Source of the DNA: Cuniculiplasma divulgatum
Lineage (GTDB): Archaea > Thermoplasmatota > Thermoplasmata > Thermoplasmatales > Thermoplasmataceae
Assembly: GCA_031200235.1 (NCBI GenBank)
Contig: CP133595.1
Span: forward strand, 930,001 to 994,000
DNA length: 64,000 bases
Direction of reading: 5' to 3'
The notes under the pieces: generated by a model
Database searches by the model: none
Told to the model about the DNA's origin: nothing
Seen by the model: only the letters and a program-made list of their open reading frames with translations
Program-made: the position numbers and the translations under genes
Shown: piece after piece, positions 1-64,000 of the stretch
How the letters are laid out: the number at the start of each line of letters is the position of its first letter
Numbering within the stretch: position 1 is the first letter of the stretch

Positions 1-12
1 TAACGTGTCAGA

Positions 13-22
13 TTTATATATA
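13..22 (+). promoter_or_regulatory. Probable TATA box of the ATP synthase operon
   Basis: The A/T-only stretch tttatatata lies about 30 to 40 bases before the ATG of the K subunit gene. This is a suitable distance for an archaeal promoter with a very short leader. It suggests that the operon starts with the K gene rather than with H and I. No BRE is clear, and any gene upstream of the window is unseen. Confidence 0.5.
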
Positions 23-52
23 CTCCAACAATGATCCTGCGGTGCATAGCGC

Positions 53-283
53 ATGACAATTGACTATACATCAGCATTGTTAGCCATTGCGGCATCCATA
101 TCAATAGCTGGCGGACTTATAGGCACAGGTATGGCACAGCAGGGTATCGGAGCTGCCGGGATGGGGATTATTGCTGAAAAGCCGGAAAAGTTTGGGCAGG
201 TACTGATATTTTTCGTTATCCCGGAGACACTGTGGATAATCGGGTTTGTCCTTGGAATAATTCTGCTGCTTCATATCCTGTGA
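53..283 (+). CDS. atpK: A-type ATP synthase subunit K (membrane rotor ring, c subunit)
   Basis: This 76-residue protein is a hairpin of two membrane segments, the usual form of the proteolipid that makes the rotor ring of archaeal ATP synthase. A Gly/Ala-rich first helix (about residues 8-40) is followed by a polar loop and a second helix. The second helix carries a glutamate in the context IPETLW near residue 58, the expected ion-binding carboxylate. It is the first gene of the operon and subunit E starts 9 bases after its stop. In many archaea subunits H and I precede K, but here they end the operon. Confidence 0.93.
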   Translation: MTIDYTSALLAIAASISIAGGLIGTGMAQQGIGAAGMGIIAEKPEKFGQVLIFFVIPETLWIIGFVLGIILLLHIL

Positions 284-292
284 TGGTAAGAT

Positions 293-859
293 ATGACGCT
301 GGAAGATATCCTGAAAGACATAGAATCCCGGGGAGATGGCGAATTAAAAACGCTTAGTGACTACTATGAACAGAAGATATCAGAAATCAGGAAGAAGCAG
401 GATATTGCTCTAAGGAATCTTCAGGAGAAGTATGAAAAACTCACCGAGGAAGAAGTGCGATCCGTTGAGAGAACAACAATAAGCTCGGGTGAAATGGAAG
501 CCCTGAAGATTGTTAGATCCCGGGAAAGCAGCCTGATTGAGGAGGCCATGGGGAAAGCTACCATATATCTGAAGGAACTGAGGAACTCAAAAGATTATAA
601 GGAAATAATGGCGAAAATGGTAGATGCAGCCCGCCGCAGCCTGGGAAAGAAATTTACCATACGGGTATCAGCCAGGGATTCCAGTCTTATACCGCAATCC
701 AAGGATCTGGTTATCAGGGAGGAGGAAGTTGATCCGTATGGAGGAATAATTGCCGAATCCAGCGATGGCTCCATGCAGATTGACCTGACACTCACATCCA
801 TAATGCAGGACATAAAGGAGAAACTGATTTCCAGAATTTCAGAACACCTGGGGGAATGA
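293..859 (+). CDS. atpE: A-type ATP synthase subunit E (peripheral stalk)
   Basis: The 188-residue protein has a charged, helix-forming N-terminal half rich in Lys and Glu (about residues 10-100) and a globular C-terminal half, as in subunit E of archaeal ATPases. E pairs with subunit H to make the peripheral stalks that hold the A3B3 head against the membrane part. The gene lies between K and C, the position known from other archaeal operons, and subunit C starts four bases after its stop. The call rests on position, length and coiled-coil character as well as the family pattern. Confidence 0.88.
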   Translation: MTLEDILKDIESRGDGELKTLSDYYEQKISEIRKKQDIALRNLQEKYEKLTEEEVRSVERTTISSGEMEALKIVRSRESSLIEEAMGKATIYLKELRNSKDYKEIMAKMVDAARRSLGKKFTIRVSARDSSLIPQSKDLVIREEEVDPYGGIIAESSDGSMQIDLTLTSIMQDIKEKLISRISEHLGE

Positions 860-863
860 TCAT

Positions 864-1922
864 ATGGACCCCACCTACACCGGTGCCTTTGGAAGAGTTC
901 GGGTCTACGGCAACGATTTTCTGCCGGAGGATTTCATCAGAAGGCTAATGGCCACGAAGACCATTGATGAAATGGTCTCTGAGCTCTTCGGCACGTTCTA
1001 CAGGCAGGATATGGAGCTGTTTACGGCAGTCTACAAGGGAATTGACCTCATCAGCATCTCGTTGAACCACAGGCTGATACTGAGGAACAAGATAGCACTT
1101 TTTGCAGCTCCGGTACCCGGCAGGGATGTAATAAGGGCATACCTTTCCAAGTGGGATATTTCAAACATAAAATCCGTTCTATCATCCAAGTACCTGGGTT
1201 ATGGCATAAAGGAAACAGAAAGCTTCCTTGTTAGTTTCAGGGATGTTCCCATCGGTATATTCGGCGGGAACCTCACAAGAGATGACTATAATGCCATGAT
1301 GTCACAGAGTTCCGTGGATTCAGTAGTGAATTATCTTTCCAACTTCGGATACGGACAGCAGATACTGCTCAACATGGACCGGTTCAGGAAATCAGGCGAT
1401 ATCAGCCTCCTCCTCTCAGCTCTTGATACTTACTATTACTCGCAGCTTGTTGAATCAGTAAAATTCTACAATGGAGATGAGGGCCCGTTGAGAGCCTTCA
1501 TTTCAGAGGAGATCGATCTGCGCAACCTCATGATAGTTCTCAAGAGTCTTGATCTGGGAATAGAATTTGAAAGGATCAGGGAAGGCCTGATACCGGCCGG
1601 CACAATGGATATGGGACGGCTTCAGGAGATATTCTCGGCGGGCTCAGTCACGCAGGCCATAGATAAGCTGGGTTCATACGGAAACATGAAACAGGCTGCG
1701 CAGGCTTATGAGCAGACAAGGCGGCTTGAATCCCTGGAGAGCTCAATAAGGTCTGATATCCTGAAAAGATACATTGATATTTTCAATTCGCAGGCTCTTT
1801 CTGTGGGGTCTGTATTCGCATTCATACTGAGGTCTGAGCTTGAGCGTGAGAGAATCAGGTCAGTTTCTCTTGGCAAGTATTATTCTGTCAGCGAGGACCG
1901 GATAAAGTCTCTGATATTTTAG
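864..1922 (+). CDS. atpC: A-type ATP synthase subunit C (central stalk to rotor adaptor)
   Basis: The 352-residue protein matches archaeal subunit C (V-type subunit d) in length, in its mostly helical composition and in its place between E and F. Subunit C is a funnel-shaped protein that sits on the K ring and couples it to the D/F shaft. No catalytic motif is expected and none is seen. The start ATG follows the E stop by four bases, and the F gene follows after nine, so translational coupling is likely. Confidence 0.88.
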   Translation: MDPTYTGAFGRVRVYGNDFLPEDFIRRLMATKTIDEMVSELFGTFYRQDMELFTAVYKGIDLISISLNHRLILRNKIALFAAPVPGRDVIRAYLSKWDISNIKSVLSSKYLGYGIKETESFLVSFRDVPIGIFGGNLTRDDYNAMMSQSSVDSVVNYLSNFGYGQQILLNMDRFRKSGDISLLLSALDTYYYSQLVESVKFYNGDEGPLRAFISEEIDLRNLMIVLKSLDLGIEFERIREGLIPAGTMDMGRLQEIFSAGSVTQAIDKLGSYGNMKQAAQAYEQTRRLESLESSIRSDILKRYIDIFNSQALSVGSVFAFILRSELERERIRSVSLGKYYSVSEDRIKSLIF

Positions 1923-1931
1923 GGTGGTTTC

Positions 1932-2258
1932 ATGATAAAGGGAGAAAAAGTAGGAAATATTGCAGTTATCGGCGAGAGGGAACTGGTTCTGGGTTTCCGC
2001 CTGGTCGGGGTTGAAAACTCATTCATTGCAGAGAAGGAGAAGGGCGTTGAAATGCTTCAGGAAATGATCAGGGAAAAGAAGTTCTCTCTGGTTATGATAT
2101 CTGAAAGCATCAAGTCATTCATGGATCAGAAAACACTCAGGGCTGTTGAAACTTCAACTGATCCGGTGGTTGTTTTCATACCGCTTCCAGGAGGCCAGGA
2201 CCTGGAATCGGTCAACGATCTTGCCAGAAGGGTACTTGGAGTGGAGATTGGTAGGTGA
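1932..2258 (+). CDS. atpF: A-type ATP synthase subunit F (central stalk)
   Basis: This 108-residue protein has the alternating strand and helix pattern of subunit F, a small Rossmann-like protein bound to subunit D in the rotating shaft. The N-terminal run IAVIGERELVLGFRLVGV is typical of the family, as is the later block VVFIPLPG. A GGTGG ribosome binding site precedes the ATG. The A subunit gene follows after three bases. Confidence 0.9.
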   Translation: MIKGEKVGNIAVIGERELVLGFRLVGVENSFIAEKEKGVEMLQEMIREKKFSLVMISESIKSFMDQKTLRAVETSTDPVVVFIPLPGGQDLESVNDLARRVLGVEIGR

Positions 2259-2261
2259 GTT

Positions 2262-4013
2262 ATGGGAAAGATAGTAAGAATTTCAGGGCCAGTTGTGGTT
2301 GCTGAAGATGTTGAAGATGCAAGGATGTTCGATGTGGTAAGGGTCGGCGAGCTTGGCCTGGTTGGCGAGATAATACGAATAACAGGAAACAGGTCAACAG
2401 TGCAGGTTTATGAGGATACCAGCGGCATAAGGCCCGGTGAAAAGGTGGAGAGCACCCATAAGCCGCTTTCCGTGGATCTGGGCCCCGGATTGCTCAAGTC
2501 AATATACGACGGAATACAGAGGCCACTGGACGTGATCCGTGCAAAGACCGGGGATTTCATCAGGAGGGGATTCACTGCTGCTCCACTTGATGAAGAAAAG
2601 CTGTGGGAGTTCACTCCGGTCATAAAGGACGGATCAAAGGTTGTCCAGGGCCAGATCGTCGGCACTGTGCAGGAAACAGGCATTATAAGCCACAAGATTA
2701 TGGTTCCATTTGGAGTCTCTGGGATCATAAAGGGCCTGAAGGCGGGCAAATTCAAGGTTTCAGACAAGATTGCAGTGGTGGAGACGGAAAGTGGCGAGGA
2801 AATCATAAGGCTCAAGCAGGAATGGCCGGTGAGGGTTGCAAGAAAGGTCATCAGGAAGCTTGCTCCGGAAATCCCGCTCATCACAGGGCAGAGAGTTATT
2901 GACACCTTTTTCCCGGTTGCAAAGGGCGGCACCGTTGCCGTCCCTGGCCCCTTCGGAAGCGGAAAGACAGTTGTGCAGCATCAACTTTCAAAGTGGGCAG
3001 ACAGCGATATAGTGGTATACGTGGGATGCGGCGAGAGGGGAAACGAGATGACAGAAATCCTCACCACATTCCCTGAGCTTACTGATCCGAAGTCTGGAAA
3101 GCCTCTTATGGAAAGGACAGTGCTCATAGCCAACACCTCAAACATGCCTGTGGCGGCCAGGGAGGCCAGCATATATACAGGTATAACAATTGCTGAATAT
3201 TACAGGGATATGGGGTACGGAGTTGCACTCATGGCAGACAGTACCTCCAGATGGGCAGAAGCCCTCCGTGAAATTTCTGGCAGGCTTGAGGAAATGCCCG
3301 GTGAAGAGGGATACCCTGCGTATCTTGGAAGAAGGCTTTCTGAGTTCTATGAAAGGTCCGGAAACGCCGTGGTCACATCGGACGATGACAGGATAGGATC
3401 AATAACAATTGTGGGTGCAGTTTCACCACCAGGCGGAGACATATCAGAGCCGGTCTCTCAGAATACCCTCAGGGTCACAAGGGTTTTCTGGGCACTTGAT
3501 TCATCACTGGCATCCAGACGTCATTTCCCGTCAATAAACTGGCTCAACAGTTATTCCCTGTATGAGCCTGACCTGAGGAAATGGTTTGATGAAAACGTGG
3601 CAAAGGACTGGGGTGACATGTATGACGAGGCCATGGGCATACTCCAGAAGGAGGCAGAACTGCAGGAAGTTGTTCAGCTGGTTGGTTTTGACGCTCTTCC
3701 GGAGCGGGAGAAAAACATCCTGGACATAGCAAGAATGCTCAGGGAGGATTTCCTGCAGCAGAGTGCTTTCGACGAGGTTGACCAGTACTGTTCCATAAAG
3801 AAGCAGTACGGAATGCTGAAGGCCATCCTTGCACTTGGAAAGGAGCAGTCCAGGGCTCTTGAGAAGGGGCTTTCCATGGTGCAGGTGCAGAGTGTCAGGG
3901 CACGTGACATGATTTCAAGGATGAAGGAGGTAAAGGAAGATGAATTCCCTGCATACCTGGAGAATGTGCTGTCAGAGATCACAGGACAGATTGAAAGTTT
4001 GATGGAGGCTTGA
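2262..4013 (+). CDS. atpA: A-type ATP synthase catalytic subunit A
   Basis: The 583-residue subunit A hydrolyses or makes ATP in the A3B3 head. The N-terminal barrel is followed by the non-homologous insertion typical of A/V-type A subunits, then the nucleotide-binding domain with an uninterrupted P-loop GPFGSGKT near residues 229-236. Further family blocks are [22 protein letters not shown] and the region around [10 protein letters not shown]. The C-terminal helical domain is complete. No intein is present, although Thermoplasma A subunits are known to carry one in the P-loop region. The next gene has its ATG shortly after this stop, with a GGAGG site inside the end of this gene. Confidence 0.97.
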
Positions 4014-4015
4014 AA

Positions 4016-5401
4016 ATGCCACAGGTTAGCTATAAAACAGTATCACAGATTGCAGGTCCGCTTGTTTTTGTTGAAAAGGTGGAGAATGCGGCATACAACG
4101 AGCTTGTTGAAATAACCCTGGGAAACGGGGAGAAGAGATCAGGGCAGGTTCTTGACACGGGGAGAGGACTGGCCGTTGTTCAGGTGTTCGGTGCAACCTC
4201 AGGAATGGATGTAAGCAACACCAGGGTGAAGTTTCTGGGCAGCACAGCCCGGGTCTCCGTCTCAGATGAAATGCTCGGCCGTATATTCAACGGGCTTGGT
4301 GAACCCATCGACGGCCTTCCTCCAATAGTGAGCAAGGAAAGGGTGGAAGTGGTCGGAAACGCAATGAATCCATACTCCAGGGAGGAGCCTTCCGAGTTTA
4401 TTGAAACCGGCATTTCAACCATAGACGGGATGAATACCCTGGTAAGGGGACAGAAACTTCCCATATTCTCATCGGCAGGCCTCTCCCACAACCGCCTTGC
4501 AGCACAGATCGCACGCCAGGCAAAGGTGCTGGGCAGCAGCGAGGATTTCGCTGTAATATTCGGCGCCATGGGAATAACCAGCGAAGAGGCAAACTACTTC
4601 GTGAGCGAATTCACCAAGACAGGAGCAATTTCAAGATCGGTGCTATTCCTCAACCTTTCATCGGATCCAAGCATGGAAAGGATAATACTGCCAAAGGTTG
4701 CCCTCACAACTGCTGAGTATCTGGCCTATGAGAAGGAAATGCACATACTGGTCATTCTCTCAGACATGACAAATTACTGCGAGGCGCTCCGTGAGATATC
4801 GTCTGCAAGGGAAGAGGTTCCGGGAAGACGTGGTTTCCCAGGATATATGTACACAGATTTGAGCACCATTTATGAGAGGGCCGGAAAGATAAGGGGCAAG
4901 AATGGATCAATAACACAGATTCCCATACTGACCATGCCTGGTGATGATATCACAAACCCGATTCCAGACCTTACGGGATACATTACAGAAGGCCAGATCG
5001 TTCTTAGCAGGGACCTCCAGAGAAAGGGAATATATCCTCCAGTTGATGTCCTGCCGTCGCTTTCCAGGCTCATGAACCAGGGCATAGGCAAGGGGAGGAC
5101 AAGGGAGGATCACCGCGGCGTGGCAGATCAGATATATGCTGCATACGCAAACGGAAAGGATCTGAGGTCCCTGAGCGCCATAGTTGGAGAGGAGGCTCTG
5201 GGTCCAAATGACAGGAAATACCTGAAGTTTGCAGATGAGTTCGAAAAGAGGTACGTGAACCAGGGTTTCTACGACGACAGATCCATTGAGGATACCCTGG
5301 GCATTGGCTGGGATCTGCTTTCTGAGCTTCCGGAATCCGACATGAAAAGGGTAAAGAAAGACTTCATAGACAGATACGGGAAGTGGAATAAGGAGGACTG
5401 A
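4016..5401 (+). CDS. atpB: A-type ATP synthase regulatory subunit B
   Basis: This protein of about 461 residues is the non-catalytic B subunit of the A3B3 head. It has the F1-like fold but no P-loop, as expected. Family blocks include [20 protein letters not shown], the segment [16 protein letters not shown] and a [15 protein letters not shown] block. A TTG two codons upstream (4010) overlaps the A stop, but the ATG at 4016 is preferred because GGAGG at 4004-4008 is well spaced from it. The stop codon shares bases with the start of subunit D (TGATG), so the genes are translationally coupled. Confidence 0.96.
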
Positions 5402-6039
5402 TGTCGCAGCTTGATATTAAGCCAACCAGGATAGAACTCATTCGGACAAACAGGAGGATAAAGCTTGCCAAGCGCGGCCTTGATCTCCTGAAAATGAAGC
5501 GTTCCTCACTGGTCATGGAGTTCTTTTCCATCAGCAGGTCAGTGAAGGGCCTCAGGGAAAACCTCAGGGGAGACATAGGGGAGGCCATCGAGACTGTCAG
5601 GATGGCAGAGATAATCTCCGGGACAATGGAACTGGAGAGAATTGCGTACATGTCAGCTGATTCCACTGTGGCAGTAAACATGAAGAATGTCATGGGAGTC
5701 AGGATACCAGAACTGAGCCGAAGCTACAACCAGACAATACTGTCAAACCAGTACAGGGCAATATCTGTGCCTACACCAATAAATGATGCCATAAAGACAT
5801 TCGAGAGAATATACGTGCAGCTTGTGGAGATAGCCGAGAAGGAAAACTCCATGAGAAAACTTCTGCATGAGATAGATAAGACCAAGAGAAGATCCAACGC
5901 CATTGAGAACATACTCATTCCCCAATTGACGTCCAGCGCCAAGTTCATAAGGATGAGGCTGGACGAGATCGAAAGAGATATGTTCACCACACTGAAGATG
6001 ATAAAGAGGAAGATGGGAAGAAGGGAGGAATCGGCCTAA
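5401..6039 (+). CDS. atpD: A-type ATP synthase subunit D (central shaft)
   Basis: The 212-residue protein is almost wholly helical, with long charged N- and C-terminal helices that form the antiparallel coiled coil of the rotating shaft. The N-terminal block PTRIELIRTNRRIKLAKRG and the following LLKMKR are typical of archaeal and vacuolar D subunits. An AGGAGG site at 5391-5396 precedes the ATG, which overlaps the B stop. In many archaea D is at or near the end of the operon. Here three more genes follow without a gap. Confidence 0.93.
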   Translation: MSQLDIKPTRIELIRTNRRIKLAKRGLDLLKMKRSSLVMEFFSISRSVKGLRENLRGDIGEAIETVRMAEIISGTMELERIAYMSADSTVAVNMKNVMGVRIPELSRSYNQTILSNQYRAISVPTPINDAIKTFERIYVQLVEIAEKENSMRKLLHEIDKTKRRSNAIENILIPQLTSSAKFIRMRLDEIERDMFTTLKMIKRKMGRREESA

Positions 6040-6213
6040 ATGAAATACTGGGAGCAGCCGCTGATGAAATACAAACAGCATATAGTTACGCCTGTTGAGG
6101 TGAGGAACAACCGGAACCTGAGGCTGTTCAGGAGGATCAGGATACTTTTTGCAGTGGTTAACCCGGTAATTTCAGTGGTGGTTCTTTCAATGATTGCACT
6201 GGGGGTTATATGA
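6040..6213 (+). CDS. Small one-helix membrane protein in the ATP synthase operon (AhaG-like position)
   Basis: A 57-codon gene is wedged between subunits D and H. Its ATG begins directly after the D stop, and its own stop overlaps the H start in an ATGA. The protein has a basic N-terminal part (two tyrosine-containing blocks and a run of Arg residues around 20-35) and one hydrophobic C-terminal helix of about 22 residues. Methanosarcina has a comparably small hydrophobic gene, ahaG, right after D, with no settled role. I infer an assembly or accessory membrane protein. Sequence homology to AhaG has not been shown. Confidence 0.7.
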   Translation: MKYWEQPLMKYKQHIVTPVEVRNNRNLRLFRRIRILFAVVNPVISVVVLSMIALGVI

Positions 6214-6533
6214 TGGACGATCTTGAAACACTTAAGGTCATAAAGGAAAAGGAGGATTCCATAAATTCAAGGATTCAGGAGATCAAGGAACAGAAGGAAA
6301 AGGAAATCAGCAGCCTTGAAGCTGGCTTTGATGCCATCCTGAAGGCGAAGGAGGAAGAGCTGGAGATACAGAAGCAGAAGAGTGTGGACGAGGCCCTCCG
6401 TTCAGCAAAGGCAAAGGCTGAAAGCCTCATCCGGGATGCAATGGACAGATCCTCAAGACTGACCCTCACAGTTAAGGATGAGGACATAGAGAAATACGTG
6501 CACGAAGCAATAATGGAATACCTGGAGGCTTAA
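6210..6533 (+). CDS. atpH: A-type ATP synthase subunit H (peripheral stalk)
   Basis: The 107-residue protein is a nearly continuous coiled coil rich in Glu and Lys from about residue 5 to 80, with a short C-terminal end. This is the character of subunit H, which winds around subunit E in the peripheral stalk and contacts subunit I. The gene directly precedes subunit I, as in other archaea where H-I begin the operon. Two adjacent ATG codons (6210 and 6213) could serve as start. Confidence 0.85.
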   Translation: MMDDLETLKVIKEKEDSINSRIQEIKEQKEKEISSLEAGFDAILKAKEEELEIQKQKSVDEALRSAKAKAESLIRDAMDRSSRLTLTVKDEDIEKYVHEAIMEYLEA

Positions 6534-6534
6534 T

Positions 6535-8556
6535 ATGGGAATCAGGCCGGAGAAGATGATCAGGATAAGGATCATCGGATCAAACATGCGCAAGGATTCC
6601 ATAATCACTGCGCTTCACGATGCCGGCGTAATACAGCTGGAACAGGTGGCGCCTGATGTGTCAAAGCTCCTGGGGCAGGCAAAACCCGGGGAGAACTACA
6701 GGACAGTAAACACACTGCTCCAGAGGTTCAGGGGTTACGAGAACATCCTTCCTCCGTCTGAAGTCAGGACAAAGAAAACTTTCACTTCCATTTCCGAGCT
6801 TGTGAAGGAGGCCTCCAGCATTGATCTGGAGGATCACCTTAGAACCCTGAAGGACCAGGAAACTGATCTCCTGGCAAGAATTAAGGAGATAGACAACAGG
6901 CTTTCTGTTGTGAAGGACCTCCAGGGGATCAAATATGATCTTTCAATCTTCAACGGCACATCAATCATATCGTACATACTGAAGGACTGGGATGCCGAGG
7001 ATCCGGTCACGGCAATAAAGGCAACAATTCCAGATGCATCAATAATACAGATAAACCGGAAGGTGTACATCGTGTCAATTCCGGCTGCAAGGGATTCTGA
7101 TCTTGCAAGGATTGCCAACGACATGGGATTCAGGATAATCCATATCCCGGAGATGACCGGGACACCTGAAGCCTACCTCAGCTACCTCACCCAGAAGAGG
7201 AAGGAAGATCAGGAATCCCTGGACAGGATACACGCTGAACTGGCCCACATCTCAGCCGACTACTATGAGCAAATTGCCCAGATAAGGGAACAGCTTGAGA
7301 TCGAGAACAAGAAGCTTGAGGTTTCCGAGAAGCTGGCTTCCACCCAGGATGCCTTCGTGATGGAGGGCTGGGTTCCAAAGAGATATCTCCGGTCAACAGT
7401 GGAACTGGTGACCAGGGCAGCTGAGGGCAGCGTGCTTATCAACGAGGTTGAAACAAAGGATGTACCGCCAACGCTGCTTGAAAATCCAAAGAAATTCAGG
7501 ATATTCGAGTTTTTCGTGAGATTCTACAGCCTTCCGCAGGAGTTCGAATTTGATCCCACAATGATTTTCGGCATCATATTCCCAATATTCTTCGGCATAA
7601 TGGTGGGAGATTGGGGATACGGCCTTGCCATACTTGCCCTTGCAATATGGATGGTGAGGAAACTATCCAGGCCTGGTAGCAGTACGATTCTCCCAAAGTC
7701 GCTTACCAGGTTCGCCATGACAATATTCGGCCGCAATCCGCTCCTGATACTTGGAAAAACGCTTATTCCCGCTTCAATTGTGGCCATTGCTGTTGGGCTT
7801 CTCTTCAACAACTTCTTCGGATTCCCCCTGCTTCCAGTGACAGTTTTCGAGACCAGCACAGGATTTTCAGGAGCACATATTGGGGCGTTCCCTCCTACTC
7901 CCACTGTCATATTCCATGTCTCCTTCATGATACCAAAACTCCTGCTCTTCACCGGATACATCGGTCTGGCAATGGTCTCATTCGGCCTCATTCTGGGGCT
8001 TGTAAATGAGGCATCTCTTGGACACAGGAAGGGAGTTGCAGGAAAGATTGGGTGGCTCATGATGGCGTGGGGCATTGCAATATTCGGGCTGGACCTAATA
8101 CACCAGCACAGTGGCCTTTCATTCAACATTCATACGGATCCAAGTGCAGTCCTCTCCATCCTGGTATTTCTGGCAGGAATAATTGTGGTTGGAGTATCCG
8201 AGGGTACGCGGGGAGCTGTTGAAATCCCATCCATAATCAGCCACATCCTTTCATACACCAGGATACTGGGGATACTCCTTGCTTCGGTGATTCTGGCGCA
8301 GGTCATTGACCTCATATTCATGAAAGGTGTGATGAAATCTCCAGCACTTGCCGTGGTGGGCATAATAATACTGATCCTGGGGCAGCTTTTCAACCTGGTC
8401 ATTGCCATATTCGAGCCCGGCATACAGGGCGCAAGGCTGATCTATGTGGAATTCTTCTCAAAATTCTATTACGGTAACGGGAAGATTTTCCGGCCCTTCA
8501 GGACACAGAGAAAGTATACAAACCCGGCATACACCCTGGATCCGGAAAAGAAGTGA
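6535..8556 (+). CDS. atpI: A-type ATP synthase membrane subunit I (a-subunit, ion channel)
   Basis: The 673-residue protein has a soluble N-terminal half of about 340 residues with coiled-coil arms, then a C-terminal half of about seven or eight membrane helices. Subunit I is the stator membrane protein that forms the ion half-channels against the K ring. The segment HILSYTRILGILLASVILAQ contains the arginine expected to face the rotor carboxylate. The gene ends the operon. Its stop is directly adjacent to the stop of the convergent small membrane protein gene. Confidence 0.95.
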   Translation: MGIRPEKMIRIRIIGSNMRKDSIITALHDAGVIQLEQVAPDVSKLLGQAKPGENYRTVNTLLQRFRGYENILPPSEVRTKKTFTSISELVKEASSIDLEDHLRTLKDQETDLLARIKEIDNRLSVVKDLQGIKYDLSIFNGTSIISYILKDWDAEDPVTAIKATIPDASIIQINRKVYIVSIPAARDSDLARIANDMGFRIIHIPEMTGTPEAYLSYLTQKRKEDQESLDRIHAELAHISADYYEQIAQIREQLEIENKKLEVSEKLASTQDAFVMEGWVPKRYLRSTVELVTRAAEGSVLINEVETKDVPPTLLENPKKFRIFEFFVRFYSLPQEFEFDPTMIFGIIFPIFFGIMVGDWGYGLAILALAIWMVRKLSRPGSSTILPKSLTRFAMTIFGRNPLLILGKTLIPASIVAIAVGLLFNNFFGFPLLPVTVFETSTGFSGAHIGAFPPTPTVIFHVSFMIPKLLLFTGYIGLAMVSFGLILGLVNEASLGHRKGVAGKIGWLMMAWGIAIFGLDLIHQHSGLSFNIHTDPSAVLSILVFLAGIIVVGVSEGTRGAVEIPSIISHILSYTRILGILLASVILAQVIDLIFMKGVMKSPALAVVGIIILILGQLFNLVIAIFEPGIQGARLIYVEFFSKFYYGNGKIFRPFRTQRKYTNPAYTLDPEKK

Positions 8557-8814
8557 TCAGGCCTTCTTTTCCCTTCCCACCATTACATATTTTCTGAAGC
8601 TGAATCCGGCCCAGGCTATTTCAATTACCCCGAAGGGCCATACACCTGCAAGGAACCCGTATGCCGAGGAAAATAAGCACATCACACCGAACATGAGGGT
8701 GAAGACCCTGTTCCTGTTCTCATATATGTAGAATATCATCATTATGACCAGAACAACTGCACCATAGATATTCACAGGGGACAAAACCTGCATTGCAGGG
8801 GAGTTCATGGGCAT
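8557..8814 (-). CDS. Small hypothetical membrane protein
   Basis: I do not recognise this protein. From the ATG at 8814 it would have 85 residues. It shows two or three hydrophobic helices: one in the first third ending in YIYENRNR, then a longer hydrophobic stretch with two aromatic-rich halves, and a basic C-terminus. In-frame starts also exist at 8847 (ATG) and 8868 (GTG), which would add a basic N-terminal extension. It converges tail to tail with the ATP synthase operon with no intervening base. No function is suggested by the context. Confidence 0.55.
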   Translation of the reverse strand: MPMNSPAMQVLSPVNIYGAVVLVIMMIFYIYENRNRVFTLMFGVMCLFSSAYGFLAGVWPFGVIEIAWAGFSFRKYVMVGREKKA

Positions 8815-8974
8815 AATAATTTGTTTGCATTGCCGTGCAGTTCTCATGAGTTGTGTTCCCGGCAACACTTAACGTTGCCTGAACTGATCCGCTCATGGAG
8901 TAATCTCAGGATATCATGGTGCTGGATTGTCGGGAAGACCCGCAATGAAGTCAGAGATTATATCTGCAGTTGCA

Positions 8975-9610
8975 TCAGATTATGAAATCGCTCTCAGCAG
9001 GTATGCGTATGAAATTGATGAGCTGGAAGGTATTTTTCATAAGACTGTTGCTGACCCTGCCACGTGGTTTTGTGGCAATCTTCCATCCCGTCTCCAGCCT
9101 GAGGGCCCATATTTCCTCCCGGAGCACATCCCTGAAGGCATCCATTTCTTCCGGGTTGCGGAACGATATTGAGGCAACAAAGTTGTAGCCTCTCCTGCCA
9201 CGCCTGCCTGTGCGCTTTCTCAGGGCCACTGAGTATGCGGTTGTTATATCGATGTCCACAGCACTGAGATCCATGATATTGCGAACGAACCTTGGATGGT
9301 AGAAGTCACTGATCCGCCTGTCACGACGGGCATTGGTCAGCACAATATGGCTGCTGAAAACGTCCGGAGGGGTACTTTCCTCAAACATCGCCCCATACAG
9401 GCGGAAAAAGAATGCGTGAAGCCTTTCCAGACCTCCCTGTGAGGTGCTGTATATGAAAAACCTTCTTGATGTATGGGTGGATATTGCGAGAAAGCGGTTT
9501 TCCTGCCCGTCAGGGGGAAGCAGCAGGTAGGATTTCTCTCCATAAAGAAGGCTGTCTGTGCGTATATCGTCCTGTGTGAATATGATCTCCTCCCATTTTC
9601 CGCTTTCCAT
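8975..9610 (-). CDS. Hypothetical protein, 211 residues
   Basis: I do not recognise a named family. The protein is soluble-looking, without signal peptide or membrane helices. It has a basic cluster RKRTGRRGRRG near the middle and several aromatic/basic patches (RRFFIYSTS, DFYHPRFVRNI). The frame is open over its full length and the predicted protein has ordinary composition, so it is probably real. It stands alone between a small membrane protein gene and the S9 peptidase on the other strand. Confidence 0.65.
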   Translation of the reverse strand: MESGKWEEIIFTQDDIRTDSLLYGEKSYLLLPPDGQENRFLAISTHTSRRFFIYSTSQGGLERLHAFFFRLYGAMFEESTPPDVFSSHIVLTNARRDRRISDFYHPRFVRNIMDLSAVDIDITTAYSVALRKRTGRRGRRGYNFVASISFRNPEEMDAFRDVLREEIWALRLETGWKIATKPRGRVSNSLMKNTFQLINFIRIPAESDFII

Positions 9611-9731
9611 GGAGATGGGTTAAGGGAAGCAGTATGATTATTCTTATGGTTCTGTGCTGGCATTGCCAAAAAAACACCCAATGTTCTGGGAGATTCAGAC
9701 AAATATAATACTGACATGTAAATAAGTCCCC

Positions 9732-11597
9732 ATGGTTAGGGAACAGACTCCACAGGATTACCTTGACATGCGATCCATTTCGGGCGTGAATGTTTCAGGC
9801 AACGGACGCATGATATCGATAATGTCATCTGCCACATACCACGAGAAGAAGAAACCAACTGCATCTGATGTTGTTATATTTGATGCTGAAACGGGCAGCG
9901 AGATCAAAAGATTCGGCGGAGACGGGTCGCGAAACCATGATTCAAGATTCAGCCCTGACGGGAAGAGGATTGCATACCTGAGCAGAACTGGAGAAAAGAA
10001 TGAACTGGTCATATCCGATCTGGATACGGGACAGGCGGAAAGGCTGGTTCTTGAGGGGAATCCCCAGGACTTACAGTGGGCGGATTCTTCCTCACTGTAC
10101 ATACTGATGACGGAACCCGAACCAGCGGAAATCCATGAAAGGAAAGAGAATGGCGATGACGGCTTCTACTTCGAGGAGGAGGACCGTTTCACATCAATCT
10201 TCCTCTACAGGCCAGGATACGGGCTTCAGCAGATCACCAGGGGAGTACAGGTATGGGAGTTCACTGCGGGCAGCGAACTGGTTGCCATGGTGACTTCAGA
10301 GAAGCCCCAGGAGTATTCATGGTACCACACTTCAATTTCAGTAATGAGCAGGGATGACTGGCACATAAGGAATCTGTATAAGCCTGAATGGAGGGCTGTT
10401 GCAAGGCCGCGTATATCCCATGACGGGAAGAGGATAGCATTCCTGGAGTCCCTGTGGAGCGATCGTGGTGTAACTGCCGGGGACATTCTCATTTGCGACA
10501 CGGATGGATCAGCCCCTGTGAATATTACCGATGGGATTGAGAAGAGTTTCTGCGATATGTTCTGGAAAAAGGACGGAAGCCTGTACACCCTGTGGACGAA
10601 GGAATGCAGCTACGGCATATCCATATACAGTGGAACCAGCTTCACTGATGTGATGATGGAGGAAGGAACTGTAATGCCGGTCTTCGCACCGGAATTCCAG
10701 CCTCTGGGGAAGGGTTACGCAATGGTGATTCAGGATGCCAGATCACCACAGGAACTTTACCGGATAGCAGAAGGGAAAATCAGGAGAGTATCATCCGAGA
10801 ACCAGAAACTGCGCGAATGCGTGGCGTATCCCAGCGAGGTCATAAGGTGGGAATCCTCAGACGGCACAGGCATTTATGGCATATTCAGGTCAGCTGGAAA
10901 GGACAGGCCTGTTGTGGTATATGTCCATGGCGGCCCCACATCCTATTCACCCGTTGCATTCATTGATAGAAGCACCTATTTGATTTCCAAAGGTTTCTCG
11001 GTATTTCTGCCCAACTACAGGGGAAGCATAGGGAAGGGGAGGAAATATGCCGAGGCCAACCGCGGGGACATGGGCGGCATGGACCTGCAGGACATCCTTG
11101 CAGGCATGGATTTCCTTGTCAGCAGCGGCCGCACATCAACCGCCAGGTGGTTCATAACAGGTGGGTCATATGGGGGTTTCATGACATCCTGGGCCATAAC
11201 ACAGACCGACCGTTTCTCCGCTGCAGTGGGACTCTTTGGCATATCGGACTGGTTCAGTTTCCATGGAACAACAAACATACCGGACTGGGACAGCATACAT
11301 TACGATGCATCCCCGTACAGCGGAGATACATACAGGAAGTTTTCAGCAATGGATCATCTGGGCAGGGTACGGACTCCTGTTCTGCTGATGCATGGAGTTG
11401 ATGATCCATGTGTGCCAGTAGGGCAGTACCTGCAGTTCTACAGGGGATTAAAGGATCTTGGAAAAGAGGTAAGGCTTCTTCTCTTTCCCCGTGAGGGGCA
11501 TGGATTTACTGAAAAGAAACATATAATCATGAATATGGAGGAAACCGTCAAATGGTTCAGGAAATATTCACCCCAGGGTTTTGCTGACGAACCCTGA
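9732..11597 (+). CDS. S9 family serine peptidase (acylaminoacyl-peptidase/oligopeptidase type)
   Basis: The 621-residue enzyme has an N-terminal beta-propeller half (repeated blocks such as SRFSPDGKRIAYLS and PRISHDGKRIAFLE) and a C-terminal alpha/beta hydrolase half. The nucleophile elbow GGSYGG places the catalytic Ser near residue 478. HGVDDPCVP supplies the Asp near 556 and EGHGF the His near 590. YVHGGPTSY forms the oxyanion region. No signal peptide is seen, so it should act in the cytosol on short peptides, fitting a peptide-using heterotroph. It overlaps the convergent aminotransferase gene by about 30 bases. Confidence 0.93.
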   Translation: MVREQTPQDYLDMRSISGVNVSGNGRMISIMSSATYHEKKKPTASDVVIFDAETGSEIKRFGGDGSRNHDSRFSPDGKRIAYLSRTGEKNELVISDLDTGQAERLVLEGNPQDLQWADSSSLYILMTEPEPAEIHERKENGDDGFYFEEEDRFTSIFLYRPGYGLQQITRGVQVWEFTAGSELVAMVTSEKPQEYSWYHTSISVMSRDDWHIRNLYKPEWRAVARPRISHDGKRIAFLESLWSDRGVTAGDILICDTDGSAPVNITDGIEKSFCDMFWKKDGSLYTLWTKECSYGISIYSGTSFTDVMMEEGTVMPVFAPEFQPLGKGYAMVIQDARSPQELYRIAEGKIRRVSSENQKLRECVAYPSEVIRWESSDGTGIYGIFRSAGKDRPVVVYVHGGPTSYSPVAFIDRSTYLISKGFSVFLPNYRGSIGKGRKYAEANRGDMGGMDLQDILAGMDFLVSSGRTSTARWFITGGSYGGFMTSWAITQTDRFSAAVGLFGISDWFSFHGTTNIPDWDSIHYDASPYSGDTYRKFSAMDHLGRVRTPVLLMHGVDDPCVPVGQYLQFYRGLKDLGKEVRLLLFPREGHGFTEKKHIIMNMEETVKWFRKYSPQGFADEP

Positions 11598-12635
11598 GAA
11601 CACCTCCATGGCTTTTTTGAACTCATCCGGTGCCCCTGTGAAGCACAGCCTGAAGGCGTTAGGCTGGCCGAAATAGTCGCCTGGATCCAGGAACAGGCCG
11701 TATCTTTCAAGTGCAGTGGTGCACAGGCCAACAGAATCAATGTTTCCGGAATATCTTATGAGCGCGAAGGGCGCGTGCCTTGGCGGAACCCATGAGAGTG
11801 CAGGGCTGCTTTCAACAACTGCAGAAAGCGCCCTGAGGTTGGGCTCCACAACTGATCTTGCCCTTTCCTGGAATCTCTTCCTGTTAAGGAGGCACTGGCC
11901 GGCTATCCAGAGTGGATAGGACGGGTTTCTTGTCCCTGTTATGTCCCTTAACCTTTCAAGTATCCTGATCCTCTCCGGTGTTGTCACAATCCATCCAACA
12001 CGCATTCCGGAAAAGCCGTAGAACTTCGTCATGCTGCCGTTGACCATCAGGTCCTGCTGGCCATCATACACGCTTGTGGGGCGGTCTTCAAGAGTGAACT
12101 CAAGAAATGCTTCGTCCACGTAAACGAAATCTCCAGTGGAAACTGATCCCCTGATCTGTTCCAGGTATTTCCTGTCATGAAGGCTTCCCAGTGGGTTGTT
12201 TGGATTCGACATGAAAACGGCCTTTCTTTCATGGGCGGCAGATATCATTCCAGGAAGCCTGTGGAAGGGCGCAGTTCTTGTCCTGACTCCCATGTTTGCC
12301 GGAACATTGAATATGGGCTCATATTCAGGAACCCCCGTGAATACATCTGCATCCATGGACTTTGCCAGAAGGCTGATGAGGAAAATGGCCTCGGATCCGC
12401 CTGTTGTCAGGAAGATCTCCCTTGGATCATAGCCGTAAAGATCCGAAAGGATGTTTCTGAAGTATTCCTCAGGATTGTCCGCATCGCGCTTCATGTCCTC
12501 AAGTGATGTATCAACTCCCATGCTCTTGAAATCAGGCTCGGGGAGCCCGCTGAGGGAAAGGTTGTACCTGGCAAGGTGCATTTTCTCCTCAATCCATCTC
12601 AGAAGCCTGATGTCCTCAGGAAACATGGAAATCAC
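11568..12635 (-). CDS. PLP-dependent aminotransferase, class I/II
   Basis: The 355-residue protein is a fold-type I aminotransferase. It shows TTGGSEA near residues 77-83 (phosphate site), SNPNNPLG near 143-150, YVDEAF with Asp174, the PLP-binding lysine Lys204 in SMTKFYG, and the conserved Arg near 212 in GMRVGW. The pattern is close to histidinol-phosphate aminotransferases and threonine-phosphate decarboxylases, so the substrate is open. It is coupled to the epimerase gene upstream by an overlapping stop and start, so the two may act on the same pathway. Confidence 0.85.
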   Translation of the reverse strand: MISMFPEDIRLLRWIEEKMHLARYNLSLSGLPEPDFKSMGVDTSLEDMKRDADNPEEYFRNILSDLYGYDPREIFLTTGGSEAIFLISLLAKSMDADVFTGVPEYEPIFNVPANMGVRTRTAPFHRLPGMISAAHERKAVFMSNPNNPLGSLHDRKYLEQIRGSVSTGDFVYVDEAFLEFTLEDRPTSVYDGQQDLMVNGSMTKFYGFSGMRVGWIVTTPERIRILERLRDITGTRNPSYPLWIAGQCLLNRKRFQERARSVVEPNLRALSAVVESSPALSWVPPRHAPFALIRYSGNIDSVGLCTTALERYGLFLDPGDYFGQPNAFRLCFTGAPDEFKKAMEVFSGFVSKTLG

Positions 12636-13597
12636 TTCCTCCAGCCCATCTGTTCCAGGGTCTCGGCAACAGCAACGTCCACTGATCCGTCGCTGTCATA
12701 CTTATTGGTCCACCCTGTGGAAAAGAGCTTGTTCACGTCCAGCTGCGCAACCTTCACATCCCCTGCCCATCCTCTTCCATCGATGCCGCCGGTGTACCTG
12801 AACTTAACCTTCGGCAGGCCCATCCTTTCGGCAACAGTATGCGCAATCTTTGTCACAGACGTTGTCTCCCTGTTTCCAAGGTTTATTATGTCGGTTTTTG
12901 CAGATTTCTCGTGCACGTGTATCATGGAGCCCACACAGTCCTGGACATGCATGTACGATTTTCTCTGAGTCCCGTCTCCAAGTATCTCAAGTTCCTCAGG
13001 GTTCTTCTGGAGCTTCCTGATGAAATCAAAAATAACGCCATGCGTGGAGTTCTTTCCAACTATGTTGGCAAACCTGAATATGGTTCCTCTTATGCCGTAA
13101 TAGTGTGAGTATGAAGTTATGAAGCCTTCCCCGGCCATCTTGGAGGCACCGTAACTTGATATGGGCATATACGGCCCATAATTCTCAGGGGTGGGTAGAA
13201 CAGCCGCCTCTCCGTATACTGTGGAGCTGGAGGCAAAAAGGATCTCTCCAACATCGTTTTTCCTCATGTATTCCAGCAGGTTGAATGTTCCCACAACATT
13301 GTTCTGGAAATCCACCTCGGGACCGTTGGAGCCGTTTCTCACGTCCGAGTTTGCAGCCAGATGCACAACCACATCAACGTCCGTGAGATCGTTGCGTTCA
13401 TGAAGGGATGAGATGTCCGCCCTGAGAAACCTGAAATCCTTCTTATTCAGGTACTTGCTGATATATCTCTCATCCACATTGGAAAGATTGTCCACAACAG
13501 TTATACGGTTGCTTTCAGCCAGCTTTTCCACCATGTTGGAACCTATGAAGCCAGCTCCGCCAGTTATCAAAATATGTTTCCCGTTCAACAGTTTCAC
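12632..13597 (-). CDS. NAD-dependent sugar-nucleotide epimerase/dehydratase
   Basis: The 321-residue protein is an extended short-chain dehydrogenase/reductase. It has the Rossmann motif GGAGFIGSN near residues 14-22, HLAANSD, the catalytic SSSTVYGE region and the YGASKMAGE motif with the active Tyr and Lys. This fits UDP-glucose 4-epimerase-like enzymes, and the exact sugar is not known. The only suitable start is a GTG at 13597; an ATG four bases upstream is out of frame. It overlaps the aminotransferase gene, so a two-gene unit making an amino sugar or a surface glycan precursor is possible. Confidence 0.85.
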   Translation of the reverse strand: MKLLNGKHILITGGAGFIGSNMVEKLAESNRITVVDNLSNVDERYISKYLNKKDFRFLRADISSLHERNDLTDVDVVVHLAANSDVRNGSNGPEVDFQNNVVGTFNLLEYMRKNDVGEILFASSSTVYGEAAVLPTPENYGPYMPISSYGASKMAGEGFITSYSHYYGIRGTIFRFANIVGKNSTHGVIFDFIRKLQKNPEELEILGDGTQRKSYMHVQDCVGSMIHVHEKSAKTDIINLGNRETTSVTKIAHTVAERMGLPKVKFRYTGGIDGRGWAGDVKVAQLDVNKLFSTGWTNKYDSDGSVDVAVAETLEQMGWRK

Positions 13598-13639
13598 TCA
13601 TGCTGTTATTCTCTTGGCTCTCAAATAGGATTCGGTCTT

Positions 13640-14788
13640 TCAGATTCTGTAGTCCCGGTATCCCAGATAAAACGCCAGATCATAAGCAATCTTCACAAGG
13701 GCAGCTGAAAAGAACACTCCCTGCGGGAACAATTCCATGAATACGCCGGCTATTCCAGGTCCCGGAATCTGGAATCCGTTCCTTACCGCCAGGAAGCTGG
13801 AATTTGCGGAAACCCTGGAATCCATGGGGATTCTGGTGTTCACGAAGCTGTCCCTGGCAGGAACGTCCATCTGGCTTGTGCTCTGCCTGAGGAAAAGAAA
13901 CATCTCGCTTATTGCCAGCATGTGGAAAACCGGCACCATGAAAAGCATCACGTTGCTTACGAGGTGCGTGTATACCATTGTCCGCACAAGCCCGATCCTT
14001 CCTGAAAGATATCCAGAGGCTACAACTGACAGGGCAGTGATTATGTTCACAGCTATGAATATGAGGCCTGCCTGGGAGAGCGTAATATGGTATACTTCCT
14101 GAAACCACAGGGAAATTACTGCTGTATTCACCAGGCCACCCCCCAGGGAATCGGCAGAAAAGAGAATCATCAGCCTTCGAACATCAGACCTGACAGCAGG
14201 ATCGGGAATGGATTTTCCTTTTTCATGCCGAACAACATCAGGAAATTTAAGCGGGATGTAGAGAATTATCTGCAATGCAGCAAGGATGAGATCAACCAGG
14301 AATATGAGGGTAAAGTCATTGGCCCCAAGGGTGAAGAGGAAATATGAGGCAATTGCACCGCTCCCATAGGAAGCAAAATTGTAGAGGGTGAACATGGCAT
14401 TCTTCTCCTTCTGGTTCTCGGAATACGAGCTGATGGTGAACTGCTCCAGGGACTGGTTAACCGAGAAATCCCGGCCCCCCAGGGACACCCCTCCCACAAC
14501 TATGGCAGCAATAAGGGCAAGAGGGCTGCGGCCCAGGAATAGAATTATCATTGCCGCAAGAAGGATGGAGGAAAGAAAGAGAAGCCTGGTCTTTGTGCGC
14601 CATGTCAGGGCAGTATATGTGTAAAGAAATACAGTGGAAATCCCAATGCTGGCAAATATGACAAGGGATGTGTCCAGGGGCGAATATCCGTGAGCGGACA
14701 GAAAGAAGGGCACACTGATTGCAAGTGATGCAAATATGAAGGATCTTGTGGATTTCGTCACCGATAGGAGAATACTGCCCCTGTGCAT
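13640..14788 (-). CDS. MFS transporter
   Basis: The 382-residue protein shows about 12 hydrophobic helices with the major facilitator layout. There is a central basic loop between the two halves (around residues 185-205, with a Lys/Arg-rich stretch) and a short loop with SGRIGLVR between helices in the second half. The substrate cannot be told. It lies 42 bases upstream of the epimerase gene on the same strand and could be part of that unit. Confidence 0.8.
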   Translation of the reverse strand: MHRGSILLSVTKSTRSFIFASLAISVPFFLSAHGYSPLDTSLVIFASIGISTVFLYTYTALTWRTKTRLLFLSSILLAAMIILFLGRSPLALIAAIVVGGVSLGGRDFSVNQSLEQFTISSYSENQKEKNAMFTLYNFASYGSGAIASYFLFTLGANDFTLIFLVDLILAALQIILYIPLKFPDVVRHEKGKSIPDPAVRSDVRRLMILFSADSLGGGLVNTAVISLWFQEVYHITLSQAGLIFIAVNIITALSVVASGYLSGRIGLVRTMVYTHLVSNVMLFMVPVFHMLAISEMFLFLRQSTSQMDVPARDSFVNTRIPMDSRVSANSSFLAVRNGFQIPGPGIAGVFMELFPQGVFFSAALVKIAYDLAFYLGYRDYRI

Positions 14789-14939
14789 GCAGCATGTGAG
14801 CCTCCATGGGGTTTTAACATTTGGCGTCCATGAGCACTGGGGCGCCCGGAATCACCTATGAAAGGACAGCTGAGTGCTGATGTTCACTGGCTGATGGGGC
14901 CCGATCCGGCTTCAGATTCTGTCCTTCGTTCATTTCTCT

Positions 14940-14958
14940 GGAAAACAGCCTGTTTTCC
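14940..14958. promoter_or_regulatory. Perfect inverted repeat upstream of the SQR-like gene
   Basis: GGAAAACAG and CTGTTTTCC are exact complements separated by one base. The site lies about 60 bases before the ATG of the flavoprotein gene and just upstream of its probable TATA region, so an operator is plausible. It could instead be a hairpin belonging to an unseen transcript. The surrounding 14789-15017 stretch shows no other gene. Confidence 0.4.
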
Positions 14959-14984
14959 TGCTTTTATGTGAGAAAGCGCATGGG

Positions 14985-14994
14985 AAAATTTTTA
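14985..14994 (+). promoter_or_regulatory. Probable TATA box of the SQR-like gene
   Basis: The A/T run aaaattttta is 24 to 33 bases before the ATG at 15018, the distance expected for a leaderless archaeal transcript. It is framed by GGG and CCC. Confidence 0.45.
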
Positions 14995-15017
14995 CCCATG
15001 CCTGAATTCGATATTGC

Positions 15018-16190
15018 ATGCCGAAAAAAGTCGTGGTTGTTGGGGCAGGTGCCGGAGGAGGACTGGCAGCCAGCAGGGTGAGGAAGATGGTGCCGGAAGG
15101 TGAAGCTGAGATTACCGTAATCGATAAAACAGGAAGAACAGATTTCCAGCCATCCTACACGCTGGTGGCACTGGGGAACAGGGACCCGTCCCAGATAAGC
15201 GTAAGCATGGACAGGTTTGCAAAAATTGGCATCAGATCAATAAAGGGAGAAGTAACAGGAGTGGACGTCAGGAATCGCACAGTGTCCGTTGGAACTGAGA
15301 AGATATCATACGATACTCTCATCCTCTCGCCCGGAGTGAAGTTCGATGGACAGTCCTTCCCCGGTTATGATAGCGCCTATCACTTCTGGGACATGGAGAA
15401 TTCCATGGCGCTCAGGAAGAAGCTTTCAGCGTTCCGTGGGGGAAAGATTGTGATTGGGGTTACAACTCAGATGTACAAATGCCCGCCTGTCCCATGGGAG
15501 ATGGCCATGATGCTGGATGAGTATTTTCGGGCAAAGGGCTTGAGGGACAAGGTTGAAATCACAGTTGCCCACTGGACAAAGAAACCAATGGCCATGTTTG
15601 GCCCGGTCATATCAGACCCTGTGGCCGGATGGCTGGAGGAGAAGGGGATCAACAGCATAAACGGATTCAAGCTTGCCAGCATTGACGGGGAAGGCCAGAA
15701 ACTGGTGGGGGAATCCGGTGAAAGCGTGGATTATGATCTGGCAATAGTGGCGCCGCCACACAGGGCACCCGACTTCATTTCCGGTAACCCTGACCTAACA
15801 TCCAGAAACGGCTGGCTGGATTCAAATACAAAGAACTTCAGGAACAGGAGCTATGATGACGTGTATGCCATAGGTGACGCCATAGCACCATCCATAGGAA
15901 TCGGCATGGCCGGAGTGTTTGCGCACTTCCAGGCCGATACTGCTGCATCGTACGTTGCTGGGGACATAATTGGATCATATGATCCCATACCATACAACAC
16001 AATAGGGCTATGCGCATCTGACACTGGCGACGCAGGATGGATCGCTTACTGCGACTTCAAGAGCAAGATTGCCGATTCCAGAACTCCATTTCCGGACTGC
16101 AGGTCCATGGGGAGGAGCAGATTACTGAAGGTTGCCCATGCAATCTACGAGAAATATTTCCTGGCAAGCATATATGGAGGCTGGTACTGA
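15018..16190 (+). CDS. Sulfide:quinone oxidoreductase-like FAD enzyme
   Basis: The 390-residue protein is a two-dinucleotide-fold flavoprotein. The N-terminal FAD motif VVGAGAGGG is at residues 7-15 and the second FAD block AIGDA is near 285. Cysteines lie at about residues 155 (YKCPPVPWE), 333, 344 and 361; Cys155 and Cys333 are good candidates for the redox pair of sulfide:quinone oxidoreductases. The family oxidises sulfide to sulfane sulfur or polysulfide at the membrane and reduces quinone. The neighbouring DUF1641 gene overlaps its stop (ATGA), a known pairing. A related NADH dehydrogenase or other sulfur flavoprotein is a less likely alternative. Confidence 0.85.
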   Translation: MPKKVVVVGAGAGGGLAASRVRKMVPEGEAEITVIDKTGRTDFQPSYTLVALGNRDPSQISVSMDRFAKIGIRSIKGEVTGVDVRNRTVSVGTEKISYDTLILSPGVKFDGQSFPGYDSAYHFWDMENSMALRKKLSAFRGGKIVIGVTTQMYKCPPVPWEMAMMLDEYFRAKGLRDKVEITVAHWTKKPMAMFGPVISDPVAGWLEEKGINSINGFKLASIDGEGQKLVGESGESVDYDLAIVAPPHRAPDFISGNPDLTSRNGWLDSNTKNFRNRSYDDVYAIGDAIAPSIGIGMAGVFAHFQADTAASYVAGDIIGSYDPIPYNTIGLCASDTGDAGWIAYCDFKSKIADSRTPFPDCRSMGRSRLLKVAHAIYEKYFLASIYGGWY

Positions 16191-16684
16191 TGGCAGGCCC
16201 TGATGATGAAAGGATAGATAGGATCCTGGGGATGATTGAGGATCTTGAGCCCACGCTTAAGACGGTGAAAAAACTGCAGGAATCCGGGCTTATATCCATA
16301 CTGGATGCGCTGGCAGAAGAGTCCGACGTTCTATTCAATTATGCAAGCACCATGGATCTCCTGGGAACTGCCTCCGCCCTGGTCAGGTTCATTCCACTGG
16401 TCAGCAGTGCAGTGGGGGACCTGGATCCAGAGAAGTTTGAAACCGGCATAAAGGAAGTTTCGTGGAACTCCATTTTTTCACTCCTGCTGGCGGTTATGGA
16501 ATCAGTGGGAAAAGGAATGGAGAAGGTGGAGATACCGTCATCCAGGCCAGGAACACTGGCTCTTCTGTCGGAAGCAAGGAGCCCAGAGATGGCATTTCTC
16601 ATAAGGCTTGTTAGGGAGATTGCCAGAGGCATCATGGATCAGGAAACTAAGAAGAGGGAGGGCGGAATAAAGCCTCAGGAGTAG
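16190..16684 (+). CDS. DUF1641 family protein, partner of the SQR-like enzyme
   Basis: From the ATG at 16190, which overlaps the flavoprotein stop, the product has 164 residues. It is helical, with no cofactor motif, and matches the DUF1641 pattern (a paired-helix region around TMDLLGTASALVRFIP). DUF1641 proteins often sit beside sulfide:quinone oxidoreductases and are thought to help membrane attachment or stability, but a biochemical role is not established. The reading frame is open further upstream inside the previous gene. The overlapping ATG is the better start because of the coupling. Confidence 0.75.
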   Translation: MAGPDDERIDRILGMIEDLEPTLKTVKKLQESGLISILDALAEESDVLFNYASTMDLLGTASALVRFIPLVSSAVGDLDPEKFETGIKEVSWNSIFSLLLAVMESVGKGMEKVEIPSSRPGTLALLSEARSPEMAFLIRLVREIARGIMDQETKKREGGIKPQE

Positions 16685-17451
16685 AATTTGTAGTCGTAGA
16701 GAATCATAACATTGGCGGAGGAATCAACCTCCCTGATTCTTGATATGCTCCCCCTGGCATTTGACAGGCTCTCTGAGAAGCAAGTATAGACGCCGGCCCT
16801 GCTGTCAGAGATGGAGAATATGGTCTGGGGTGCAAGTATTTCCCTGGCCCTGTCCACGGAAGTGGAAAAAATGGAATACAGAACAATATCGCCGCCCGAC
16901 AGGTCAAGTTCCGTGATGACGCCTATTATATGGTTCTTCATGAGGAGATTCAGCCGCCTCTTGACTGTCATGTATGGAATGTCAAGCTGGCTGGATATAT
17001 CTGTCACAGACATTCGCGGATCGGTCTTCAGTATGTTTATAATCTCCAGATCGGTGCTGTTTATGTTCATTCCCAGTGGAGCCATGGCTGGTACATACTG
17101 CATAACGGGGCTACCCAGCTTTGACACGGCATTGCCAAGCTTCCTGTCTATATCCGCCTGATCCTTTCCGGAAAAACCGTACAGGCTTATTTCCTCCAGG
17201 CATTTTATTCTGGAGATAACATCTCCGTCATAATCCTTTTCAGTCCTGAAAGCTGCAAAGGCCTCAAGATAGCCATTGATTCTGGGGCTGACATGGAGGG
17301 TGAAGCCCCTGATGATGCCGTCCTCAATCAGCCGGCTCAACCTGTAGTTCAGAGCCTGGGCTGATATTCCAACGTCCATGGCAATCTTTCTCTGTGAGAT
17401 CCTCCCGTCCTTCAGGATACTGAAGAGAATCCTCTTGTCAGTTACATCCAT
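16675..17451 (-). CDS. Lrp/AsnC-type regulator with two winged helices
   Basis: The 258-residue protein has two helix-turn-helix segments. The first, near residues 5-45, contains RISQRKIAMDVGISAQALNYRL. The second, near 130-170, contains MSVTDISSQLDIPYMTVKRRL. Each is followed by a part with the character of an Lrp-type effector domain. Tandem arrangements like this are known for archaeal Lrp relatives. It is convergent with DUF1641 (10-base overlap) and lies 32 bases downstream of the prephenate dehydrogenase gene on the same strand. Control of aromatic amino acid or sulfur genes nearby is possible but not shown. Confidence 0.75.
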   Translation of the reverse strand: MDVTDKRILFSILKDGRISQRKIAMDVGISAQALNYRLSRLIEDGIIRGFTLHVSPRINGYLEAFAAFRTEKDYDGDVISRIKCLEEISLYGFSGKDQADIDRKLGNAVSKLGSPVMQYVPAMAPLGMNINSTDLEIINILKTDPRMSVTDISSQLDIPYMTVKRRLNLLMKNHIIGVITELDLSGGDIVLYSIFSTSVDRAREILAPQTIFSISDSRAGVYTCFSESLSNARGSISRIREVDSSANVMILYDYKFYS

Positions 17452-17483
17452 TCATGGCACTTATCCAATGCAGTTCATTAAGT

Positions 17484-18185
17484 TTATCCATTTCTGTTTC
17501 CCGCAGGAACAGAATGATCCGCAGCATGGCTGGTTTCAGCATTTTCAATGATTCTGTCAAGTTCATCACGGATTTTAGCCAGGATATTCATGCTGTATGG
17601 ATTCATTGCAATTGTATCCATCATTACCTCCCTGTTTTCGTCACTGCTGATGCTTTCCAATTCGGACAGCATTCGCGAACTTCTGGTTGTGAGGTCAGTT
17701 TGAGTTTTTCCTGAGGAATCTGCCAGCAGGGATAGAATGTAGGGCCTTACCAGCAGATCAACCATGGCCCTGTCATGCTGTGACGAAGACATGGCTCTTA
17801 TGGAGCTTCCCGGGAATATCTGCTTTATAATATCAATGGAACCTGGAACGGAGAGATCATCTATGTAGATGATGTTCCGGGGATTCTGTGAATTCATGGA
17901 TGATGGCCCAAAGAGGGGATGGATGCTCATAATCTTCCCGGCAAAAGGACGGAATGGAGATTTTACGGAGCATATCTCAACAAGCTTGCCCGGATCACTG
18001 CAGCTGCTGACCATGTTCAGCGCAACCCGGATGGGCACAGCAAGGATCGCATAATCCACAGAATCAAGCATTTCGCCGGTGAAATCAGGGCCATGTACAG
18101 GAATAACGGCATGCCCCGCATCCTTCAGAATCCTCACTGCAGCGGAGCCAAACCTGCCTGAATAACCAACCACAGCAATCCTCAA
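17484..18185 (-). CDS. tyrA: Prephenate dehydrogenase (short form)
   Basis: The 233-residue protein begins with a Rossmann motif VVGYSGRFGSAAV, then ILAVPI, SVKSPF, the SIHPLFGP block and QHDRAM, all characteristic of TyrA. It converts prephenate to 4-hydroxyphenylpyruvate with NAD(P)+ in tyrosine synthesis. It is shorter than most TyrA proteins and lacks a fused ACT domain. The start overlaps the stop of the chorismate mutase gene, which makes its substrate, so the two are coupled. Confidence 0.82.
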   Translation of the reverse strand: MRIAVVGYSGRFGSAAVRILKDAGHAVIPVHGPDFTGEMLDSVDYAILAVPIRVALNMVSSCSDPGKLVEICSVKSPFRPFAGKIMSIHPLFGPSSMNSQNPRNIIYIDDLSVPGSIDIIKQIFPGSSIRAMSSSQHDRAMVDLLVRPYILSLLADSSGKTQTDLTTRSSRMLSELESISSDENREVMMDTIAMNPYSMNILAKIRDELDRIIENAETSHAADHSVPAGNRNG

Positions 18186-18766
18186 TGTTTCACCACTGCT
18201 ATCATGTTAAGGCTGGATGGATCAGGAGGAAATGTGCTGAATCTCAGAAGACCATCCTCAGGCATGCTGGCAATGTCCCGAGGGCATTCATGGCCTATGG
18301 ATATCTCTGGAATGCTTTCCGGTGGCTTTCCCATGACAATGTGCCCTCCCTTCATCTGTATGGCCGTCTTCAGGGATTCCGGCAAATCCATCTGTGTCAC
18401 AAACTCCACGCCCGGAGCTGCCATCACTGTTCCCAGCATTGAGAGCAGATCGTCGGTTTTTCCCCTGAAAGTGACTTCGCTTCCTCTGTGAGCATTCACT
18501 GCTGAGATTGCGGTTTCCTGAGTCCGTATGGAAAATTCAAAGAGGGTTACAAGAATGGATCGGAGAACTTCGTCATTGATGCCAGAATTCCTTATGACAT
18601 CAAGCTCACGATCCCTCAGCCTGAGATCCAGACCGCTGGAAGTCTTGATCATGGCTATACGGGAGGACAGATCCATGCGTTCAGAGAACAGGCGCAGTAT
18701 TGCAATGGAATTGTTCAGAATTTTAGCACGCAATCCTGAAAGTTCCTCATTATGGGCTGTTTCCAT
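18182..18766 (-). CDS. Chorismate mutase with an unassigned C-terminal part
   Basis: The N-terminal 90 or so residues match AroQ-type chorismate mutase: a long helix with RLFSERMDLSSRIAMIK, then LRDRELD and a further helix. The rest of the protein (about 100 residues) has no feature I recognise and includes ESLKTAIQMKGGHIVMGKP. The start is uncertain. The ATG at 18766 fits a promoter in the A/T-rich sequence around 18790-18810, and an ATG at 18814 would add 16 residues. It is the first gene of a coupled pair with tyrA, and a DAHP synthase gene lies at 24963-25946. Confidence 0.72.
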   Translation of the reverse strand: METAHNEELSGLRAKILNNSIAILRLFSERMDLSSRIAMIKTSSGLDLRLRDRELDVIRNSGINDEVLRSILVTLFEFSIRTQETAISAVNAHRGSEVTFRGKTDDLLSMLGTVMAAPGVEFVTQMDLPESLKTAIQMKGGHIVMGKPPESIPEISIGHECPRDIASMPEDGLLRFSTFPPDPSSLNMIAVVKH

Positions 18767-18879
18767 TGATTGAATCACTCTCCACGTAACACATGACATG
18801 ATATAGCATATCATTCAATAAAAATTCTTGCACCGAATCAGATGATTCTTTATTAGAGACATCGGCATTTGAAAGCCAT

Positions 18880-19320
18880 ATGAAAAACGAACTTAGTAAT
18901 GAGATGAGCAGCGGCATAATGGTCTACAGGATCGGCCAGGACGGAAAGAGGGAGTACCTTTTTCTGGTGAGGAAGGAGGGATTCCTGGATTTCCCAAAGG
19001 GACACATAGAGGAGGGTGAGACTGAAATGGACGCGGCCAGGCGAGAAACCCTTGAGGAAACAGGCATGAATGTGAACATAATACCTGGTTTCAGGCACGA
19101 GATGGAGTACCTTTTCAGCCACAGGGACCAGAAGGTGAAGAAGACGGTGGTCATGTTTGCAGGCAGGGCAATGGACCATGAATCGCCAACCATATCACAC
19201 GAACATGTTGGCTTTGTATGGATGAAGTATGAGGACGCCCTGAAATCATTAACATACGAGAACCAGAGGAAAATGCTTGAGGAAGTGGACAGGTTCCTGG
19301 ATAACCTAGGAAATCCTTGA
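18880..19320 (+). CDS. Nudix hydrolase
   Basis: The 146-residue protein has a complete Nudix box at residues 41-63 (GHIEEGETEMDAARRE followed by TLEETG), which binds metal and cleaves nucleoside-diphosphate-linked compounds. The preceding FLDFPKG block and the small size fit diadenosine-polyphosphate or nucleotide-housekeeping types. The exact substrate is open. The last 15 bases overlap the convergent ABC ATPase gene. Confidence 0.88.
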   Translation: MKNELSNEMSSGIMVYRIGQDGKREYLFLVRKEGFLDFPKGHIEEGETEMDAARRETLEETGMNVNIIPGFRHEMEYLFSHRDQKVKKTVVMFAGRAMDHESPTISHEHVGFVWMKYEDALKSLTYENQRKMLEEVDRFLDNLGNP

Positions 19321-19905
19321 AAGGGAACCATTTTCCATTCTGTAAACATGGTCTGCCAGTGCCCCATCACCGGGGTTGTGGCTCACAAATATGATGTCAA
19401 TGCCCTTCTCTCTGGCCAGTGAGGATACGGATTTTATGAAACCGGGGCTGTCACTGATTCCGGATGTCACCTCATCCATAATTATGAGATCCGGCCTGTG
19501 AAATATGGCACCTGCAGCCGCAAGGCGCATTTTCTGGCCGTAGCTAAGTTCCCATGCCTTTCCTGCAAAATCTATTCCCATAGTATCCTTGAGTATTCTT
19601 ATGTCGCTGCTGTACCTCTTGGGGTTCTGTGGCCAGGTGATGTGGGAATCCACGTCAAGGTTCAGGAGAACAGTTTCGCTGTTGAGATATATGATGCCCC
19701 GACGCTGCAGTTCAACGTTGGTGACATCCCTGCCGTTCACAATGACGTGCCCTGTGAATTGGCTGAAATGCCCGGCAACTGCCCTGAGGAATGTGGTTTT
19801 GCCAGATCCGTTCTCCCCCTCCATGAATATGATTCCTGAATCTGAAAGCCGGGCATTGATCCTGAATGTGCCTCTTGACATGCCTATGCTGGCCTCAATG
19901 GTCAT
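19306..19905 (-). CDS. ABC transporter ATP-binding protein (molybdate/tungstate type)
   Basis: This 199-residue ATPase powers the transporter formed with the next two genes. Walker A is GENGSGKT at residues 30-37, the signature is the unusual LSYGQKM near 120-126 instead of LSGGQ, and Walker B is LIIMDEV near 140-146, followed by a switch His in FVSHN. It is short for the family and lacks the C-terminal regulatory domain of ModC. It overlaps the permease gene by four bases. Confidence 0.85.
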   Translation of the reverse strand: MTIEASIGMSRGTFRINARLSDSGIIFMEGENGSGKTTFLRAVAGHFSQFTGHVIVNGRDVTNVELQRRGIIYLNSETVLLNLDVDSHITWPQNPKRYSSDIRILKDTMGIDFAGKAWELSYGQKMRLAAAGAIFHRPDLIIMDEVTSGISDSPGFIKSVSSLAREKGIDIIFVSHNPGDGALADHVYRMENGSLSRIS

Positions 19906-20699
19906 GCCTCAACTCCTGCATGTCGGCCAGCGCCCGCAATCCTGGCCACGGCAAGGACCGCAAGGGAGACAATTATCATTATGGCAGATGCTGTTATTGC
20001 GACACCGGGCCCGAAGTATCCATAGTACTGGTATATGAGGACTGAAGCCGCACTGACACCATTGAATGGATACTGGGTCACATAATATGCCACAATTGCT
20101 ATGGACCCGAACTCACTCATGGCCCGGCTCATGGATGTGAGCATCGAGGAAATGACCTGCCTGAGCATTCCGGGAAGCACAGCGCCATAAAGTGTCCTGA
20201 TTCTGGAGGCACCGAAGGACTGTGAAAGCAAATCCGGAAATATGTTCCTGGAGGAAAGGGCAGACTGCATGGACCTGATGTAGATGGGCGCAGAAACAAA
20301 TGCCAGGGCTATTACCATTCCCTGTATGGTGTCAAAGAAGTCTATGCCAATGGATTCCAGGAACTTCCCCGTGGGCGTGAAGGGACTTCCCAGGATGAGT
20401 ATGGCTATGCCCACTATGGGATGCGGTATGGAGGCAGGTATATCAGCTATGGTTTCCATTCCTCTGTGCACCCTTGAAGAAAGTTCGTAGGCAAGAGGGG
20501 TGAATACTATGAAAACAAGAACCGCTGCCAGAATGGATGTGAACAGGGTCAGGGCTATGGCCTTCATGACTGTTATTCCGTAGCCCTGCCGGTCATGATA
20601 AATTGCCAGTCCATAGATCAGGATGAGAACTATTGGGATGGAAATGATTGCCACTGAAACGGCCGAAAATACCCACAGGAGGTCTTTCCTCTTCCTCAT
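19902..20699 (-). CDS. ABC transporter permease (molybdate/tungstate type)
   Basis: The 265-residue membrane protein has about six helices and the EAA-type loop of BPD permeases (the region SQSFGASRIRTLYGAVLPGM, which contacts the ATPase). It resembles ModB/WtpB/TupB proteins. It is transcribed between the binding-protein and ATPase genes with a four-base overlap to the latter. Confidence 0.85.
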   Translation of the reverse strand: MRKRKDLLWVFSAVSVAIISIPIVLILIYGLAIYHDRQGYGITVMKAIALTLFTSILAAVLVFIVFTPLAYELSSRVHRGMETIADIPASIPHPIVGIAILILGSPFTPTGKFLESIGIDFFDTIQGMVIALAFVSAPIYIRSMQSALSSRNIFPDLLSQSFGASRIRTLYGAVLPGMLRQVISSMLTSMSRAMSEFGSIAIVAYYVTQYPFNGVSAASVLIYQYYGYFGPGVAITASAIMIIVSLAVLAVARIAGAGRHAGVEA

Positions 20700-20729
20700 T
20701 GAAATTCAGTGCTCCGCTTTACGCTGATA

Positions 20730-21758
20730 TCATGCAGGGATTGGTCCCCCATATACAATTCTCCCTGCTGAAATCAGTGCCATGATCCCGGCGGGCGGCT
20801 GTGTGTTGTTGAACAGGAGAGGCTCTTTCAGGGGTCTCATTCCATAGCTGGACAGGAATGAATCATTTCCCGGGATATAGCTGACAAACTCAATGGAAGC
20901 TGCAGGATCTGTCCCGTTGGCAAGGGCTGAGGCATACAGGTATATGGGCGCGCCGGACTGCTGGCCGGCCGTTGTATTATAGTGAAATTCGGAGTAGAAT
21001 TGAGACATGCTTGAATTTCCAAAGCTGAGCTGGCCTGGAAGCTCAATGTACTTCAGGCCCTTGGATATTGCAGCAGATCTGTAAATGTAAAGAAATCCCA
21101 GATCACCGCTTATGAGCGGTGAAACAAGCTCTGCAGCGTTGGAATCCGTTCTGACTCCTCTGTTGTCTGCAATCCTATTGATGAAGAATGACTGATTGTT
21201 TTCATAAAGCGATCCTGCAATCTCAAGGGACAGGTATGCCCTGAGCCCTGCTGGATCGCTGCTTGCATTGGATATTCCTATGCTTACGCTACCAGCGGTC
21301 AGGTTCATGAATGCGTCCCTGTATGCTGCATCTTTCTGGGACGCATTCTCTGTGCTGTTTGCCTCAGAGAAGAGTTTCACTATTTTTTCAACCGTGGAAT
21401 TTGCGCTGTTGGCATACGCCAGGACAAGCTGGTCTGCGGCAAACGCTATTGCCCATCCGCTGTACCTTTGTCCAAGAGATGATCTTGCATATGTGCTCAG
21501 TGCCACCGATATGAAGACACTGGCGGGAACACCCTGTGATATCTCTTCTGCCAGGGTATAGGATCCTCCGCCCTTTGCCGGTTCAACAGCAATGCCTGTG
21601 GCATTGTGGAAGTTTGCCATGAGGGCATCGGACTCCGCAACATATGCATCTGCAGTATAAACGACCAGGCCTGTTGAGGGCCGGTCAATTTCAAGTCCTA
21701 TGCCCACGCTTACCAGGATCAGGACAACAAGTATGACTGCAATTACTGTCTTCCGCAC
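20730..21758 (-). CDS. ABC transporter substrate-binding protein (WtpA/ModA-like)
   Basis: The 342-residue protein starts with a hydrophobic signal or anchor (residues 4-22) and continues as a periplasmic-type binding protein with VVYTADAYVAESDALMANF and a later AADQLVLAYANS block, as in tungstate/molybdate binding proteins. The start is a GTG at 21758. Many Asn-Xaa-Ser/Thr sites suit a surface-exposed archaeal protein. The divergent Tfx-type gene strengthens a molybdate or tungstate assignment over sulfate or iron. Confidence 0.8.
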   Translation of the reverse strand: MRKTVIAVILVVLILVSVGIGLEIDRPSTGLVVYTADAYVAESDALMANFHNATGIAVEPAKGGGSYTLAEEISQGVPASVFISVALSTYARSSLGQRYSGWAIAFAADQLVLAYANSANSTVEKIVKLFSEANSTENASQKDAAYRDAFMNLTAGSVSIGISNASSDPAGLRAYLSLEIAGSLYENNQSFFINRIADNRGVRTDSNAAELVSPLISGDLGFLYIYRSAAISKGLKYIELPGQLSFGNSSMSQFYSEFHYNTTAGQQSGAPIYLYASALANGTDPAASIEFVSYIPGNDSFLSSYGMRPLKEPLLFNNTQPPAGIMALISAGRIVYGGPIPA

Positions 21759-21810
21759 CTGTGGCTGATCTGTCCTGTAAATATAAATAGTTTGAAAATT
21801 GGCAAAAATT

Positions 21811-21824
21811 AAACAATATTGTTT
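21811..21824. promoter_or_regulatory. 14-bp perfect palindrome between the ABC operon and the Tfx gene
   Basis: AAACAATATTGTTT is a perfect palindrome ending four bases before the ATG at 21829 and about 53 bases from the GTG start of the divergent binding-protein gene. A TATA-like run (taaatataaatag) lies just upstream at about 21777-21790. The palindrome thus sits near the transcription start of the regulator gene, as expected for an autoregulatory operator. Binding by the Tfx protein is an inference. Confidence 0.55.
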
Positions 21825-21828
21825 TACT

Positions 21829-22269
21829 ATGGTCCTGGTGAACAGGAAAGACAGTAGCCGTTATGGCTTCCTCACGGAGAGGCAGATGCAGATTCTCAGG
21901 TTGAGGAAAGATGGAATGAAACAGGGCGAGATAGCTTCTCGCCTTGGAACAACCAGGCAGAATATAGCCATACTTGAAAGCAGGGCAGTGAAGAAGATAG
22001 AGGAGGCCGCCATGACACTGCAGATGCTTGAGGTCCAGGGCACCGTATGCGTAACGGGGATACCGGCTGGAATACACATACTGGATGCCGCCAGGGCGAT
22101 CATAGACGAGGCTGACAGAAACGGAATCAGGCTGAAAGGAAATATGGTTGACCTTGTCTCCTGGTTAAAGTCAAACATGGAAGGGAACATAATTTCCGGT
22201 AAAATAGATACTGGGGTGAGGGTTATGATTCTTTCGGATGGAAGATACCTGAAGCTTCCAGCTCAGTGA
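21829..22269 (+). CDS. Tfx family DNA-binding regulator
   Basis: From the ATG at 21829 the product has 146 residues. The helix-turn-helix FLTERQMQILRLRKDGMKQG, followed by EIASRLGTTRQNIAILESRA, is a clear Tfx pattern. Tfx was named for a Methanothermobacter protein that binds the promoter of molybdenum formylmethanofuran dehydrogenase genes. The C-terminal part may be a sensor domain. Its gene is divergent from the molybdate/tungstate ABC operon, so oxyanion-dependent control of that transporter is the natural hypothesis. A TTG ten codons upstream (21799) would overlap the palindrome and is less likely as start. Confidence 0.88.
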   Translation: MVLVNRKDSSRYGFLTERQMQILRLRKDGMKQGEIASRLGTTRQNIAILESRAVKKIEEAAMTLQMLEVQGTVCVTGIPAGIHILDAARAIIDEADRNGIRLKGNMVDLVSWLKSNMEGNIISGKIDTGVRVMILSDGRYLKLPAQ

Positions 22270-22271
22270 AG

Positions 22272-23537
22272 TCACCGGAATCTCATGGTTCCACCAGAAG
22301 GGCTGCCCGGCTGCTTATACCTGAACAGCATGGAATAGAGGTGAAGTGGGGTTCTGCCCTTCTGCTCAGGCTCCTTCAGGCCCATGAAGAGCAGGGATGA
22401 CAGGAACCTTCCGGAAAAAACTACTGAATATGAAAATATAAGCGCAAGGTGCAGCGGGAAGTGGTCAATCATGATCTGGAGCAGGTATCCACCAGCCAGG
22501 GCTCCCACAAGATATACAATGCCATTGAACCCGTTTATTATTGATATGTACTCTGCCCTGTGACCGTTGGGAACAATATCCAGCAGGTAGGAATTCATCA
22601 CCACATTCTGTATGGATCCAAGCACCCCGCTGTACAGCTCCATTATGATGAATTCCCAGAAGTTGGTGAAGAAAGCATAGAGAAGAGGTATTGCGCTGAG
22701 CATCATGCGGTTTGCAAGTATTAACGGGGCACGGTTTATGTTGTCAGTAACCTTTCCCAGGAGGTACTGGACCACTACAGACATGGAAAGGGATGCCACG
22801 GTCAGTATGGCAACATCAGACAGGTTAAAGTGCATCACAAGCACGATTGTTATGGGAAACATGGGCCAGGCCATTGACCAGAACAGCCCCTGCACATTCA
22901 TGGCCATGAAGTACTTGTAAAACAGTGGATTCTTCTTGAGTTCCTTCAGAGTTTTCCGGATGTTTCCGGTGAGTTCCTTCTGCTTCTCAGGTTCCTTCAG
23001 CATCGCCATTAGGATTCCGGAAATCACGTATGAACCGGCTGAAGCAGAAAATGGAATGAAGATGTCCCTGGTAACCTGCCCCTGGAACAGGAATGTCATC
23101 ACCACCAGGGATCCAATGGTGCCCAGGGAGCTCAGGATATTGATTATGGAGAGGAACCTGCCCCGGGTTGTGGTATCAGTCTGATCGGCAATGAGGGAGA
23201 ACCAGTTCACAGTAATCAGTGATGCAAACAGGGAGATTGCCGCATATACAACAACGAGCTGCACCGGGGTCCGTATGCTCCCCATCATGTACCACAGGAC
23301 GGCAAGAATGGCGCTTCCTGCAATGAGGAATGGCCTCCTCCTGCCAACACGGTCACTGAGCCTGCCCCAGAGAAGCTGTCCCCCATTTGATAGTGCATTT
23401 GCAGTGGACTGGAGCCAGCCCATGTCCACGGCAGTGGCGCCTATATACACACCGAAAACTCCAACGAAGGAACTTGCAGCGGTTGCCCCCACAGCCACAA
23501 CAAATGACCGTATGGCAATCAGCGTCTTATTGAACAT
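22272..23537 (-). CDS. MFS transporter
   Basis: The 421-residue protein has about 12 membrane helices. The conserved loop motif LWGRLSDRVGRRRPFL lies between helices 2 and 3, and the second half contains LLGKVTDNINRAP in the equivalent place. The substrate is unknown. The gene is convergent with the Tfx gene (two bases apart) and divergent from another MFS gene. Confidence 0.85.
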   Translation of the reverse strand: MFNKTLIAIRSFVVAVGATAASSFVGVFGVYIGATAVDMGWLQSTANALSNGGQLLWGRLSDRVGRRRPFLIAGSAILAVLWYMMGSIRTPVQLVVVYAAISLFASLITVNWFSLIADQTDTTTRGRFLSIINILSSLGTIGSLVVMTFLFQGQVTRDIFIPFSASAGSYVISGILMAMLKEPEKQKELTGNIRKTLKELKKNPLFYKYFMAMNVQGLFWSMAWPMFPITIVLVMHFNLSDVAILTVASLSMSVVVQYLLGKVTDNINRAPLILANRMMLSAIPLLYAFFTNFWEFIIMELYSGVLGSIQNVVMNSYLLDIVPNGHRAEYISIINGFNGIVYLVGALAGGYLLQIMIDHFPLHLALIFSYSVVFSGRFLSSLLFMGLKEPEQKGRTPLHLYSMLFRYKQPGSPSGGTMRFR

Positions 23538-23662
23538 AACATGACCTGGAGGACGATTTCCAGCAATATCCAGCCATATTATAATGTTATCAGTGCAGAA
23601 AGATTTGGATTTTCCGCAATGTTACATCCGGGATCAGTGAACCCTTAAATAAAGAGATAAAA

Positions 23663-23680
23663 TGTAAGGATATCCTTACA
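23663..23680. promoter_or_regulatory. 18-bp perfect palindrome upstream of an MFS gene
   Basis: TGTAAGGATATCCTTACA is fully self-complementary. It lies about 50 bases before the ATG at 23732, next to the A/T-rich sequence cttaaataaagagataaaa that could be the promoter. The divergent MFS gene starts at 23537. It is a strong operator candidate for one or both transporters; the regulator is not in the immediate neighbourhood. Confidence 0.5.
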
Positions 23681-23731
23681 AATATGAGGTGGCTTTGATT
23701 GAATCGGATTAAGGAAAAGGAAGGCGGGGTC

Positions 23732-24958
23732 ATGGAAACGATTCTTGCCGGTTCCGGGATCTTCATAGCAACATATGATCTGGCAGCCATATCTGTTGCA
23801 CTGCTTGTTCTGGGAAAAGCATGGAAACTGAACGGATTTGACCTCTCGCTTCTGGGATCCGCAGCACTTTTCGGTGCAATAGCTGGATCGGCCACTGCCG
23901 GAATATTTGCCGACAGGTTCGGCAGGCGTGCCATGCTGGTGGGAGATTTCATTGCATATGTGGCAGCATCCATCGGGAGCGCATTTTCCCCTGATTTTTC
24001 GTGGCTCTTCTTTTTCCGCTTCATTGTGGGTGCCGGCATAGGGGCGGATTTTGCCGTGGTGTTCCCGTACATTTCCGAGATAAGATCTGCCGGAACCAGG
24101 GGCCGGAATATGGCTACAGTTATGATGGCGGCAAACTTCGGAATGATCATAGCCTATGGACTGGGAGGGCTGTTCCTTGGCGCAGGAGGACAGGGATGGA
24201 GAATTGTTCTTCTTGCAGGAGGCCTGATGGCAGTCCCGGTCATATTCATGAGGAGCAGGATCAGTGAATCGGTGGCATGGAAAAGATCCAGGCTTCCACA
24301 CGTAAGGGACATACTTGCAGGCTTCAACAGGAAGGACTTAAGGAATATTGCTGTGGCGTCTGCAGCCTGGTTCTCGTATCAGGTGAGCGACCAGGGGCTA
24401 TCCGTGTTCCTTCCACTGCTGCTTTTAACCACGCTTGGTACGGACAATTCAATATCATCATACGGGAGCCTTCTTGTGAAATCCGTTACCATCCCTGCGG
24501 CAGTTGTGACCATCATCCTCATAGACAGAATTGGGAGGAAACCTCTTCAGATCTCAGGATTCCTTGGAAGGGCCGTGCCACTCATGGCACTGGCCATGAT
24601 AATGTTATATTTCGGCGGAAAATACGGCTTCCTTGAGATAGGTCTCCTCCTGGCTGCCTACTTCTTCGGAGCACTGGGCCCGGACAAGACCATTGTAATA
24701 TCACCAGCTGAGCAGTTCGGCACCGGGATCAGGGCAACAGGGCAGGGAATAGCAGAATCCATAGGGCGTGCAGGAGGCCTTGCAGGCGTTCTCGGCTACG
24801 GCATCCTGTCCGCCCTATATGGCCCATGGGCGGGCATAATGTATTTCGGTATTTTTGCCATCATGGGGCTTCTGGTGAGTTTTGCAATGAGGGAGACCGG
24901 CCCAATGGCAACTGGGTCCCGGAAGATCGCAGATGACACCTCATGGTATGGGAAATGA
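23732..24958 (+). CDS. MFS transporter
   Basis: This protein of about 408 residues has 12 helices and the MFS motif ADRFGRRAMLVGDF near the second loop, with DRIGRKPLQISGF in the second half. The pattern is that of the sugar/metabolite:H+ symporter group. The ATG at 23732 has a purine-rich GGCGGGG site; an in-frame TTG at 23699 is less likely. The substrate is unknown. Confidence 0.85.
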   Translation: METILAGSGIFIATYDLAAISVALLVLGKAWKLNGFDLSLLGSAALFGAIAGSATAGIFADRFGRRAMLVGDFIAYVAASIGSAFSPDFSWLFFFRFIVGAGIGADFAVVFPYISEIRSAGTRGRNMATVMMAANFGMIIAYGLGGLFLGAGGQGWRIVLLAGGLMAVPVIFMRSRISESVAWKRSRLPHVRDILAGFNRKDLRNIAVASAAWFSYQVSDQGLSVFLPLLLLTTLGTDNSISSYGSLLVKSVTIPAAVVTIILIDRIGRKPLQISGFLGRAVPLMALAMIMLYFGGKYGFLEIGLLLAAYFFGALGPDKTIVISPAEQFGTGIRATGQGIAESIGRAGGLAGVLGYGILSALYGPWAGIMYFGIFAIMGLLVSFAMRETGPMATGSRKIADDTSWYGK

Positions 24959-24962
24959 TCCT

Positions 24963-25946
24963 TCAGAAAGGAGCTGCGGAGGTGGAATGCAGGAGCTGGA
25001 ACAGGTCTCTGGCATTCCTGCTCAGGGATCGGAACCGGTCAGGGGTGATCTGCTGTTCGGCATCGGAGAGGGCCCGGTCAGGATCATTATGAACTTCAAT
25101 CTCAAGCATGGTGGCACCGGCCGCAACCGCTGCAAGGGCCAGCGGTTCCACCAGTTCACGCCTGCCTGCAGGATGGCTGGGGTCAGCGCATACGGGCAGA
25201 TGGGTCATTTCCTTAAGGGCCACAATTGCGCCGGAATCCATGGTGAACCTGGTGATTCCCTCGAAGCTCCTGATTCCCCTGTAGCACATTATGACATCGG
25301 GATTCCCTCCGGAAAGGACATATTCTGCAGATCCAAGCCACTCGTTTATGGAATTGCCCATTCCATTTTTCAGTAACACAGGCTTATGCACTGTGCCTGC
25401 AAACTTGAGCAGGGAGAAATTCTGGGAATTCCTGCTTCCAATCTGCAGTATGTCAACACTGTCCTGAAAGTATGGAAACTGTGACGGATCAAGGATCTCA
25501 GATACCACCGGAAGACCGGTTTCATCGGAAGCTTCCTTCAGCAGTTTCAGGCCCTGTATTCCAAGACCCTGGAAAGAATATGGACTGGTACGCGGCTTGA
25601 ATGCCCCACCCCTCAGGATGTCAGCACCGAATCTTTTCACATCTTCTGCAATGGCAGATATCTGATCCCTGGATTCCACGGCACAGGGTCCTGCTGCAAT
25701 GACAAGCCTGTCAGGGCCTATTCTCAGGTCACCGACCTGTACAGTGGTCGGTGTTGGCTTGAATTTCCTGGAAGTGAGACCATCTGTCAGAGCTATGCCC
25801 AGTGACCCTGTATCTATGCCTGCATGGTGATCTGCAAGGATCACATCACGATCATAGAGACGTATTTTCCTGAAAGATGCAGATGATGATTGAAGCAAAT
25901 CACCCAGTACCTCACTGCTTTCACTGTCCTTTGGTATGATTAACAA
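24963..25946 (-). CDS. aroF: 3-deoxy-7-phosphoheptulonate synthase (DAHP synthase)
   Basis: The 327-residue enzyme joins phosphoenolpyruvate and erythrose 4-phosphate in the first step of aromatic synthesis. It has the AroF/KDO8P-synthase-like barrel with [24 protein letters not shown], the QIGSRN block, LLKNGM, and [11 protein letters not shown] near the end. A short N-terminal extension of about 70 residues precedes the barrel. The start seems to be a TTG at 25946, because the initial MLIIPKD matches the usual N-terminus of the extension. It is tail to tail with the MFS gene, four bases apart. Confidence 0.9.
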
Positions 25947-26126
25947 TTTATATCGTGATAGTCATTATCTAACACTATTAAAGATTTACCATGATTGCAT
26001 GGATTGAAAGCACATGGTCCATTTGCAGATATCAGTATGGGACAGGCTGAATTTCATTGCCCATGTATAATTTATGTTGGGTCAAGCATTTAGAAACCGT
26101 ATTTTAGTTGGTCATCATAATGGCAT

Positions 26127-27566
26127 GTGGACAGCGACAGCCGGCTCATAATAGCATTGCTCATTGGAGTGCTCATGGGAGCGGTTGATTCCACAATAGT
26201 GCTTCTGGCTCTTCCAACCATCACTGTGGACCTGAATACGCAGCTGTCCTATTCCATCTGGATAATAATGATCTATCTGCTTGTCATAGCCGTTGGCACT
26301 ACACAGTTTGGCCGTCTCGGCGACATCATGACAAGAAAGGTGATCTTCAATACAGGTCTTGGCCTGTTCACAGTTGGTTCTGCTCTCTGTGGAGCTTCAA
26401 GCGGAATAACTGAACTCATAGCATTCAGGGCTGTACAGGCATGCGGTGCCTCAATGATTCAGTCTAACAGCGGTGCCATAGTGGCTGATAATTTTCCTCC
26501 AAACAAGAGGGGGCGCGTCTTTGGTTACACGGCCGTGGGCTATAATGCAGGGGCTATGCTGGGCATTGTTCTTGGGGGCATAATAACAACTTTCATCGGG
26601 TGGAGGTACATCTTTTACATAAACGTGCCAATTGGGGCGTTCGCCATCTATTTCGGTACCAGGTACATCAGGAAGGGACACAGGGTGGAGAATAAGCTGG
26701 ACATTCCCGGCACCATAACACTGGCCCTTGCCCTTATACTTATTTCATATGCTGCAGTTGACATTGCTTCGTACGGTGTGAGATCACTCAATATTTTCCT
26801 CATCCTTGGAGGCATAGTTGTTCTTATAGCATTCATATTCATAGAAAGAATGGTTGCAAAGCCTCTTCTTCCAATGAGAATATTCAGAATAAGGATCCTG
26901 ACGTTTTCAATAATGGCCTCATTCTTTCAGAGCCTTGGCTTCCTTGCGGTTGTTTTCATAATTATAATGTATCTGCAGGGAATAAGGGGGCTGTCACCCT
27001 TCTACAGTTCGCTTCTGCTTCTCCCAGGATATGTTGTTGGTAGCATCATGGGTCCTGAATTTGGAAAGCTCACTGACAGGATTGGTTCCAGGATTCCGGC
27101 CACATCCGGCCTTGCAATGATGGGTATCTCCGTTCTTGTCTATTCAACACTTACCGCTACATCATCCCTATACATTGTTCTGGTTGCTTCGTTCCTCACA
27201 GGCCTTGGTTCATCCATGTTCTTTCCAGCCAACAACAGCGCCGTCATGGCCAACTCTCCAAAGGAACTCTATGGATTATCATCAGGTTTTCTCAGGACAA
27301 TGGCGAATATAGGGATGCTGGGGAGCTTTGTTGTGGCCATATCCATAGCCAGCATATCAGTTCCAAGATACGTGGCATTCCAGGTCTTTGCAGGCCTTGG
27401 CAAGCTTCTTGGCAATGTTTCCACAGCCTTCATGGGTGGGATACATGCTGCCCTCTACGTTTCACTTGGAATACTCACGGTAGCTGCAATCTTCTCCCTT
27501 GTGAGGGGCAAGGAGAACAGGGGAGTGGCAGCACAGTTTCCTTCAGGGAAGGCAGCTGATAAATGA
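26127..27566 (+). CDS. MFS transporter, DHA2/EmrB-type (14 helices)
   Basis: The 479-residue protein has about 14 membrane helices. The motif FGRLGDIMTRKVIF lies after helix 2, and the run ALIGVLMGAVDSTIVLLALP at the N-terminus is typical of DHA2 drug:H+ antiporters. It may export toxic compounds, but the substrate is unknown. The start is probably the GTG at 26127; the nearby ATG at 26120 is out of frame. Confidence 0.85.
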   Translation: MDSDSRLIIALLIGVLMGAVDSTIVLLALPTITVDLNTQLSYSIWIIMIYLLVIAVGTTQFGRLGDIMTRKVIFNTGLGLFTVGSALCGASSGITELIAFRAVQACGASMIQSNSGAIVADNFPPNKRGRVFGYTAVGYNAGAMLGIVLGGIITTFIGWRYIFYINVPIGAFAIYFGTRYIRKGHRVENKLDIPGTITLALALILISYAAVDIASYGVRSLNIFLILGGIVVLIAFIFIERMVAKPLLPMRIFRIRILTFSIMASFFQSLGFLAVVFIIIMYLQGIRGLSPFYSSLLLLPGYVVGSIMGPEFGKLTDRIGSRIPATSGLAMMGISVLVYSTLTATSSLYIVLVASFLTGLGSSMFFPANNSAVMANSPKELYGLSSGFLRTMANIGMLGSFVVAISIASISVPRYVAFQVFAGLGKLLGNVSTAFMGGIHAALYVSLGILTVAAIFSLVRGKENRGVAAQFPSGKAADK

Positions 27567-27667
27567 TAATTATGCAGTGGAAGCAGGAACAGAATTGTGA
27601 ACATGAAGTGGCCTGAAATGGTTTAAGGCATGATACGCAATCAACACTGGCGGGAGCAGATGTTAAA

Positions 27668-28930
27668 ATGAAGGATGACGACGTGGAAGGTGTTATTGCA
27701 AGCTACGGATGGAAGGGCATGGATGGGCTTTACCGGCCAGCATTCGGCAGAGGTTCCATAGCAGATATACCGGGGGCACTCCTTGAGTCACTGGGCATAA
27801 ATGGCGGCAAAGGGGTGCCGGAATCGCTCCGCCACATCTCTGAGCCAGCTGATCACACGGTATTCATACTGATTGACGGTCTTGGCCATAGCACATTCCA
27901 GTATGCTCTTAACAACTGCCGGCTCGGCAACCTGAAAGCATTCAGGAAGGAATCAGTGTATGTACCGGCCACCAGTATCTTTCCCTCCACCACATCAACT
28001 GCTACAGTAACGCTTCACACGGGCATGGATCCTGAGGAACACGGTATAATAGGATATATACAGTACCTGAAGGACGTGGGTTCTGTATGCAACATGATCT
28101 CCCTGAGCCCGCTTGGCCTGAGAAACAGATCCCTGGTGGAAAATTCAAAGATTTTCTCGCACATTAGCAGGCACGGAACCATACACGAAAAGATATCAGG
28201 GGAAGGAATGGATTCTTTCCTGTACATGCCGTACAATATAAGAAATAGCGGATTGACACGCATAACGGGAAGAGGCTCGGTTCTCAGGCCTTACCATTCG
28301 CTTTCCCATATGTTTACTGACCTGAAGAATGACATTCTCTCCACAGTCAGGAGAAGTTTTCATTTCTGTTACATCTCCTCCGTTGATACCATATCGCACA
28401 AGATTGGGCCGTACACACAGGAGACAGCTGAAGATATTGATTCAATATTCTACTTCATAAGGCATGTTCTTGGTGAGAACGTGGCAGGTTCCGGCACAAC
28501 GGTGGTCATTTCGGCCGATCACGGGCACACTGTTGTGAATCAGGACAGAGTTCATGACATTTCAAGAGATAGAAAGCTGAGGCGAATGATGATATCTCCA
28601 GCCACGGGAGATGAAAGGGCGCCATTCATAAGGGTGAGGGAAACAAAGGATGGCGATTTTCTTGCACATATTGAGAAGCAATATCCTGGCCACACCGCAG
28701 TCAGTTCCAGGCAACTTATGCGGGAAGGTTTCTTTGGGAGGACATCTTCCACGGGCCTTGATATGGACATGTTCTCTGACTACACCATAATCCCTGCTCA
28801 GAACAGCGGCATAATTGACACATGGCTCTCAACTCTTGATCCTGAGTGGTCCAACATTGACATGATTGGAATGCACGGAGGGTTCAGCCTTGAGGAGATG
28901 ATAGTCCCGGTCATTACAAGGAAATTCTGA
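27668..28930 (+). CDS. Alkaline phosphatase superfamily protein (nucleotide pyrophosphatase/phosphodiesterase type)
   Basis: The 420-residue protein has the metal-site pattern of type I phosphodiesterases: LIDGLGHS near residues 72-79, a Thr/Ser-rich nucleophile segment PSTTSTATVTLHTG, DPEEHGIIGY, ISADHGH near 280 and a late MHGG block. No signal peptide is seen, so it may be cytosolic. The substrate may be a nucleotide, phosphodiester or phosphonate. It is the last gene before the accessory region. Confidence 0.85.
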   Translation: MKDDDVEGVIASYGWKGMDGLYRPAFGRGSIADIPGALLESLGINGGKGVPESLRHISEPADHTVFILIDGLGHSTFQYALNNCRLGNLKAFRKESVYVPATSIFPSTTSTATVTLHTGMDPEEHGIIGYIQYLKDVGSVCNMISLSPLGLRNRSLVENSKIFSHISRHGTIHEKISGEGMDSFLYMPYNIRNSGLTRITGRGSVLRPYHSLSHMFTDLKNDILSTVRRSFHFCYISSVDTISHKIGPYTQETAEDIDSIFYFIRHVLGENVAGSGTTVVISADHGHTVVNQDRVHDISRDRKLRRMMISPATGDERAPFIRVRETKDGDFLAHIEKQYPGHTAVSSRQLMREGFFGRTSSTGLDMDMFSDYTIIPAQNSGIIDTWLSTLDPEWSNIDMIGMHGGFSLEEMIVPVITRKF

Positions 28931-29505
28931 ACTTAGATCCCAGATCGATGGTATTTCCACTTCAATTGGAAAATGACCACGGAGAATAGAATAATGAATG
29001 GCGAGACGTTCCAGGTGATTGGGTAAGAAAATAAGGGATGCTGCATTTGGTTCAGGAATAATATTCCATAGGTTTACAGAGTTGATAGCCATAAGCTGTT
29101 ATGCTGGTAGGTTTAAACATGTGCCCTAAGAAATTTGAATATATAATGGAAAGTCTCAGGAAAAGGTCTGCCAGGTTTCAGGAGAAGGAGGATATGAAAG
29201 GTACCATTGAGGACGTAAGTCGTTCGGAAGATAAGAGAACTGAAAAAAGGTGTTAAGTTGCCCCTAGAAAAGTTCAGCGGGGGAATAATCCATTCTTGTC
29301 TTCTATAAGTCAAATATCAGGGTCAGGGACCTGGCTGCAACACTGAGAATACGTCGTCGAGTAGCCATCCTACAGGGTTAGAAATGAACATATTACCTAA
29401 GAATGTCTCCCATTTTGCATTATGCCCGGAATCTCTTGCCTCTGGAATTTTGACCATTCAAACTGTACCATAAACGATTAATAAGAAAATTTATAAACTC
29501 ACTAA
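28931..29505. other. Gap without a clear gene; one doubtful 45-codon frame
   Basis: No recognisable gene lies here. A short plus-strand frame at 29119-29256 would encode 45 residues rich in Lys, Arg and Glu (MCPKKFEYIMESLRKRS at its start). It may be a small protein or a remnant. The last 40 bases are A/T-rich (attaataag and aatttataaa) and probably hold the promoter of the next gene. The stretch marks the start of the accessory region. Confidence 0.4.
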
Positions 29506-30021
29506 ATGAAAACAATTGGAGCAGTAATTATTGTACTGATAATACTCATAGCCGGCGGCGCCTATTTCGGGTATACATATTACGAAAACTCCCAGAACAC
29601 CGGGCATGTGGCAATATCAGTTGCCGACGCACCAATGCCAGGAGTAAGTGGTGTGTATATTACTTTCAGTGCCGTAAGCATACATAGCAACACCAGTGGA
29701 TGGGTTAATTACTCTGTCTCAACGCATACCATTGACATACTCAATCTTGCAGCCACTAATGCATCACTTCTGGCAAATATATCATTGCATCCTGCCACGT
29801 ATACAATGATAAGGCTTTACATAACAAACGTCACAGTGGATATGCTTGGAATCGAAGTGAATTTCACGCTTAATGCACCATTCGCGTTCATCAACCACCC
29901 ATTCAAAGTCAGTGCCCATTCCACGCAAAACATCATGATAGATTTCAACCTGAACCAGGATATGAACTTAAACGCGAAGATCTTCACCCCCAATGTGGGG
30001 TTTACGGTTCAGTCTGCCTGA
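29506..30021 (+). CDS. Membrane-anchored DUF4382 domain protein
   Basis: The 171-residue protein starts with a signal anchor (residues 3-24, ending at a tyrosine-rich GYTYYEN). It continues as an outward-facing beta-rich domain with HVAISVADAPMPGVSGVYIT, the typical start of DUF4382. Several Asn-Xaa-Ser/Thr sites are present. DUF4382 proteins are surface proteins of unknown role. It stands alone with A/T-rich promoter-like sequence directly upstream. Confidence 0.72.
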   Translation: MKTIGAVIIVLIILIAGGAYFGYTYYENSQNTGHVAISVADAPMPGVSGVYITFSAVSIHSNTSGWVNYSVSTHTIDILNLAATNASLLANISLHPATYTMIRLYITNVTVDMLGIEVNFTLNAPFAFINHPFKVSAHSTQNIMIDFNLNQDMNLNAKIFTPNVGFTVQSA

Positions 30022-30127
30022 TTTTTATTTTTCATCTCTCTTTTTTGCCGTACCTCAAAGCAGTACTGATTTGTAAATTCCATTTTCTCGATGCTGATGA
30101 TCTCTCAGGGCATTGGTGACTCTGTTA

Positions 30128-30953
30128 ATGAGGTTCAAAAAAATAACAGAGGAGGAACAGGTAGGGTCTCGCCTGCAGAAGATAATCCGGGAAGCACAGA
30201 AAAAATGGGCTTAAATCTGTATCACTTCTTTCAGAGTAAGCTTGTGGATCTTATCAAAATTAATGACAACAGATTAGAAACAGAACTGATAAACAACAAC
30301 ATAAGCCAGACTTGGGTTCACGTTGGGATTCAACTTAAGGGCGCCTGTTGGGATAAGCCTCCAGGACGGAAAAGTGTCATTTAACCTATTTCTTCCGGCT
30401 AAATCTGAAAAGACAAAAATATATCACTTTTCTTTAACGGCGTGGAAGCAAAATTCCAGGATGGTCTCTGGCAGGTCCGAGGGAATGTGTCAGAACTGAG
30501 CACTGTGCATGAGAATGTTCTAAATCTTGCGGTATCTGGATTCCAAAGTGTTGTCCTGAACTACTCATTCATAGAGAAAGGCAGGTATTTTCTCCATTTC
30601 ATTTTCAACTCCCAGGAACTCCACGTATATCTGAAGCTCTGGTATCATTCTCCAAGTTGATTTCCTGTTTCAGGATAGAATACCTGAGGAAGCTTGAACA
30701 GGTAGCAGATACATTCGTGGAAGTATCCGAAACGGATGAGACTACGATAGTGTGCATGGAAATAGAACCGAAGGATTATGGCGAAAATCCTAGTGAAGAG
30801 GACTTTTTTTCGTTATGGCAAATTGTAAAGAAAACGGCTCAAAAGTCGCAGGTTCTTATATTAATAGGGATAAAGCATCTAAATTGCCAGATATTCTGAA
30901 GCCAGGCGAGGCATTTGAAATGGAATCTAGGGTTTCATCGCTTAAATGCCAGA
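30128..30953 (+). pseudogene. Decayed gene, front part (interrupted by the IS21-type element)
   Basis: This stretch has protein-like sequence that jumps between frames. There is a 28-codon piece at 30128-30214 (MRFKKITEEEQ...), a piece around 30350-30440 reading SLQDGKVSFNLFLPAKSE, one at 30442-30660 with QVRGNVSELSTVHENVLNL, one from 30657 with FRIEYLRKLEQVADTFVEV, and a last one ending at the IS border with LPDILKPGEAFEMESRVSSL. I read it as one gene, or two, with several frameshifts and stops. The product is not recognised. A tail with protein-like sequence follows the IS element. Confidence 0.5.
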
Positions 30954-31033
30954 TGTAAACGCCGGTTGATTTTTGTGCATTTTCGCCGGAATAAAATTGA
31001 CCCCCCTCGCCGGTTTAATTTTGACCCCTGTCC

Positions 31034-32210
31034 ATGCCAGGACAGTGGTCTCAATTGTACGGTCTGGAGGTGTGGAGAATGATACGCAACATGAGGGAGA
31101 AGGGAATGAGCATAAAGGCAATATCAAGGGAACTTGGCATATCAAGGAACAGCATGAGAAAGCATCTCAGATCTGAGCCGAAGGGAAAGCAGAACAGGAA
31201 AAGAGGATCAAAGTTTGATCCATACAGGGATAGAATCAGGGCACTCATAGATGAACACAACCTTTCAGCTGTCCGGATACTTGAGGAAATCAGAAAGATG
31301 GGATACCATGGCGGATACACAATACTGAAGGAATACTGCCATGACCTCAGAAAGGATCGCAGGATACAGGCAGTATACCGCTATGAGACTAAACCGGGAA
31401 AACAGTCACAGGTTGACTTCGGCGAGTTAGGTTACATAGAGATTGACGGGAAAAGGAGGAAACTCTACGCCTTCTCCATGATACTGGGATATTCAAGAAT
31501 GCGTTATGTGGAATTCACAACAGACATATCCACTGAAAACGTGATCAAAATGCATCTGAACGCATTCTCCTTCTTTGGCGGGTTCACAGACAGGAAGATA
31601 AAGGCCCTCTGAATCGAGATTCAATCAGAAGTTCATGGACTTCGCTGAATATTATGGCATCGTAATCCGCTTATGCTATCCATACAGACCGGAGACAAAG
31701 GGGAAGATCGAGAGCACAATAAAGTATCTCAGGTACAACTTCTGGACAGGCAGATCCTTTGATGCTCTCTCAGACATAAATGTCCAGTGCCAGGAATGGC
31801 TGAACAAGGTCAATGCCCAGGTACATGGAACAACACATGAGATACCTTTAGAGAGGCTGAAGGATGAGGAACTCAATCCAATATCGAGTGTGCCTCCCTA
31901 TATGACAAGGAAGGAGGAGATCAGGAAGGTCTCAAGGGACTGCTATGTTTCATACAGGGGGAACAGGTATTCCGTCCCCTGGAGATATGCCGGAAGGGAG
32001 TGCAGGATCATTGAGGAATCAGCACTGGTGAAAATAGAGATCGATTCCACTGTTGTTGCTGATCATCCTATTCTGGCAGGAACAGGGAGGATATCCAGAA
32101 AGAGGGAACATTTCCAAGGCCTTCTAAAAGCAATAAGGGAGGAGAATTCAGCTGTGTATTCCCAGGTCGTCGAGACAAGAGATCCGAAGAGATATGAGGA
32201 GGTGTCATGA
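31034..32210 (+). pseudogene. istA: IS21 transposase IstA, frameshifted
   Basis: The front part (31034-31612) has the helix-turn-helix MSIKAISRELGISRNSMRKH and the first catalytic Asp in VDFGE. The back part (ATG at 31635, to 32210) has the catalytic Glu in KGKIES and the C-terminal domain. Around 31580-31630 the frame breaks: dropping one C near 31610 would restore the frame. The segment that normally carries the second catalytic Asp (a YDN-type motif) is not present in any frame. I infer a small deletion plus a frameshift, giving an inactive enzyme. Confidence 0.82.
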
Positions 32211-32956
32211 TGGATTCATACGAAAGAGTGCATGAATACCTTTCAAGGCTTGGCCTGACCACCATTGATTCATACCTTGAAACATCCCATGACAGACCGG
32301 TCGCGGAGATACTGGACCACCTCTTATCTGAAGAGCTGAAGCACAAGCTTTCAAAGAAGACGGAGAACATGCTCAACTGGTCAGGATTCCCCTTCAGGAA
32401 GACCATGGATGACTTCGATTTCTCATTCCAGCCTTCCATAGACCGGTCTGTGATTGATGATCTCATGACTATGCGGTATATACACAACACAGAGAATGTT
32501 GTATTCCTGGGACCACCAGGCGTGGGAAAAACGCACCTCTCAATAGCTTTGAGCATGAGGGCAATAATGTCCGATATCCCGGTATACTATGTGTCAGCCA
32601 TGAAACTGGTGCAGACACTTAAGAGAGACTATGATCTGAAGAGACTGGAATACAGGATAAAGACATATTCCAGGTTCAGGCTCATGATAGTGGACGAGAT
32701 CGGATACCTGCCACTGACAGGGGAGGAATCCAACCTGTTCTTCCAGTTTGTTTCATCCAGGTATGAGAAGAGATCCACGATCTACACAAGCAACAAATCT
32801 TTCAGCGAATGGGGCGAAATACTTGGAGATTCAGTGATGGCTTCTGCAGTCCTGGACAGGATACTGCACCACTGCACTGTCATAAACATAAAGGGTGAAT
32901 CATACAGGCTGAAGGACAGGAAGAAGAACTCACTGCCAACAATGAGGAAGGAGTGA
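32207..32956 (+). CDS. istB: IS21 helper ATPase IstB
   Basis: The 249-residue AAA+ ATPase is intact. It has Walker A FLGPPGVGKTHL near residues 99-110 and Walker B LMIVDEIGYLPL near 163-174, followed by IYTSNKSFSEWGE, all standard for IstB. IstB helps IstA choose and engage target DNA. It overlaps the istA stop by four bases. It could in principle work with an intact IstA elsewhere in the genome. Confidence 0.92.
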   Translation: MMDSYERVHEYLSRLGLTTIDSYLETSHDRPVAEILDHLLSEELKHKLSKKTENMLNWSGFPFRKTMDDFDFSFQPSIDRSVIDDLMTMRYIHNTENVVFLGPPGVGKTHLSIALSMRAIMSDIPVYYVSAMKLVQTLKRDYDLKRLEYRIKTYSRFRLMIVDEIGYLPLTGEESNLFFQFVSSRYEKRSTIYTSNKSFSEWGEILGDSVMASAVLDRILHHCTVINIKGESYRLKDRKKNSLPTMRKE

Positions 32957-33009
32957 AAAGGAATTGAAAGCTATATATAAGGGGGGTCAATTTCAAACTG
33001 GCGATTACA

Positions 33010-33074
33010 AAAAGGCGAAGGACCTGGTGTCGGATCTGAAGATTGATCTTGACATATTACGTAAAAAAGCTTGA
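33010..33074 (+). pseudogene. Tail of the decayed gene cut by the IS21-type element
   Basis: Directly after the right end of the element, the plus strand reads KKAKDLVSDLKIDLDILRKKA and then a stop at 33072-33074. It looks like a C-terminal helix of a protein and is probably the other side of the gene whose front lies at 30128-30953. No target duplication proves the joint. Confidence 0.4.
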
Positions 33075-33094
33075 GTTAAGGATTAAATGCATTT

Positions 33095-33226
33095 ATGAAA
33101 AATGTGAATGGGGATGGGAATACATCCATTCCAGAGAAAGTCTTCAGAAACATTGAAGCAAGAAAAAGACAAGCAGTTCCAAGTCTTCTTGCCTCAACCA
33201 AGAAATTATTTTTATCATGCGATTAA
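33095..33226 (+). other. Doubtful 43-codon frame
   Basis: A plus-strand frame starts with ATG at 33095 and stops at 33224-33226. It reads IPEKVFRNIEARKRQAVPSL in the middle, which has a protein-like composition. No family is recognised. It may be a remnant rather than a gene. It lies between the IS21-type element and the convergent STAS-like gene. Confidence 0.2.
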
Positions 33227-33259
33227 AGAAAAGCTAGAATCGAGATTGTCTATTCTGAT

Positions 33260-33586
33260 TCATAATATTGTTACTGTTTTAATGTTGTTGTTCTCAACAG
33301 GCTTTTTCTGATATTGTTTGCTATCAACAAATTTCAACATCTTCTCAACTAAGACGGGAACATTGACCTCTGAGACTGTCTTTGATGAAAGTTTCTTTTT
33401 CGTAATATATTCATGGGCAAACGAACGGCTAATAGAAGACACCATACTGAAGTCTAAAGTTATATTTGCGTCTTGGCTTTGCTCTATTAATTTAAACATA
33501 TTGTCGCAACCATTTCTTGTAGCAAGATCTGACCCAACAATCTGACAAACCTTTAGATTCACATTACACCTATTGCCATTAACCAT
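33260..33586 (-). CDS. STAS-like (DUF4325) protein
   Basis: The 108-residue protein has the DUF4325 pattern: a strand ending in GSDLATRNGCDNMFKLIE, then ITLDFSMVSSISRSFAHEYI. This resembles anti-sigma-factor antagonists but lacks a clear phosphorylated Ser. Such proteins often accompany GHKL-type ATPases, recalling the SpoIIAA/SpoIIAB pair. Here the gene is 60 bases downstream of a GHKL ATPase gene, which itself follows a DNA methyltransferase. The role is unknown. The local sequence is more A/T-rich than the core genes, suggesting transfer. Confidence 0.72.
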   Translation of the reverse strand: MVNGNRCNVNLKVCQIVGSDLATRNGCDNMFKLIEQSQDANITLDFSMVSSISRSFAHEYITKKKLSSKTVSEVNVPVLVEKMLKFVDSKQYQKKPVENNNIKTVTIL

Positions 33587-33645
33587 ATATATGTTTTATT
33601 ATTGAGTGTTTAGCCTTTTTTCTTCAACAAATTTGCTCGATTTCC

Positions 33646-34481
33646 TCAATATTCAAGGTAACTGTACAAATCTGGAGACAGGTTGGTTTTCACATTAAAA
33701 GCAACATAGCACCCTTTGAATACTGCAACCTCATTACTATCACTGGCGTAATCGAATAATTTCGTATCGTTTCCTGACTTCTCATTAAATCTTTTGCTCA
33801 GGATACCTCTTCCAGAGATTAGAATGCCTTCGCCATGCATGCCCTCTGTCAGAAGCCGAAATACCGAGTGAAGTCCGAATCCTCTTTCTCCATTTTTGTC
33901 TTTTGTAGATACTCCATTAATGGCTTTTATGAGACTGTCAGAGTCCTTATCAAAACTGATTCCGTGAGCCCTGAAATTTCCTGGAATAGATATACCATCG
34001 TCCATCAATGAAAATTCAAGACTTTTCTTGGAGGGATAATTCTGGAGCATAATGAACGAGTTTTTGTACTGAGAATGCTCTGTTACATTTGCCAGTAATT
34101 CATCAATGCTGTATTTCAGGGCTGAAGAGACTTATCATTCAGATTCTTCCCTATCATTCTGGTAATCTTTGATGCGATAGAATCTGCGTTGGAGTTATCA
34201 ATCCTTGAAAATGGTATATAGCTGGATTCTTCTGAAACTCCATTAGCTGTCTCGGATGTTATGTAATCGAGATATCCTCTTACTTCTCCATTCCTTGGAG
34301 GGATATAACTCTTGTTTTGTTTTGCTTCAGTTATGGTATCCCTTAGCAAGAGTATCTCTGATGGTGTAAGCCAATCCCTATGCTCTAAGTCTAGCTTACC
34401 TTTTGACTTATAAGTGGAGATTTCACTTACACATTTTATGTATTTTCCAACCAGATACGGGTAATTCTCTTCTCTTACCAC
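33646..34481 (-). pseudogene. GHKL-type ATP-binding protein, split by a frameshift
   Basis: Two overlapping frames join into one protein of about 278 residues. The front (GTG at 34481 to the stop at 34116) holds an N-terminal region with NYPYLVGKYIKC and RDWLTPSEILLLRD. After a one-base shift near 34116-34124 the other frame continues with ALKYSIDELLANVTEHSQ, an N-box of the histidine kinase/Hsp90 ATPase fold. Then come DDGISIPG (G1 box) and NGERGFGLHSV (G2 box). The back frame alone (ATG at 34050) lacks the N-box. The family is known next to STAS-like proteins. A sequencing error could also explain the shift. Confidence 0.65.
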
Positions 34482-35317
34482 ATAATTGTATCATTATTCT
34501 GTATTATAAGGCCACGTTGAGATTCAGTTGGTGCCGTTGCATACTCCACATTTTCTGGACTTTCTCCAGCACTCAACGGGGGCAAATCGATGAGAAGATC
34601 GTTAACCACGTATTCTCTGGTTGTTGTCTTGATTGCAGGGTACTTAAGGTGAGAACCAATAGACCACCCAATCAGTATAACTCTTTTCCTGTTTTGTAGC
34701 ACCCCATAATCTCTGGCATTGAGGACTTTGTAATCCAAATCATAACCAGCTTTCCTGAAATAATTTTGTACATCCAAAAAAAGTTTTCCTTCCCCAGCGG
34801 ACAACAACCCCATTACATTCTCGAAAATGAACACTTTTGGTTTATATTTTATTAAAAAGTTGGCATAGAGCCGGTACAAGTAATTACGTGGATCATCTTT
34901 CATTCTATATTTATCCCTAGCTCTGCCAATCAGTGAATAAGCCTGACATGGTGGCCCACCAACAATCAGATCAACTTCCTTATGCCCAGCTAGAGCCAAA
35001 TTTTCATCCACTTTTTTAAACAGGGAGGGCAATGATTCTTCTGTAATTTCTGCATTAATAATGGTATCAAGAATTTCCTTTGGGACCTTGCTTAATAGTT
35101 TATCAAAATTTATTTTCCCTCTTAAATACTCATTATACGACTCAATTTCCCCAGTTTCCTTAAGGTAATGGAACGCTGCTCTGGTTTTCCGCGTGTTTGA
35201 AGAGTCATTATTTTTCTCAATGTGCGCAACTGGTGTAAATCCGTTCATCAAAAATCCTTCAGACAATCCACCGGATCCTGCAAAAAGATCTATGAATACC
35301 TTCTCATCCATCCACAT
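34475..35317 (-). CDS. DNA (cytosine-5) methyltransferase, C-terminally truncated
   Basis: The 280-residue protein has motif I DLFAGSGGLSEGF, motif IV with the catalytic Cys in GGPPCQAYS, motif VI FENVMG, and motif VIII DYGVLQNRKRV, in the normal order. It ends soon after, at NNDTIMW, where family members continue with a target recognition domain and motifs IX and X. These are absent, so DNA recognition and probably activity are lost. The stop overlaps the GTG start of the GHKL gene. Two ATG codons (35317 and 35311) could start it. No restriction endonuclease gene is visible. Confidence 0.85.
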   Translation of the reverse strand: MWMDEKVFIDLFAGSGGLSEGFLMNGFTPVAHIEKNNDSSNTRKTRAAFHYLKETGEIESYNEYLRGKINFDKLLSKVPKEILDTIINAEITEESLPSLFKKVDENLALAGHKEVDLIVGGPPCQAYSLIGRARDKYRMKDDPRNYLYRLYANFLIKYKPKVFIFENVMGLLSAGEGKLFLDVQNYFRKAGYDLDYKVLNARDYGVLQNRKRVILIGWSIGSHLKYPAIKTTTREYVVNDLLIDLPPLSAGESPENVEYATAPTESQRGLIIQNNDTIMW

Positions 35318-35364
35318 TCCCTAATTTTACAGAGTTAGCTTAAATTGTTTGATTAATTTTTTTT

Positions 35365-35373
35365 GGTTCACGC
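35365..35373. repeat. Left target-site duplication of the IS5-type element
   Basis: GGTTCACGC here is repeated exactly at 36375-36383 on the other side of the element. Confidence 0.75.
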
Positions 35374-36374
35374 AAGTGTGTTGCATAATTCCCCTGTATA
35401 ATGAAATACAGGGGGGTGATTGGTTTGTATGACACCAAAGCCAATCACGGCTAAAGGCAATAGAAGCAAAAGAAGATATTGGATCGGTTCGGACAGAAGG
35501 TATGACAGGTACAACAGATCTCTTGTGAATAGAATTGAGGATCTAATGGACCCATCATTTCTCATGAACTGGAGGAATCTCCTTGCAGATAACAACAGAG
35601 GAAAGAGAGGCCATCCCTACAGGACACCAAATGCATTCATAACATTCCTTGCAAAACTCAGGGCAATGTACAGCATTCCCTTCAGGTCACTGGAGGGAAT
35701 TGCCAGGATATTTGCAAGGATCACCGGAATAACAGCTGTCTCCTACACAAGCATATTCCGAAGAATAAGAAAGATTGTGCCTTCAATTCCCAATTCTCAG
35801 GGAAAGCCTGTGGACTGTGCAATAGATTCCACAGGCTTCAAGATCACCATCAGGGGTGATTATCTTGGATCAAAATGGAAGAAAGCAAGGAGAGGATGGT
35901 CAAAGCTTCATGCTGTCATATCCATAAATGAAGTTTCAGTGATGTCATTTGCCATCACAGATGAACATGTGCATGATGCAAAGGCTGGAAAGGAACTGCT
36001 GAAATCTGTAAAAGAAAGGATCAGAAGGATATTTGCAGACAAGGGTTATGATTCAAAGTCAATATACAATACATTCGGGGAGAATACAATAATACCCCCA
36101 AGGAAGAATGCATCCACAAGGAGCAGGGGATCACCTGCCAGGGCAAGAATAGTCAGACAGATCCGGAGGACCTCAGAAAAGGAATGGAAGGAATCCGTTG
36201 GTTATGGAAAAAGATGGCATGTGGAGATATATTTCTCAGGACTCAAGAGGACAATGGGTGAGGTAATCAAGGCCAACAGGCCTGATTACATAGTTCAGGA
36301 GATTGCACTGAAGGTGCAGTATTACAACGTTCTAAGAGAGATGACATATGCCTATTGAATTGTGCAACACACTT
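35374..36374 (+). mobile_element. IS5-type insertion sequence, apparently intact and recent
   Basis: The element is 1001 bases long. Terminal inverted repeats are AAGTGTGTTGCATAATTC on the left and AAGTGTGTTGCACAATTC on the right when read inward, with one mismatch. It is flanked by exact 9-base duplications. It holds one complete transposase gene. The exact duplication and intact gene suggest recent insertion, between the methyltransferase gene and the end of an older related element. Confidence 0.88.
35429..36358 (+). CDS. IS5-type DDE transposase
   Basis: The product has about 309 residues from the ATG at 35429; a TTG three codons upstream is also possible. It has an N-terminal region with YRTPNAFITFLAKLRAMY. 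The first catalytic Asp is in CAIDSTGFK, the second probably in FADKGYDS near residue 210, and the Glu in WHVEIYFSGLKRTMGE. This is the DDE_Tnp_1 layout of IS5 relatives found in Thermoplasmatales and halophiles. It appears complete. Confidence 0.88.
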   Translation: MTPKPITAKGNRSKRRYWIGSDRRYDRYNRSLVNRIEDLMDPSFLMNWRNLLADNNRGKRGHPYRTPNAFITFLAKLRAMYSIPFRSLEGIARIFARITGITAVSYTSIFRRIRKIVPSIPNSQGKPVDCAIDSTGFKITIRGDYLGSKWKKARRGWSKLHAVISINEVSVMSFAITDEHVHDAKAGKELLKSVKERIRRIFADKGYDSKSIYNTFGENTIIPPRKNASTRSRGSPARARIVRQIRRTSEKEWKESVGYGKRWHVEIYFSGLKRTMGEVIKANRPDYIVQEIALKVQYYNVLREMTYAY

Positions 36375-36383
36375 GGTTCACGC
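36375..36383. repeat. Right target-site duplication of the IS5-type element
   Basis: GGTTCACGC here is an exact copy of 35365-35373. Confidence 0.75.
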
Positions 36384-36388
36384 TGAAG

Positions 36389-36547
36389 AAATATGTTGCA
36401 CAATCCAAGAGGCATCTCGCTTTTCCCCGAATATGTTATGATGTTTTACATCTACGGCAATTTCATGTGCAATGTAATCGGGCTTGACGGCTTTGTTCAT
36501 TTCCTAGGTTTCTCTTCATCTCTGAGAAATATATATTTCAACATTCT
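36389..36547 (-). mobile_element. Remnant of an older IS5-type element
   Basis: The end sequence AAATATGTTGCACAATCC closely matches the terminal repeat of the adjacent intact element. The minus strand then reads KPDYIAHEIAVDVKHHNIFG, similar to the transposase C-terminus RPDYIVQEIALKVQYYNVL. The match continues to ctgagaaatatata near 36522-36535. Only the terminal part is left, with frame damage. The intact element inserted about 15 bases outside this end. Confidence 0.72.
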
Positions 36548-36838
36548 ATTTTTTTTCATAATCAATGATAGACAAAAATATTGATGACAATAAAAAGAAA
36601 GTGTGGGAAATCTTGATTGCCAGACATACTAAAATAGTCTGAGATAATTCATTGAGAAATACGAATAGATGATCAGTAAATATATGGCTATTCTTCTGGC
36701 TGTGGCTTCGGAAAGTAGGAAAAGAGCCACTGGAAGGATTTGAAACCGCCCGTCTGCCGATTAATAGGGATGAAAAAGAAGGACTCTCATAAAACACAGG
36801 CATATCGTTGCGTGTGATTTTCTCTTCACTAGTATCTA
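36548..36838. other. Gap with possible gene fragment and repeat copy
   Basis: A short plus-strand frame at 36565-36642 reads MIDKNIDDNKKKVWEILIAR and stops after 25 codons; it could be the beginning of a lost gene. From 36701 the gap holds the repeat copy derived from the tRNA-Thr region. The last 60 bases are A/T-rich and downstream of the PadR gene. Nothing else is recognised. Confidence 0.35.
36701..36737. repeat. Outer copy of the tRNA-Thr-associated direct repeat (attachment-site-like)
   Basis: This 37-base stretch matches 41239-41275 with two mismatches and begins TGTGGCTTCGGAAAGTAGGA. The part agagccactgga corresponds to the 3' end of the tRNA-Thr gene. Weaker similarity to the tRNA continues for about 30 more bases (to 36765), but the T-arm pairing is broken and no intact tRNA is formed. 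It looks like the distal attachment site of an integrated element. Confidence 0.65.
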
Positions 36839-37195
36839 TTATAATAATCCTATAAGCTTATTAAGTCCGTTCTTCCAGCTCTCGGAAAACTGAGCCATAT
36901 CTTTTATGGCCTCTCTTCCAAGATCCGTAATAGTATACATCTGTCTTGCCCGCTCTCCCTGCATTATTTCGCGCCTTTCCACATATCCATCCTTTTCCAG
37001 TGAGCCAAGGGCGGGATATATGGAACCAGCGGTGGGCCTCCAATAACCTTGTGTGCGCAGGGAAATTTCACTCATTATTTCATATCCATGCATTGGCTTA
37101 TTTTCAAGAATTTTAAGTATCAAAGGCTTGAGTATTCCTGGTGGGATAAGACTTACTCTGAATGGGCCACATTGACAGGCGCAATTTTTATCCAC
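36839..37195 (-). CDS. PadR family transcriptional regulator with N-terminal cysteine cluster
   Basis: The 118-residue protein has the PadR winged helix: ILKPLILKILENKPMHGYEI, then RPTAGSIYPALGSLEKDGYV and the wing with YTITDLGREAI. An unusual N-terminal extension contains three Cys within residues 5-9 (CACQC), which may bind metal or react with thiols or persulfides. The start is a GTG at 37195, immediately after the stop of the zinc-ribbon-like gene. It ends a three-gene unit of small Cys-rich proteins. Confidence 0.85.
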   Translation of the reverse strand: MDKNCACQCGPFRVSLIPPGILKPLILKILENKPMHGYEIMSEISLRTQGYWRPTAGSIYPALGSLEKDGYVERREIMQGERARQMYTITDLGREAIKDMAQFSESWKNGLNKLIGLL

Positions 37196-37426
37196 TTACT
37201 TTCCAACCTCCTTTCTTAGTAGTTCTTTCTGGATTTCAATTTCCTCCAATTCTACCCTCTTTGCAGCAATTGTTGAATACAGTCTCTCTATTTTTTCTAT
37301 CTCAAGAACTTTTGCATGATGCAGTGCACAGAGTTCACAACCGTATAGTCTTACCACTCCGTCTATTTCAAACGGAAACTCCTTACCTGGCATTACAGGT
37401 TCGCCACAGTCGGCACATTTCAACAT
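37196..37426 (-). CDS. Small zinc-ribbon-like protein with coiled-coil tail
   Basis: The 76-residue protein has two CxxC motifs, CADC at residues 4-7 and CELC near 30-33, the latter followed by a His pair (ALHHAK). It ends in a helical Lys/Glu-rich tail. A single bound zinc or iron is likely. I do not recognise a named family. It is between the DUF5320-like and PadR genes with no base between its stop and the PadR start. Confidence 0.65.
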   Translation of the reverse strand: MLKCADCGEPVMPGKEFPFEIDGVVRLYGCELCALHHAKVLEIEKIERLYSTIAAKRVELEEIEIQKELLRKEVGK

Positions 37427-37459
37427 CCCTACTAACTCTCAATTTTTGTGGAGTTAAGT

Positions 37460-37669
37460 TTACTCCACATTCTCGTTTTTGTGCGACTTGATCCTTGCCA
37501 GTTTCCTCTCCAACAAAGATATCTCATTCTCCAGCTGTTCCTTGTAGTCCTCAAGATCTTCAGCCACATCCTTTTCAGAACGGTTCCGAAACATCTGGCC
37601 GCATCTGGCCATTCTGGATTCCATGTATTCGTTGTCGCATCCACACCTGTTTTTATTCATTCCATACAT
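37460..37669 (-). CDS. Small DUF5320-like protein
   Basis: The 69-residue protein has an N-terminal part with CGC near residue 9 and another Cys near 23. Its C-terminal coiled coil reads YKEQLENEISLLERKLARI. This matches the ending of DUF5320 proteins, small archaeal and anaerobe proteins often found with PadR-like regulators or iron-molybdenum-cofactor-type proteins. The function is unknown. It is the first gene of the unit. Confidence 0.6.
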   Translation of the reverse strand: MYGMNKNRCGCDNEYMESRMARCGQMFRNRSEKDVAEDLEDYKEQLENEISLLERKLARIKSHKNENVE

Positions 37670-37715
37670 TTGTTTTTACCTCATTAGAGTATTATTGTTT
37701 CCTATATACTGCTGT

Positions 37716-37725
37716 CGATATATCG
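37716..37725. promoter_or_regulatory. Palindrome CGATATATCG upstream of the PadR unit
   Basis: The ten-base palindrome lies about 50 bases upstream of the first gene of the PadR unit, inside the imperfect longer repeat tgtcgatatatcgttgaca. PadR proteins often bind such ATAT-rich palindromes upstream of their own operon. Binding is an inference. Confidence 0.4.
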
Positions 37726-38059
37726 TTGACAATTTCAATAAACCTACATGGAATGATAATAGATAACACATAGATTTAAACAAATCCGCTACTCAATGCA
37801 ATCCATAGCAGTCCTTGTCATTGTAAGATATAAATCGATCTTCCACAAATCCTCCACTTGACCTTGCTGAGAATATTGCTTTAAAACGGTCTTAGAATTT
37901 TCCCCCAGTTATATTCATTCAATCTAGTTTTTAACAGGCTGAATGAAAAATACCATGCTGTGAAAAGAGCCCATAGCACATCAAGGATAAAATGCGTTGA
38001 TGAGTCTGGTCTTTTGTGAATTAAAGTTACATTCAAAAAGTTGAAGCTAGTCGAAGAAT

Positions 38060-38080
38060 TTATTATCCTTTGGATAATAA
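38060..38080. promoter_or_regulatory. Perfect 9+9 inverted repeat before the metallo-hydrolase gene
   Basis: TTATTATCC and GGATAATAA are exact complements around TTT. The repeat ends six bases before the ATG at 38087, so a bound protein would cover the start of the message. TrmB, encoded by the next gene, and PadR are candidate ligands. Confidence 0.5.
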
Positions 38081-38086
38081 TGTTTT

Positions 38087-38818
38087 ATGCCACTTGTAAG
38101 ACAGATCCTGAATGAGGAACGCTCGTGTGCCTCGTACATTATTGGATGCCCCAGTTCTGGAAAAGCGTTTGTAATCGATCCTAAATACGAGGTGGATACA
38201 TACATTCAGATGGCTAGTTCGCTGGCACTGAAGATAGACAGTATAATAGAAACCCACATTCACGCCGACCATATATCGGGTGCTAAGAAATTACATACAG
38301 CTACAGGTGCCCCCATCTATATGTTTGAAGATGCAAAGGTGAAATTTGGTTTCCTCCCACTGAAGGAAGGGAATACCATGAAAATAGGAAACGCACGGAT
38401 AATGGTATTACACACACCAGGGCACACACCGGAGAGCATATCCTTGGTGTATTACGATGATAAGAGAAATCCTGAAACTCCATCAACAATCTTCACAGGA
38501 GACACGCTATTTGTTGGCGATGTTGGACGATCAGATATTTCTGGAATGGACACCTCGTATGAATTATACGAAAGCATAACGGAAAAAATATTGCGTCTGC
38601 CGGACTTTGTAGAATTAATGCCTGCACACTATTCGGGCTCCACCTGCGGTGCTGAAATGAGCCCAAAAGCCTCTTCAACCCTTGGGTATGAACGGCTATG
38701 CAATCCTCTCCTTCAGACGGAGTCATATAGTGATTTCAGAAAAAAACTCGGTGAAATACAGCTGCAACCCGTACCTGAAAAGGAAAAGATAAGGGAGATA
38801 AATATCAGGGGAAATTAA
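38087..38818 (+). CDS. Metallo-beta-lactamase-fold hydrolase, persulfide dioxygenase-like
   Basis: The 243-residue protein has the metal motif THIHADHISGAKKL near residues 58-71, LHTPGHTPESIS near 108-119, FTGDTLFVGDVGRSD near 138-152 and a late His in PAHYSG. The pattern is closest to ETHE1-type persulfide dioxygenases and glyoxalase II relatives. The first oxidise glutathione or low-molecular persulfides to sulfite. A rhodanese fusion is absent. It begins a unit with TrmB and an MFS transporter, one base apart from TrmB. Confidence 0.82.
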   Translation: MPLVRQILNEERSCASYIIGCPSSGKAFVIDPKYEVDTYIQMASSLALKIDSIIETHIHADHISGAKKLHTATGAPIYMFEDAKVKFGFLPLKEGNTMKIGNARIMVLHTPGHTPESISLVYYDDKRNPETPSTIFTGDTLFVGDVGRSDISGMDTSYELYESITEKILRLPDFVELMPAHYSGSTCGAEMSPKASSTLGYERLCNPLLQTESYSDFRKKLGEIQLQPVPEKEKIREINIRGN

Positions 38819-38819
38819 G

Positions 38820-39590
38820 GTGTCAGACAAGGAAGATAATGCTGATGCACGGTCCAAAATATTGGTTGAGCTCGAATATCTTGGGCTTACACACTATGAG
38901 GCTGAGTTATTTCTCACTCTATCACTCAGGGGGATGACGGCAAGGGAGCTTGCCCAAACAACTGAGATTCCTTACACAAAAGTATACGCTGTTTTAGAGA
39001 AATTGAACCAACTTAATCTGGTACAGAGGGTATCAAGCAGTCCATCCTTGTTTTCAATCCCTGAACCGGACATTGTTATTGGCGTCCTGTGTGATGAGGT
39101 CAGATCCAGGATCGATGAGATTGAGGGTCATATAACCAATTACCTGGCATCTGTCAGGAGGAACGTAAACAAATCGGATGATCTCAACATGTCATGGAAC
39201 ATAGTTGGTTCCAGTAAGGTACGGTATTACCTCCAAACCATGGTAAAAAAAGCACGGCGTTCAATCTATGTGATGGATCCGGGGATCAGAACAGTCGACA
39301 GCAAATTGCATGAAATTTTCAAATCTAAGACGGATGTTCAGTTGAAAATGATATTTTCCACCGGTGACCTGAAAGAAATTCCAGAAGATCTCATACCATT
39401 CTCAAGAATATCTGACAGGTTGAACTCAAGGTACTATGTTTTTGACAACGAGACCTCGTTTATGATTTCCATGGAGAAAGACCATGAGATCTATGGAATA
39501 GTGGAACCATGCAGTAATTGCGTTTTGCAGTCCAGAGAACATTTCGAAATGATGTGGGACAGATCCAGGCCTGCATGCCCAAAAGGATGA
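38820..39590 (+). CDS. TrmB family transcriptional regulator
   Basis: The 256-residue protein has the TrmB winged helix (YLGLTHYEAELFLTLSLRG, then IPYTKVYAVLEKLNQLNLV) in residues 10-75. A coiled linker and a C-terminal PLD-like sensor region with VRYYLQTMVKKARRSIYVMD follow. TrmB proteins typically sense sugars, but sensors vary. The start is a GTG at 38820, directly after the hydrolase stop. It is likely the local regulator of the hydrolase/MFS unit. Confidence 0.85.
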   Translation: MSDKEDNADARSKILVELEYLGLTHYEAELFLTLSLRGMTARELAQTTEIPYTKVYAVLEKLNQLNLVQRVSSSPSLFSIPEPDIVIGVLCDEVRSRIDEIEGHITNYLASVRRNVNKSDDLNMSWNIVGSSKVRYYLQTMVKKARRSIYVMDPGIRTVDSKLHEIFKSKTDVQLKMIFSTGDLKEIPEDLIPFSRISDRLNSRYYVFDNETSFMISMEKDHEIYGIVEPCSNCVLQSREHFEMMWDRSRPACPKG

Positions 39591-39596
39591 TTCATC

Positions 39597-40847
39597 TTGG
39601 CACTCACAAAAAACGGTGCTCAATCAGAAGGATTAACACATGACGGTACACAGTACATTATCCTCCTATTACTGACCCTTTTCATTGGGTGGTTTCTGGG
39701 GATAGAGCGTGTTCTCGTCCCTGCAATGGCTAAGGACATATATCATATCTCATCATATTTATACATACTCTCATTTCTGGTGGCTTTTGGCTTCACAAAG
39801 AGTGTACTTAATCTCGTATCAGGAAAAATATCAGATGACATTGGAAGAAAGAAACTGCTGCTTATAGGATGGCTGGTGGCTATCCCAGTCCCTTTCATAT
39901 TCTACTTCTCAACAAGCTGGAATATGATTGTACTTGCCAATATCGGGGTAGGTGTTAATCAGGCATTCGCATGGACTATGACAGTAACCGCCGGACTGGA
40001 TCTGAGCAGAAGTACATCCCGAGGCCTTACTGTTGGACTGAACGAGGCAGCTGGTTACATAGGTCAGGCTACTGCGGGAGTCATTACTGGCTATATGGCT
40101 GCGTCATATGGGTTAAGGGGAGCGTCATTCCTCTTCGGAATAGTGGTTGTAATTGTGGCAATAGGAATCACTGCACTTACAATAAGGGAAACTGTCGGCT
40201 TTGCCAGATCAGAAGATTTCGGGATAAACCAAACGGGTAGTTCGGTTTCATTCATGAAGATGTTTACAGATACATCATGGTCAAACAGGCTCCTCTTTTC
40301 TTATTCACAGGCCGGTCTCATTGAGAAATTTGTGGATGTTGTATTCTGGGGGCTCATGCCATTATACCTTCTTTCACTTCATTTCAGCCTGTTTACTGCA
40401 GCTGTTTTGGTTGGAATTTATCAGATGACATGGGGTTTGCTCCAGATTATAACTGGAAGGCTTTCGGACCATATTGGCCGCAATGTGCTTATAATTACGG
40501 GCTTCTGGATTGATTCCACTGCCATGGTAGGTTTCGTCTTCTTTCATGGAATTGTAATTATTGGCTTGCTGAGTTTTCTTGCAGGTCTCGGAATGGCGTT
40601 TCTGTATCCTGTTCTCATCGCCGCCGTGAATGATAAGGTCAAACCATCCGAAAGGGGTGCAAGACTTGGTGTTTACAGGCTCTGGCGAGATTCCGGCTAT
40701 GGATTCGGCGCTATCTTTGTGGGAATATTGGCAAGCGCGTTGAATATTAGATCTGTGTTTATCGGTGTCGCACTACTGATGTCTGTTTCAGGTGGAATCG
40801 TTATGATTGCCTGCAGGATTAATCACCGTAAGTCCTCGGTACCATAG
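39597..40847 (+). CDS. MFS transporter
   Basis: The 416-residue protein has about 12 helices, with the motif SGKISDDIGRKKLLLIGW after helix 2 and TGRLSDHIGRNVLIITGF in the second half. It is the last gene of the hydrolase/TrmB unit. The start is probably the TTG at 39597. The context suggests export of a sulfur compound such as sulfite or a thiol, but the substrate is not shown. Confidence 0.82.
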   Translation: MALTKNGAQSEGLTHDGTQYIILLLLTLFIGWFLGIERVLVPAMAKDIYHISSYLYILSFLVAFGFTKSVLNLVSGKISDDIGRKKLLLIGWLVAIPVPFIFYFSTSWNMIVLANIGVGVNQAFAWTMTVTAGLDLSRSTSRGLTVGLNEAAGYIGQATAGVITGYMAASYGLRGASFLFGIVVVIVAIGITALTIRETVGFARSEDFGINQTGSSVSFMKMFTDTSWSNRLLFSYSQAGLIEKFVDVVFWGLMPLYLLSLHFSLFTAAVLVGIYQMTWGLLQIITGRLSDHIGRNVLIITGFWIDSTAMVGFVFFHGIVIIGLLSFLAGLGMAFLYPVLIAAVNDKVKPSERGARLGVYRLWRDSGYGFGAIFVGILASALNIRSVFIGVALLMSVSGGIVMIACRINHRKSSVP

Positions 40848-41262
40848 CTAAGTAACAAAATTGCAGTTAAAGTGGAAACGGGTAGGAAAAATTCTTCCCA
40901 CGTTGGATACGGAGATCTCAGAGAATGAAAATCAGCAACGATAGGCCGTTTGCCGGTATTCAAAGGATTATGATCCGGTAATGTACTCAAATGCTTAAGA
41001 AATTCTAGAACCGCTGCCAAAGTTTTTTGGATGAACATAAAAAATAATTAAAGAAGTATTTTTAGTGACCTAAAATAAGCAATAACACAGCAATTTTTAA
41101 TCTTCGTCAGTTACCTCTGGACCCTCTCCCTCAGATCCGGGTTCACAACTATCTGCTTCAGCAACGTTTTAAGGGTTTGCTGAATTTTAAGTAAAATATA
41201 CAATAAATTTCATTGCAAATTGGATCGTTCTCAATTAATGTGGCTTCGGAAAGTAGGACAAG
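40848..41262. other. Gap downstream of tRNA-Thr, possible gene fragments only
   Basis: No complete gene is seen. On the minus strand a short open stretch ending at 41111 reads LKTLLKQIVVNPDLRERVQR before a stop, which looks like the C-terminus of a lost protein. The lower part has several T-rich runs. The far end contains the inner copy of the 37-base repeat. Confidence 0.4.
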
Positions 41263-41275
41263 AGCCACTGGAGGG
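41239..41275. repeat. Inner copy of the tRNA-Thr direct repeat
   Basis: This copy covers the last 13 bases of the tRNA-Thr gene and 24 bases beyond its 3' end. It matches 36701-36737 except at two positions. Confidence 0.7.
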
Positions 41276-41335
41276 TATCGATCCCCCGACCTGCTGATTA
41301 CAAGTCAGCTGCTCTACCAACTGAGCTACAGTGGC
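41263..41335 (-). tRNA. tRNA-Thr (anticodon UGU)
   Basis: The minus strand folds into a full cloverleaf of 73 bases. The acceptor stem is GCCACTG with CAGTGGC and a T discriminator. The D arm contains AGCTCAGTTGGTAGAGC. The anticodon stem GCTGA/TCAGC encloses the loop CTTGTAA with anticodon TGT, and the T arm is GGGGG with a CCCTC partner. No intron is present and CCA is not encoded. The anticodon reads ACA-type threonine codons. Confidence 0.93.
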
Positions 41336-41460
41336 ACCAGAGGGCTAATATTTGGTATAAGATAAACCTTTCAATGGAAATAAGTTAATGTTTCATTTGT
41401 ATGATAGAGAATCATTCTTGAATACAAACACTTTATTCATCAGGTCATTATCTGATTCCA

Positions 41461-41757
41461 ATGGACTGCACTGCTTTGGACCTTCATTTATCGGGATCGG
41501 CACAGAAGGTGCTGAACGTCTTGCTTTCAATGAAAATTGCAAGGTTTGAGGACCTCAAGGAGAGAACAGGCCTACCCAAGCGCACTCTACTTTACTCAAT
41601 AAGGATTCTCAGGGATGCAGGCATTGTTGAGACGCAGATTTGCATGAATGATGCAAGAAGGAGATTTTATTGTGTCAAACTTGGTGGTATCGGGAGTAAC
41701 CAATCAATTAATGAACAACAATCCACTGAACAGTTATGGCATTCCTGGAAGAGCTGA
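41461..41757 (+). CDS. Small winged-helix DNA-binding protein
   Basis: The 98-residue protein has a winged helix in residues 12-75 (VLLSMKIARFEDLKERTGLP, then RTLLYSIRILRDAGIVE), similar to archaeal MarR/ArsR-like regulators. Its last 22 bases overlap the start of the GlcD gene. It may regulate that oxidase operon. The overlap implies coupled translation. Confidence 0.72.
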   Translation: MDCTALDLHLSGSAQKVLNVLLSMKIARFEDLKERTGLPKRTLLYSIRILRDAGIVETQICMNDARRRFYCVKLGGIGSNQSINEQQSTEQLWHSWKS

Positions 41758-43127
41758 AATCATCCGTGGGCAGCGTGCTTATCCAGAAGCATGAGCAGAA
41801 AATTCCATACGAAACAGATGCATCGTATTTTCAGGGCAGCGAACCGCTGGCAGTGGTGGTTCCGGAAACGGTCGACCAGGTAAGCAGGATAATGAAGCTG
41901 TGCCAGAAATATTCAGTTCCAGTTGTTGTAAGGGGCGGCGGTACTTCACTCACAGGCTCGTCCGTGCCACTGGATGGATTCGTGGTAATCAGCATGTCCC
42001 GTTTCGACAGGATAATTGAGGTGAAGCCTCAGGACAGGTATGCCATAGTGGAGCCCGGAGTAAGGCTGGACACACTTAATGAAAACCTGTCTCACACAGG
42101 GCACTTCTACCCGCCGGATCCGGCCAGCTCCATGGCGGCCACTGTCGGCGGCTCCATTTCCACCAATGCAGGAGGGCTGAGGGCCGCAACATACGGTACA
42201 ACCCGAAACTGGGTGCTTGGCCTGGAGGCTGTGCTTCCAAACGGAGAGGTAGTGAACCTTGGAGGAAAGGTGCTGAAAAGAACCGCCGGCTATGATCTGA
42301 CTGCAATGTTTGTTGGCGCGGAGGGAACCCTTGGGATCATAACAAAGGCCATACTGAAAATCTGGCCAATACCTGAAACGAAAGGCCGGATCCTGGCATA
42401 TTATCAGGATATAGAGAAAGTCGGGATGGCCATTTCCACCATGAAGGAAAAAGGCATAACTCCCGAAATAGCGGAATTCATGGACAGGATCACGATGAAT
42501 TCCCTGGAAAAGGCCAGAGGAATGCACTTCCCGGAATCTGCACGCTACATGCTCATAGTTGATATATCATCAACACGGGAAAGCCTGCAGCGGCAGCTTG
42601 ATGAAGCCGTTGCCGTGCTCAGGCAGTTCTCTCCAACAGACATCACTGTTACAACAGATCCGGCAGAAATGGCTCGCATATACGAGGCAAGAAAGGGTGC
42701 CTACGCATCCCTGCTCAGTGAAAGGTCTTCCCCCACAGAAAGGGTGGTAATTGGGGATATAGTTGTGCCCGCATCAAGTCTTCCAATGGCACTGAAAGAG
42801 AGCGAGGAGAAGCTGAAGGAGGATGGAGTCAGGGCAGCCTTATTCGGCCACATTGCTGATGGCAACATACATGCGAATATATTCGCAGATACCGGAAATG
42901 TAGAGCAGATGAAGAAGGTGGACAGGTTCCAGATGGATCTGGGAAAAATCGCCCTGAAATACGGCGGAAGTGTTTCCGCTGAACACGGCATCGGGATGGA
43001 GAAAAAGGAACTTCTCAGGATGGAACTGGATTCCAGCGGCAACCCATACGTGATGGAGATCATGAAAACCATACGAAGGAGCTTTGATCCCATGGGAATA
43101 ATGAACAGGGGGAAGATGTTTGACTGA
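41736..43127 (+). CDS. glcD: FAD-linked 2-hydroxyacid oxidase/dehydrogenase (GlcD/D-lactate dehydrogenase type)
   Basis: The 463-residue flavoprotein has the FAD-binding PCMH domain (VVVRGGGTSLTGSSVP near residues 65-80, then STNAGGLRAATYGTTRNWVL) and the C-terminal FAD-oxidase domain ending in SAEHGIGMEKKE and FDPMGIMNRGKMF. Such enzymes oxidise glycolate or D-lactate and pass electrons to an Fe-S partner. The next gene encodes that partner and overlaps by eight bases. Confidence 0.9.
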   Translation: MAFLEELKSSVGSVLIQKHEQKIPYETDASYFQGSEPLAVVVPETVDQVSRIMKLCQKYSVPVVVRGGGTSLTGSSVPLDGFVVISMSRFDRIIEVKPQDRYAIVEPGVRLDTLNENLSHTGHFYPPDPASSMAATVGGSISTNAGGLRAATYGTTRNWVLGLEAVLPNGEVVNLGGKVLKRTAGYDLTAMFVGAEGTLGIITKAILKIWPIPETKGRILAYYQDIEKVGMAISTMKEKGITPEIAEFMDRITMNSLEKARGMHFPESARYMLIVDISSTRESLQRQLDEAVAVLRQFSPTDITVTTDPAEMARIYEARKGAYASLLSERSSPTERVVIGDIVVPASSLPMALKESEEKLKEDGVRAALFGHIADGNIHANIFADTGNVEQMKKVDRFQMDLGKIALKYGGSVSAEHGIGMEKKELLRMELDSSGNPYVMEIMKTIRRSFDPMGIMNRGKMFD

Positions 43128-44355
43128 ATCCGTTCTGGACAAGCTTCAGGATGAGGTTGGTAAGTGCATAAGCTGCGGCTTCTGTGAAAGTGTCTGCCCA
43201 ACTTTGCCAGCATCAGGATATGACCTGTGGAAGGGTGCAAGGGGACGGGTCATTATGGGCCATGAGCTTGTGAACGCTGTGAGGGAGGGAAAGGCGGGGC
43301 AGCTGGACATTTCTGACAGTTTCTACTCCTGCCTGGACTGCTTTGCATGCCTTCAGGTATGTCCTGCCGGCGTGAATGCCGGAGTTGTGAGCCACCTGGC
43401 AAGAAGCCTCATAGTTGAGAGGCAGATCAAGGAGAACCAGAATCCCTATGCAAGGATGATTGTGGCAGCCACAATGAAATATATGAACCCCCTGGGAGTG
43501 CCAGCATCTTCCGACAACTGGGCAGAGGGACTGAAGTTTGATCAGGATTCCCCTGATCTGCTGTACACTGGCAACATGTACCAGTTAATGGCCTATACAG
43601 GAGGACTCAACCGGGTGAGGCAGATGGCCGGCCATCGCCTGTCAAAGATGATGGCCGGAATCATTGCAGGTCATCCTTCGGCCATAAGAGTGTCAACCTC
43701 ACAGAGGGATAGATCATTTCAGAAACAGCTGAATAATTCTCTGCGGAACATTGTCAGGCTGCTTCAGGCTGCAGGAAATCATTTTTCATATCTCGGTCCC
43801 GGGGAGCCATATCCAGGTACATTCATCTATGATCTGGGGTATCTTGAGGAATTCAGGGAATATGCAAACAGGGTATACAGAATGCTCAAGGAATCAGGCG
43901 CCAGAAGGATCATAACGGTTGATCCGCACACATATGATCTGCTGAAGCACACCTATCCAGAATATGTGGGAGGCTTCGATCTGGATGTGATATTCTATGC
44001 GGATCTCCTTTCTGGACTGGACATATCAAAAATTGACAGAAAGGTTGTGTATCATGAACCATGCCATTTTGTCCTGAGGGCCGATTCCTACACGGTTCCG
44101 CTAACACTCATAAGCAGGGCAGCCGAAACAGTCATGGCGCCCAGAAACGGCAGGAGGAATAATTGCTGTGGGGGTCCGGATGAGCTCATATTCCCAGATC
44201 TGTCGGAAAAAGTATCAAATGAGAGGTATTCGGAACTGGTTTCCACAGGAGCTTCGGAAATCATAACTGCCTGCCCCATATGCCTGGCAAACCTTTCCAA
44301 GGGGAAAAAAACAAGGGATATGGCAGACCTCCTTTCAGAGGCCTGCTTCAGGTAA
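43120..44355 (+). CDS. glcF: Fe-S subunit of the 2-hydroxyacid oxidase (GlcF/HdrD-like)
   Basis: The 411-residue protein has two [4Fe-4S] motifs, CISCGFCESVCP near residues 14-25 and CLDCFACLQVCP near 71-82. Two CCG-type domains follow, the first with a shortened HEPCHF and the second with NNCCGGPDE and ACPICLANL. It accepts electrons from the flavin subunit and delivers them to the quinone pool. The start is a TTG at 43120 inside the glcD end. It converges with the fused acyl-CoA enzyme gene. Confidence 0.88.
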   Translation: MTESVLDKLQDEVGKCISCGFCESVCPTLPASGYDLWKGARGRVIMGHELVNAVREGKAGQLDISDSFYSCLDCFACLQVCPAGVNAGVVSHLARSLIVERQIKENQNPYARMIVAATMKYMNPLGVPASSDNWAEGLKFDQDSPDLLYTGNMYQLMAYTGGLNRVRQMAGHRLSKMMAGIIAGHPSAIRVSTSQRDRSFQKQLNNSLRNIVRLLQAAGNHFSYLGPGEPYPGTFIYDLGYLEEFREYANRVYRMLKESGARRIITVDPHTYDLLKHTYPEYVGGFDLDVIFYADLLSGLDISKIDRKVVYHEPCHFVLRADSYTVPLTLISRAAETVMAPRNGRRNNCCGGPDELIFPDLSEKVSNERYSELVSTGASEIITACPICLANLSKGKKTRDMADLLSEACFR

Positions 44356-46350
44356 TTACCTTCCCTTGTATTCCGGCTTTCTCTTCTGCAGGAAAGCTGA
44401 AATGCCCTCCTTGAGATCATCTGTGCCATAGAGAAGGCCCATGGCAACGGATTCCATCTCAAGGCCGTCATCTGCGCCCATCTCACTTCCCTTGTAGATT
44501 AGTTTCTTGGCCATTGCGGCCGAAACAGGCGCAATCTTCCAGGCCAGTTCCTCACCAAGGCGGTCGGTTTCTTCTGCAAGCTTATCCTTGTCGAAGACCC
44601 GGGAGACAAGCCCGATCTCATGGGCGTACTTCCCGTCAAAGCGCTCACCGGTCAGGATCAGGTACGCTGCCCTGGACATTCCCAGCAGTTTGCTTAGCCT
44701 CTGGCTTCCGCCCCATCCAGGAACAAGGCCCAGAGTTGTTTCAGGGAAACCTATTGTGGTCTCAGGCGTTGCAACCCTTATGTCGCACCATATTGAAAGT
44801 TCAAATCCCCCGCCAAGAGTGAATCCCTTCATCTCTGCTATGGTGATCTTGGGGATTTCCGACAGAAGCCTGAACACCCTCTCTCCTACCCTTGAATTTT
44901 CAGAGAAATCCATAGGCCCGCTGAAGAACTGTGTCAGTTGAGCACCGGCAGATAGGTTGTTGCCCTCTCCCCTGACAATTATTACGTTTATCTCATGGTC
45001 ATTCCACAGGTTCTTGAGGTGTTTTTCAAGGGATGCAAGAACTTCGGAGTTGATGAGGTTGTTCTTTGTGTTGTTCAGGATAAGGTGGGCCACCCTGGTC
45101 TTTTCATTGCGTTCCAGTCTGACGGGTTCTCCGGACTGTTCGGCGTGTTCAGCAGCATGGGTTTCTGCAGCCCTGGGAGCTTCGGCCCCCCTGGTTTTTC
45201 CGGATATGACCTCCCTGAGCTTTCCAGATTCAATGGACTTTGCGGGATAGAAAATCTTTGTGTCAAATTTCTGGCTCAAGGTGGTGAGCTTCTTCTTTAT
45301 CTCTGCATTGGTGAGTCCTTCTGCAACAGAAATGGGCCCGAATGGCCTGTTCATTCCAAGCTTCACGCCTGTTTCTATGTCAGCCGGCTGTGCAACACCC
45401 TCCTCGATTATCTTCACGGCCTCGTTGATCTCAACGGAGAGTATATCCATAAGGTCAAGGACAGTTGCCGGTTTTGCCTCAGGAATCTTTGCATGCCCGT
45501 TTTCCCATACGTAGAAGCCGCTTCCGGATTTCAGCCCAAGTTTCCCTGATTTCATGAACCTGTTGAAATAGGTGCATTTCCCGTATTCCCTGTCAAGGGT
45601 GTCCGCATAGTATTCCAGCGAGTGGACAACTGTGTCAATGCCAACATAGTCCATAAGTTCATATGGCCCCATGGGGAGCCCCTGGGACCTTGCAAATGCG
45701 TCTACCTCTTCGGGCCTGGCCATGTTCCTGTCCAGGAGGAGGCAGAAGAGCAGGCTTTCCGGTGCGTTGATCCTGTTAACAACAAAGCCGGGGCTGTCCT
45801 TCAGGACTTTTATGGGAGTTTTCCCTATCTTCTTTGAGAACTCGTAGGTTGCATCAAATACATCCTGTGCCGTCCTGTCAGATTTTATGACCTCAACCAG
45901 CTTCATGATCACGGGCGGATTGAAGAAATGGAGACCCAGGACGCGTTCCGGCGATTTTGCATGATCAGCAAGTGTGGATATCCTGATGTTAGACGTATTG
46001 GATGCCACTATGGCATCTGCCCTGCAGTTTGCAGTTATGTCCTTTATGACTGAAACCTTCAGGTCGGGTATTTCCGGCACTGCCTCAATGATGAGATCAG
46101 CATCCCTGACAGCTTCAGCCATTTTGCCTGAAAAGCTTATGCGTCCAATTATCTCAGAGTAGGCCGCATCGCTTATCTTGCCTGATTTCTTCATCCTCTC
46201 CAGGCTGGCCTTCAGGGATGCCTCGGCCTTCTTGAGAGCTTCCGGGAATGCATCCTCCAGAATGACTGGAAATCCGGCCATGGAAACCACTTCTGCAATT
46301 CCGTGGCCCATTATGCCAGCTCCAATTACGGTGACCCTCTTTATCTGCAT
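44356..46350 (-). CDS. 3-hydroxyacyl-CoA dehydrogenase / enoyl-CoA hydratase fusion
   Basis: The 664-residue bifunctional enzyme catalyses two successive steps of fatty acid beta-oxidation or crotonyl-CoA metabolism. The N-terminal part has the NAD fold VIGAGIMGHGIAE, the catalytic HFFNPP region and DSPGFVVNRI. A linker rich in Ala and Glu near residue 400 leads to a crotonase domain with a glycine-rich FTLGGGFELS and PETTLGLVPGWGGSQRL. The order (dehydrogenase first) is that of archaeal fusions rather than bacterial FadB. An SCP2 gene lies four bases upstream in the same unit. Confidence 0.92.
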   Translation of the reverse strand: MQIKRVTVIGAGIMGHGIAEVVSMAGFPVILEDAFPEALKKAEASLKASLERMKKSGKISDAAYSEIIGRISFSGKMAEAVRDADLIIEAVPEIPDLKVSVIKDITANCRADAIVASNTSNIRISTLADHAKSPERVLGLHFFNPPVIMKLVEVIKSDRTAQDVFDATYEFSKKIGKTPIKVLKDSPGFVVNRINAPESLLFCLLLDRNMARPEEVDAFARSQGLPMGPYELMDYVGIDTVVHSLEYYADTLDREYGKCTYFNRFMKSGKLGLKSGSGFYVWENGHAKIPEAKPATVLDLMDILSVEINEAVKIIEEGVAQPADIETGVKLGMNRPFGPISVAEGLTNAEIKKKLTTLSQKFDTKIFYPAKSIESGKLREVISGKTRGAEAPRAAETHAAEHAEQSGEPVRLERNEKTRVAHLILNNTKNNLINSEVLASLEKHLKNLWNDHEINVIIVRGEGNNLSAGAQLTQFFSGPMDFSENSRVGERVFRLLSEIPKITIAEMKGFTLGGGFELSIWCDIRVATPETTIGFPETTLGLVPGWGGSQRLSKLLGMSRAAYLILTGERFDGKYAHEIGLVSRVFDKDKLAEETDRLGEELAWKIAPVSAAMAKKLIYKGSEMGADDGLEMESVAMGLLYGTDDLKEGISAFLQKRKPEYKGR

Positions 46351-46354
46351 TCCA

Positions 46355-46690
46355 TCACTTCCTTATCTTTGACACTATGCCTGTGAGTTTCTGTGCGCTG
46401 AAAATATCACCGCTGACCTTGAGCTGGCCCTGCATGAAAGCCTTTATGGCGTCAAGCTTTCCTGTAAAAATATCCGTGAGTGCCTGGTCTGAAGCGGAAA
46501 TTGTGGCACTTGCCCCCTGCAGTTCGCCTTCCTTCAGTGATACCGATCCGTTTGATATCTCAACATAGTACGGCTTTGCATCTGACGGCTTGAACTGGAA
46601 TGATTTGTTGAACCCAGAAATATCCTTCCGGAAACTCTCCTCAGTGGCTGCCTTTGCAACTATTCCATTCATGACTTCATACGATGTCAT
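46355..46690 (-). CDS. SCP2 sterol-carrier domain protein
   Basis: The 111-residue protein consists of one SCP2 domain, with YYVEISNGSVSLKEGE near the middle and ASDQALTDIFTGKLDAIKAF in the second half. SCP2 domains bind lipids or acyl-CoA. Its gene leads the acyl-CoA fusion gene by four bases, so it probably handles the same hydrophobic substrates. Confidence 0.85.
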   Translation of the reverse strand: MTSYEVMNGIVAKAATEESFRKDISGFNKSFQFKPSDAKPYYVEISNGSVSLKEGELQGASATISASDQALTDIFTGKLDAIKAFMQGQLKVSGDIFSAQKLTGIVSKIRK

Positions 46691-46756
46691 ATAAGGAGAG
46701 TCGGAAACCAGTAAAATAATTTATGCGCAGGCCGCCCCATCCTGTTATTTTCATTT

Positions 46757-46774
46757 GTGCACTGGTCAGTGCAC
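46757..46774. promoter_or_regulatory. Perfect 8+8 inverted repeat between divergent SCP2 and permease genes
   Basis: GTGCACTG and CAGTGCAC are exact complements with GT between. The site lies 66 bases from the SCP2 start and 33 bases before the probable permease ATG, so it can affect both promoters. No regulator gene is adjacent. Confidence 0.45.
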
Positions 46775-46807
46775 CAAGTGTTATCTACAATTGGCGCATA
46801 CTCTGAC

Positions 46808-48193
46808 ATGCCCCAAACTCTGACCAGGACCCTGAAATTCCAGGATGCCGTTATAATAAACCTTGGAGCAATAATCGGGGCTGGCATATTTGTCATAATA
46901 GGAATATCTGCAGGAGCAGCTGGCCCGGCAGTTCTCGTTTCAATACCACTTGCAGGCATGGTGGCAATTTTTACCGGAATAAGTTTCTCTCAGATAGCAA
47001 GGCATGTTGACAAGGAGGGTGGAGTTTACGAGTATGGAAAGGAATCCCTGTCACCTTACGCCGGATTCGTTGGCGGGTCACTCTGGACATTCGGGAACAT
47101 AATTGCGCTGTCTGCGGTTTCCATAAGTTTTGGAAGTTATCTGGATGCCGTGCTCAATTCCAGGTTTCCGGACATATTCATTGCCATATCCATAGTTGCA
47201 TCATTTGCCCTGCTTAATGCCATGGGCATCAAGAATTCTGCAAGGACTCTCAGGGCAATCGTTGCAGTAAACGTCATTATACTGGTTACATTCACGGCTG
47301 TTGGACTGTTTTTCATCCACCCGTCTCATTTCAATGATTTCTTTGCAAAGGGGCCAGGTGGAATCATATCCGGTGCGGCCATCATTTTCTTTGCCTTCTC
47401 AGGTTTCTCAAGGGTCACAACGGTTTCTGAGGAGGTTGTGAATCCGGAGAAGACAATACCACTTGCAATACTCGTATCCATCATGATATCAGCGGTGCTC
47501 TACTTCCTCATAAGCCTTGCAACCCTTGGACTTGCTCCAGCATCAAGACTTGCGGAGTCTGCATCCCCTCTTGCATTTGCATCATCCGTTACCGGAATGG
47601 GCTGGCTTGTGATCCTGGTTTCCATGGGGGCATTGGTGGCAACTTCAGGAGTGATACTTACAGGCATCCTTGGAACATCAAGGGTAATGTTCGCCATGGG
47701 AAGAGACGGTGAGCTTCCCAGACAGGTATCCAGGCTGGACAGGTTTTCCACGCCGATTGTTGCAATACTGGTTTCCCTGATTCTTGCAGTAGCCATGATG
47801 CCGGCTGCATCATTTGGCACCATTGTTGAATCATCAAACACATGCGTCATAGCTGCCTATGCCATCATAAATGTTGCTGCCCTGCGCACGCATATTAAAT
47901 ACCGGGGGACAGGCAGAAGAATGCTTCTGGCTCACGACTGGTTTTTCCTGATTCCGGTTGCAGGCATCGTCACAATAGGCCTCTTCTTCGCATTCCTGGG
48001 ATACGAGAGCATGGAGATCGCGGCGGCAGTGTTTGCGGCAGCTTCAGTATACCATATGCTGAATGTCAGGCTGCATGGGCCATCATCAAGACCGCCAAAA
48101 ACAAGCAAAGTCAGGCTCTTTGGAAGATCCAGGCACAATGTTGATAATAAAAAAGAAGATGGAAATACTGGCCCTGATCAGGCCTTGCTGTGA
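46808..48193 (+). CDS. APC family amino acid permease
   Basis: From the ATG at 46808 the product has about 461 residues and 12 membrane helices. The first helix segment with GAIIGAGIFVIIG is the hallmark of amino acid-polyamine-cation transporters, and FFAFSGFSRVTTVSEEV matches helix 6 of the family. An in-frame GTG at 46757 would extend into the inverted repeat and is unlikely. The substrate is an amino acid or amine. The end overlaps the convergent disulfide oxidoreductase gene. Confidence 0.88.
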   Translation: MPQTLTRTLKFQDAVIINLGAIIGAGIFVIIGISAGAAGPAVLVSIPLAGMVAIFTGISFSQIARHVDKEGGVYEYGKESLSPYAGFVGGSLWTFGNIIALSAVSISFGSYLDAVLNSRFPDIFIAISIVASFALLNAMGIKNSARTLRAIVAVNVIILVTFTAVGLFFIHPSHFNDFFAKGPGGIISGAAIIFFAFSGFSRVTTVSEEVVNPEKTIPLAILVSIMISAVLYFLISLATLGLAPASRLAESASPLAFASSVTGMGWLVILVSMGALVATSGVILTGILGTSRVMFAMGRDGELPRQVSRLDRFSTPIVAILVSLILAVAMMPAASFGTIVESSNTCVIAAYAIINVAALRTHIKYRGTGRRMLLAHDWFFLIPVAGIVTIGLFFAFLGYESMEIAAAVFAAASVYHMLNVRLHGPSSRPPKTSKVRLFGRSRHNVDNKKEDGNTGPDQALL

Positions 48194-48846
48194 TTGTTGT
48201 AGGCTTCCATCACATATTCTGCGAACTGATCGTCAGGATAGGCGCCGACAAACTGCACCTCTCCATTTATGACTATGTGAGGCACGCTTGAAACTCCAAC
48301 TTCCTCAGCTTCCTGTTCGAATTCCATGGATTCGATCATTTCACCGGTTATGTTCTTGTTCAGTATGGCAAATTTATGCGCGGTGCCAACTGCCTTGGGG
48401 CAGTACGGGCAGGTTGGTGTTACATAGACCTTTATGCTCACCGGCTTATCGATCTTGTTGATTATCTCCATTGCCTTGGAGGAAACCTCAACTTCGCCAT
48501 TTGAAACGTTCTTCATGTCCTCTATGAGGGAACCGAATTCATATCCAGATGGGATACCATAATACTTCACGCGCCCGTTCTTCTCCCCATGCTTTGTCAC
48601 AATTGTGGCAGGGAACTTCTCAACGCCGAATGCTTCAGCATCCTTCCTGTCCTTGTCAAAATCGTACTTCTGAAGATGGATCTTTCCATTGATTTCTGAA
48701 ACCTCTTCAGCAAGTTCTACAGTTTCCTTGCAGTACTTGCAATCCGGACTCTCAGAGGTAAAAATGACCAGATCTATATCATCCTTCAGATGTTTCTCGA
48801 ATTCCTGCATAAGAAACTTCTTGTCTTCCTCTCTTATTAATGGCAT
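48178..48846 (-). CDS. Protein disulfide oxidoreductase (two thioredoxin folds)
   Basis: The 222-residue protein has two thioredoxin-like units, each with a CxxC: CKYC at residues 36-39 and CPYC at 146-149. Each has a cis-Pro site (KFPATIV and SVPHIV). This matches the archaeal PDO/glutaredoxin-like family that forms, reduces or isomerises disulfides in intracellular proteins. No signal peptide is present. It likely works with a thioredoxin reductase elsewhere. Confidence 0.9.
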   Translation of the reverse strand: MPLIREEDKKFLMQEFEKHLKDDIDLVIFTSESPDCKYCKETVELAEEVSEINGKIHLQKYDFDKDRKDAEAFGVEKFPATIVTKHGEKNGRVKYYGIPSGYEFGSLIEDMKNVSNGEVEVSSKAMEIINKIDKPVSIKVYVTPTCPYCPKAVGTAHKFAILNKNITGEMIESMEFEQEAEEVGVSSVPHIVINGEVQFVGAYPDDQFAEYVMEAYNNHSKA

Positions 48847-49032
48847 CCTTAGTAATTTTCCATTATTATTTAAGTGTTGTCAGGCATGAAGGTAACCATG
48901 TGTTCTTGTAGTGATTGAAACGGATAAATATGAACAGGAAATCCATTCTGGAACCTTTGAAGAAGCCAGGAATTATATGGTATATGCCTGACATAACAGC
49001 TAAACTATTTAGGATGAAGCATTAATGTCCCG

Positions 49033-49752
49033 ATGACAGACAAGTTGTACTGGAAAGACATGAACCTCAGGGAATTTGATGCCCGTGTGGAATCGGTTGA
49101 TGGAAATGAAATCATCCTTGACAGGACTGCATTTTATGCTGCCGGAGGTGGACAGCCATGTGACACAGGATTTCTGAAGAATGAAGGAGGGCAGTACAGG
49201 GTTACGGGCGTCAGGAAGGCTGGCGACCACGTGATTCATGTCGTGGAATCTGCAGACGGGCTATCAGCCGGAATGGCAGTTCATGGCATCATAGACTGGG
49301 ACAGGAGGTATTCCCATATGAGGTATCACTCTGCCATACACGTCCTGGATGGCATAGTGACAACCAGGCATGGGGATCAGGGGCTGCTCACGGGAGGGCA
49401 GATATATCAGGACAGGGCGCGGATTGATCTGGACATGCAGGATTTCAGCAGGGAGGTCGTTGAGAAGATACTGGATGAATGCAACAGCTTCATAAAGGAA
49501 GGCCACCGGATTTATCAGGAGGAGGTTCCCGGAGAGGAGGCCAGGAAGATGGAGAATCTTGCCAGAACACTTCCCGGAAGGGAACTGATCAACTCACTTG
49601 ATACGGTCAGGCTGATTGTCATAGAAGGGCTGGACATGCAGGCCGACGGCGGAACACACGTATCCAACACCACGGAAATAGGAAAACTTGTTCTAAATCG
49701 CATAGAAAGCAAGGGAAAGCGCAACAAGAGAGTGGAATTCCACCTGGAGTGA
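49033..49752 (+). CDS. alaX: AlaX alanyl-tRNA editing protein
   Basis: The 239-residue protein resembles the editing domain of alanyl-tRNA synthetase. It has AFYAAGGGQPCDTG, the zinc motif HSAIH (His99, His103) and DGGTHVSNTTEIG. AlaX hydrolyses Ser-tRNA-Ala and Gly-tRNA-Ala. The length fits the medium AlaX-M type. It stands alone on the plus strand. Confidence 0.9.
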   Translation: MTDKLYWKDMNLREFDARVESVDGNEIILDRTAFYAAGGGQPCDTGFLKNEGGQYRVTGVRKAGDHVIHVVESADGLSAGMAVHGIIDWDRRYSHMRYHSAIHVLDGIVTTRHGDQGLLTGGQIYQDRARIDLDMQDFSREVVEKILDECNSFIKEGHRIYQEEVPGEEARKMENLARTLPGRELINSLDTVRLIVIEGLDMQADGGTHVSNTTEIGKLVLNRIESKGKRNKRVEFHLE

Positions 49753-49852
49753 ATCGGACCGCTCCTGATCAAATCTTAAATTTTTGAATTTTGGAATTGC
49801 CCCCCACCCATAAATAATGCATGTTTAAGTAAGGACTAAGGCATGATCCCCC

Positions 49853-50818
49853 ATGGAAATAGTTGTTGTGGGATGCAGGGGATTCGGAAAGGTTCATTTA
49901 AGATCAATCAGGGGAGCGGACATCGGAATAGTGGAACGTGACCCAAAAATAAGAAAGGAGATTGAGGAACAATTTCAGGTGGCACATTCCTATGAAACCT
50001 ATGAACAGGCCCTGGAGTCCGGAGCAGAGATCATAGATCTGGCGGTTCCGCACAATCTTCACAGGGACATGGCAATTGCGGCCATGAAGAAAGGCAGGCA
50101 TGTGACCCTGGAGAAGCCCATTTCAACATCACTTGATGAATCACGGGAAATGATTGATTTCTCCAGGAAGGCCGGCGTGAAGTTCATGGTGCTTGAGCAG
50201 TATTATTTCGATCCCTCCGTACAGGAAGCAATGCGCGTCATCAGGGCTGGAAAGATCGGGAAAGTCCATACAATAATTGTGAGAGATCAGAGAGTATACC
50301 AGAAGGAAGGCTGGAGGGCTGTGAAAAACACCATGGGTGGGGGTGCCCTCATAGACGGCGGTATACACTATGTTGATACAATGCTTAACCTGGGCGGTCC
50401 CTACCATTCAGTTACTGCCAGGTCTGTACATGGCGGTTCATCGCTGCAGGGTGAGGACAACACCGTTGCCATGTTCTCCTTCAGCAGCGGATCAACAGGC
50501 ATACTGTATTATTCGTGGGCATACAGGAATCCTCCTGAGGTACCGGGACTGGAAATAATTGGATCGGAGGGGTCAATTTATGAGGATCCTGAAACGAGGT
50601 CGCATGAGGATTTCAAGGTACCATCCAGGACAACGGCTTACGGTGACCTGGTGATGAACGGGAAGAGAATGGATATCCCGAAATATGACGTGTTTCAGAA
50701 AGAATTTGATGGTTTCCTGAAATCAGTTGAAAGTGGAACAGATGTTCCATTTGATCCGGAACTGGCTCACCGGGACCTGTCTGCAGTTCTTGATATATAC
50801 AGGCAGTCCGCCACCTGA
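49853..50818 (+). CDS. Gfo/Idh/MocA family oxidoreductase
   Basis: The 321-residue protein has an N-terminal Rossmann fold (VVVGCRGFGKVHLR), LAVPHNLHRD and the EKPIS motif with the conserved Lys, then the C-terminal alpha/beta domain with GGGALIDGGIHYVD. These enzymes reduce or oxidise sugar-like compounds with NAD(P). The substrate is unknown. It is convergent with the MFS gene downstream. Confidence 0.85.
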   Translation: MEIVVVGCRGFGKVHLRSIRGADIGIVERDPKIRKEIEEQFQVAHSYETYEQALESGAEIIDLAVPHNLHRDMAIAAMKKGRHVTLEKPISTSLDESREMIDFSRKAGVKFMVLEQYYFDPSVQEAMRVIRAGKIGKVHTIIVRDQRVYQKEGWRAVKNTMGGGALIDGGIHYVDTMLNLGGPYHSVTARSVHGGSSLQGEDNTVAMFSFSSGSTGILYYSWAYRNPPEVPGLEIIGSEGSIYEDPETRSHEDFKVPSRTTAYGDLVMNGKRMDIPKYDVFQKEFDGFLKSVESGTDVPFDPELAHRDLSAVLDIYRQSAT

Positions 50819-50823
50819 AGGCT

Positions 50824-52296
50824 TCACAGCTTGGAGCCCGGGTTAAGGGATGATGATGGAGGCTTAATTGCCAGGGAGGTCTCTTCTAGGCTCCTGTTCT
50901 TGGTCTCCTTTATTGTCAGAAGCGTGAGCACAGTGCCCGTGATGGCAATAAGAGTAAGGGCGCCAAGAACTGTGGGGAGGCCGTATAATGCCTCTATGAC
51001 GGGTATCATAAAGGTGAATATCCCGGCCCCCAGTTTGCCGGAGGATGCCGATATTCCGTGGCCTGTTGTTCTGAATTCGGTGGGGAACAGCTCAGTTGGA
51101 ATCAGGAAGGTTGTGGAATTCGGGCCCATGTTGCCAAAGAGATAGGATAGCCCGTAAAGGGCAACGAACAGTATCAGGTCCCTGCTTATTGTGGTGAATT
51201 TGAGTGCGAATATGAAGTATACCACTGCCATTGCCGTGAACCCAATCCACTGCAGCTTCTTTCTACCCGCCTTGTCAACAAGCCCCACTGCGAGCCAGTA
51301 ACCCGGCACTGCAAAAAGCCCTGCCAGAAGGGCGTTTCCAACCGCAATATTGAATATTGTAGCCTTAAGGTTGCCGGCAACCGCACCATATCCAATTTCG
51401 CTCAATATCTGGCCGCTGTTGATTGGTGTGCCATAAAATGCCATGTCGAAAAGGAACCAGGAACCAGCGGTCCCAAGCAGTATGACCCAGTAGTTCCTCA
51501 GAAACTGCGATGGTGACATTTTCCTTGCTTTCACTCTTTCTGCACTTACAGACACCTTCTTTCCTGTGGCAGCCTGCACAGCCGCAGCAGCTCCTGCCCT
51601 GTCGCCCATCTCTATGGAGTATCTGGGACTCTCCTTTATCCTCCTTCTGAGGTATATCACGGAAGCCGCAGGAACCGCGCCAAAACCAAGCATCACCCTC
51701 CATGCATAGTCAAGGGGCAGGAAATGTATGGAAACAAGCCCTATGAGGCTTCCAAAAAGCAGGCCAAATCCCTGCATGGAAAATACGGATAACACCATCT
51801 TTCCCCTGTTCCTGACACTGGAATATTCGCTCATAATGGTGGAGCTCACAGGATAATCCCCGCCCACCCCTATTCCCAGTATGAATCTGGAAATCATGAG
51901 CATGGGTATGTTTATTGAAAATGCGGAAACTATGGCAAAAACAAGCAGTATGGTCATTTCCAGGCCGTAAATGTATCGCCTTCCCTTGAGATCAGCGATC
52001 CTTCCGAAGACAATGGCGCCAACGAAAGCACCGAACAGGGCCATGGCCCCAATCATTCCCGTTTCAACCGATGCAGCACCAAGCGGCCCTATGTAGCTGG
52101 TGCCGAATATGTTGTTGGAATTTGTTATGCCAAAGACAGCAACTATGATTGGAATGGCAGTGGATGTGACGAACAGATCATAGGCATCGGAGAAGAAGCC
52201 CATACCTGCAGTGAAAATTGTCTTGACATGGAATTTCCCGGTCTTTGCCTGGTCAAGTGCTCTCAGCAGATCGCCGTCGTCATTGGACTTCGCCAT
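50824..52296 (-). CDS. MFS transporter, PHS/sugar-symporter type
   Basis: The product has about 490 residues and 12 helices. The motif GMGFFSDAYDLFV near the N-terminus is the signature of the PHS (phosphate:H+ symporter) group, and ADLKGRRYIYGLE and DKAGRKKLQWIGF occupy the usual loops. Phosphate or an organic acid is plausible. It is a close relative of the 61913-63361 transporter. The ATG at 52296 is preferred over the adjacent GTG at 52299. Confidence 0.87.
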   Translation of the reverse strand: MAKSNDDGDLLRALDQAKTGKFHVKTIFTAGMGFFSDAYDLFVTSTAIPIIVAVFGITNSNNIFGTSYIGPLGAASVETGMIGAMALFGAFVGAIVFGRIADLKGRRYIYGLEMTILLVFAIVSAFSINIPMLMISRFILGIGVGGDYPVSSTIMSEYSSVRNRGKMVLSVFSMQGFGLLFGSLIGLVSIHFLPLDYAWRVMLGFGAVPAASVIYLRRRIKESPRYSIEMGDRAGAAAAVQAATGKKVSVSAERVKARKMSPSQFLRNYWVILLGTAGSWFLFDMAFYGTPINSGQILSEIGYGAVAGNLKATIFNIAVGNALLAGLFAVPGYWLAVGLVDKAGRKKLQWIGFTAMAVVYFIFALKFTTISRDLILFVALYGLSYLFGNMGPNSTTFLIPTELFPTEFRTTGHGISASSGKLGAGIFTFMIPVIEALYGLPTVLGALTLIAITGTVLTLLTIKETKNRSLEETSLAIKPPSSSLNPGSKL

Positions 52297-52464
52297 CACT
52301 TGTCATTTCCTCATTACGGCATTCCGTATGAGCCTCTCATAGATATTTTATGTAGAGCTATATAGAAAATTTGGACCTACCCACAATATATATTCTAATA
52401 TAGATAGTCGGGGCCCTTGAGCATATGCGGGCAAACTTTATGCGGGGAATGACCATGAGCCAGC

Positions 52465-52998
52465 ATGTTCACAAGGCGGGGAGACACGGGAGAAACTGAT
52501 ACCGGCCTCAGGGAAAGAGTCAGCAAGGGATCAGCCCTTGTGAACGTTGAGGGAACACTTGATGAAACAATCGCTTTCATAGGGAACGCCCTTGCACTGA
52601 CACTCTGGGATGATGTCAGGAATGACCTGAGGCAGATGCAGGATGATCTTTTCACGCTTGGCGAACACATAACAACATCCGGGAAAGGAAGGAAGATAGT
52701 TCCGGAAAGGACAGTGTGGCTGGAGGAAAGGGTCAAGGTTTACAGGTCCGAAATCGGGAAAATCCGGCTTTTTGTGGTGCCAGACGGTTCGCAGCAGGCC
52801 ACATCGCTTCACATGGCAAGGACTGTCTCAAGGCGCCTTGAAAGATACGCCGTATCTGTCACAAGGGAACTTCAGCTTGAAACGCCAATCCTGACTTATC
52901 TCAACAGGATCTCATCCCTGCTGTTCATGCTTGCCATTGTCTCAAACAAGAGGCAGGGCATAGAGGAACGCATATGGAGCATTCACAGGGAATCATGA
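52465..52998 (+). CDS. ATP:cob(I)alamin adenosyltransferase, PduO type
   Basis: The 177-residue protein has the N-terminal FTRRGDTGETDTG motif that binds ATP, GTLDETIAFIG, and the C-terminal pattern SLHMARTVSRRLERYA with conserved Arg residues. It makes adenosylcobalamin from cob(I)alamin and ATP as a helical-bundle trimer. It is a single gene, convergent with lipB two bases away. Adenosylcobalamin would serve a mutase or a class II ribonucleotide reductase elsewhere. Confidence 0.9.
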   Translation: MFTRRGDTGETDTGLRERVSKGSALVNVEGTLDETIAFIGNALALTLWDDVRNDLRQMQDDLFTLGEHITTSGKGRKIVPERTVWLEERVKVYRSEIGKIRLFVVPDGSQQATSLHMARTVSRRLERYAVSVTRELQLETPILTYLNRISSLLFMLAIVSNKRQGIEERIWSIHRES

Positions 52999-53000
52999 GG

Positions 53001-53687
53001 TCAGTCAGTTGGTTCCTGGGAAATATTGCGGCCTTGCATGGAGGGCAGTTCATCCTGTCCAATAGCGTGGAATGGCCCGAATCTCAATGAAAAGTTTTCC
53101 GTGATAGTTTTGATGAGGTCGCTCCTGGGTATGCCAGCGTATCCCATGACATCAGGATTCAGCCCGCAAGGGCGGATCCTCTCAAATCCGCTGATTGCTT
53201 CTGGAGCAAGGTTGATGGCTATTCCGTGATATGAAATTCCGTGATCAATTGCCATTCCTATTGATGCCACCTTCTTGCTCTCGCCCTCAACCTGAATCCA
53301 TATGCCCGGCTCATCACCCACGGCTGCAGGGTATCCGTATGCCTTCAGGGAATCCATCATTATATCCTCTATCTGATGCACAAAGCCCCTGACATCTATG
53401 CGGTCTCCGGAAGCTATCCTGAGAATCGGGTATATGACAAGCTGGCCAGGGCCATGATATGTGACGTCCCCTCCACGGTCCGTCTTAATTACCTCAACCA
53501 TGGGATAATTGTTGGGGTCTGCTTTCCTTCCAATGGTGTAAACAGGATAATGTTCAAGGAAAAGAAGAACTCCGGGGATCTGGCCTGATCGCACCTGGCC
53601 CACAAGGAATCTCTGGAGGTCCAGGCAGGCGGAGTAATCAATCCTGCCAAGATCAACTGCGAGGTTTGAAGTGCAGGGGTAGTCCAT
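53001..53687 (-). CDS. lipB: Octanoyltransferase LipB
   Basis: The 228-residue enzyme has GGDVTYHGPGQLVIYPIL near residues 69-86, the KVASIGMAI lysine region and the catalytic Cys in RIRPCGLNP. It moves an octanoyl group to the lipoyl domain of E2, where LipA inserts sulfur. It ends the oxoacid dehydrogenase operon and overlaps the lpd gene by 35 bases. LipB normally uses octanoyl-ACP, so its donor in an archaeon is an open question. Confidence 0.92.
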   Translation of the reverse strand: MDYPCTSNLAVDLGRIDYSACLDLQRFLVGQVRSGQIPGVLLFLEHYPVYTIGRKADPNNYPMVEVIKTDRGGDVTYHGPGQLVIYPILRIASGDRIDVRGFVHQIEDIMMDSLKAYGYPAAVGDEPGIWIQVEGESKKVASIGMAIDHGISYHGIAINLAPEAISGFERIRPCGLNPDVMGYAGIPRSDLIKTITENFSLRFGPFHAIGQDELPSMQGRNISQEPTD

Positions 53688-54972
53688 AAATGCCCTCCGC
53701 CATTTCCTTCACACCCTCTGATACAGTTGGGTGCGGGTGTATGGTGAGACCTATGTCCATTGCATTCAGTCCTGACTCAATGGCAAGTGAAAGTTCCGAT
53801 ATGAGCTCGGAGGAGTGCGGAGCCACAATTCCTGCTCCCCTGACGTTGTTCCTCTCATCTGTGTATATCCGGAATGTTCCAATTGTGTTGTTCATGGAAA
53901 GCGATCTTCCATTGGCCGCTGCAGGGAAAAAGGAAAGCTTGCCAGACAGTTCACCTGTGTAAGAAACTTCAGGGTCGGAGTATATGACGTATGGCATTGC
54001 CCTGTATTCAACCCTGCTGTCTATTCCACATATGTTGTCTGCAGCAATCTCCGCATCATAATATGCCTTGTGTGCAAGCATTGGCTGGCCCGAGACGTCT
54101 CCAATTGCATAGACACCGGGAACGCTTGTCTGCTTCCTGTCGTTGGTCCTGATGTATCCATGATCCATCTCCACTCCAATATTTTCAAGTCCGAAGCCCT
54201 GTGTGTTTGGCTTTCTTCCCACTGTGAGCAGCACATTATCTGCGGTAATTGTTTCTCCTCCCTCAATTTTGACAGTGTAGTTGTCGGCTTTCTCCACAGA
54301 TTCTACCTTTGTTGACGTGCGTACTGTGACCTTCAGCTCTCTCAGCCGGCGCTCCACAGGTTTCACAAGCTCCCTGTCCACTCCTGGCAGTATTCCCTTC
54401 ATCATCTCTATTATTGTCACAGACGTGCCAAGCTTGGCAAAAGCTGTGCCAAGTTCAACACCTATGTATCCTCCGCCAATAATCACAAGGTTTGCAGGAA
54501 CCTTTTTCACGTCAAGGATTTCCCTGTTGTAGTAAACATCCTTCATGGACGGGAATTTGACCGGCACTGAACCGGTTGCAATTATGAGGTTGCTTCCAGT
54601 AAAATCCCTGGAGTTGACAGTTATGGTGTTTCGATCCTTTATGAAAGCCTCTCCCTTCTCAATCTGCACACCGTATGACCTGCAGAGAGTTTCAACACCC
54701 CCGGTCAGGCGTCCTATCATTCCCCATTTCCATTTCTGCCACTCCTCCATATCAATGCTGATGTCGGATTTCACTCCGGGCATATCATGGAGGTAACCCA
54801 CAGAATGGGCCAGTTCTATGAAGGTCTTGGATGGTATGCACCCGTAGTTGAGGCATTCGCCGCCTATACGGTCCTTCTCCACCAGCAGAACCTTCTTGTT
54901 CCTCTGCCCAAGGCGTATTGCAGCGGCATATCCTCCCGGGCCGGATCCTATTATTATGACGTCAAAATCCAT
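53653..54972 (-). CDS. lpd: Dihydrolipoyl dehydrogenase (E3)
   Basis: The 439-residue flavoprotein reoxidises dihydrolipoamide with NAD+. It has IIGSGPGGYAAAIR at the N-terminus, the redox pair Cys40/Cys45 in GGECLNYGC, the NAD motif VIIGGGYIGVELG near residue 165, YAIGDVSG near 290, and the catalytic His/Glu in IHPHPTVSE near the C-terminus. It lies four bases after E2 in the complex operon. Confidence 0.96.
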   Translation of the reverse strand: MDFDVIIIGSGPGGYAAAIRLGQRNKKVLLVEKDRIGGECLNYGCIPSKTFIELAHSVGYLHDMPGVKSDISIDMEEWQKWKWGMIGRLTGGVETLCRSYGVQIEKGEAFIKDRNTITVNSRDFTGSNLIIATGSVPVKFPSMKDVYYNREILDVKKVPANLVIIGGGYIGVELGTAFAKLGTSVTIIEMMKGILPGVDRELVKPVERRLRELKVTVRTSTKVESVEKADNYTVKIEGGETITADNVLLTVGRKPNTQGFGLENIGVEMDHGYIRTNDRKQTSVPGVYAIGDVSGQPMLAHKAYYDAEIAADNICGIDSRVEYRAMPYVIYSDPEVSYTGELSGKLSFFPAAANGRSLSMNNTIGTFRIYTDERNNVRGAGIVAPHSSELISELSLAIESGLNAMDIGLTIHPHPTVSEGVKEMAEGIYGLPLHFKPRS

Positions 54973-54976
54973 GCAT

Positions 54977-56194
54977 TCACCTTACCAGGAAATACTCTGG
55001 CTTCTCAAGGATTTGCTTCACCCTAACCAGGAACCTTGTTGCCATTGCGCCGTCTATAAGCCTGTGATCGCATGACAGTGAAAGATAGGTCTTCATCCGC
55101 TCCTCCCCATCTTCCTTAACTTTTCTGATCCTGTGTACACCCAGAATCGCCACCTCAGGGAAATTGATGATGGGTGTCGACATCAGCCCGCCGATCGTGC
55201 CCACATTAGTGACAGTGAATGTTGAATCCTGAACCTCTGAGAGCTTGAGATCGCTTGTTCTGGCCCTGGAAGCAAGATCCGCAATCTCACTGGCTATTTT
55301 CAGCAGGCTCTTTGTGTCGGCATTCTTGACAACCGCAACCGTAAGGCCGTTTGGGGTATCCACCGCCATGCCGATATTGTAGGATTTTCTCAGGGTATAG
55401 TTCCTGGAAGTCTCGTTGTATATGGCATTAAGGTAGGGGTATTCCTTCAGGGCGACGGTGCATGCTTTCACAAAGAATGATGTGTATGTGACCTTTGTAT
55501 CCATGGAGGCAAGATCAGATATCATTGTGGAGATGCGTGTCATATCCACCTCCTCAACAACGGTGAAATGCGGTATGATCTGCTTGGACTTGGTCATGTT
55601 TTCAAATATGATCCGCCTCAGACCCCTGGGTTCAAGAATTTCATCCTGAGGGTTCTCCAGCACCGGTTCACGTACCTGTTGCACCTGGGCTGGCTCCTTC
55701 TTCACCTGGGTCACGGGCTCAACAACCTTTTCTGCACCTCTTTCAATGTGCTTTTCCAGATCATCAAGAGTTATACGGCCGTTCTGAGCACTGCCGGACA
55801 GGCCTGACAGATCTATGCCCTTCTCCCTGGCTATTCTCCTGACCGCAGGAGAAGCAAGCACCCTGCCTCCTGCTGGCTGGGCTGCGGCAGCCGGGGGGGC
55901 CTCAACTGGTGTTGCTGTTTCCCGTGCCACTGGCTTTTCCTCAGGGGCGGTTTCTCCACTATCTATTACTATCATTTCAGATCCAACGGTAACAACCTGC
56001 CCCTCCTGGAAGAGGATTTTCTTCACCGTTCCCTCAACCGGGGAGGGTATCTTTACCGTGACCTTGTCCGTCATAACTTCCACCATGTCCTGTTCCCTGG
56101 AAACATGATCGCCTTCCTTAACGTGCCATTTTACAATCTCGCCCTCTGACACGCCTTCTCCTATGTCCGGTAACTTGAAACTGTACATTTTCAT
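54977..56194 (-). CDS. 2-oxoacid dehydrogenase E2 (dihydrolipoyl acyltransferase)
   Basis: The product of about 405 residues has an N-terminal lipoyl domain with the lipoylated Lys44 in MTDKVTV and an Ala/Pro-rich linker. A peripheral-subunit-binding domain follows near residues 110-150 (ASPAVRRIAREKGIDLSGL). The C-terminal catalytic domain has the active His in SCDHRLIDGAMA. It forms the core of the complex. The ATG at 56194 overlaps the E1beta stop (TGATGA). Single lipoyl-domain E2 proteins of this type serve branched-chain oxoacid complexes in Thermoplasma. Confidence 0.93.
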   Translation of the reverse strand: MKMYSFKLPDIGEGVSEGEIVKWHVKEGDHVSREQDMVEVMTDKVTVKIPSPVEGTVKKILFQEGQVVTVGSEMIVIDSGETAPEEKPVARETATPVEAPPAAAAQPAGGRVLASPAVRRIAREKGIDLSGLSGSAQNGRITLDDLEKHIERGAEKVVEPVTQVKKEPAQVQQVREPVLENPQDEILEPRGLRRIIFENMTKSKQIIPHFTVVEEVDMTRISTMISDLASMDTKVTYTSFFVKACTVALKEYPYLNAIYNETSRNYTLRKSYNIGMAVDTPNGLTVAVVKNADTKSLLKIASEIADLASRARTSDLKLSEVQDSTFTVTNVGTIGGLMSTPIINFPEVAILGVHRIRKVKEDGEERMKTYLSLSCDHRLIDGAMATRFLVRVKQILEKPEYFLVR

Positions 56195-57153
56195 CACCTG
56201 AATTTCAGAAGCCTGTCAACGGCATCCATTATCCTCTTCTCATTCGGAAGATAATGATCCTCAAGCCTGTATGGAAACGGTGTGTCCGGTCCGGTTACCC
56301 TGAGTATTGGAGCATAGAGGTATTCAATCATCCTTTCAGATATCATTGCGGAAATCTCAGCACCCATTCCCAGCGTCCTTGGAGCCTCATGCACAATCAT
56401 CACCCTGCCTGTTTTCTTCACGGATGCAGAGATGGCATCAATATCCAGCGGGCTGAGAGTCATCAGGTCAATAACATCGGCATCCACCTTGTTCTTTTCA
56501 ACTGCTGCTGCCACCGTGGGTACCATTGAACCATATGTGATGATGGTGATGGAATCCCCTTCCCTAACCTTCCGTGCTTTTCCTATCTGCACCTTGTAGT
56601 CCTGGTCAGGAACATCCATCTTCTGGAACCTGTAGAGTTTCTTGGGTTCAAGGAAGATCACCGGATCGCCAAGGTCAAGAGAGGCTGAAAGTAGCCCCTT
56701 TGCATCATAGGGATTTGAGGGTGTCACAACAGTGAGACCTGCAGTGTGCACGAAGTATGATTCCCCGCTCTGGGAATGATACAGTCCACCGCGTATTCCT
56801 CCTCCATAGGGAGTCCTGAGGACAAGAGGAACAGTGATTTTTCCTGCAGTCCTGTACCTCATCTTTGCCATCTGGTTGATGATCTGATCCATTGCTGTGT
56901 ATATGAAGTCCTGGAACTGGATCTCAGGGACGGGCTTGAGCCCGTAGACAGCCATTCCAATGGCCATTCCAACTATCCCAAGTTCTGTAAGGGGGGTATC
57001 TATCACCCTCTGCTGCCCGTACTTGCTCTGAAGGCCGTCCGTGACCCTGAACACACCCCCGTCTTTTCCGATGTCCTCACCCAGCAGGATTATGGAATCA
57101 TCTGCAGCCATCTTCATGTCAAGTGTGCTGTTTATTGCCTGTACCATGTTCAT
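56194..57153 (-). CDS. 2-oxoacid dehydrogenase E1 beta subunit
   Basis: This product of about 319 residues is the beta subunit of the thiamine-diphosphate decarboxylase. It shows LLGEDIGKDGGVFRVT, VIDTPLTELGIVGMAIG, RTPYGGGIRGG and HSQSGE with the expected His, then VIFLEPKKLYRF. The ATG at 57153 is preferred, with GGTGAG upstream. A TTG at 57162 overlaps the E1alpha stop and is an alternative. It pairs with E1alpha in an a2b2 tetramer. Confidence 0.93.
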   Translation of the reverse strand: MNMVQAINSTLDMKMAADDSIILLGEDIGKDGGVFRVTDGLQSKYGQQRVIDTPLTELGIVGMAIGMAVYGLKPVPEIQFQDFIYTAMDQIINQMAKMRYRTAGKITVPLVLRTPYGGGIRGGLYHSQSGESYFVHTAGLTVVTPSNPYDAKGLLSASLDLGDPVIFLEPKKLYRFQKMDVPDQDYKVQIGKARKVREGDSITIITYGSMVPTVAAAVEKNKVDADVIDLMTLSPLDIDAISASVKKTGRVMIVHEAPRTLGMGAEISAMISERMIEYLYAPILRVTGPDTPFPYRLEDHYLPNEKRIMDAVDRLLKFR

Positions 57154-57158
57154 TGTGC

Positions 57159-58172
57159 TCAAAGGATCTCACCCTTTTCCTCTTTTATTATCCATGTCTC
57201 ATCCTTGTATACGTCCTGGAACATCGTTTCAGGATCTGGTGCCGGTATCTTCTCCTGCTGATCAAACTTCTCGTTGACAATCCTGACAGATTCACTTTTC
57301 ACCTTTTCCACGAGCTGATCGTTGATCAATCCCATGGCCTTCATGGCATTCTGAGTAACCACTATGGGATCGCGATCGGATCCATCCTGAACTATATCGC
57401 TCTCATACTTCGTTGGATCGTCAGATGTGGAGTGCGGTCCCATCCTGAAGCATCTGGCCTCAAGAAGCGCCGGGCCTTTCCCGGACCTCACATGATCCAC
57501 AGCCTGCTGTGCAACCTTGTACATTTCAACCATGTTGTTGCCGTCTGCCTTGAAGCCTGCCATTCCATAGGCTTCAGCCTTTTTCCATATCTCCGTTTTT
57601 GTCTGTTTCTCAACGGGAAGTGAAATTGCAAGGCCGTTGTTTTCGCAGAAGAACAGAACGGGGAGGTTGAAGACTGCAGCCATGTTCATGGCAGAGTGAA
57701 AATCTGGTGTGGAGGAGGAGCCGTCGCCGAAGCTCGCAACCACTATTCCCGGCTCATGGCGGTAGACCTTGGCAAACGCCGTACCCACAGCAAGGGGCAG
57801 GTTGGTTGCAACAGGGCTGGGAACAGACATGAAGTTGTAATCCCTGGCAACCAGGTGGCTTGGCATCTGCCGGCCCTTTGCAAGATCATCCCTGTTTCCG
57901 AATACCTGATTCAGTATTATTTCAAGGGGAACGCCACGATGCAGCATCATTGGCACGTCCCTGTAATACTCATAGAGCAGGTCATCCTTGGATAGCGCCA
58001 TGGAGAGCCCTATCTGCGCAGCCTCCTGGCCCATGGTGGGAGTATAGAAGCCCACCCTTCCCTGCCTCTGTGCTGTTATAATCTTCTTGTCAAGGGTCCT
58101 GGAAAGAATCATTGCCCCAAAACCCCTGATGTGCTTTTCCTTCTCTACCTGTTCATTAATTACTTCAGTCAT
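57159..58172 (-). CDS. 2-oxoacid dehydrogenase E1 alpha subunit
   Basis: The 337-residue subunit holds the thiamine diphosphate motif GDGSSSTPDFHSAMN and FFCENNGLAIS, and the phosphate-loop region RMGPHSTSDDPTKY. These match branched-chain or pyruvate-type E1alpha. It starts 14 bases inside the upstream lipA stop region and is coupled to E1beta. The substrate range (branched-chain oxoacids, pyruvate) is not decided by sequence alone. Confidence 0.93.
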   Translation of the reverse strand: MTEVINEQVEKEKHIRGFGAMILSRTLDKKIITAQRQGRVGFYTPTMGQEAAQIGLSMALSKDDLLYEYYRDVPMMLHRGVPLEIILNQVFGNRDDLAKGRQMPSHLVARDYNFMSVPSPVATNLPLAVGTAFAKVYRHEPGIVVASFGDGSSSTPDFHSAMNMAAVFNLPVLFFCENNGLAISLPVEKQTKTEIWKKAEAYGMAGFKADGNNMVEMYKVAQQAVDHVRSGKGPALLEARCFRMGPHSTSDDPTKYESDIVQDGSDRDPIVVTQNAMKAMGLINDQLVEKVKSESVRIVNEKFDQQEKIPAPDPETMFQDVYKDETWIIKEEKGEIL

Positions 58173-59022
58173 TTTTCAACCTCCTTTTTGCCCATGCCTC
58201 CGCAGCCCTGTAGGATGTCCTCACAAGGGGACCGGAAGCCACGAATGAGAATCCCATGGAATAGGCCATCTTCTCAAATTTGCTGAACCTCTCCACAGGG
58301 GAATACTCCACAACCTCAAGCTGCATCCTGGATGGACGCAGGTACTGCCCAATCGTTACGATGTCCACACCTGCTGACCTGAGATCCTCCAGGGTCTCTG
58401 CAACCTCATCATCCTGCTCGCCAAGTCCCAGCATTATGGACGATTTAGTCAGCATTTCCGGATTAACTGCCTTCACAAACCTCAGAAGTTCAAGAGACTG
58501 ATCATAGCCGGCTCTTGGATCCCTGACCCCTGGCGTAAGCCTTCTTACAGTCTCCACGTTGTGTGCAAGAACCGATGGCTCAGCATCTATTATCATACGA
58601 ATTAGATCTTTTTCCCCACGGAAATCAGGAATGAGAACTTCCACATGTGGGATTTCCTGCTTCACCCTGCTGATCACACTGGAAAAGTGGTGCGCTCCCT
58701 GGTCCGGGAGATCGTCCCTGTCGACCGATGTGATGACAACATAGCTGAGTTCCATAAGTTTTGCGGCCTGCGCAACTTTTTCAGGCTCATCCGGATCAAG
58801 GGGCTGCATCCTTCCGTGGGTTACAGAACAGAATCTGCATCCTCGAGAGCAGTTGCTGCCCATTATCATAAACGTGGCCGTGCCAGATCCCCAGCATTCT
58901 GCCACATTTGGACACCTGGCCTCTTCACATACAGTATGAAGAGTACGTGCATGGATAGTTTCCCTCAGCCTGACATAATTCTCACCTGAGGGTATGTTAA
59001 CCTTGACGTATTCCGGTCTCAC
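58165..59022 (-). CDS. lipA: Lipoyl synthase
   Basis: The 285-residue radical SAM enzyme has the N-terminal auxiliary cluster cysteines (Cys32, Cys37, Cys43 in CEEARCPNVAEC) and the radical SAM motif CSRGCRFC at residues 58-65. The C-terminal RTSYRAAE has the arginine/serine pattern that binds the auxiliary cluster. It inserts two sulfurs into octanoyl-E2. The start is a GTG at 59022. It is the first gene of the complex operon and overlaps E1alpha. Confidence 0.94.
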   Translation of the reverse strand: MRPEYVKVNIPSGENYVRLRETIHARTLHTVCEEARCPNVAECWGSGTATFMIMGSNCSRGCRFCSVTHGRMQPLDPDEPEKVAQAAKLMELSYVVITSVDRDDLPDQGAHHFSSVISRVKQEIPHVEVLIPDFRGEKDLIRMIIDAEPSVLAHNVETVRRLTPGVRDPRAGYDQSLELLRFVKAVNPEMLTKSSIMLGLGEQDDEVAETLEDLRSAGVDIVTIGQYLRPSRMQLEVVEYSPVERFSKFEKMAYSMGFSFVASGPLVRTSYRAAEAWAKRRLKND

Positions 59023-59199
59023 AGTTCAATATGCAAATATTATATTCATAGCTATCGTTCTGAAAATACTGAAATTGACCATAAATGTATCACAATGTTT
59101 TTATAGAGGCCATGGAAACAGTTTTTTTCGCATTCTTCCAGTCCTTTCCAGGCATGATAAAATTCCAGGAAACAGTGTGAACATCATATCCTGCCAACA

Positions 59200-59658
59200 T
59201 CAGGGGCCAACAACAAGCGTCACCACAAGATTTCCAACGAAGTTGGCGGAGGGTGTTGAAACAGTGAATGAAAGTGTTGCGGTAGAGCCTGGTTTCAGAA
59301 GAATGGGGAGATTGGATGATGATTTTATCATGAATCCAGACGTATCAGAGGATATTGAGAGAACAGAGCTGGGTGAAGTGCCCCTGTCACGGAGGGTTAT
59401 GGTAAATGTATGATCCGTGCCGCCGGATATTGTATGGACATTCTCCTGAATATACTGGACAGACGGCCCAAGATTTCCGGAACCTGCTGTGTATTGCATA
59501 TTAACCTGAAGCCACATCACATTCACGGTATCCCCGGTGCTCATGTGTGAAAATGCGAAGTATCCCGAAACAATGATAATAACAGCAATGGCAACATAGG
59601 TCATCCTTTTTCTGTTGGTCTTCAGTTCCGGAGAGTACTGGGATTCAATGGGCTGCAT
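59200..59658 (-). CDS. Membrane-anchored hypothetical protein
   Basis: From the ATG at 59658 the product has 152 residues. A basic segment (ELKTNRKR) precedes one membrane helix (about residues 15-36), and the rest is a Ser/Thr-rich outward domain with the beta-strand pattern of an immunoglobulin-like fold (PGSTATLSFTVST). No family is recognised. In-frame codons reach further upstream to 59766 but the ATG at 59658 gives a sensible N-terminus. Confidence 0.6.
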   Translation of the reverse strand: MQPIESQYSPELKTNRKRMTYVAIAVIIIVSGYFAFSHMSTGDTVNVMWLQVNMQYTAGSGNLGPSVQYIQENVHTISGGTDHTFTITLRDRGTSPSSVLSISSDTSGFMIKSSSNLPILLKPGSTATLSFTVSTPSANFVGNLVVTLVVGP

Positions 59659-59802
59659 GCTGATGAGTGATCGCAGATTCAATAAATAAGCCTGATCACT
59701 CAGAATCATCTCACCATCCCTGATGACCGAATTCGTCAGGAACGTAAGGAAGAATGCTGTCTGCAAACAACTTATATATGTAACCCGTGATAACCAGAAC
59801 TG

Positions 59803-61782
59803 ATGGCAGTTCCCATTACCAGCCCAACGCTGGCTTTCATAGGAAACACCGAATTGATCATCGATTACGTTCTTTCATTCACAATAGTCCCATTCGTCCT
59901 GTACTGGTGGTACCGGTCATACAGCAGAATGGGCATAACATTCAGGAAGATGGTTGATTATGGCTGGCACAACGGCCCGCGAATGATAAAGCAGATTCTC
60001 GGCTACGGTTTCTTCCACCGGAAAAACCTCAAGAACAGGTATGCGGGAATCATGCACTTCCTGATTTCGTGGGGCATTCTGATACTCTTCATTGCCACGT
60101 CACTCATATTCCTCTCCCATGATCTGCTGAAGCCCACCATTCACCAGGGAATTCTCGTTGGGGACTTCTACCTCAATTTCGAGGTATGGGCCGATCTGGG
60201 CGGCGTAATGCTGGTTGCCGGAGTCATAATGGCATATGCCAGGCGCCTGCACAAGAAGGTGAAGCTGGACACAAAGAATGAAGACTATATCCTTCTCACT
60301 GCGCTGCTCATAATGGCACTGGAGGGGTTCTTCCTTGGGGCGCTGAAGATATATCTCTTCAGGCAGTCATTCGACGTTTACAGGTTTGTGGAGTGGCCCA
60401 TGAGCTACCTCTTTGGAACCATGAGCGCCACCACGGGAATTGAACTGTACCGGATAATGTGGATGGTTCATGTCATAACAGGATTCCTGCTGGCGGCTTA
60501 CCTTCCATTCTCCAAGCTGTCCCATATGGCACTTGCAATGGTCATGATTGGCGAGAAGAAGATCAGGAACAGGGGCGAACTTCCAACCCCATTCATTCTG
60601 GCAGACGCACTGGAGACTGGCAATTTCGATTTCAAGGTTGGAACAAAGAACATCAGTGATCTCACCTCGTTCCAGAAGATAGATGCACTTGCATGCACAG
60701 ACTGCGGGAGATGTGAGAGGGCCTGCCCGGCAGTAATGGCCGGCACCGATCTGAGCCCAAGGGCAGTGGTTCAGAATATCAAGAAGAACGTCTATGGAGA
60801 CGGGGAACTTACCCAGATGGTCCTTACGGAAAACGCCGCCTGGGCCTGCACCACATGCCAGGCCTGTGTTGAGGAGTGCCCCGTTCTCATTGAACCGTTT
60901 TCCTTCATAATGGATGTGAGGAAGAATCTCGTAATGGAGAACAGGTTCAGCAAACAGACAGGGACCTATTTCAACAATCTTACAAATACCCAGAATCCCT
61001 TCGGAAACAGCCCTTCTGACAGGGATGCAATGCTGGAAGTTGCCCCGAAATTCCAGGAAGGGACGGAATACCTGTACTGGGTTGGCTGCATGGGCGCCTT
61101 TGATCCGCGGGACAACAAGACAGCAAGAACCATAATTTCATTACTTAAGAAAGCCGGTGTGAATTTCGGAATACTGGGCTCCGAGGAGAAGTGTGTGGGT
61201 GAAACAGCACGCAGAATGGGTGAAGAGGGAAGATACCAGGAACTGGTAATGCAGAACGTGGAAACGCTTAATGGCCATGGCGTGAAGAAAATCATAACTG
61301 CATGCCCCCATTGCTACAACACATTCAAGAATGAATATCCAAAGTTTGGATTGAATGCGGAAGTTGTTCACCACAGTAAGTTTCTTGCGGATCTGGTTGA
61401 GGAAGGAAAACTCAATGTTAAGAAGACCACGGAGACGGTAACGCTTCATGATCCCTGTTATCTTGGGCGGGTAAACAATGAGTATGACAACACCAGATTC
61501 ATCCTGAATTCGGCATCCGATCTCAGGGAAATGGAAAAATCCAGGGAAAACAGCATGTGTTGCGGTGCAGGTGGCGGCAATTACTGGTACAAGGTTGAGA
61601 GCCAGGATTCCATCAGCCAGATAAGGATGAAGCAGGCCCTGGAGACAGGTGCAAACAAGCTGGCTGTGGCATGTCCTTTCTGCATGCCCATGATGGAAGA
61701 CGCCTCAAGGACACTGAACGCCAGTGACAAAATACAGATAAAGGATATTGCAGAAATTATTCAAGAGAATCTCGTGGAATAA
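59803..61782 (+). CDS. Membrane Fe-S oxidoreductase (HdrD-like, ETF:quinone type)
   Basis: The 659-residue protein has an N-terminal membrane part of about five or six helices, similar to the cytochrome b-like subunit of nitrate reductase and HdrE. Two [4Fe-4S] sites lie near 298 (CTDCGRCERACP) and 350 (CTTCQACVEECP). Two CCG-type blocks follow, WVGCMGAFD and HDPCYLGRVN with SMCCGAGGGNYW. Such proteins accept electrons from electron transfer flavoprotein and reduce quinone. An etfA gene lies at 63541. It could also serve an Hdr-like or lactate system. Confidence 0.85.
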   Translation: MAVPITSPTLAFIGNTELIIDYVLSFTIVPFVLYWWYRSYSRMGITFRKMVDYGWHNGPRMIKQILGYGFFHRKNLKNRYAGIMHFLISWGILILFIATSLIFLSHDLLKPTIHQGILVGDFYLNFEVWADLGGVMLVAGVIMAYARRLHKKVKLDTKNEDYILLTALLIMALEGFFLGALKIYLFRQSFDVYRFVEWPMSYLFGTMSATTGIELYRIMWMVHVITGFLLAAYLPFSKLSHMALAMVMIGEKKIRNRGELPTPFILADALETGNFDFKVGTKNISDLTSFQKIDALACTDCGRCERACPAVMAGTDLSPRAVVQNIKKNVYGDGELTQMVLTENAAWACTTCQACVEECPVLIEPFSFIMDVRKNLVMENRFSKQTGTYFNNLTNTQNPFGNSPSDRDAMLEVAPKFQEGTEYLYWVGCMGAFDPRDNKTARTIISLLKKAGVNFGILGSEEKCVGETARRMGEEGRYQELVMQNVETLNGHGVKKIITACPHCYNTFKNEYPKFGLNAEVVHHSKFLADLVEEGKLNVKKTTETVTLHDPCYLGRVNNEYDNTRFILNSASDLREMEKSRENSMCCGAGGGNYWYKVESQDSISQIRMKQALETGANKLAVACPFCMPMMEDASRTLNASDKIQIKDIAEIIQENLVE

Positions 61783-61835
61783 TCCATGGGCGGATTATTC
61801 CCATCTCAAAATAAATCTAATATATAGTATATGTC

Positions 61836-61851
61836 ATAGCTATATAGCTAT
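61836..61851. promoter_or_regulatory. 16-bp perfect palindrome upstream of a PHS-type MFS gene
   Basis: ATAGCTATATAGCTAT is fully self-complementary and lies about 60 bases before the ATG at 61913 in A/T-rich sequence. The block AGCTATATAG also occurs at 52356-52365 upstream of the related transporter gene. It may be a promoter element or an operator. Confidence 0.4.
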
Positions 61852-61912
61852 AGACCTGACAATATATTATTTGCATCACGCTTATTCCCGGCTTTGAAAT
61901 TTATCTTCTGGT

Positions 61913-63361
61913 ATGACTACCGAAACAAAACCGGACTTGATAGAGTCCATAAATGACACAAAAACCAGTGGTTTCCATTACAAGACCTGGCTTGTGTCCG
62001 GGCTTGGCTTCTTCACAGACGCTTACGACCTGTTCATAATAGGGGTGGTAACCAGCATATTTGTGCTATCTGGATGGAGCAAGTTCACGACACTGCAGTC
62101 ATCACTGCTGGATTCCACAGCTCTGCTATCGGCAGTTATTGGTGCTATGATATTCGGAAGGCTGCTTGACAAGCTTGGCAGAAAAGCAGTATATGGTATT
62201 GAACTCATAATACTTGTAATAGGTGCTCTTGGAAGCGCATTCCTGACGCCAACAAACGGGGTTAACATACTCATAATATGGAGGTTCATCCTGGGTATTG
62301 GAATAGGCGGAGATTATGCAACAAGCTCAACCATAATGGCAGAATACTCCAATACTGCCCACAGGGGAAAGCTTGTGGGAATGGTGTTTTCAATGCAGTC
62401 CCTTGGTCTACTTGCAGGGCCGCTTGTATCACTTGGCCTGATATATTCCGGCATGAGCCTTACACTTGTGTGGAAGCTTCTCCTGGCATTCGGTGCAATC
62501 CCGGCGCTCATAGTGGTGTATTACAGGAGGAAAATGCCTGAAACACCCAGATACCTTCTCAGGGTCAGGGGAGATGCGCAGGGAGCCGCTAAGAACTGGC
62601 AGAAATATACGGGAATAGCGGCTTCGGCAGATGCGGAAACTGAGACAGTAAAAGAATCATGGACGCAGATACTGAAGCAGAGGAAGTTTATCCTCACATT
62701 GCTGGGGACAGCGGGAACATGGTTCCTCATGGACTGGGCACTCTATGGTAACTCCATCATGTCCAGCTCAATGCTTGGCGTACTTGTGCCTGCATCAGTG
62801 ACAGGGCTTCATCACCTCATAAGGACAACGGAATATTCAGCAATGGTATTCGGCTTTGCAGCCCTGCCAGGATACTGGCTTGCAACGTTCACCATAGACA
62901 GGATTGGAAGGAAGACCATACAGTCCATAGGATTTGCCGCAATGGCAGTTTCCTTCGGAATACTTGGCATATTCCACCAGCTGCTTTCAGCTTCATATAT
63001 TGTGGAGTTCCTGACAGTGTACGGCCTGAGTTACTTCTTCATAGAATTCGGGCCAAATGTGACAACCTTCATATATCCACCAGAAGTGTTCCCAACCAAG
63101 GTGAGGGGCTTCGGTGCAGGAGCTTCGGCTGCCGGAGGAAAGACAGGGGCTTTCATTGGAACCTTCCTGAATGCCATAATACTGGCATCATCAATAGGTG
63201 AATCTGGGCTCTTCCTGATACTGGCATTTCTCGCAGTGATAGGTCTGGTGTTCACACTGGTACTTCTGCCGGAACCCAAGATGCAGGACCTGGATCAGAT
63301 CTCAGGGGAGAATGCCCTTCTGGCAGGGACTCCTGTTAAGACTGGCATGAAGCAGCACTGA
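61913..63361 (+). CDS. MFS transporter, PHS/sugar-symporter type
   Basis: The 482-residue protein has 12 helices and the N-terminal GLGFFTDAYDLFIIG signature of phosphate:H+ symporter relatives. Loop motifs GRLLDKLGRKAVYGIE and DRIGRKTIQSIGF are in place. It is clearly paralogous to the 50824-52296 transporter. Phosphate or an organic anion is likely. The gene ends with T-rich sequence before the convergent etfA. Confidence 0.88.
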   Translation: MTTETKPDLIESINDTKTSGFHYKTWLVSGLGFFTDAYDLFIIGVVTSIFVLSGWSKFTTLQSSLLDSTALLSAVIGAMIFGRLLDKLGRKAVYGIELIILVIGALGSAFLTPTNGVNILIIWRFILGIGIGGDYATSSTIMAEYSNTAHRGKLVGMVFSMQSLGLLAGPLVSLGLIYSGMSLTLVWKLLLAFGAIPALIVVYYRRKMPETPRYLLRVRGDAQGAAKNWQKYTGIAASADAETETVKESWTQILKQRKFILTLLGTAGTWFLMDWALYGNSIMSSSMLGVLVPASVTGLHHLIRTTEYSAMVFGFAALPGYWLATFTIDRIGRKTIQSIGFAAMAVSFGILGIFHQLLSASYIVEFLTVYGLSYFFIEFGPNVTTFIYPPEVFPTKVRGFGAGASAAGGKTGAFIGTFLNAIILASSIGESGLFLILAFLAVIGLVFTLVLLPEPKMQDLDQISGENALLAGTPVKTGMKQH

Positions 63362-63540
63362 AATCATTTTCACCTGACAAAATTTTTTCCACTTTTATTC
63401 TCATTCCAAATTTTATGGGACATCAAAATTTTTCTGGGCCAAAATTATTTTACAACTGGGAAAAGAGAGCGTCAATGAACTGCTTCAAAAAGTTGATTAT
63501 TTAAAAAAAAAATCCATAAATAAAAGGTGATGTCCCGGCA

Positions 63541-64000
63541 TCACTGCTTCAGGGCTGAAACAAGCTTTGGCACTATCTGGAAAAGGTCTCCCACAATTCC
63601 GTAGTCTGCTTCCTCGAAAATTGGGGCGCTCTTATCCTTGTTCACTGCCACCACAACCCTGGAGGTCCTCATTCCTGCTATGTGCTGAATCTGCCCGGAG
63701 ATGCCAAGTGCAATGTAGAGCTTTGGCTTAACTTTCTTTCCAGAAAGCCCAACCTGCCTGTCTTCGCCGAGCCACTGATAGTCCAGGCACACGGGTCTCG
63801 AACCGGCAATCTCGCCATGCACAGCTTCAGCAAGCGGTTTTACCTTCTCGATGTTCTCCTTGCTTCCTATTCCCCTTCCCACGGATACGATAACCTGTGC
63901 TTTCTCTATGTTAACAGAACCTGCTTTCTTGTCTATCCTGTTGACTGTGGTAATCTTTGAGGCAGGGAGTTCTACTTTCACAAGCTCAGACTTGCCCTGA
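63541..64000 (-). CDS. etfA: Electron transfer flavoprotein alpha subunit, partial
   Basis: The gene runs off the right edge. What is visible is about 153 residues of the C-terminal FAD domain: VIVSVGRGIGSKENIEKV, then RPVCLDYQWLGEDRQVGLSG and YIALGISGQIQHIAGM, and a late VGDLFQIVPKL. These match EtfA. The frame continues past the GTG at 63981 with QGKSELV, so that is not a start. EtfA with EtfB carries electrons from acyl-CoA dehydrogenases to a membrane quinone reductase. Confidence 0.93.
   Translation of the reverse strand, partial: QGKSELVKVELPASKITTVNRIDKKAGSVNIEKAQVIVSVGRGIGSKENIEKVKPLAEAVHGEIAGSRPVCLDYQWLGEDRQVGLSGKKVKPKLYIALGISGQIQHIAGMRTSRVVVAVNKDKSAPIFEEADYGIVGDLFQIVPKLVSALKQ

Follow-up and report, generated by a model that had tools for sequence, protein, structure and literature searches.

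The adjacency of a DNA cytosine methyltransferase gene and a GHKL ATPase/STAS gene pair in this archaeal genome very probably reflects a rearrangement in a stretch rich in insertion sequences, which united two unrelated modules: the almost surely dead start of the DISARM methyltransferase gene drmMII, and a self-contained kinase/STAS switch related to CapK/CapS and VapK/VapS. The genes lie in the window, by which we mean the whole stretch of 64,000 nucleotides that was analysed, and an earlier note on this DNA had proposed that the three of them form one possible defence or gene-control module. Our analysis removes this false lead, as it argues against any methyltransferase-kinase-STAS module and reads the apparent gene overlap as a rearrangement joint. 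It also allows a widespread archaeal pair of unknown function to be placed by a system whose chemistry was solved in 2026, and the phosphorylation site, a possible ssDNA trigger and the missing target can now be addressed by direct tests on a small system of two proteins.

The layout described in the earlier note was confirmed, with one refinement at the end of the methyltransferase ORF. All three grouped minus-strand genes are present at 33260-35317 (Table 1), and both lesions claimed for them are real: the methyltransferase lacks its last ~150 codons (intact relatives are 414-424 aa long), and DNA alignment finds the GHKL gene one base short relative to its relatives at about 34116-34120, which splits the kinase N-terminal half from the ATP-binding half. 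The STAS gene is full length and its frame is open. The copy is A/T-rich, as had been stated, with a G+C content of 36% in the pair and 40% in the methyltransferase vs 47.6% in the window, and it does sit among insertion sequences, flanked by an IS21 copy and a DDE transposase gene. In the IS21 copy, a break near 31612-31635 leaves istA (window 31034-32210) in two frames, and istB is intact. Elsewhere, the same genome carries a second defence-like cluster (L022:2766-9424; 800765-807423), with genes for a C5 methyltransferase of 337 aa, a small protein resembling Vsr and a helicase-nuclease of the UvrD type.

Table 1. Features of the methyltransferase-kinase-STAS stretch (window coordinates) and HhH-type genes of related DISARM operons (locus coordinates).
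Feature	Position	Strand	Evidence or remark
C5 cytosine methyltransferase ORF	34475-35317	(-)	Pfam PF00145, E=6.5e-39; 280 aa
drmMII upstream leader	35318..35388	(-)	BLASTN; homologous to G381, ends near insertion sequence
drmMII 5' remnant, codons 1 to ~265	34522..35317	(-)	DNA identity to G381 L111; PADLOC DrmMII
Rearrangement joint, 12 bp	34510..34521		Resembles neither DISARM relative nor kinase-pair relative
Whole kinase/STAS unit with leader	33223..34509	(-)	77.7% over 1292 bp to free-standing G381 pair
TTATAATA, TATA-like element of kinase gene	34502..34509	(-)	Putative promoter element
GHKL ATPase gene, in two frames	34116-34481 + 33646-34119	(-)	
Kinase N-terminal part (STAS-like domain and linker)	34116..34481	(-)	GTG start; ends at frameshift
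GHKL (Bergerat) ATP-binding half	33646..34119	(-)	N box about 34075-34101, G1 box about 33982-34002
DUF4325 STAS-like gene, intact	33260-33586	(-)	PF14213, 23.4 bits (cut-off 23); 108 aa
SRSFA motif of STAS partner	33416-33430	(-)	Invariant Ser55
IS21 copy	arms 30983-31007 and 32980-33004		Flanks the stretch
DDE transposase gene	35420-36358		Flanks the stretch
HhH-type DISARM genes	L111:9404-10087, L020:6756-7427, L112:11252-11938, L113:8844-9545		

Each side of the stretch has its nearest relative in G381, a genome of the same family. As to the origin of METHYLTRANSFERASE, window 34522-35388 shares 88.8% DNA identity with the beginning of an intact DISARM operon of that genome (L111), and the operon matches the window there and nowhere else. 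The closest relative of the kinase/STAS pair lies on another contig of G381 (L079, found again in L125; kinase gene L079:7980-8816, STAS gene L079:8826-9200), intact and free-standing; no methyltransferase occurs upstream of it, and the rest of the L079 contig stretch has no match in the window. These two independent local alignments stop at 34522 (L111) and at 34509 (L079), and because only 12 bp remain between the two homologies, they mark the adjacency of methyltransferase and pair as a rearrangement joint. The TATA-like element of the window's kinase gene belongs to the pair's side, and TTAAAATA of L079 is equally far from the same GTG start. A BLASTP match that runs to residue 279 would make the end of the methyltransferase ORF genuine; we rejected this, as the DNA alignments trace its last ~10 codons to the leader of the GHKL gene and not to methyltransferase sequence, and the 7-bp overlap of the two genes is therefore accidental. 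The halves are likewise apart in G184, with the DISARM operon on contig C3 and pairs on other contigs, a second relative of the window pair (68.7%) being free-standing there. The earlier note had suggested comparing relatives for an intact version: G381 has an intact DISARM operon and an intact pair, neither beside the other, and no trio.

By DNA alignment, 34522-35388 is identified as the beginning of drmMII, the first gene in a DISARM operon, and as the sole remainder of DISARM at this site. The PADLOC DrmMII model (PDLC02649) matches at E=3e-96, over model positions 6-265 of 422 only, and the C-terminal third, in which intact relatives bear SVREAARLQSFPDN- and QIGNAVPP-type motifs, is missing. 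We looked for further DISARM remnants elsewhere in the window and found none, and neither drmA nor drmB has a match in the whole host genome, while two control genomes match. With its C-terminal third lost and no DrmA or DrmB in the genome, the drmMII remnant is almost surely dead. The intact G381 operon consists of drmMII (product 414 aa), a gene for an HhH protein labelled as a type II nicking endonuclease, drmA, drmB and drmC (PADLOC E-values: DrmMII 6e-170, DrmA 0, DrmB 5e-193, DrmC 2e-45), and operons with the same core occur in G029, G184 and G049.

Two features of these operons were observed in passing. In Thermoplasmata DISARM operons, drmMII and drmA are separated by a gene of the HhH type (Table 1), for which the PADLOC label is type II nicking endonuclease; presumably it is equally likely to encode a T:G-mismatch glycosylase like Mig.MthI, acting against 5-methylcytosine deamination in hot growth. 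Directly after drmC in G381 lies a gene for a 1000-aa protein (L111:381-3383) that has no PADLOC match and is a possible extra component of DISARM.

Relative to L079, the kinase N-terminal part retains 69% amino-acid identity and the GHKL ATP-binding half 82% (Ka/Ks 0.10), with Ka/Ks values of 0.10-0.30 for the two kinase halves and 0.10-0.39 for the pair overall; the methyltransferase gives 0.16 against its G381 relative, and these values indicate that both modules were under purifying selection up to recently. Searches of Pfam, NCBIfam and PADLOC left both halves of the broken kinase without a usable match, and the intact L079 kinase itself matches HATPase_c at 2e-5, just under Pfam's curated cut-off. 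An internal ATG at 34050 lies past the N box, so that a restart there would omit this box and the window kinase is most likely dead; with the frame broken, the switch is probably inactive in its host unless the frameshift is a sequencing error. Such an error, in sequencing or assembly, which would leave an intact and working switch, we consider unlikely though by no means negligible. The low Ka/Ks of the kinase halves and the open STAS gene would fit it, as would the frames split at other places in L008, L056, L092 and L099; however, the genome is a single contig, and the neighbouring methyltransferase is truncated in an area rich in insertion sequences, where decay is to be expected. A programmed frameshift was set aside, since the split frames in other loci sit elsewhere.

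Outside the window, the pair is widespread. We collected 53 GHKL loci from Thermoplasmatota, Woesearchaeota, methanogens, Bacteroidota, Halobaculum and Deinococcus plasmids, and phages, many of the relatives being metagenome contigs. A STAS gene adjoins the GHKL gene in 51 of the 53, and the other two loci are cut by contig ends; the earlier note's SpoIIAB/SpoIIAA-like pairing of a GHKL protein with a DUF4325 protein is upheld by this adjacency and by the fold matches given below. The partner was recognised by profile in 49/53 loci and by Pfam in two more (L067 and L116), counts that rest on a clean profile plus Pfam, as a STAS profile iterated with no length limit drew in GHKL proteins. Of 46 complete pairs, 44 have both genes on the same strand, and 42 follow the kinase-then-STAS order. 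Searches of phage and plasmid proteins returned few records, and a scan of IMG/VR one weak locus. Clustering of neighbours for a hidden third gene showed little that recurs beyond neighbours common to related genomes and a translation cluster in four archaeal loci. In the latter, rio kinase and KH-protein genes stand near the pair in different lineages (L065:7705-10800, L052, L054 and L077); this neighbourhood is probably due to chance, and the pair is not in that operon. Full-text literature searches yielded nothing on function for DUF4325, for 'STAS-like' with GHKL, or for MTH315/MTH316.

Sequence motifs and predicted folds both place the two proteins among kinase/STAS systems. Invariant kinase residues are E128, N132 and H136 in the N box, D161 and G163 in G1, and G201 and G203 in G2. 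The model of the intact L079 kinase (pLDDT 84.7, pTM 0.86) combines an N-terminal alpha/beta STAS-like domain with a GHKL domain, and that of the 108-aa STAS partner (pLDDT 80.8) is a single STAS-type domain whose last STAS helix is followed by a ~15-aa tail. Their best PDB fold matches have weak Foldseek E-values (0.001-0.1); they are SpoIIAB 1tid for the whole kinase (probability 1.00, TM 0.67 on target) and RsbS 6jhk (1.00) and SpoIIAA 1tid_B (0.96) for the partner. Pfam scans recognised no HTH on the kinase. In the partner, all 34 aligned sequences have Ser55 of the SRSFA motif. It opens the second STAS helix, the place of the phosphorylated Ser in SpoIIAA, CapS and VapS, and presumably fits the SpoIIAA register. 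Ser48 of VapS lies one residue ahead of the Ser55 position in gapless register, an offset that makes the assignment of the phospho-site approximate. A profile of the 34 partners has Escherichia VapS (9z7o, E=0.0012) as its top match among 177,635 PDB sequences. In the STAS-like domain of the kinase, a conserved [W/F]-x-x-P column holds an aromatic W or F in 29/32 sequences, and an aromatic also in L067 and L116; it is a candidate for the ssDNA-stacking residue, whose counterparts would be CapK W68 and VapK F54.

Chambers et al. (EMBO J 2026; PMC13373217) describe CapK/CapS, an HTH-STAS-GHKL kinase and a STAS-winged-helix repressor encoded beside immune operons, and VapKSC, made up of a STAS-GHKL kinase, a STAS antitoxin and a PIN toxin. 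CapK is activated by ssDNA and phosphorylates the STAS protein, upon which phosphorylated CapS releases DNA; phosphorylated VapS releases its toxin, the phosphorylation of VapS by VapK being modelled and mutant-supported, not measured (PMC13373217). We infer that the archaeal pair works like these systems. At rest, its STAS protein would hold a target; a stress signal, possibly ssDNA between the STAS-like and GHKL domains, would activate the kinase; the active kinase would phosphorylate Ser55; and the phosphorylated STAS protein might then free its target, a last step that is a guess, as no target or effector was found. More broadly, we put forward as a tentative proposal, possible if somewhat doubtful, that a free-standing kinase/STAS damage switch, kin to CapKS and VapKSC, exists in archaea and in some bacteria and phages; it would lack both a linked toxin and a DNA-binding domain and would act in trans on a target whose gene lies elsewhere.

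A more specific reading, in which the pair is a remnant of VapKSC whose STAS protein is an antitoxin and whose PIN nuclease gene was lost or operates from a different site, appears rather improbable. VapS is the best PDB sequence match of the partner; related operons with a PIN gene are found in L067, from the same archaeal class (E=6e-8), and on a Deinococcus plasmid; and ORFB-ORFC-ORFD of phage psiM100 end in a weak PIN match. In the close relatives L006-L009, L055 and L079, however, no PIN gene was seen after the STAS gene, so that any loss must be an ancient one which they have in common.

The most serious rival to a union of two unrelated modules concerns the joint. A composite locus may have lost its middle, the pair having once stood downstream of DISARM until one internal deletion joined the drmMII start to it. 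Orientation and order are the same as in restriction-modification/capKS loci, and there is a precedent in bacteria, where 88 of 443 capKS have a restriction-modification system immediately upstream (PMC13373217). Relatives of both halves also occur in the same two genomes, G381 and G184, which leaves room for an older link. Against this, the pairs of G381 and G184 are on other contigs with upstream sequence of their own; no pair was found in the fetched flanks of methyltransferase and DISARM loci, including L020, L111-L114 and L122-L124; and none was found in G029, G391 or G049, despite their having such methyltransferases. An internal deletion is on this evidence quite improbable, and we retain the union of unrelated modules by rearrangement.

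It is very unlikely that the pair is a classical partner switch controlling transcription in the manner of SpoIIAB/SpoIIAA or RsbT/RsbS, which act on sigma factors or stressosomes. The best fold matches are indeed SpoIIAB/SpoIIAA and RsbS, but archaea are established to have neither sigma factors nor stressosomes of this kind, the kinase has a STAS-like domain of its own, as do CapK and VapK and as SpoIIAB does not, and the neighbours of the pair vary. The three-gene module of the earlier note, for which the same-strand 7-bp overlap in the window speaks, can be dismissed with near certainty and is refuted by what it had itself proposed to look for: no C5 methyltransferase profile match occurs in any of the 53 pair loci (635 kb in total, with flank length varying with the contig), while all 11 control loci were recognised; no other genome seen has the trio; the pair occurs widely with no methyltransferase, its closest relative included; the intact methyltransferase belongs to DISARM; and the joint falls between two homologies, the overlap stemming from the GHKL leader.

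Among known systems, the methyltransferase piece resembles intact archaeal drmMII at the DNA level, but the window keeps ~265 codons of this first gene only, in a genome that has neither drmA nor drmB. The pair shares with SpoIIAB/SpoIIAA and RsbT/RsbS (PDB 1tid, 6jhk) the fold, the N-box Glu and Asn and a Ser at the phospho-acceptor register, whereas its kinase has an extra N-terminal STAS-like domain; to our knowledge, archaea lack bacterial sigma factors.

Insert IFa of the Methanothermobacter phage psiM100 (L070:3989-6610; AF301375.1, 7090-9711) has the same order, its ORFB being related to the GHKL protein (36% identity across 93% of the query) and the adjoining ORFC a DUF4325 protein. 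It differs in its prophage setting and in what comes next, ORFD, which starts with MKILVDTNILIY 11 bp after the ORFC STAS gene and whose match to PIN is weak (16.3 bits, cut-off 23.6). ORFB-ORFC-ORFD is probably a VapKSC-type module, where the record says only unknown. ORFB (L070:3989-4744) also weakly matches the PADLOC DrmA model (positions 138-270 of 1750, E=3.5e-6), and this suggests a GHKL domain in some of the long DrmA proteins.

With CapK/CapS the pair has in common a STAS-GHKL kinase and, adjacent to it and in the same order, a STAS substrate whose Ser is invariant. Unlike CapK/CapS, no N-terminal HTH is recognised on the kinase, the STAS protein has no winged-helix domain, and the pair is not upstream of an immune operon, its chromosomal neighbours varying among relatives. 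It is most like VapK/VapS, which likewise consists of an HTH-less STAS-GHKL kinase and then one small STAS protein that ends in a short C-terminal tail; the conserved kinase residues and the Ser agree, and the family profile matches VapS first. The differences are that the window and the close relatives have no adjacent PIN-domain VapC, one being present in L067 and L116, and that the sequences are distant (SRSFA here vs ASPFF) and VapKSC has been described so far in bacteria. The VapKSC survey names bacterial groups (PMC13373217); a complete GHKL kinase - DUF4325 - PIN trio, the VapKSC arrangement, is found at L067:107-1898 in the same archaeal class as the window. Taken by its domains and gene order, the archaeal pair belongs to the kinase/STAS kind represented by CapK/CapS and VapK/VapS, and is strictly neither CapKS nor VapKSC.
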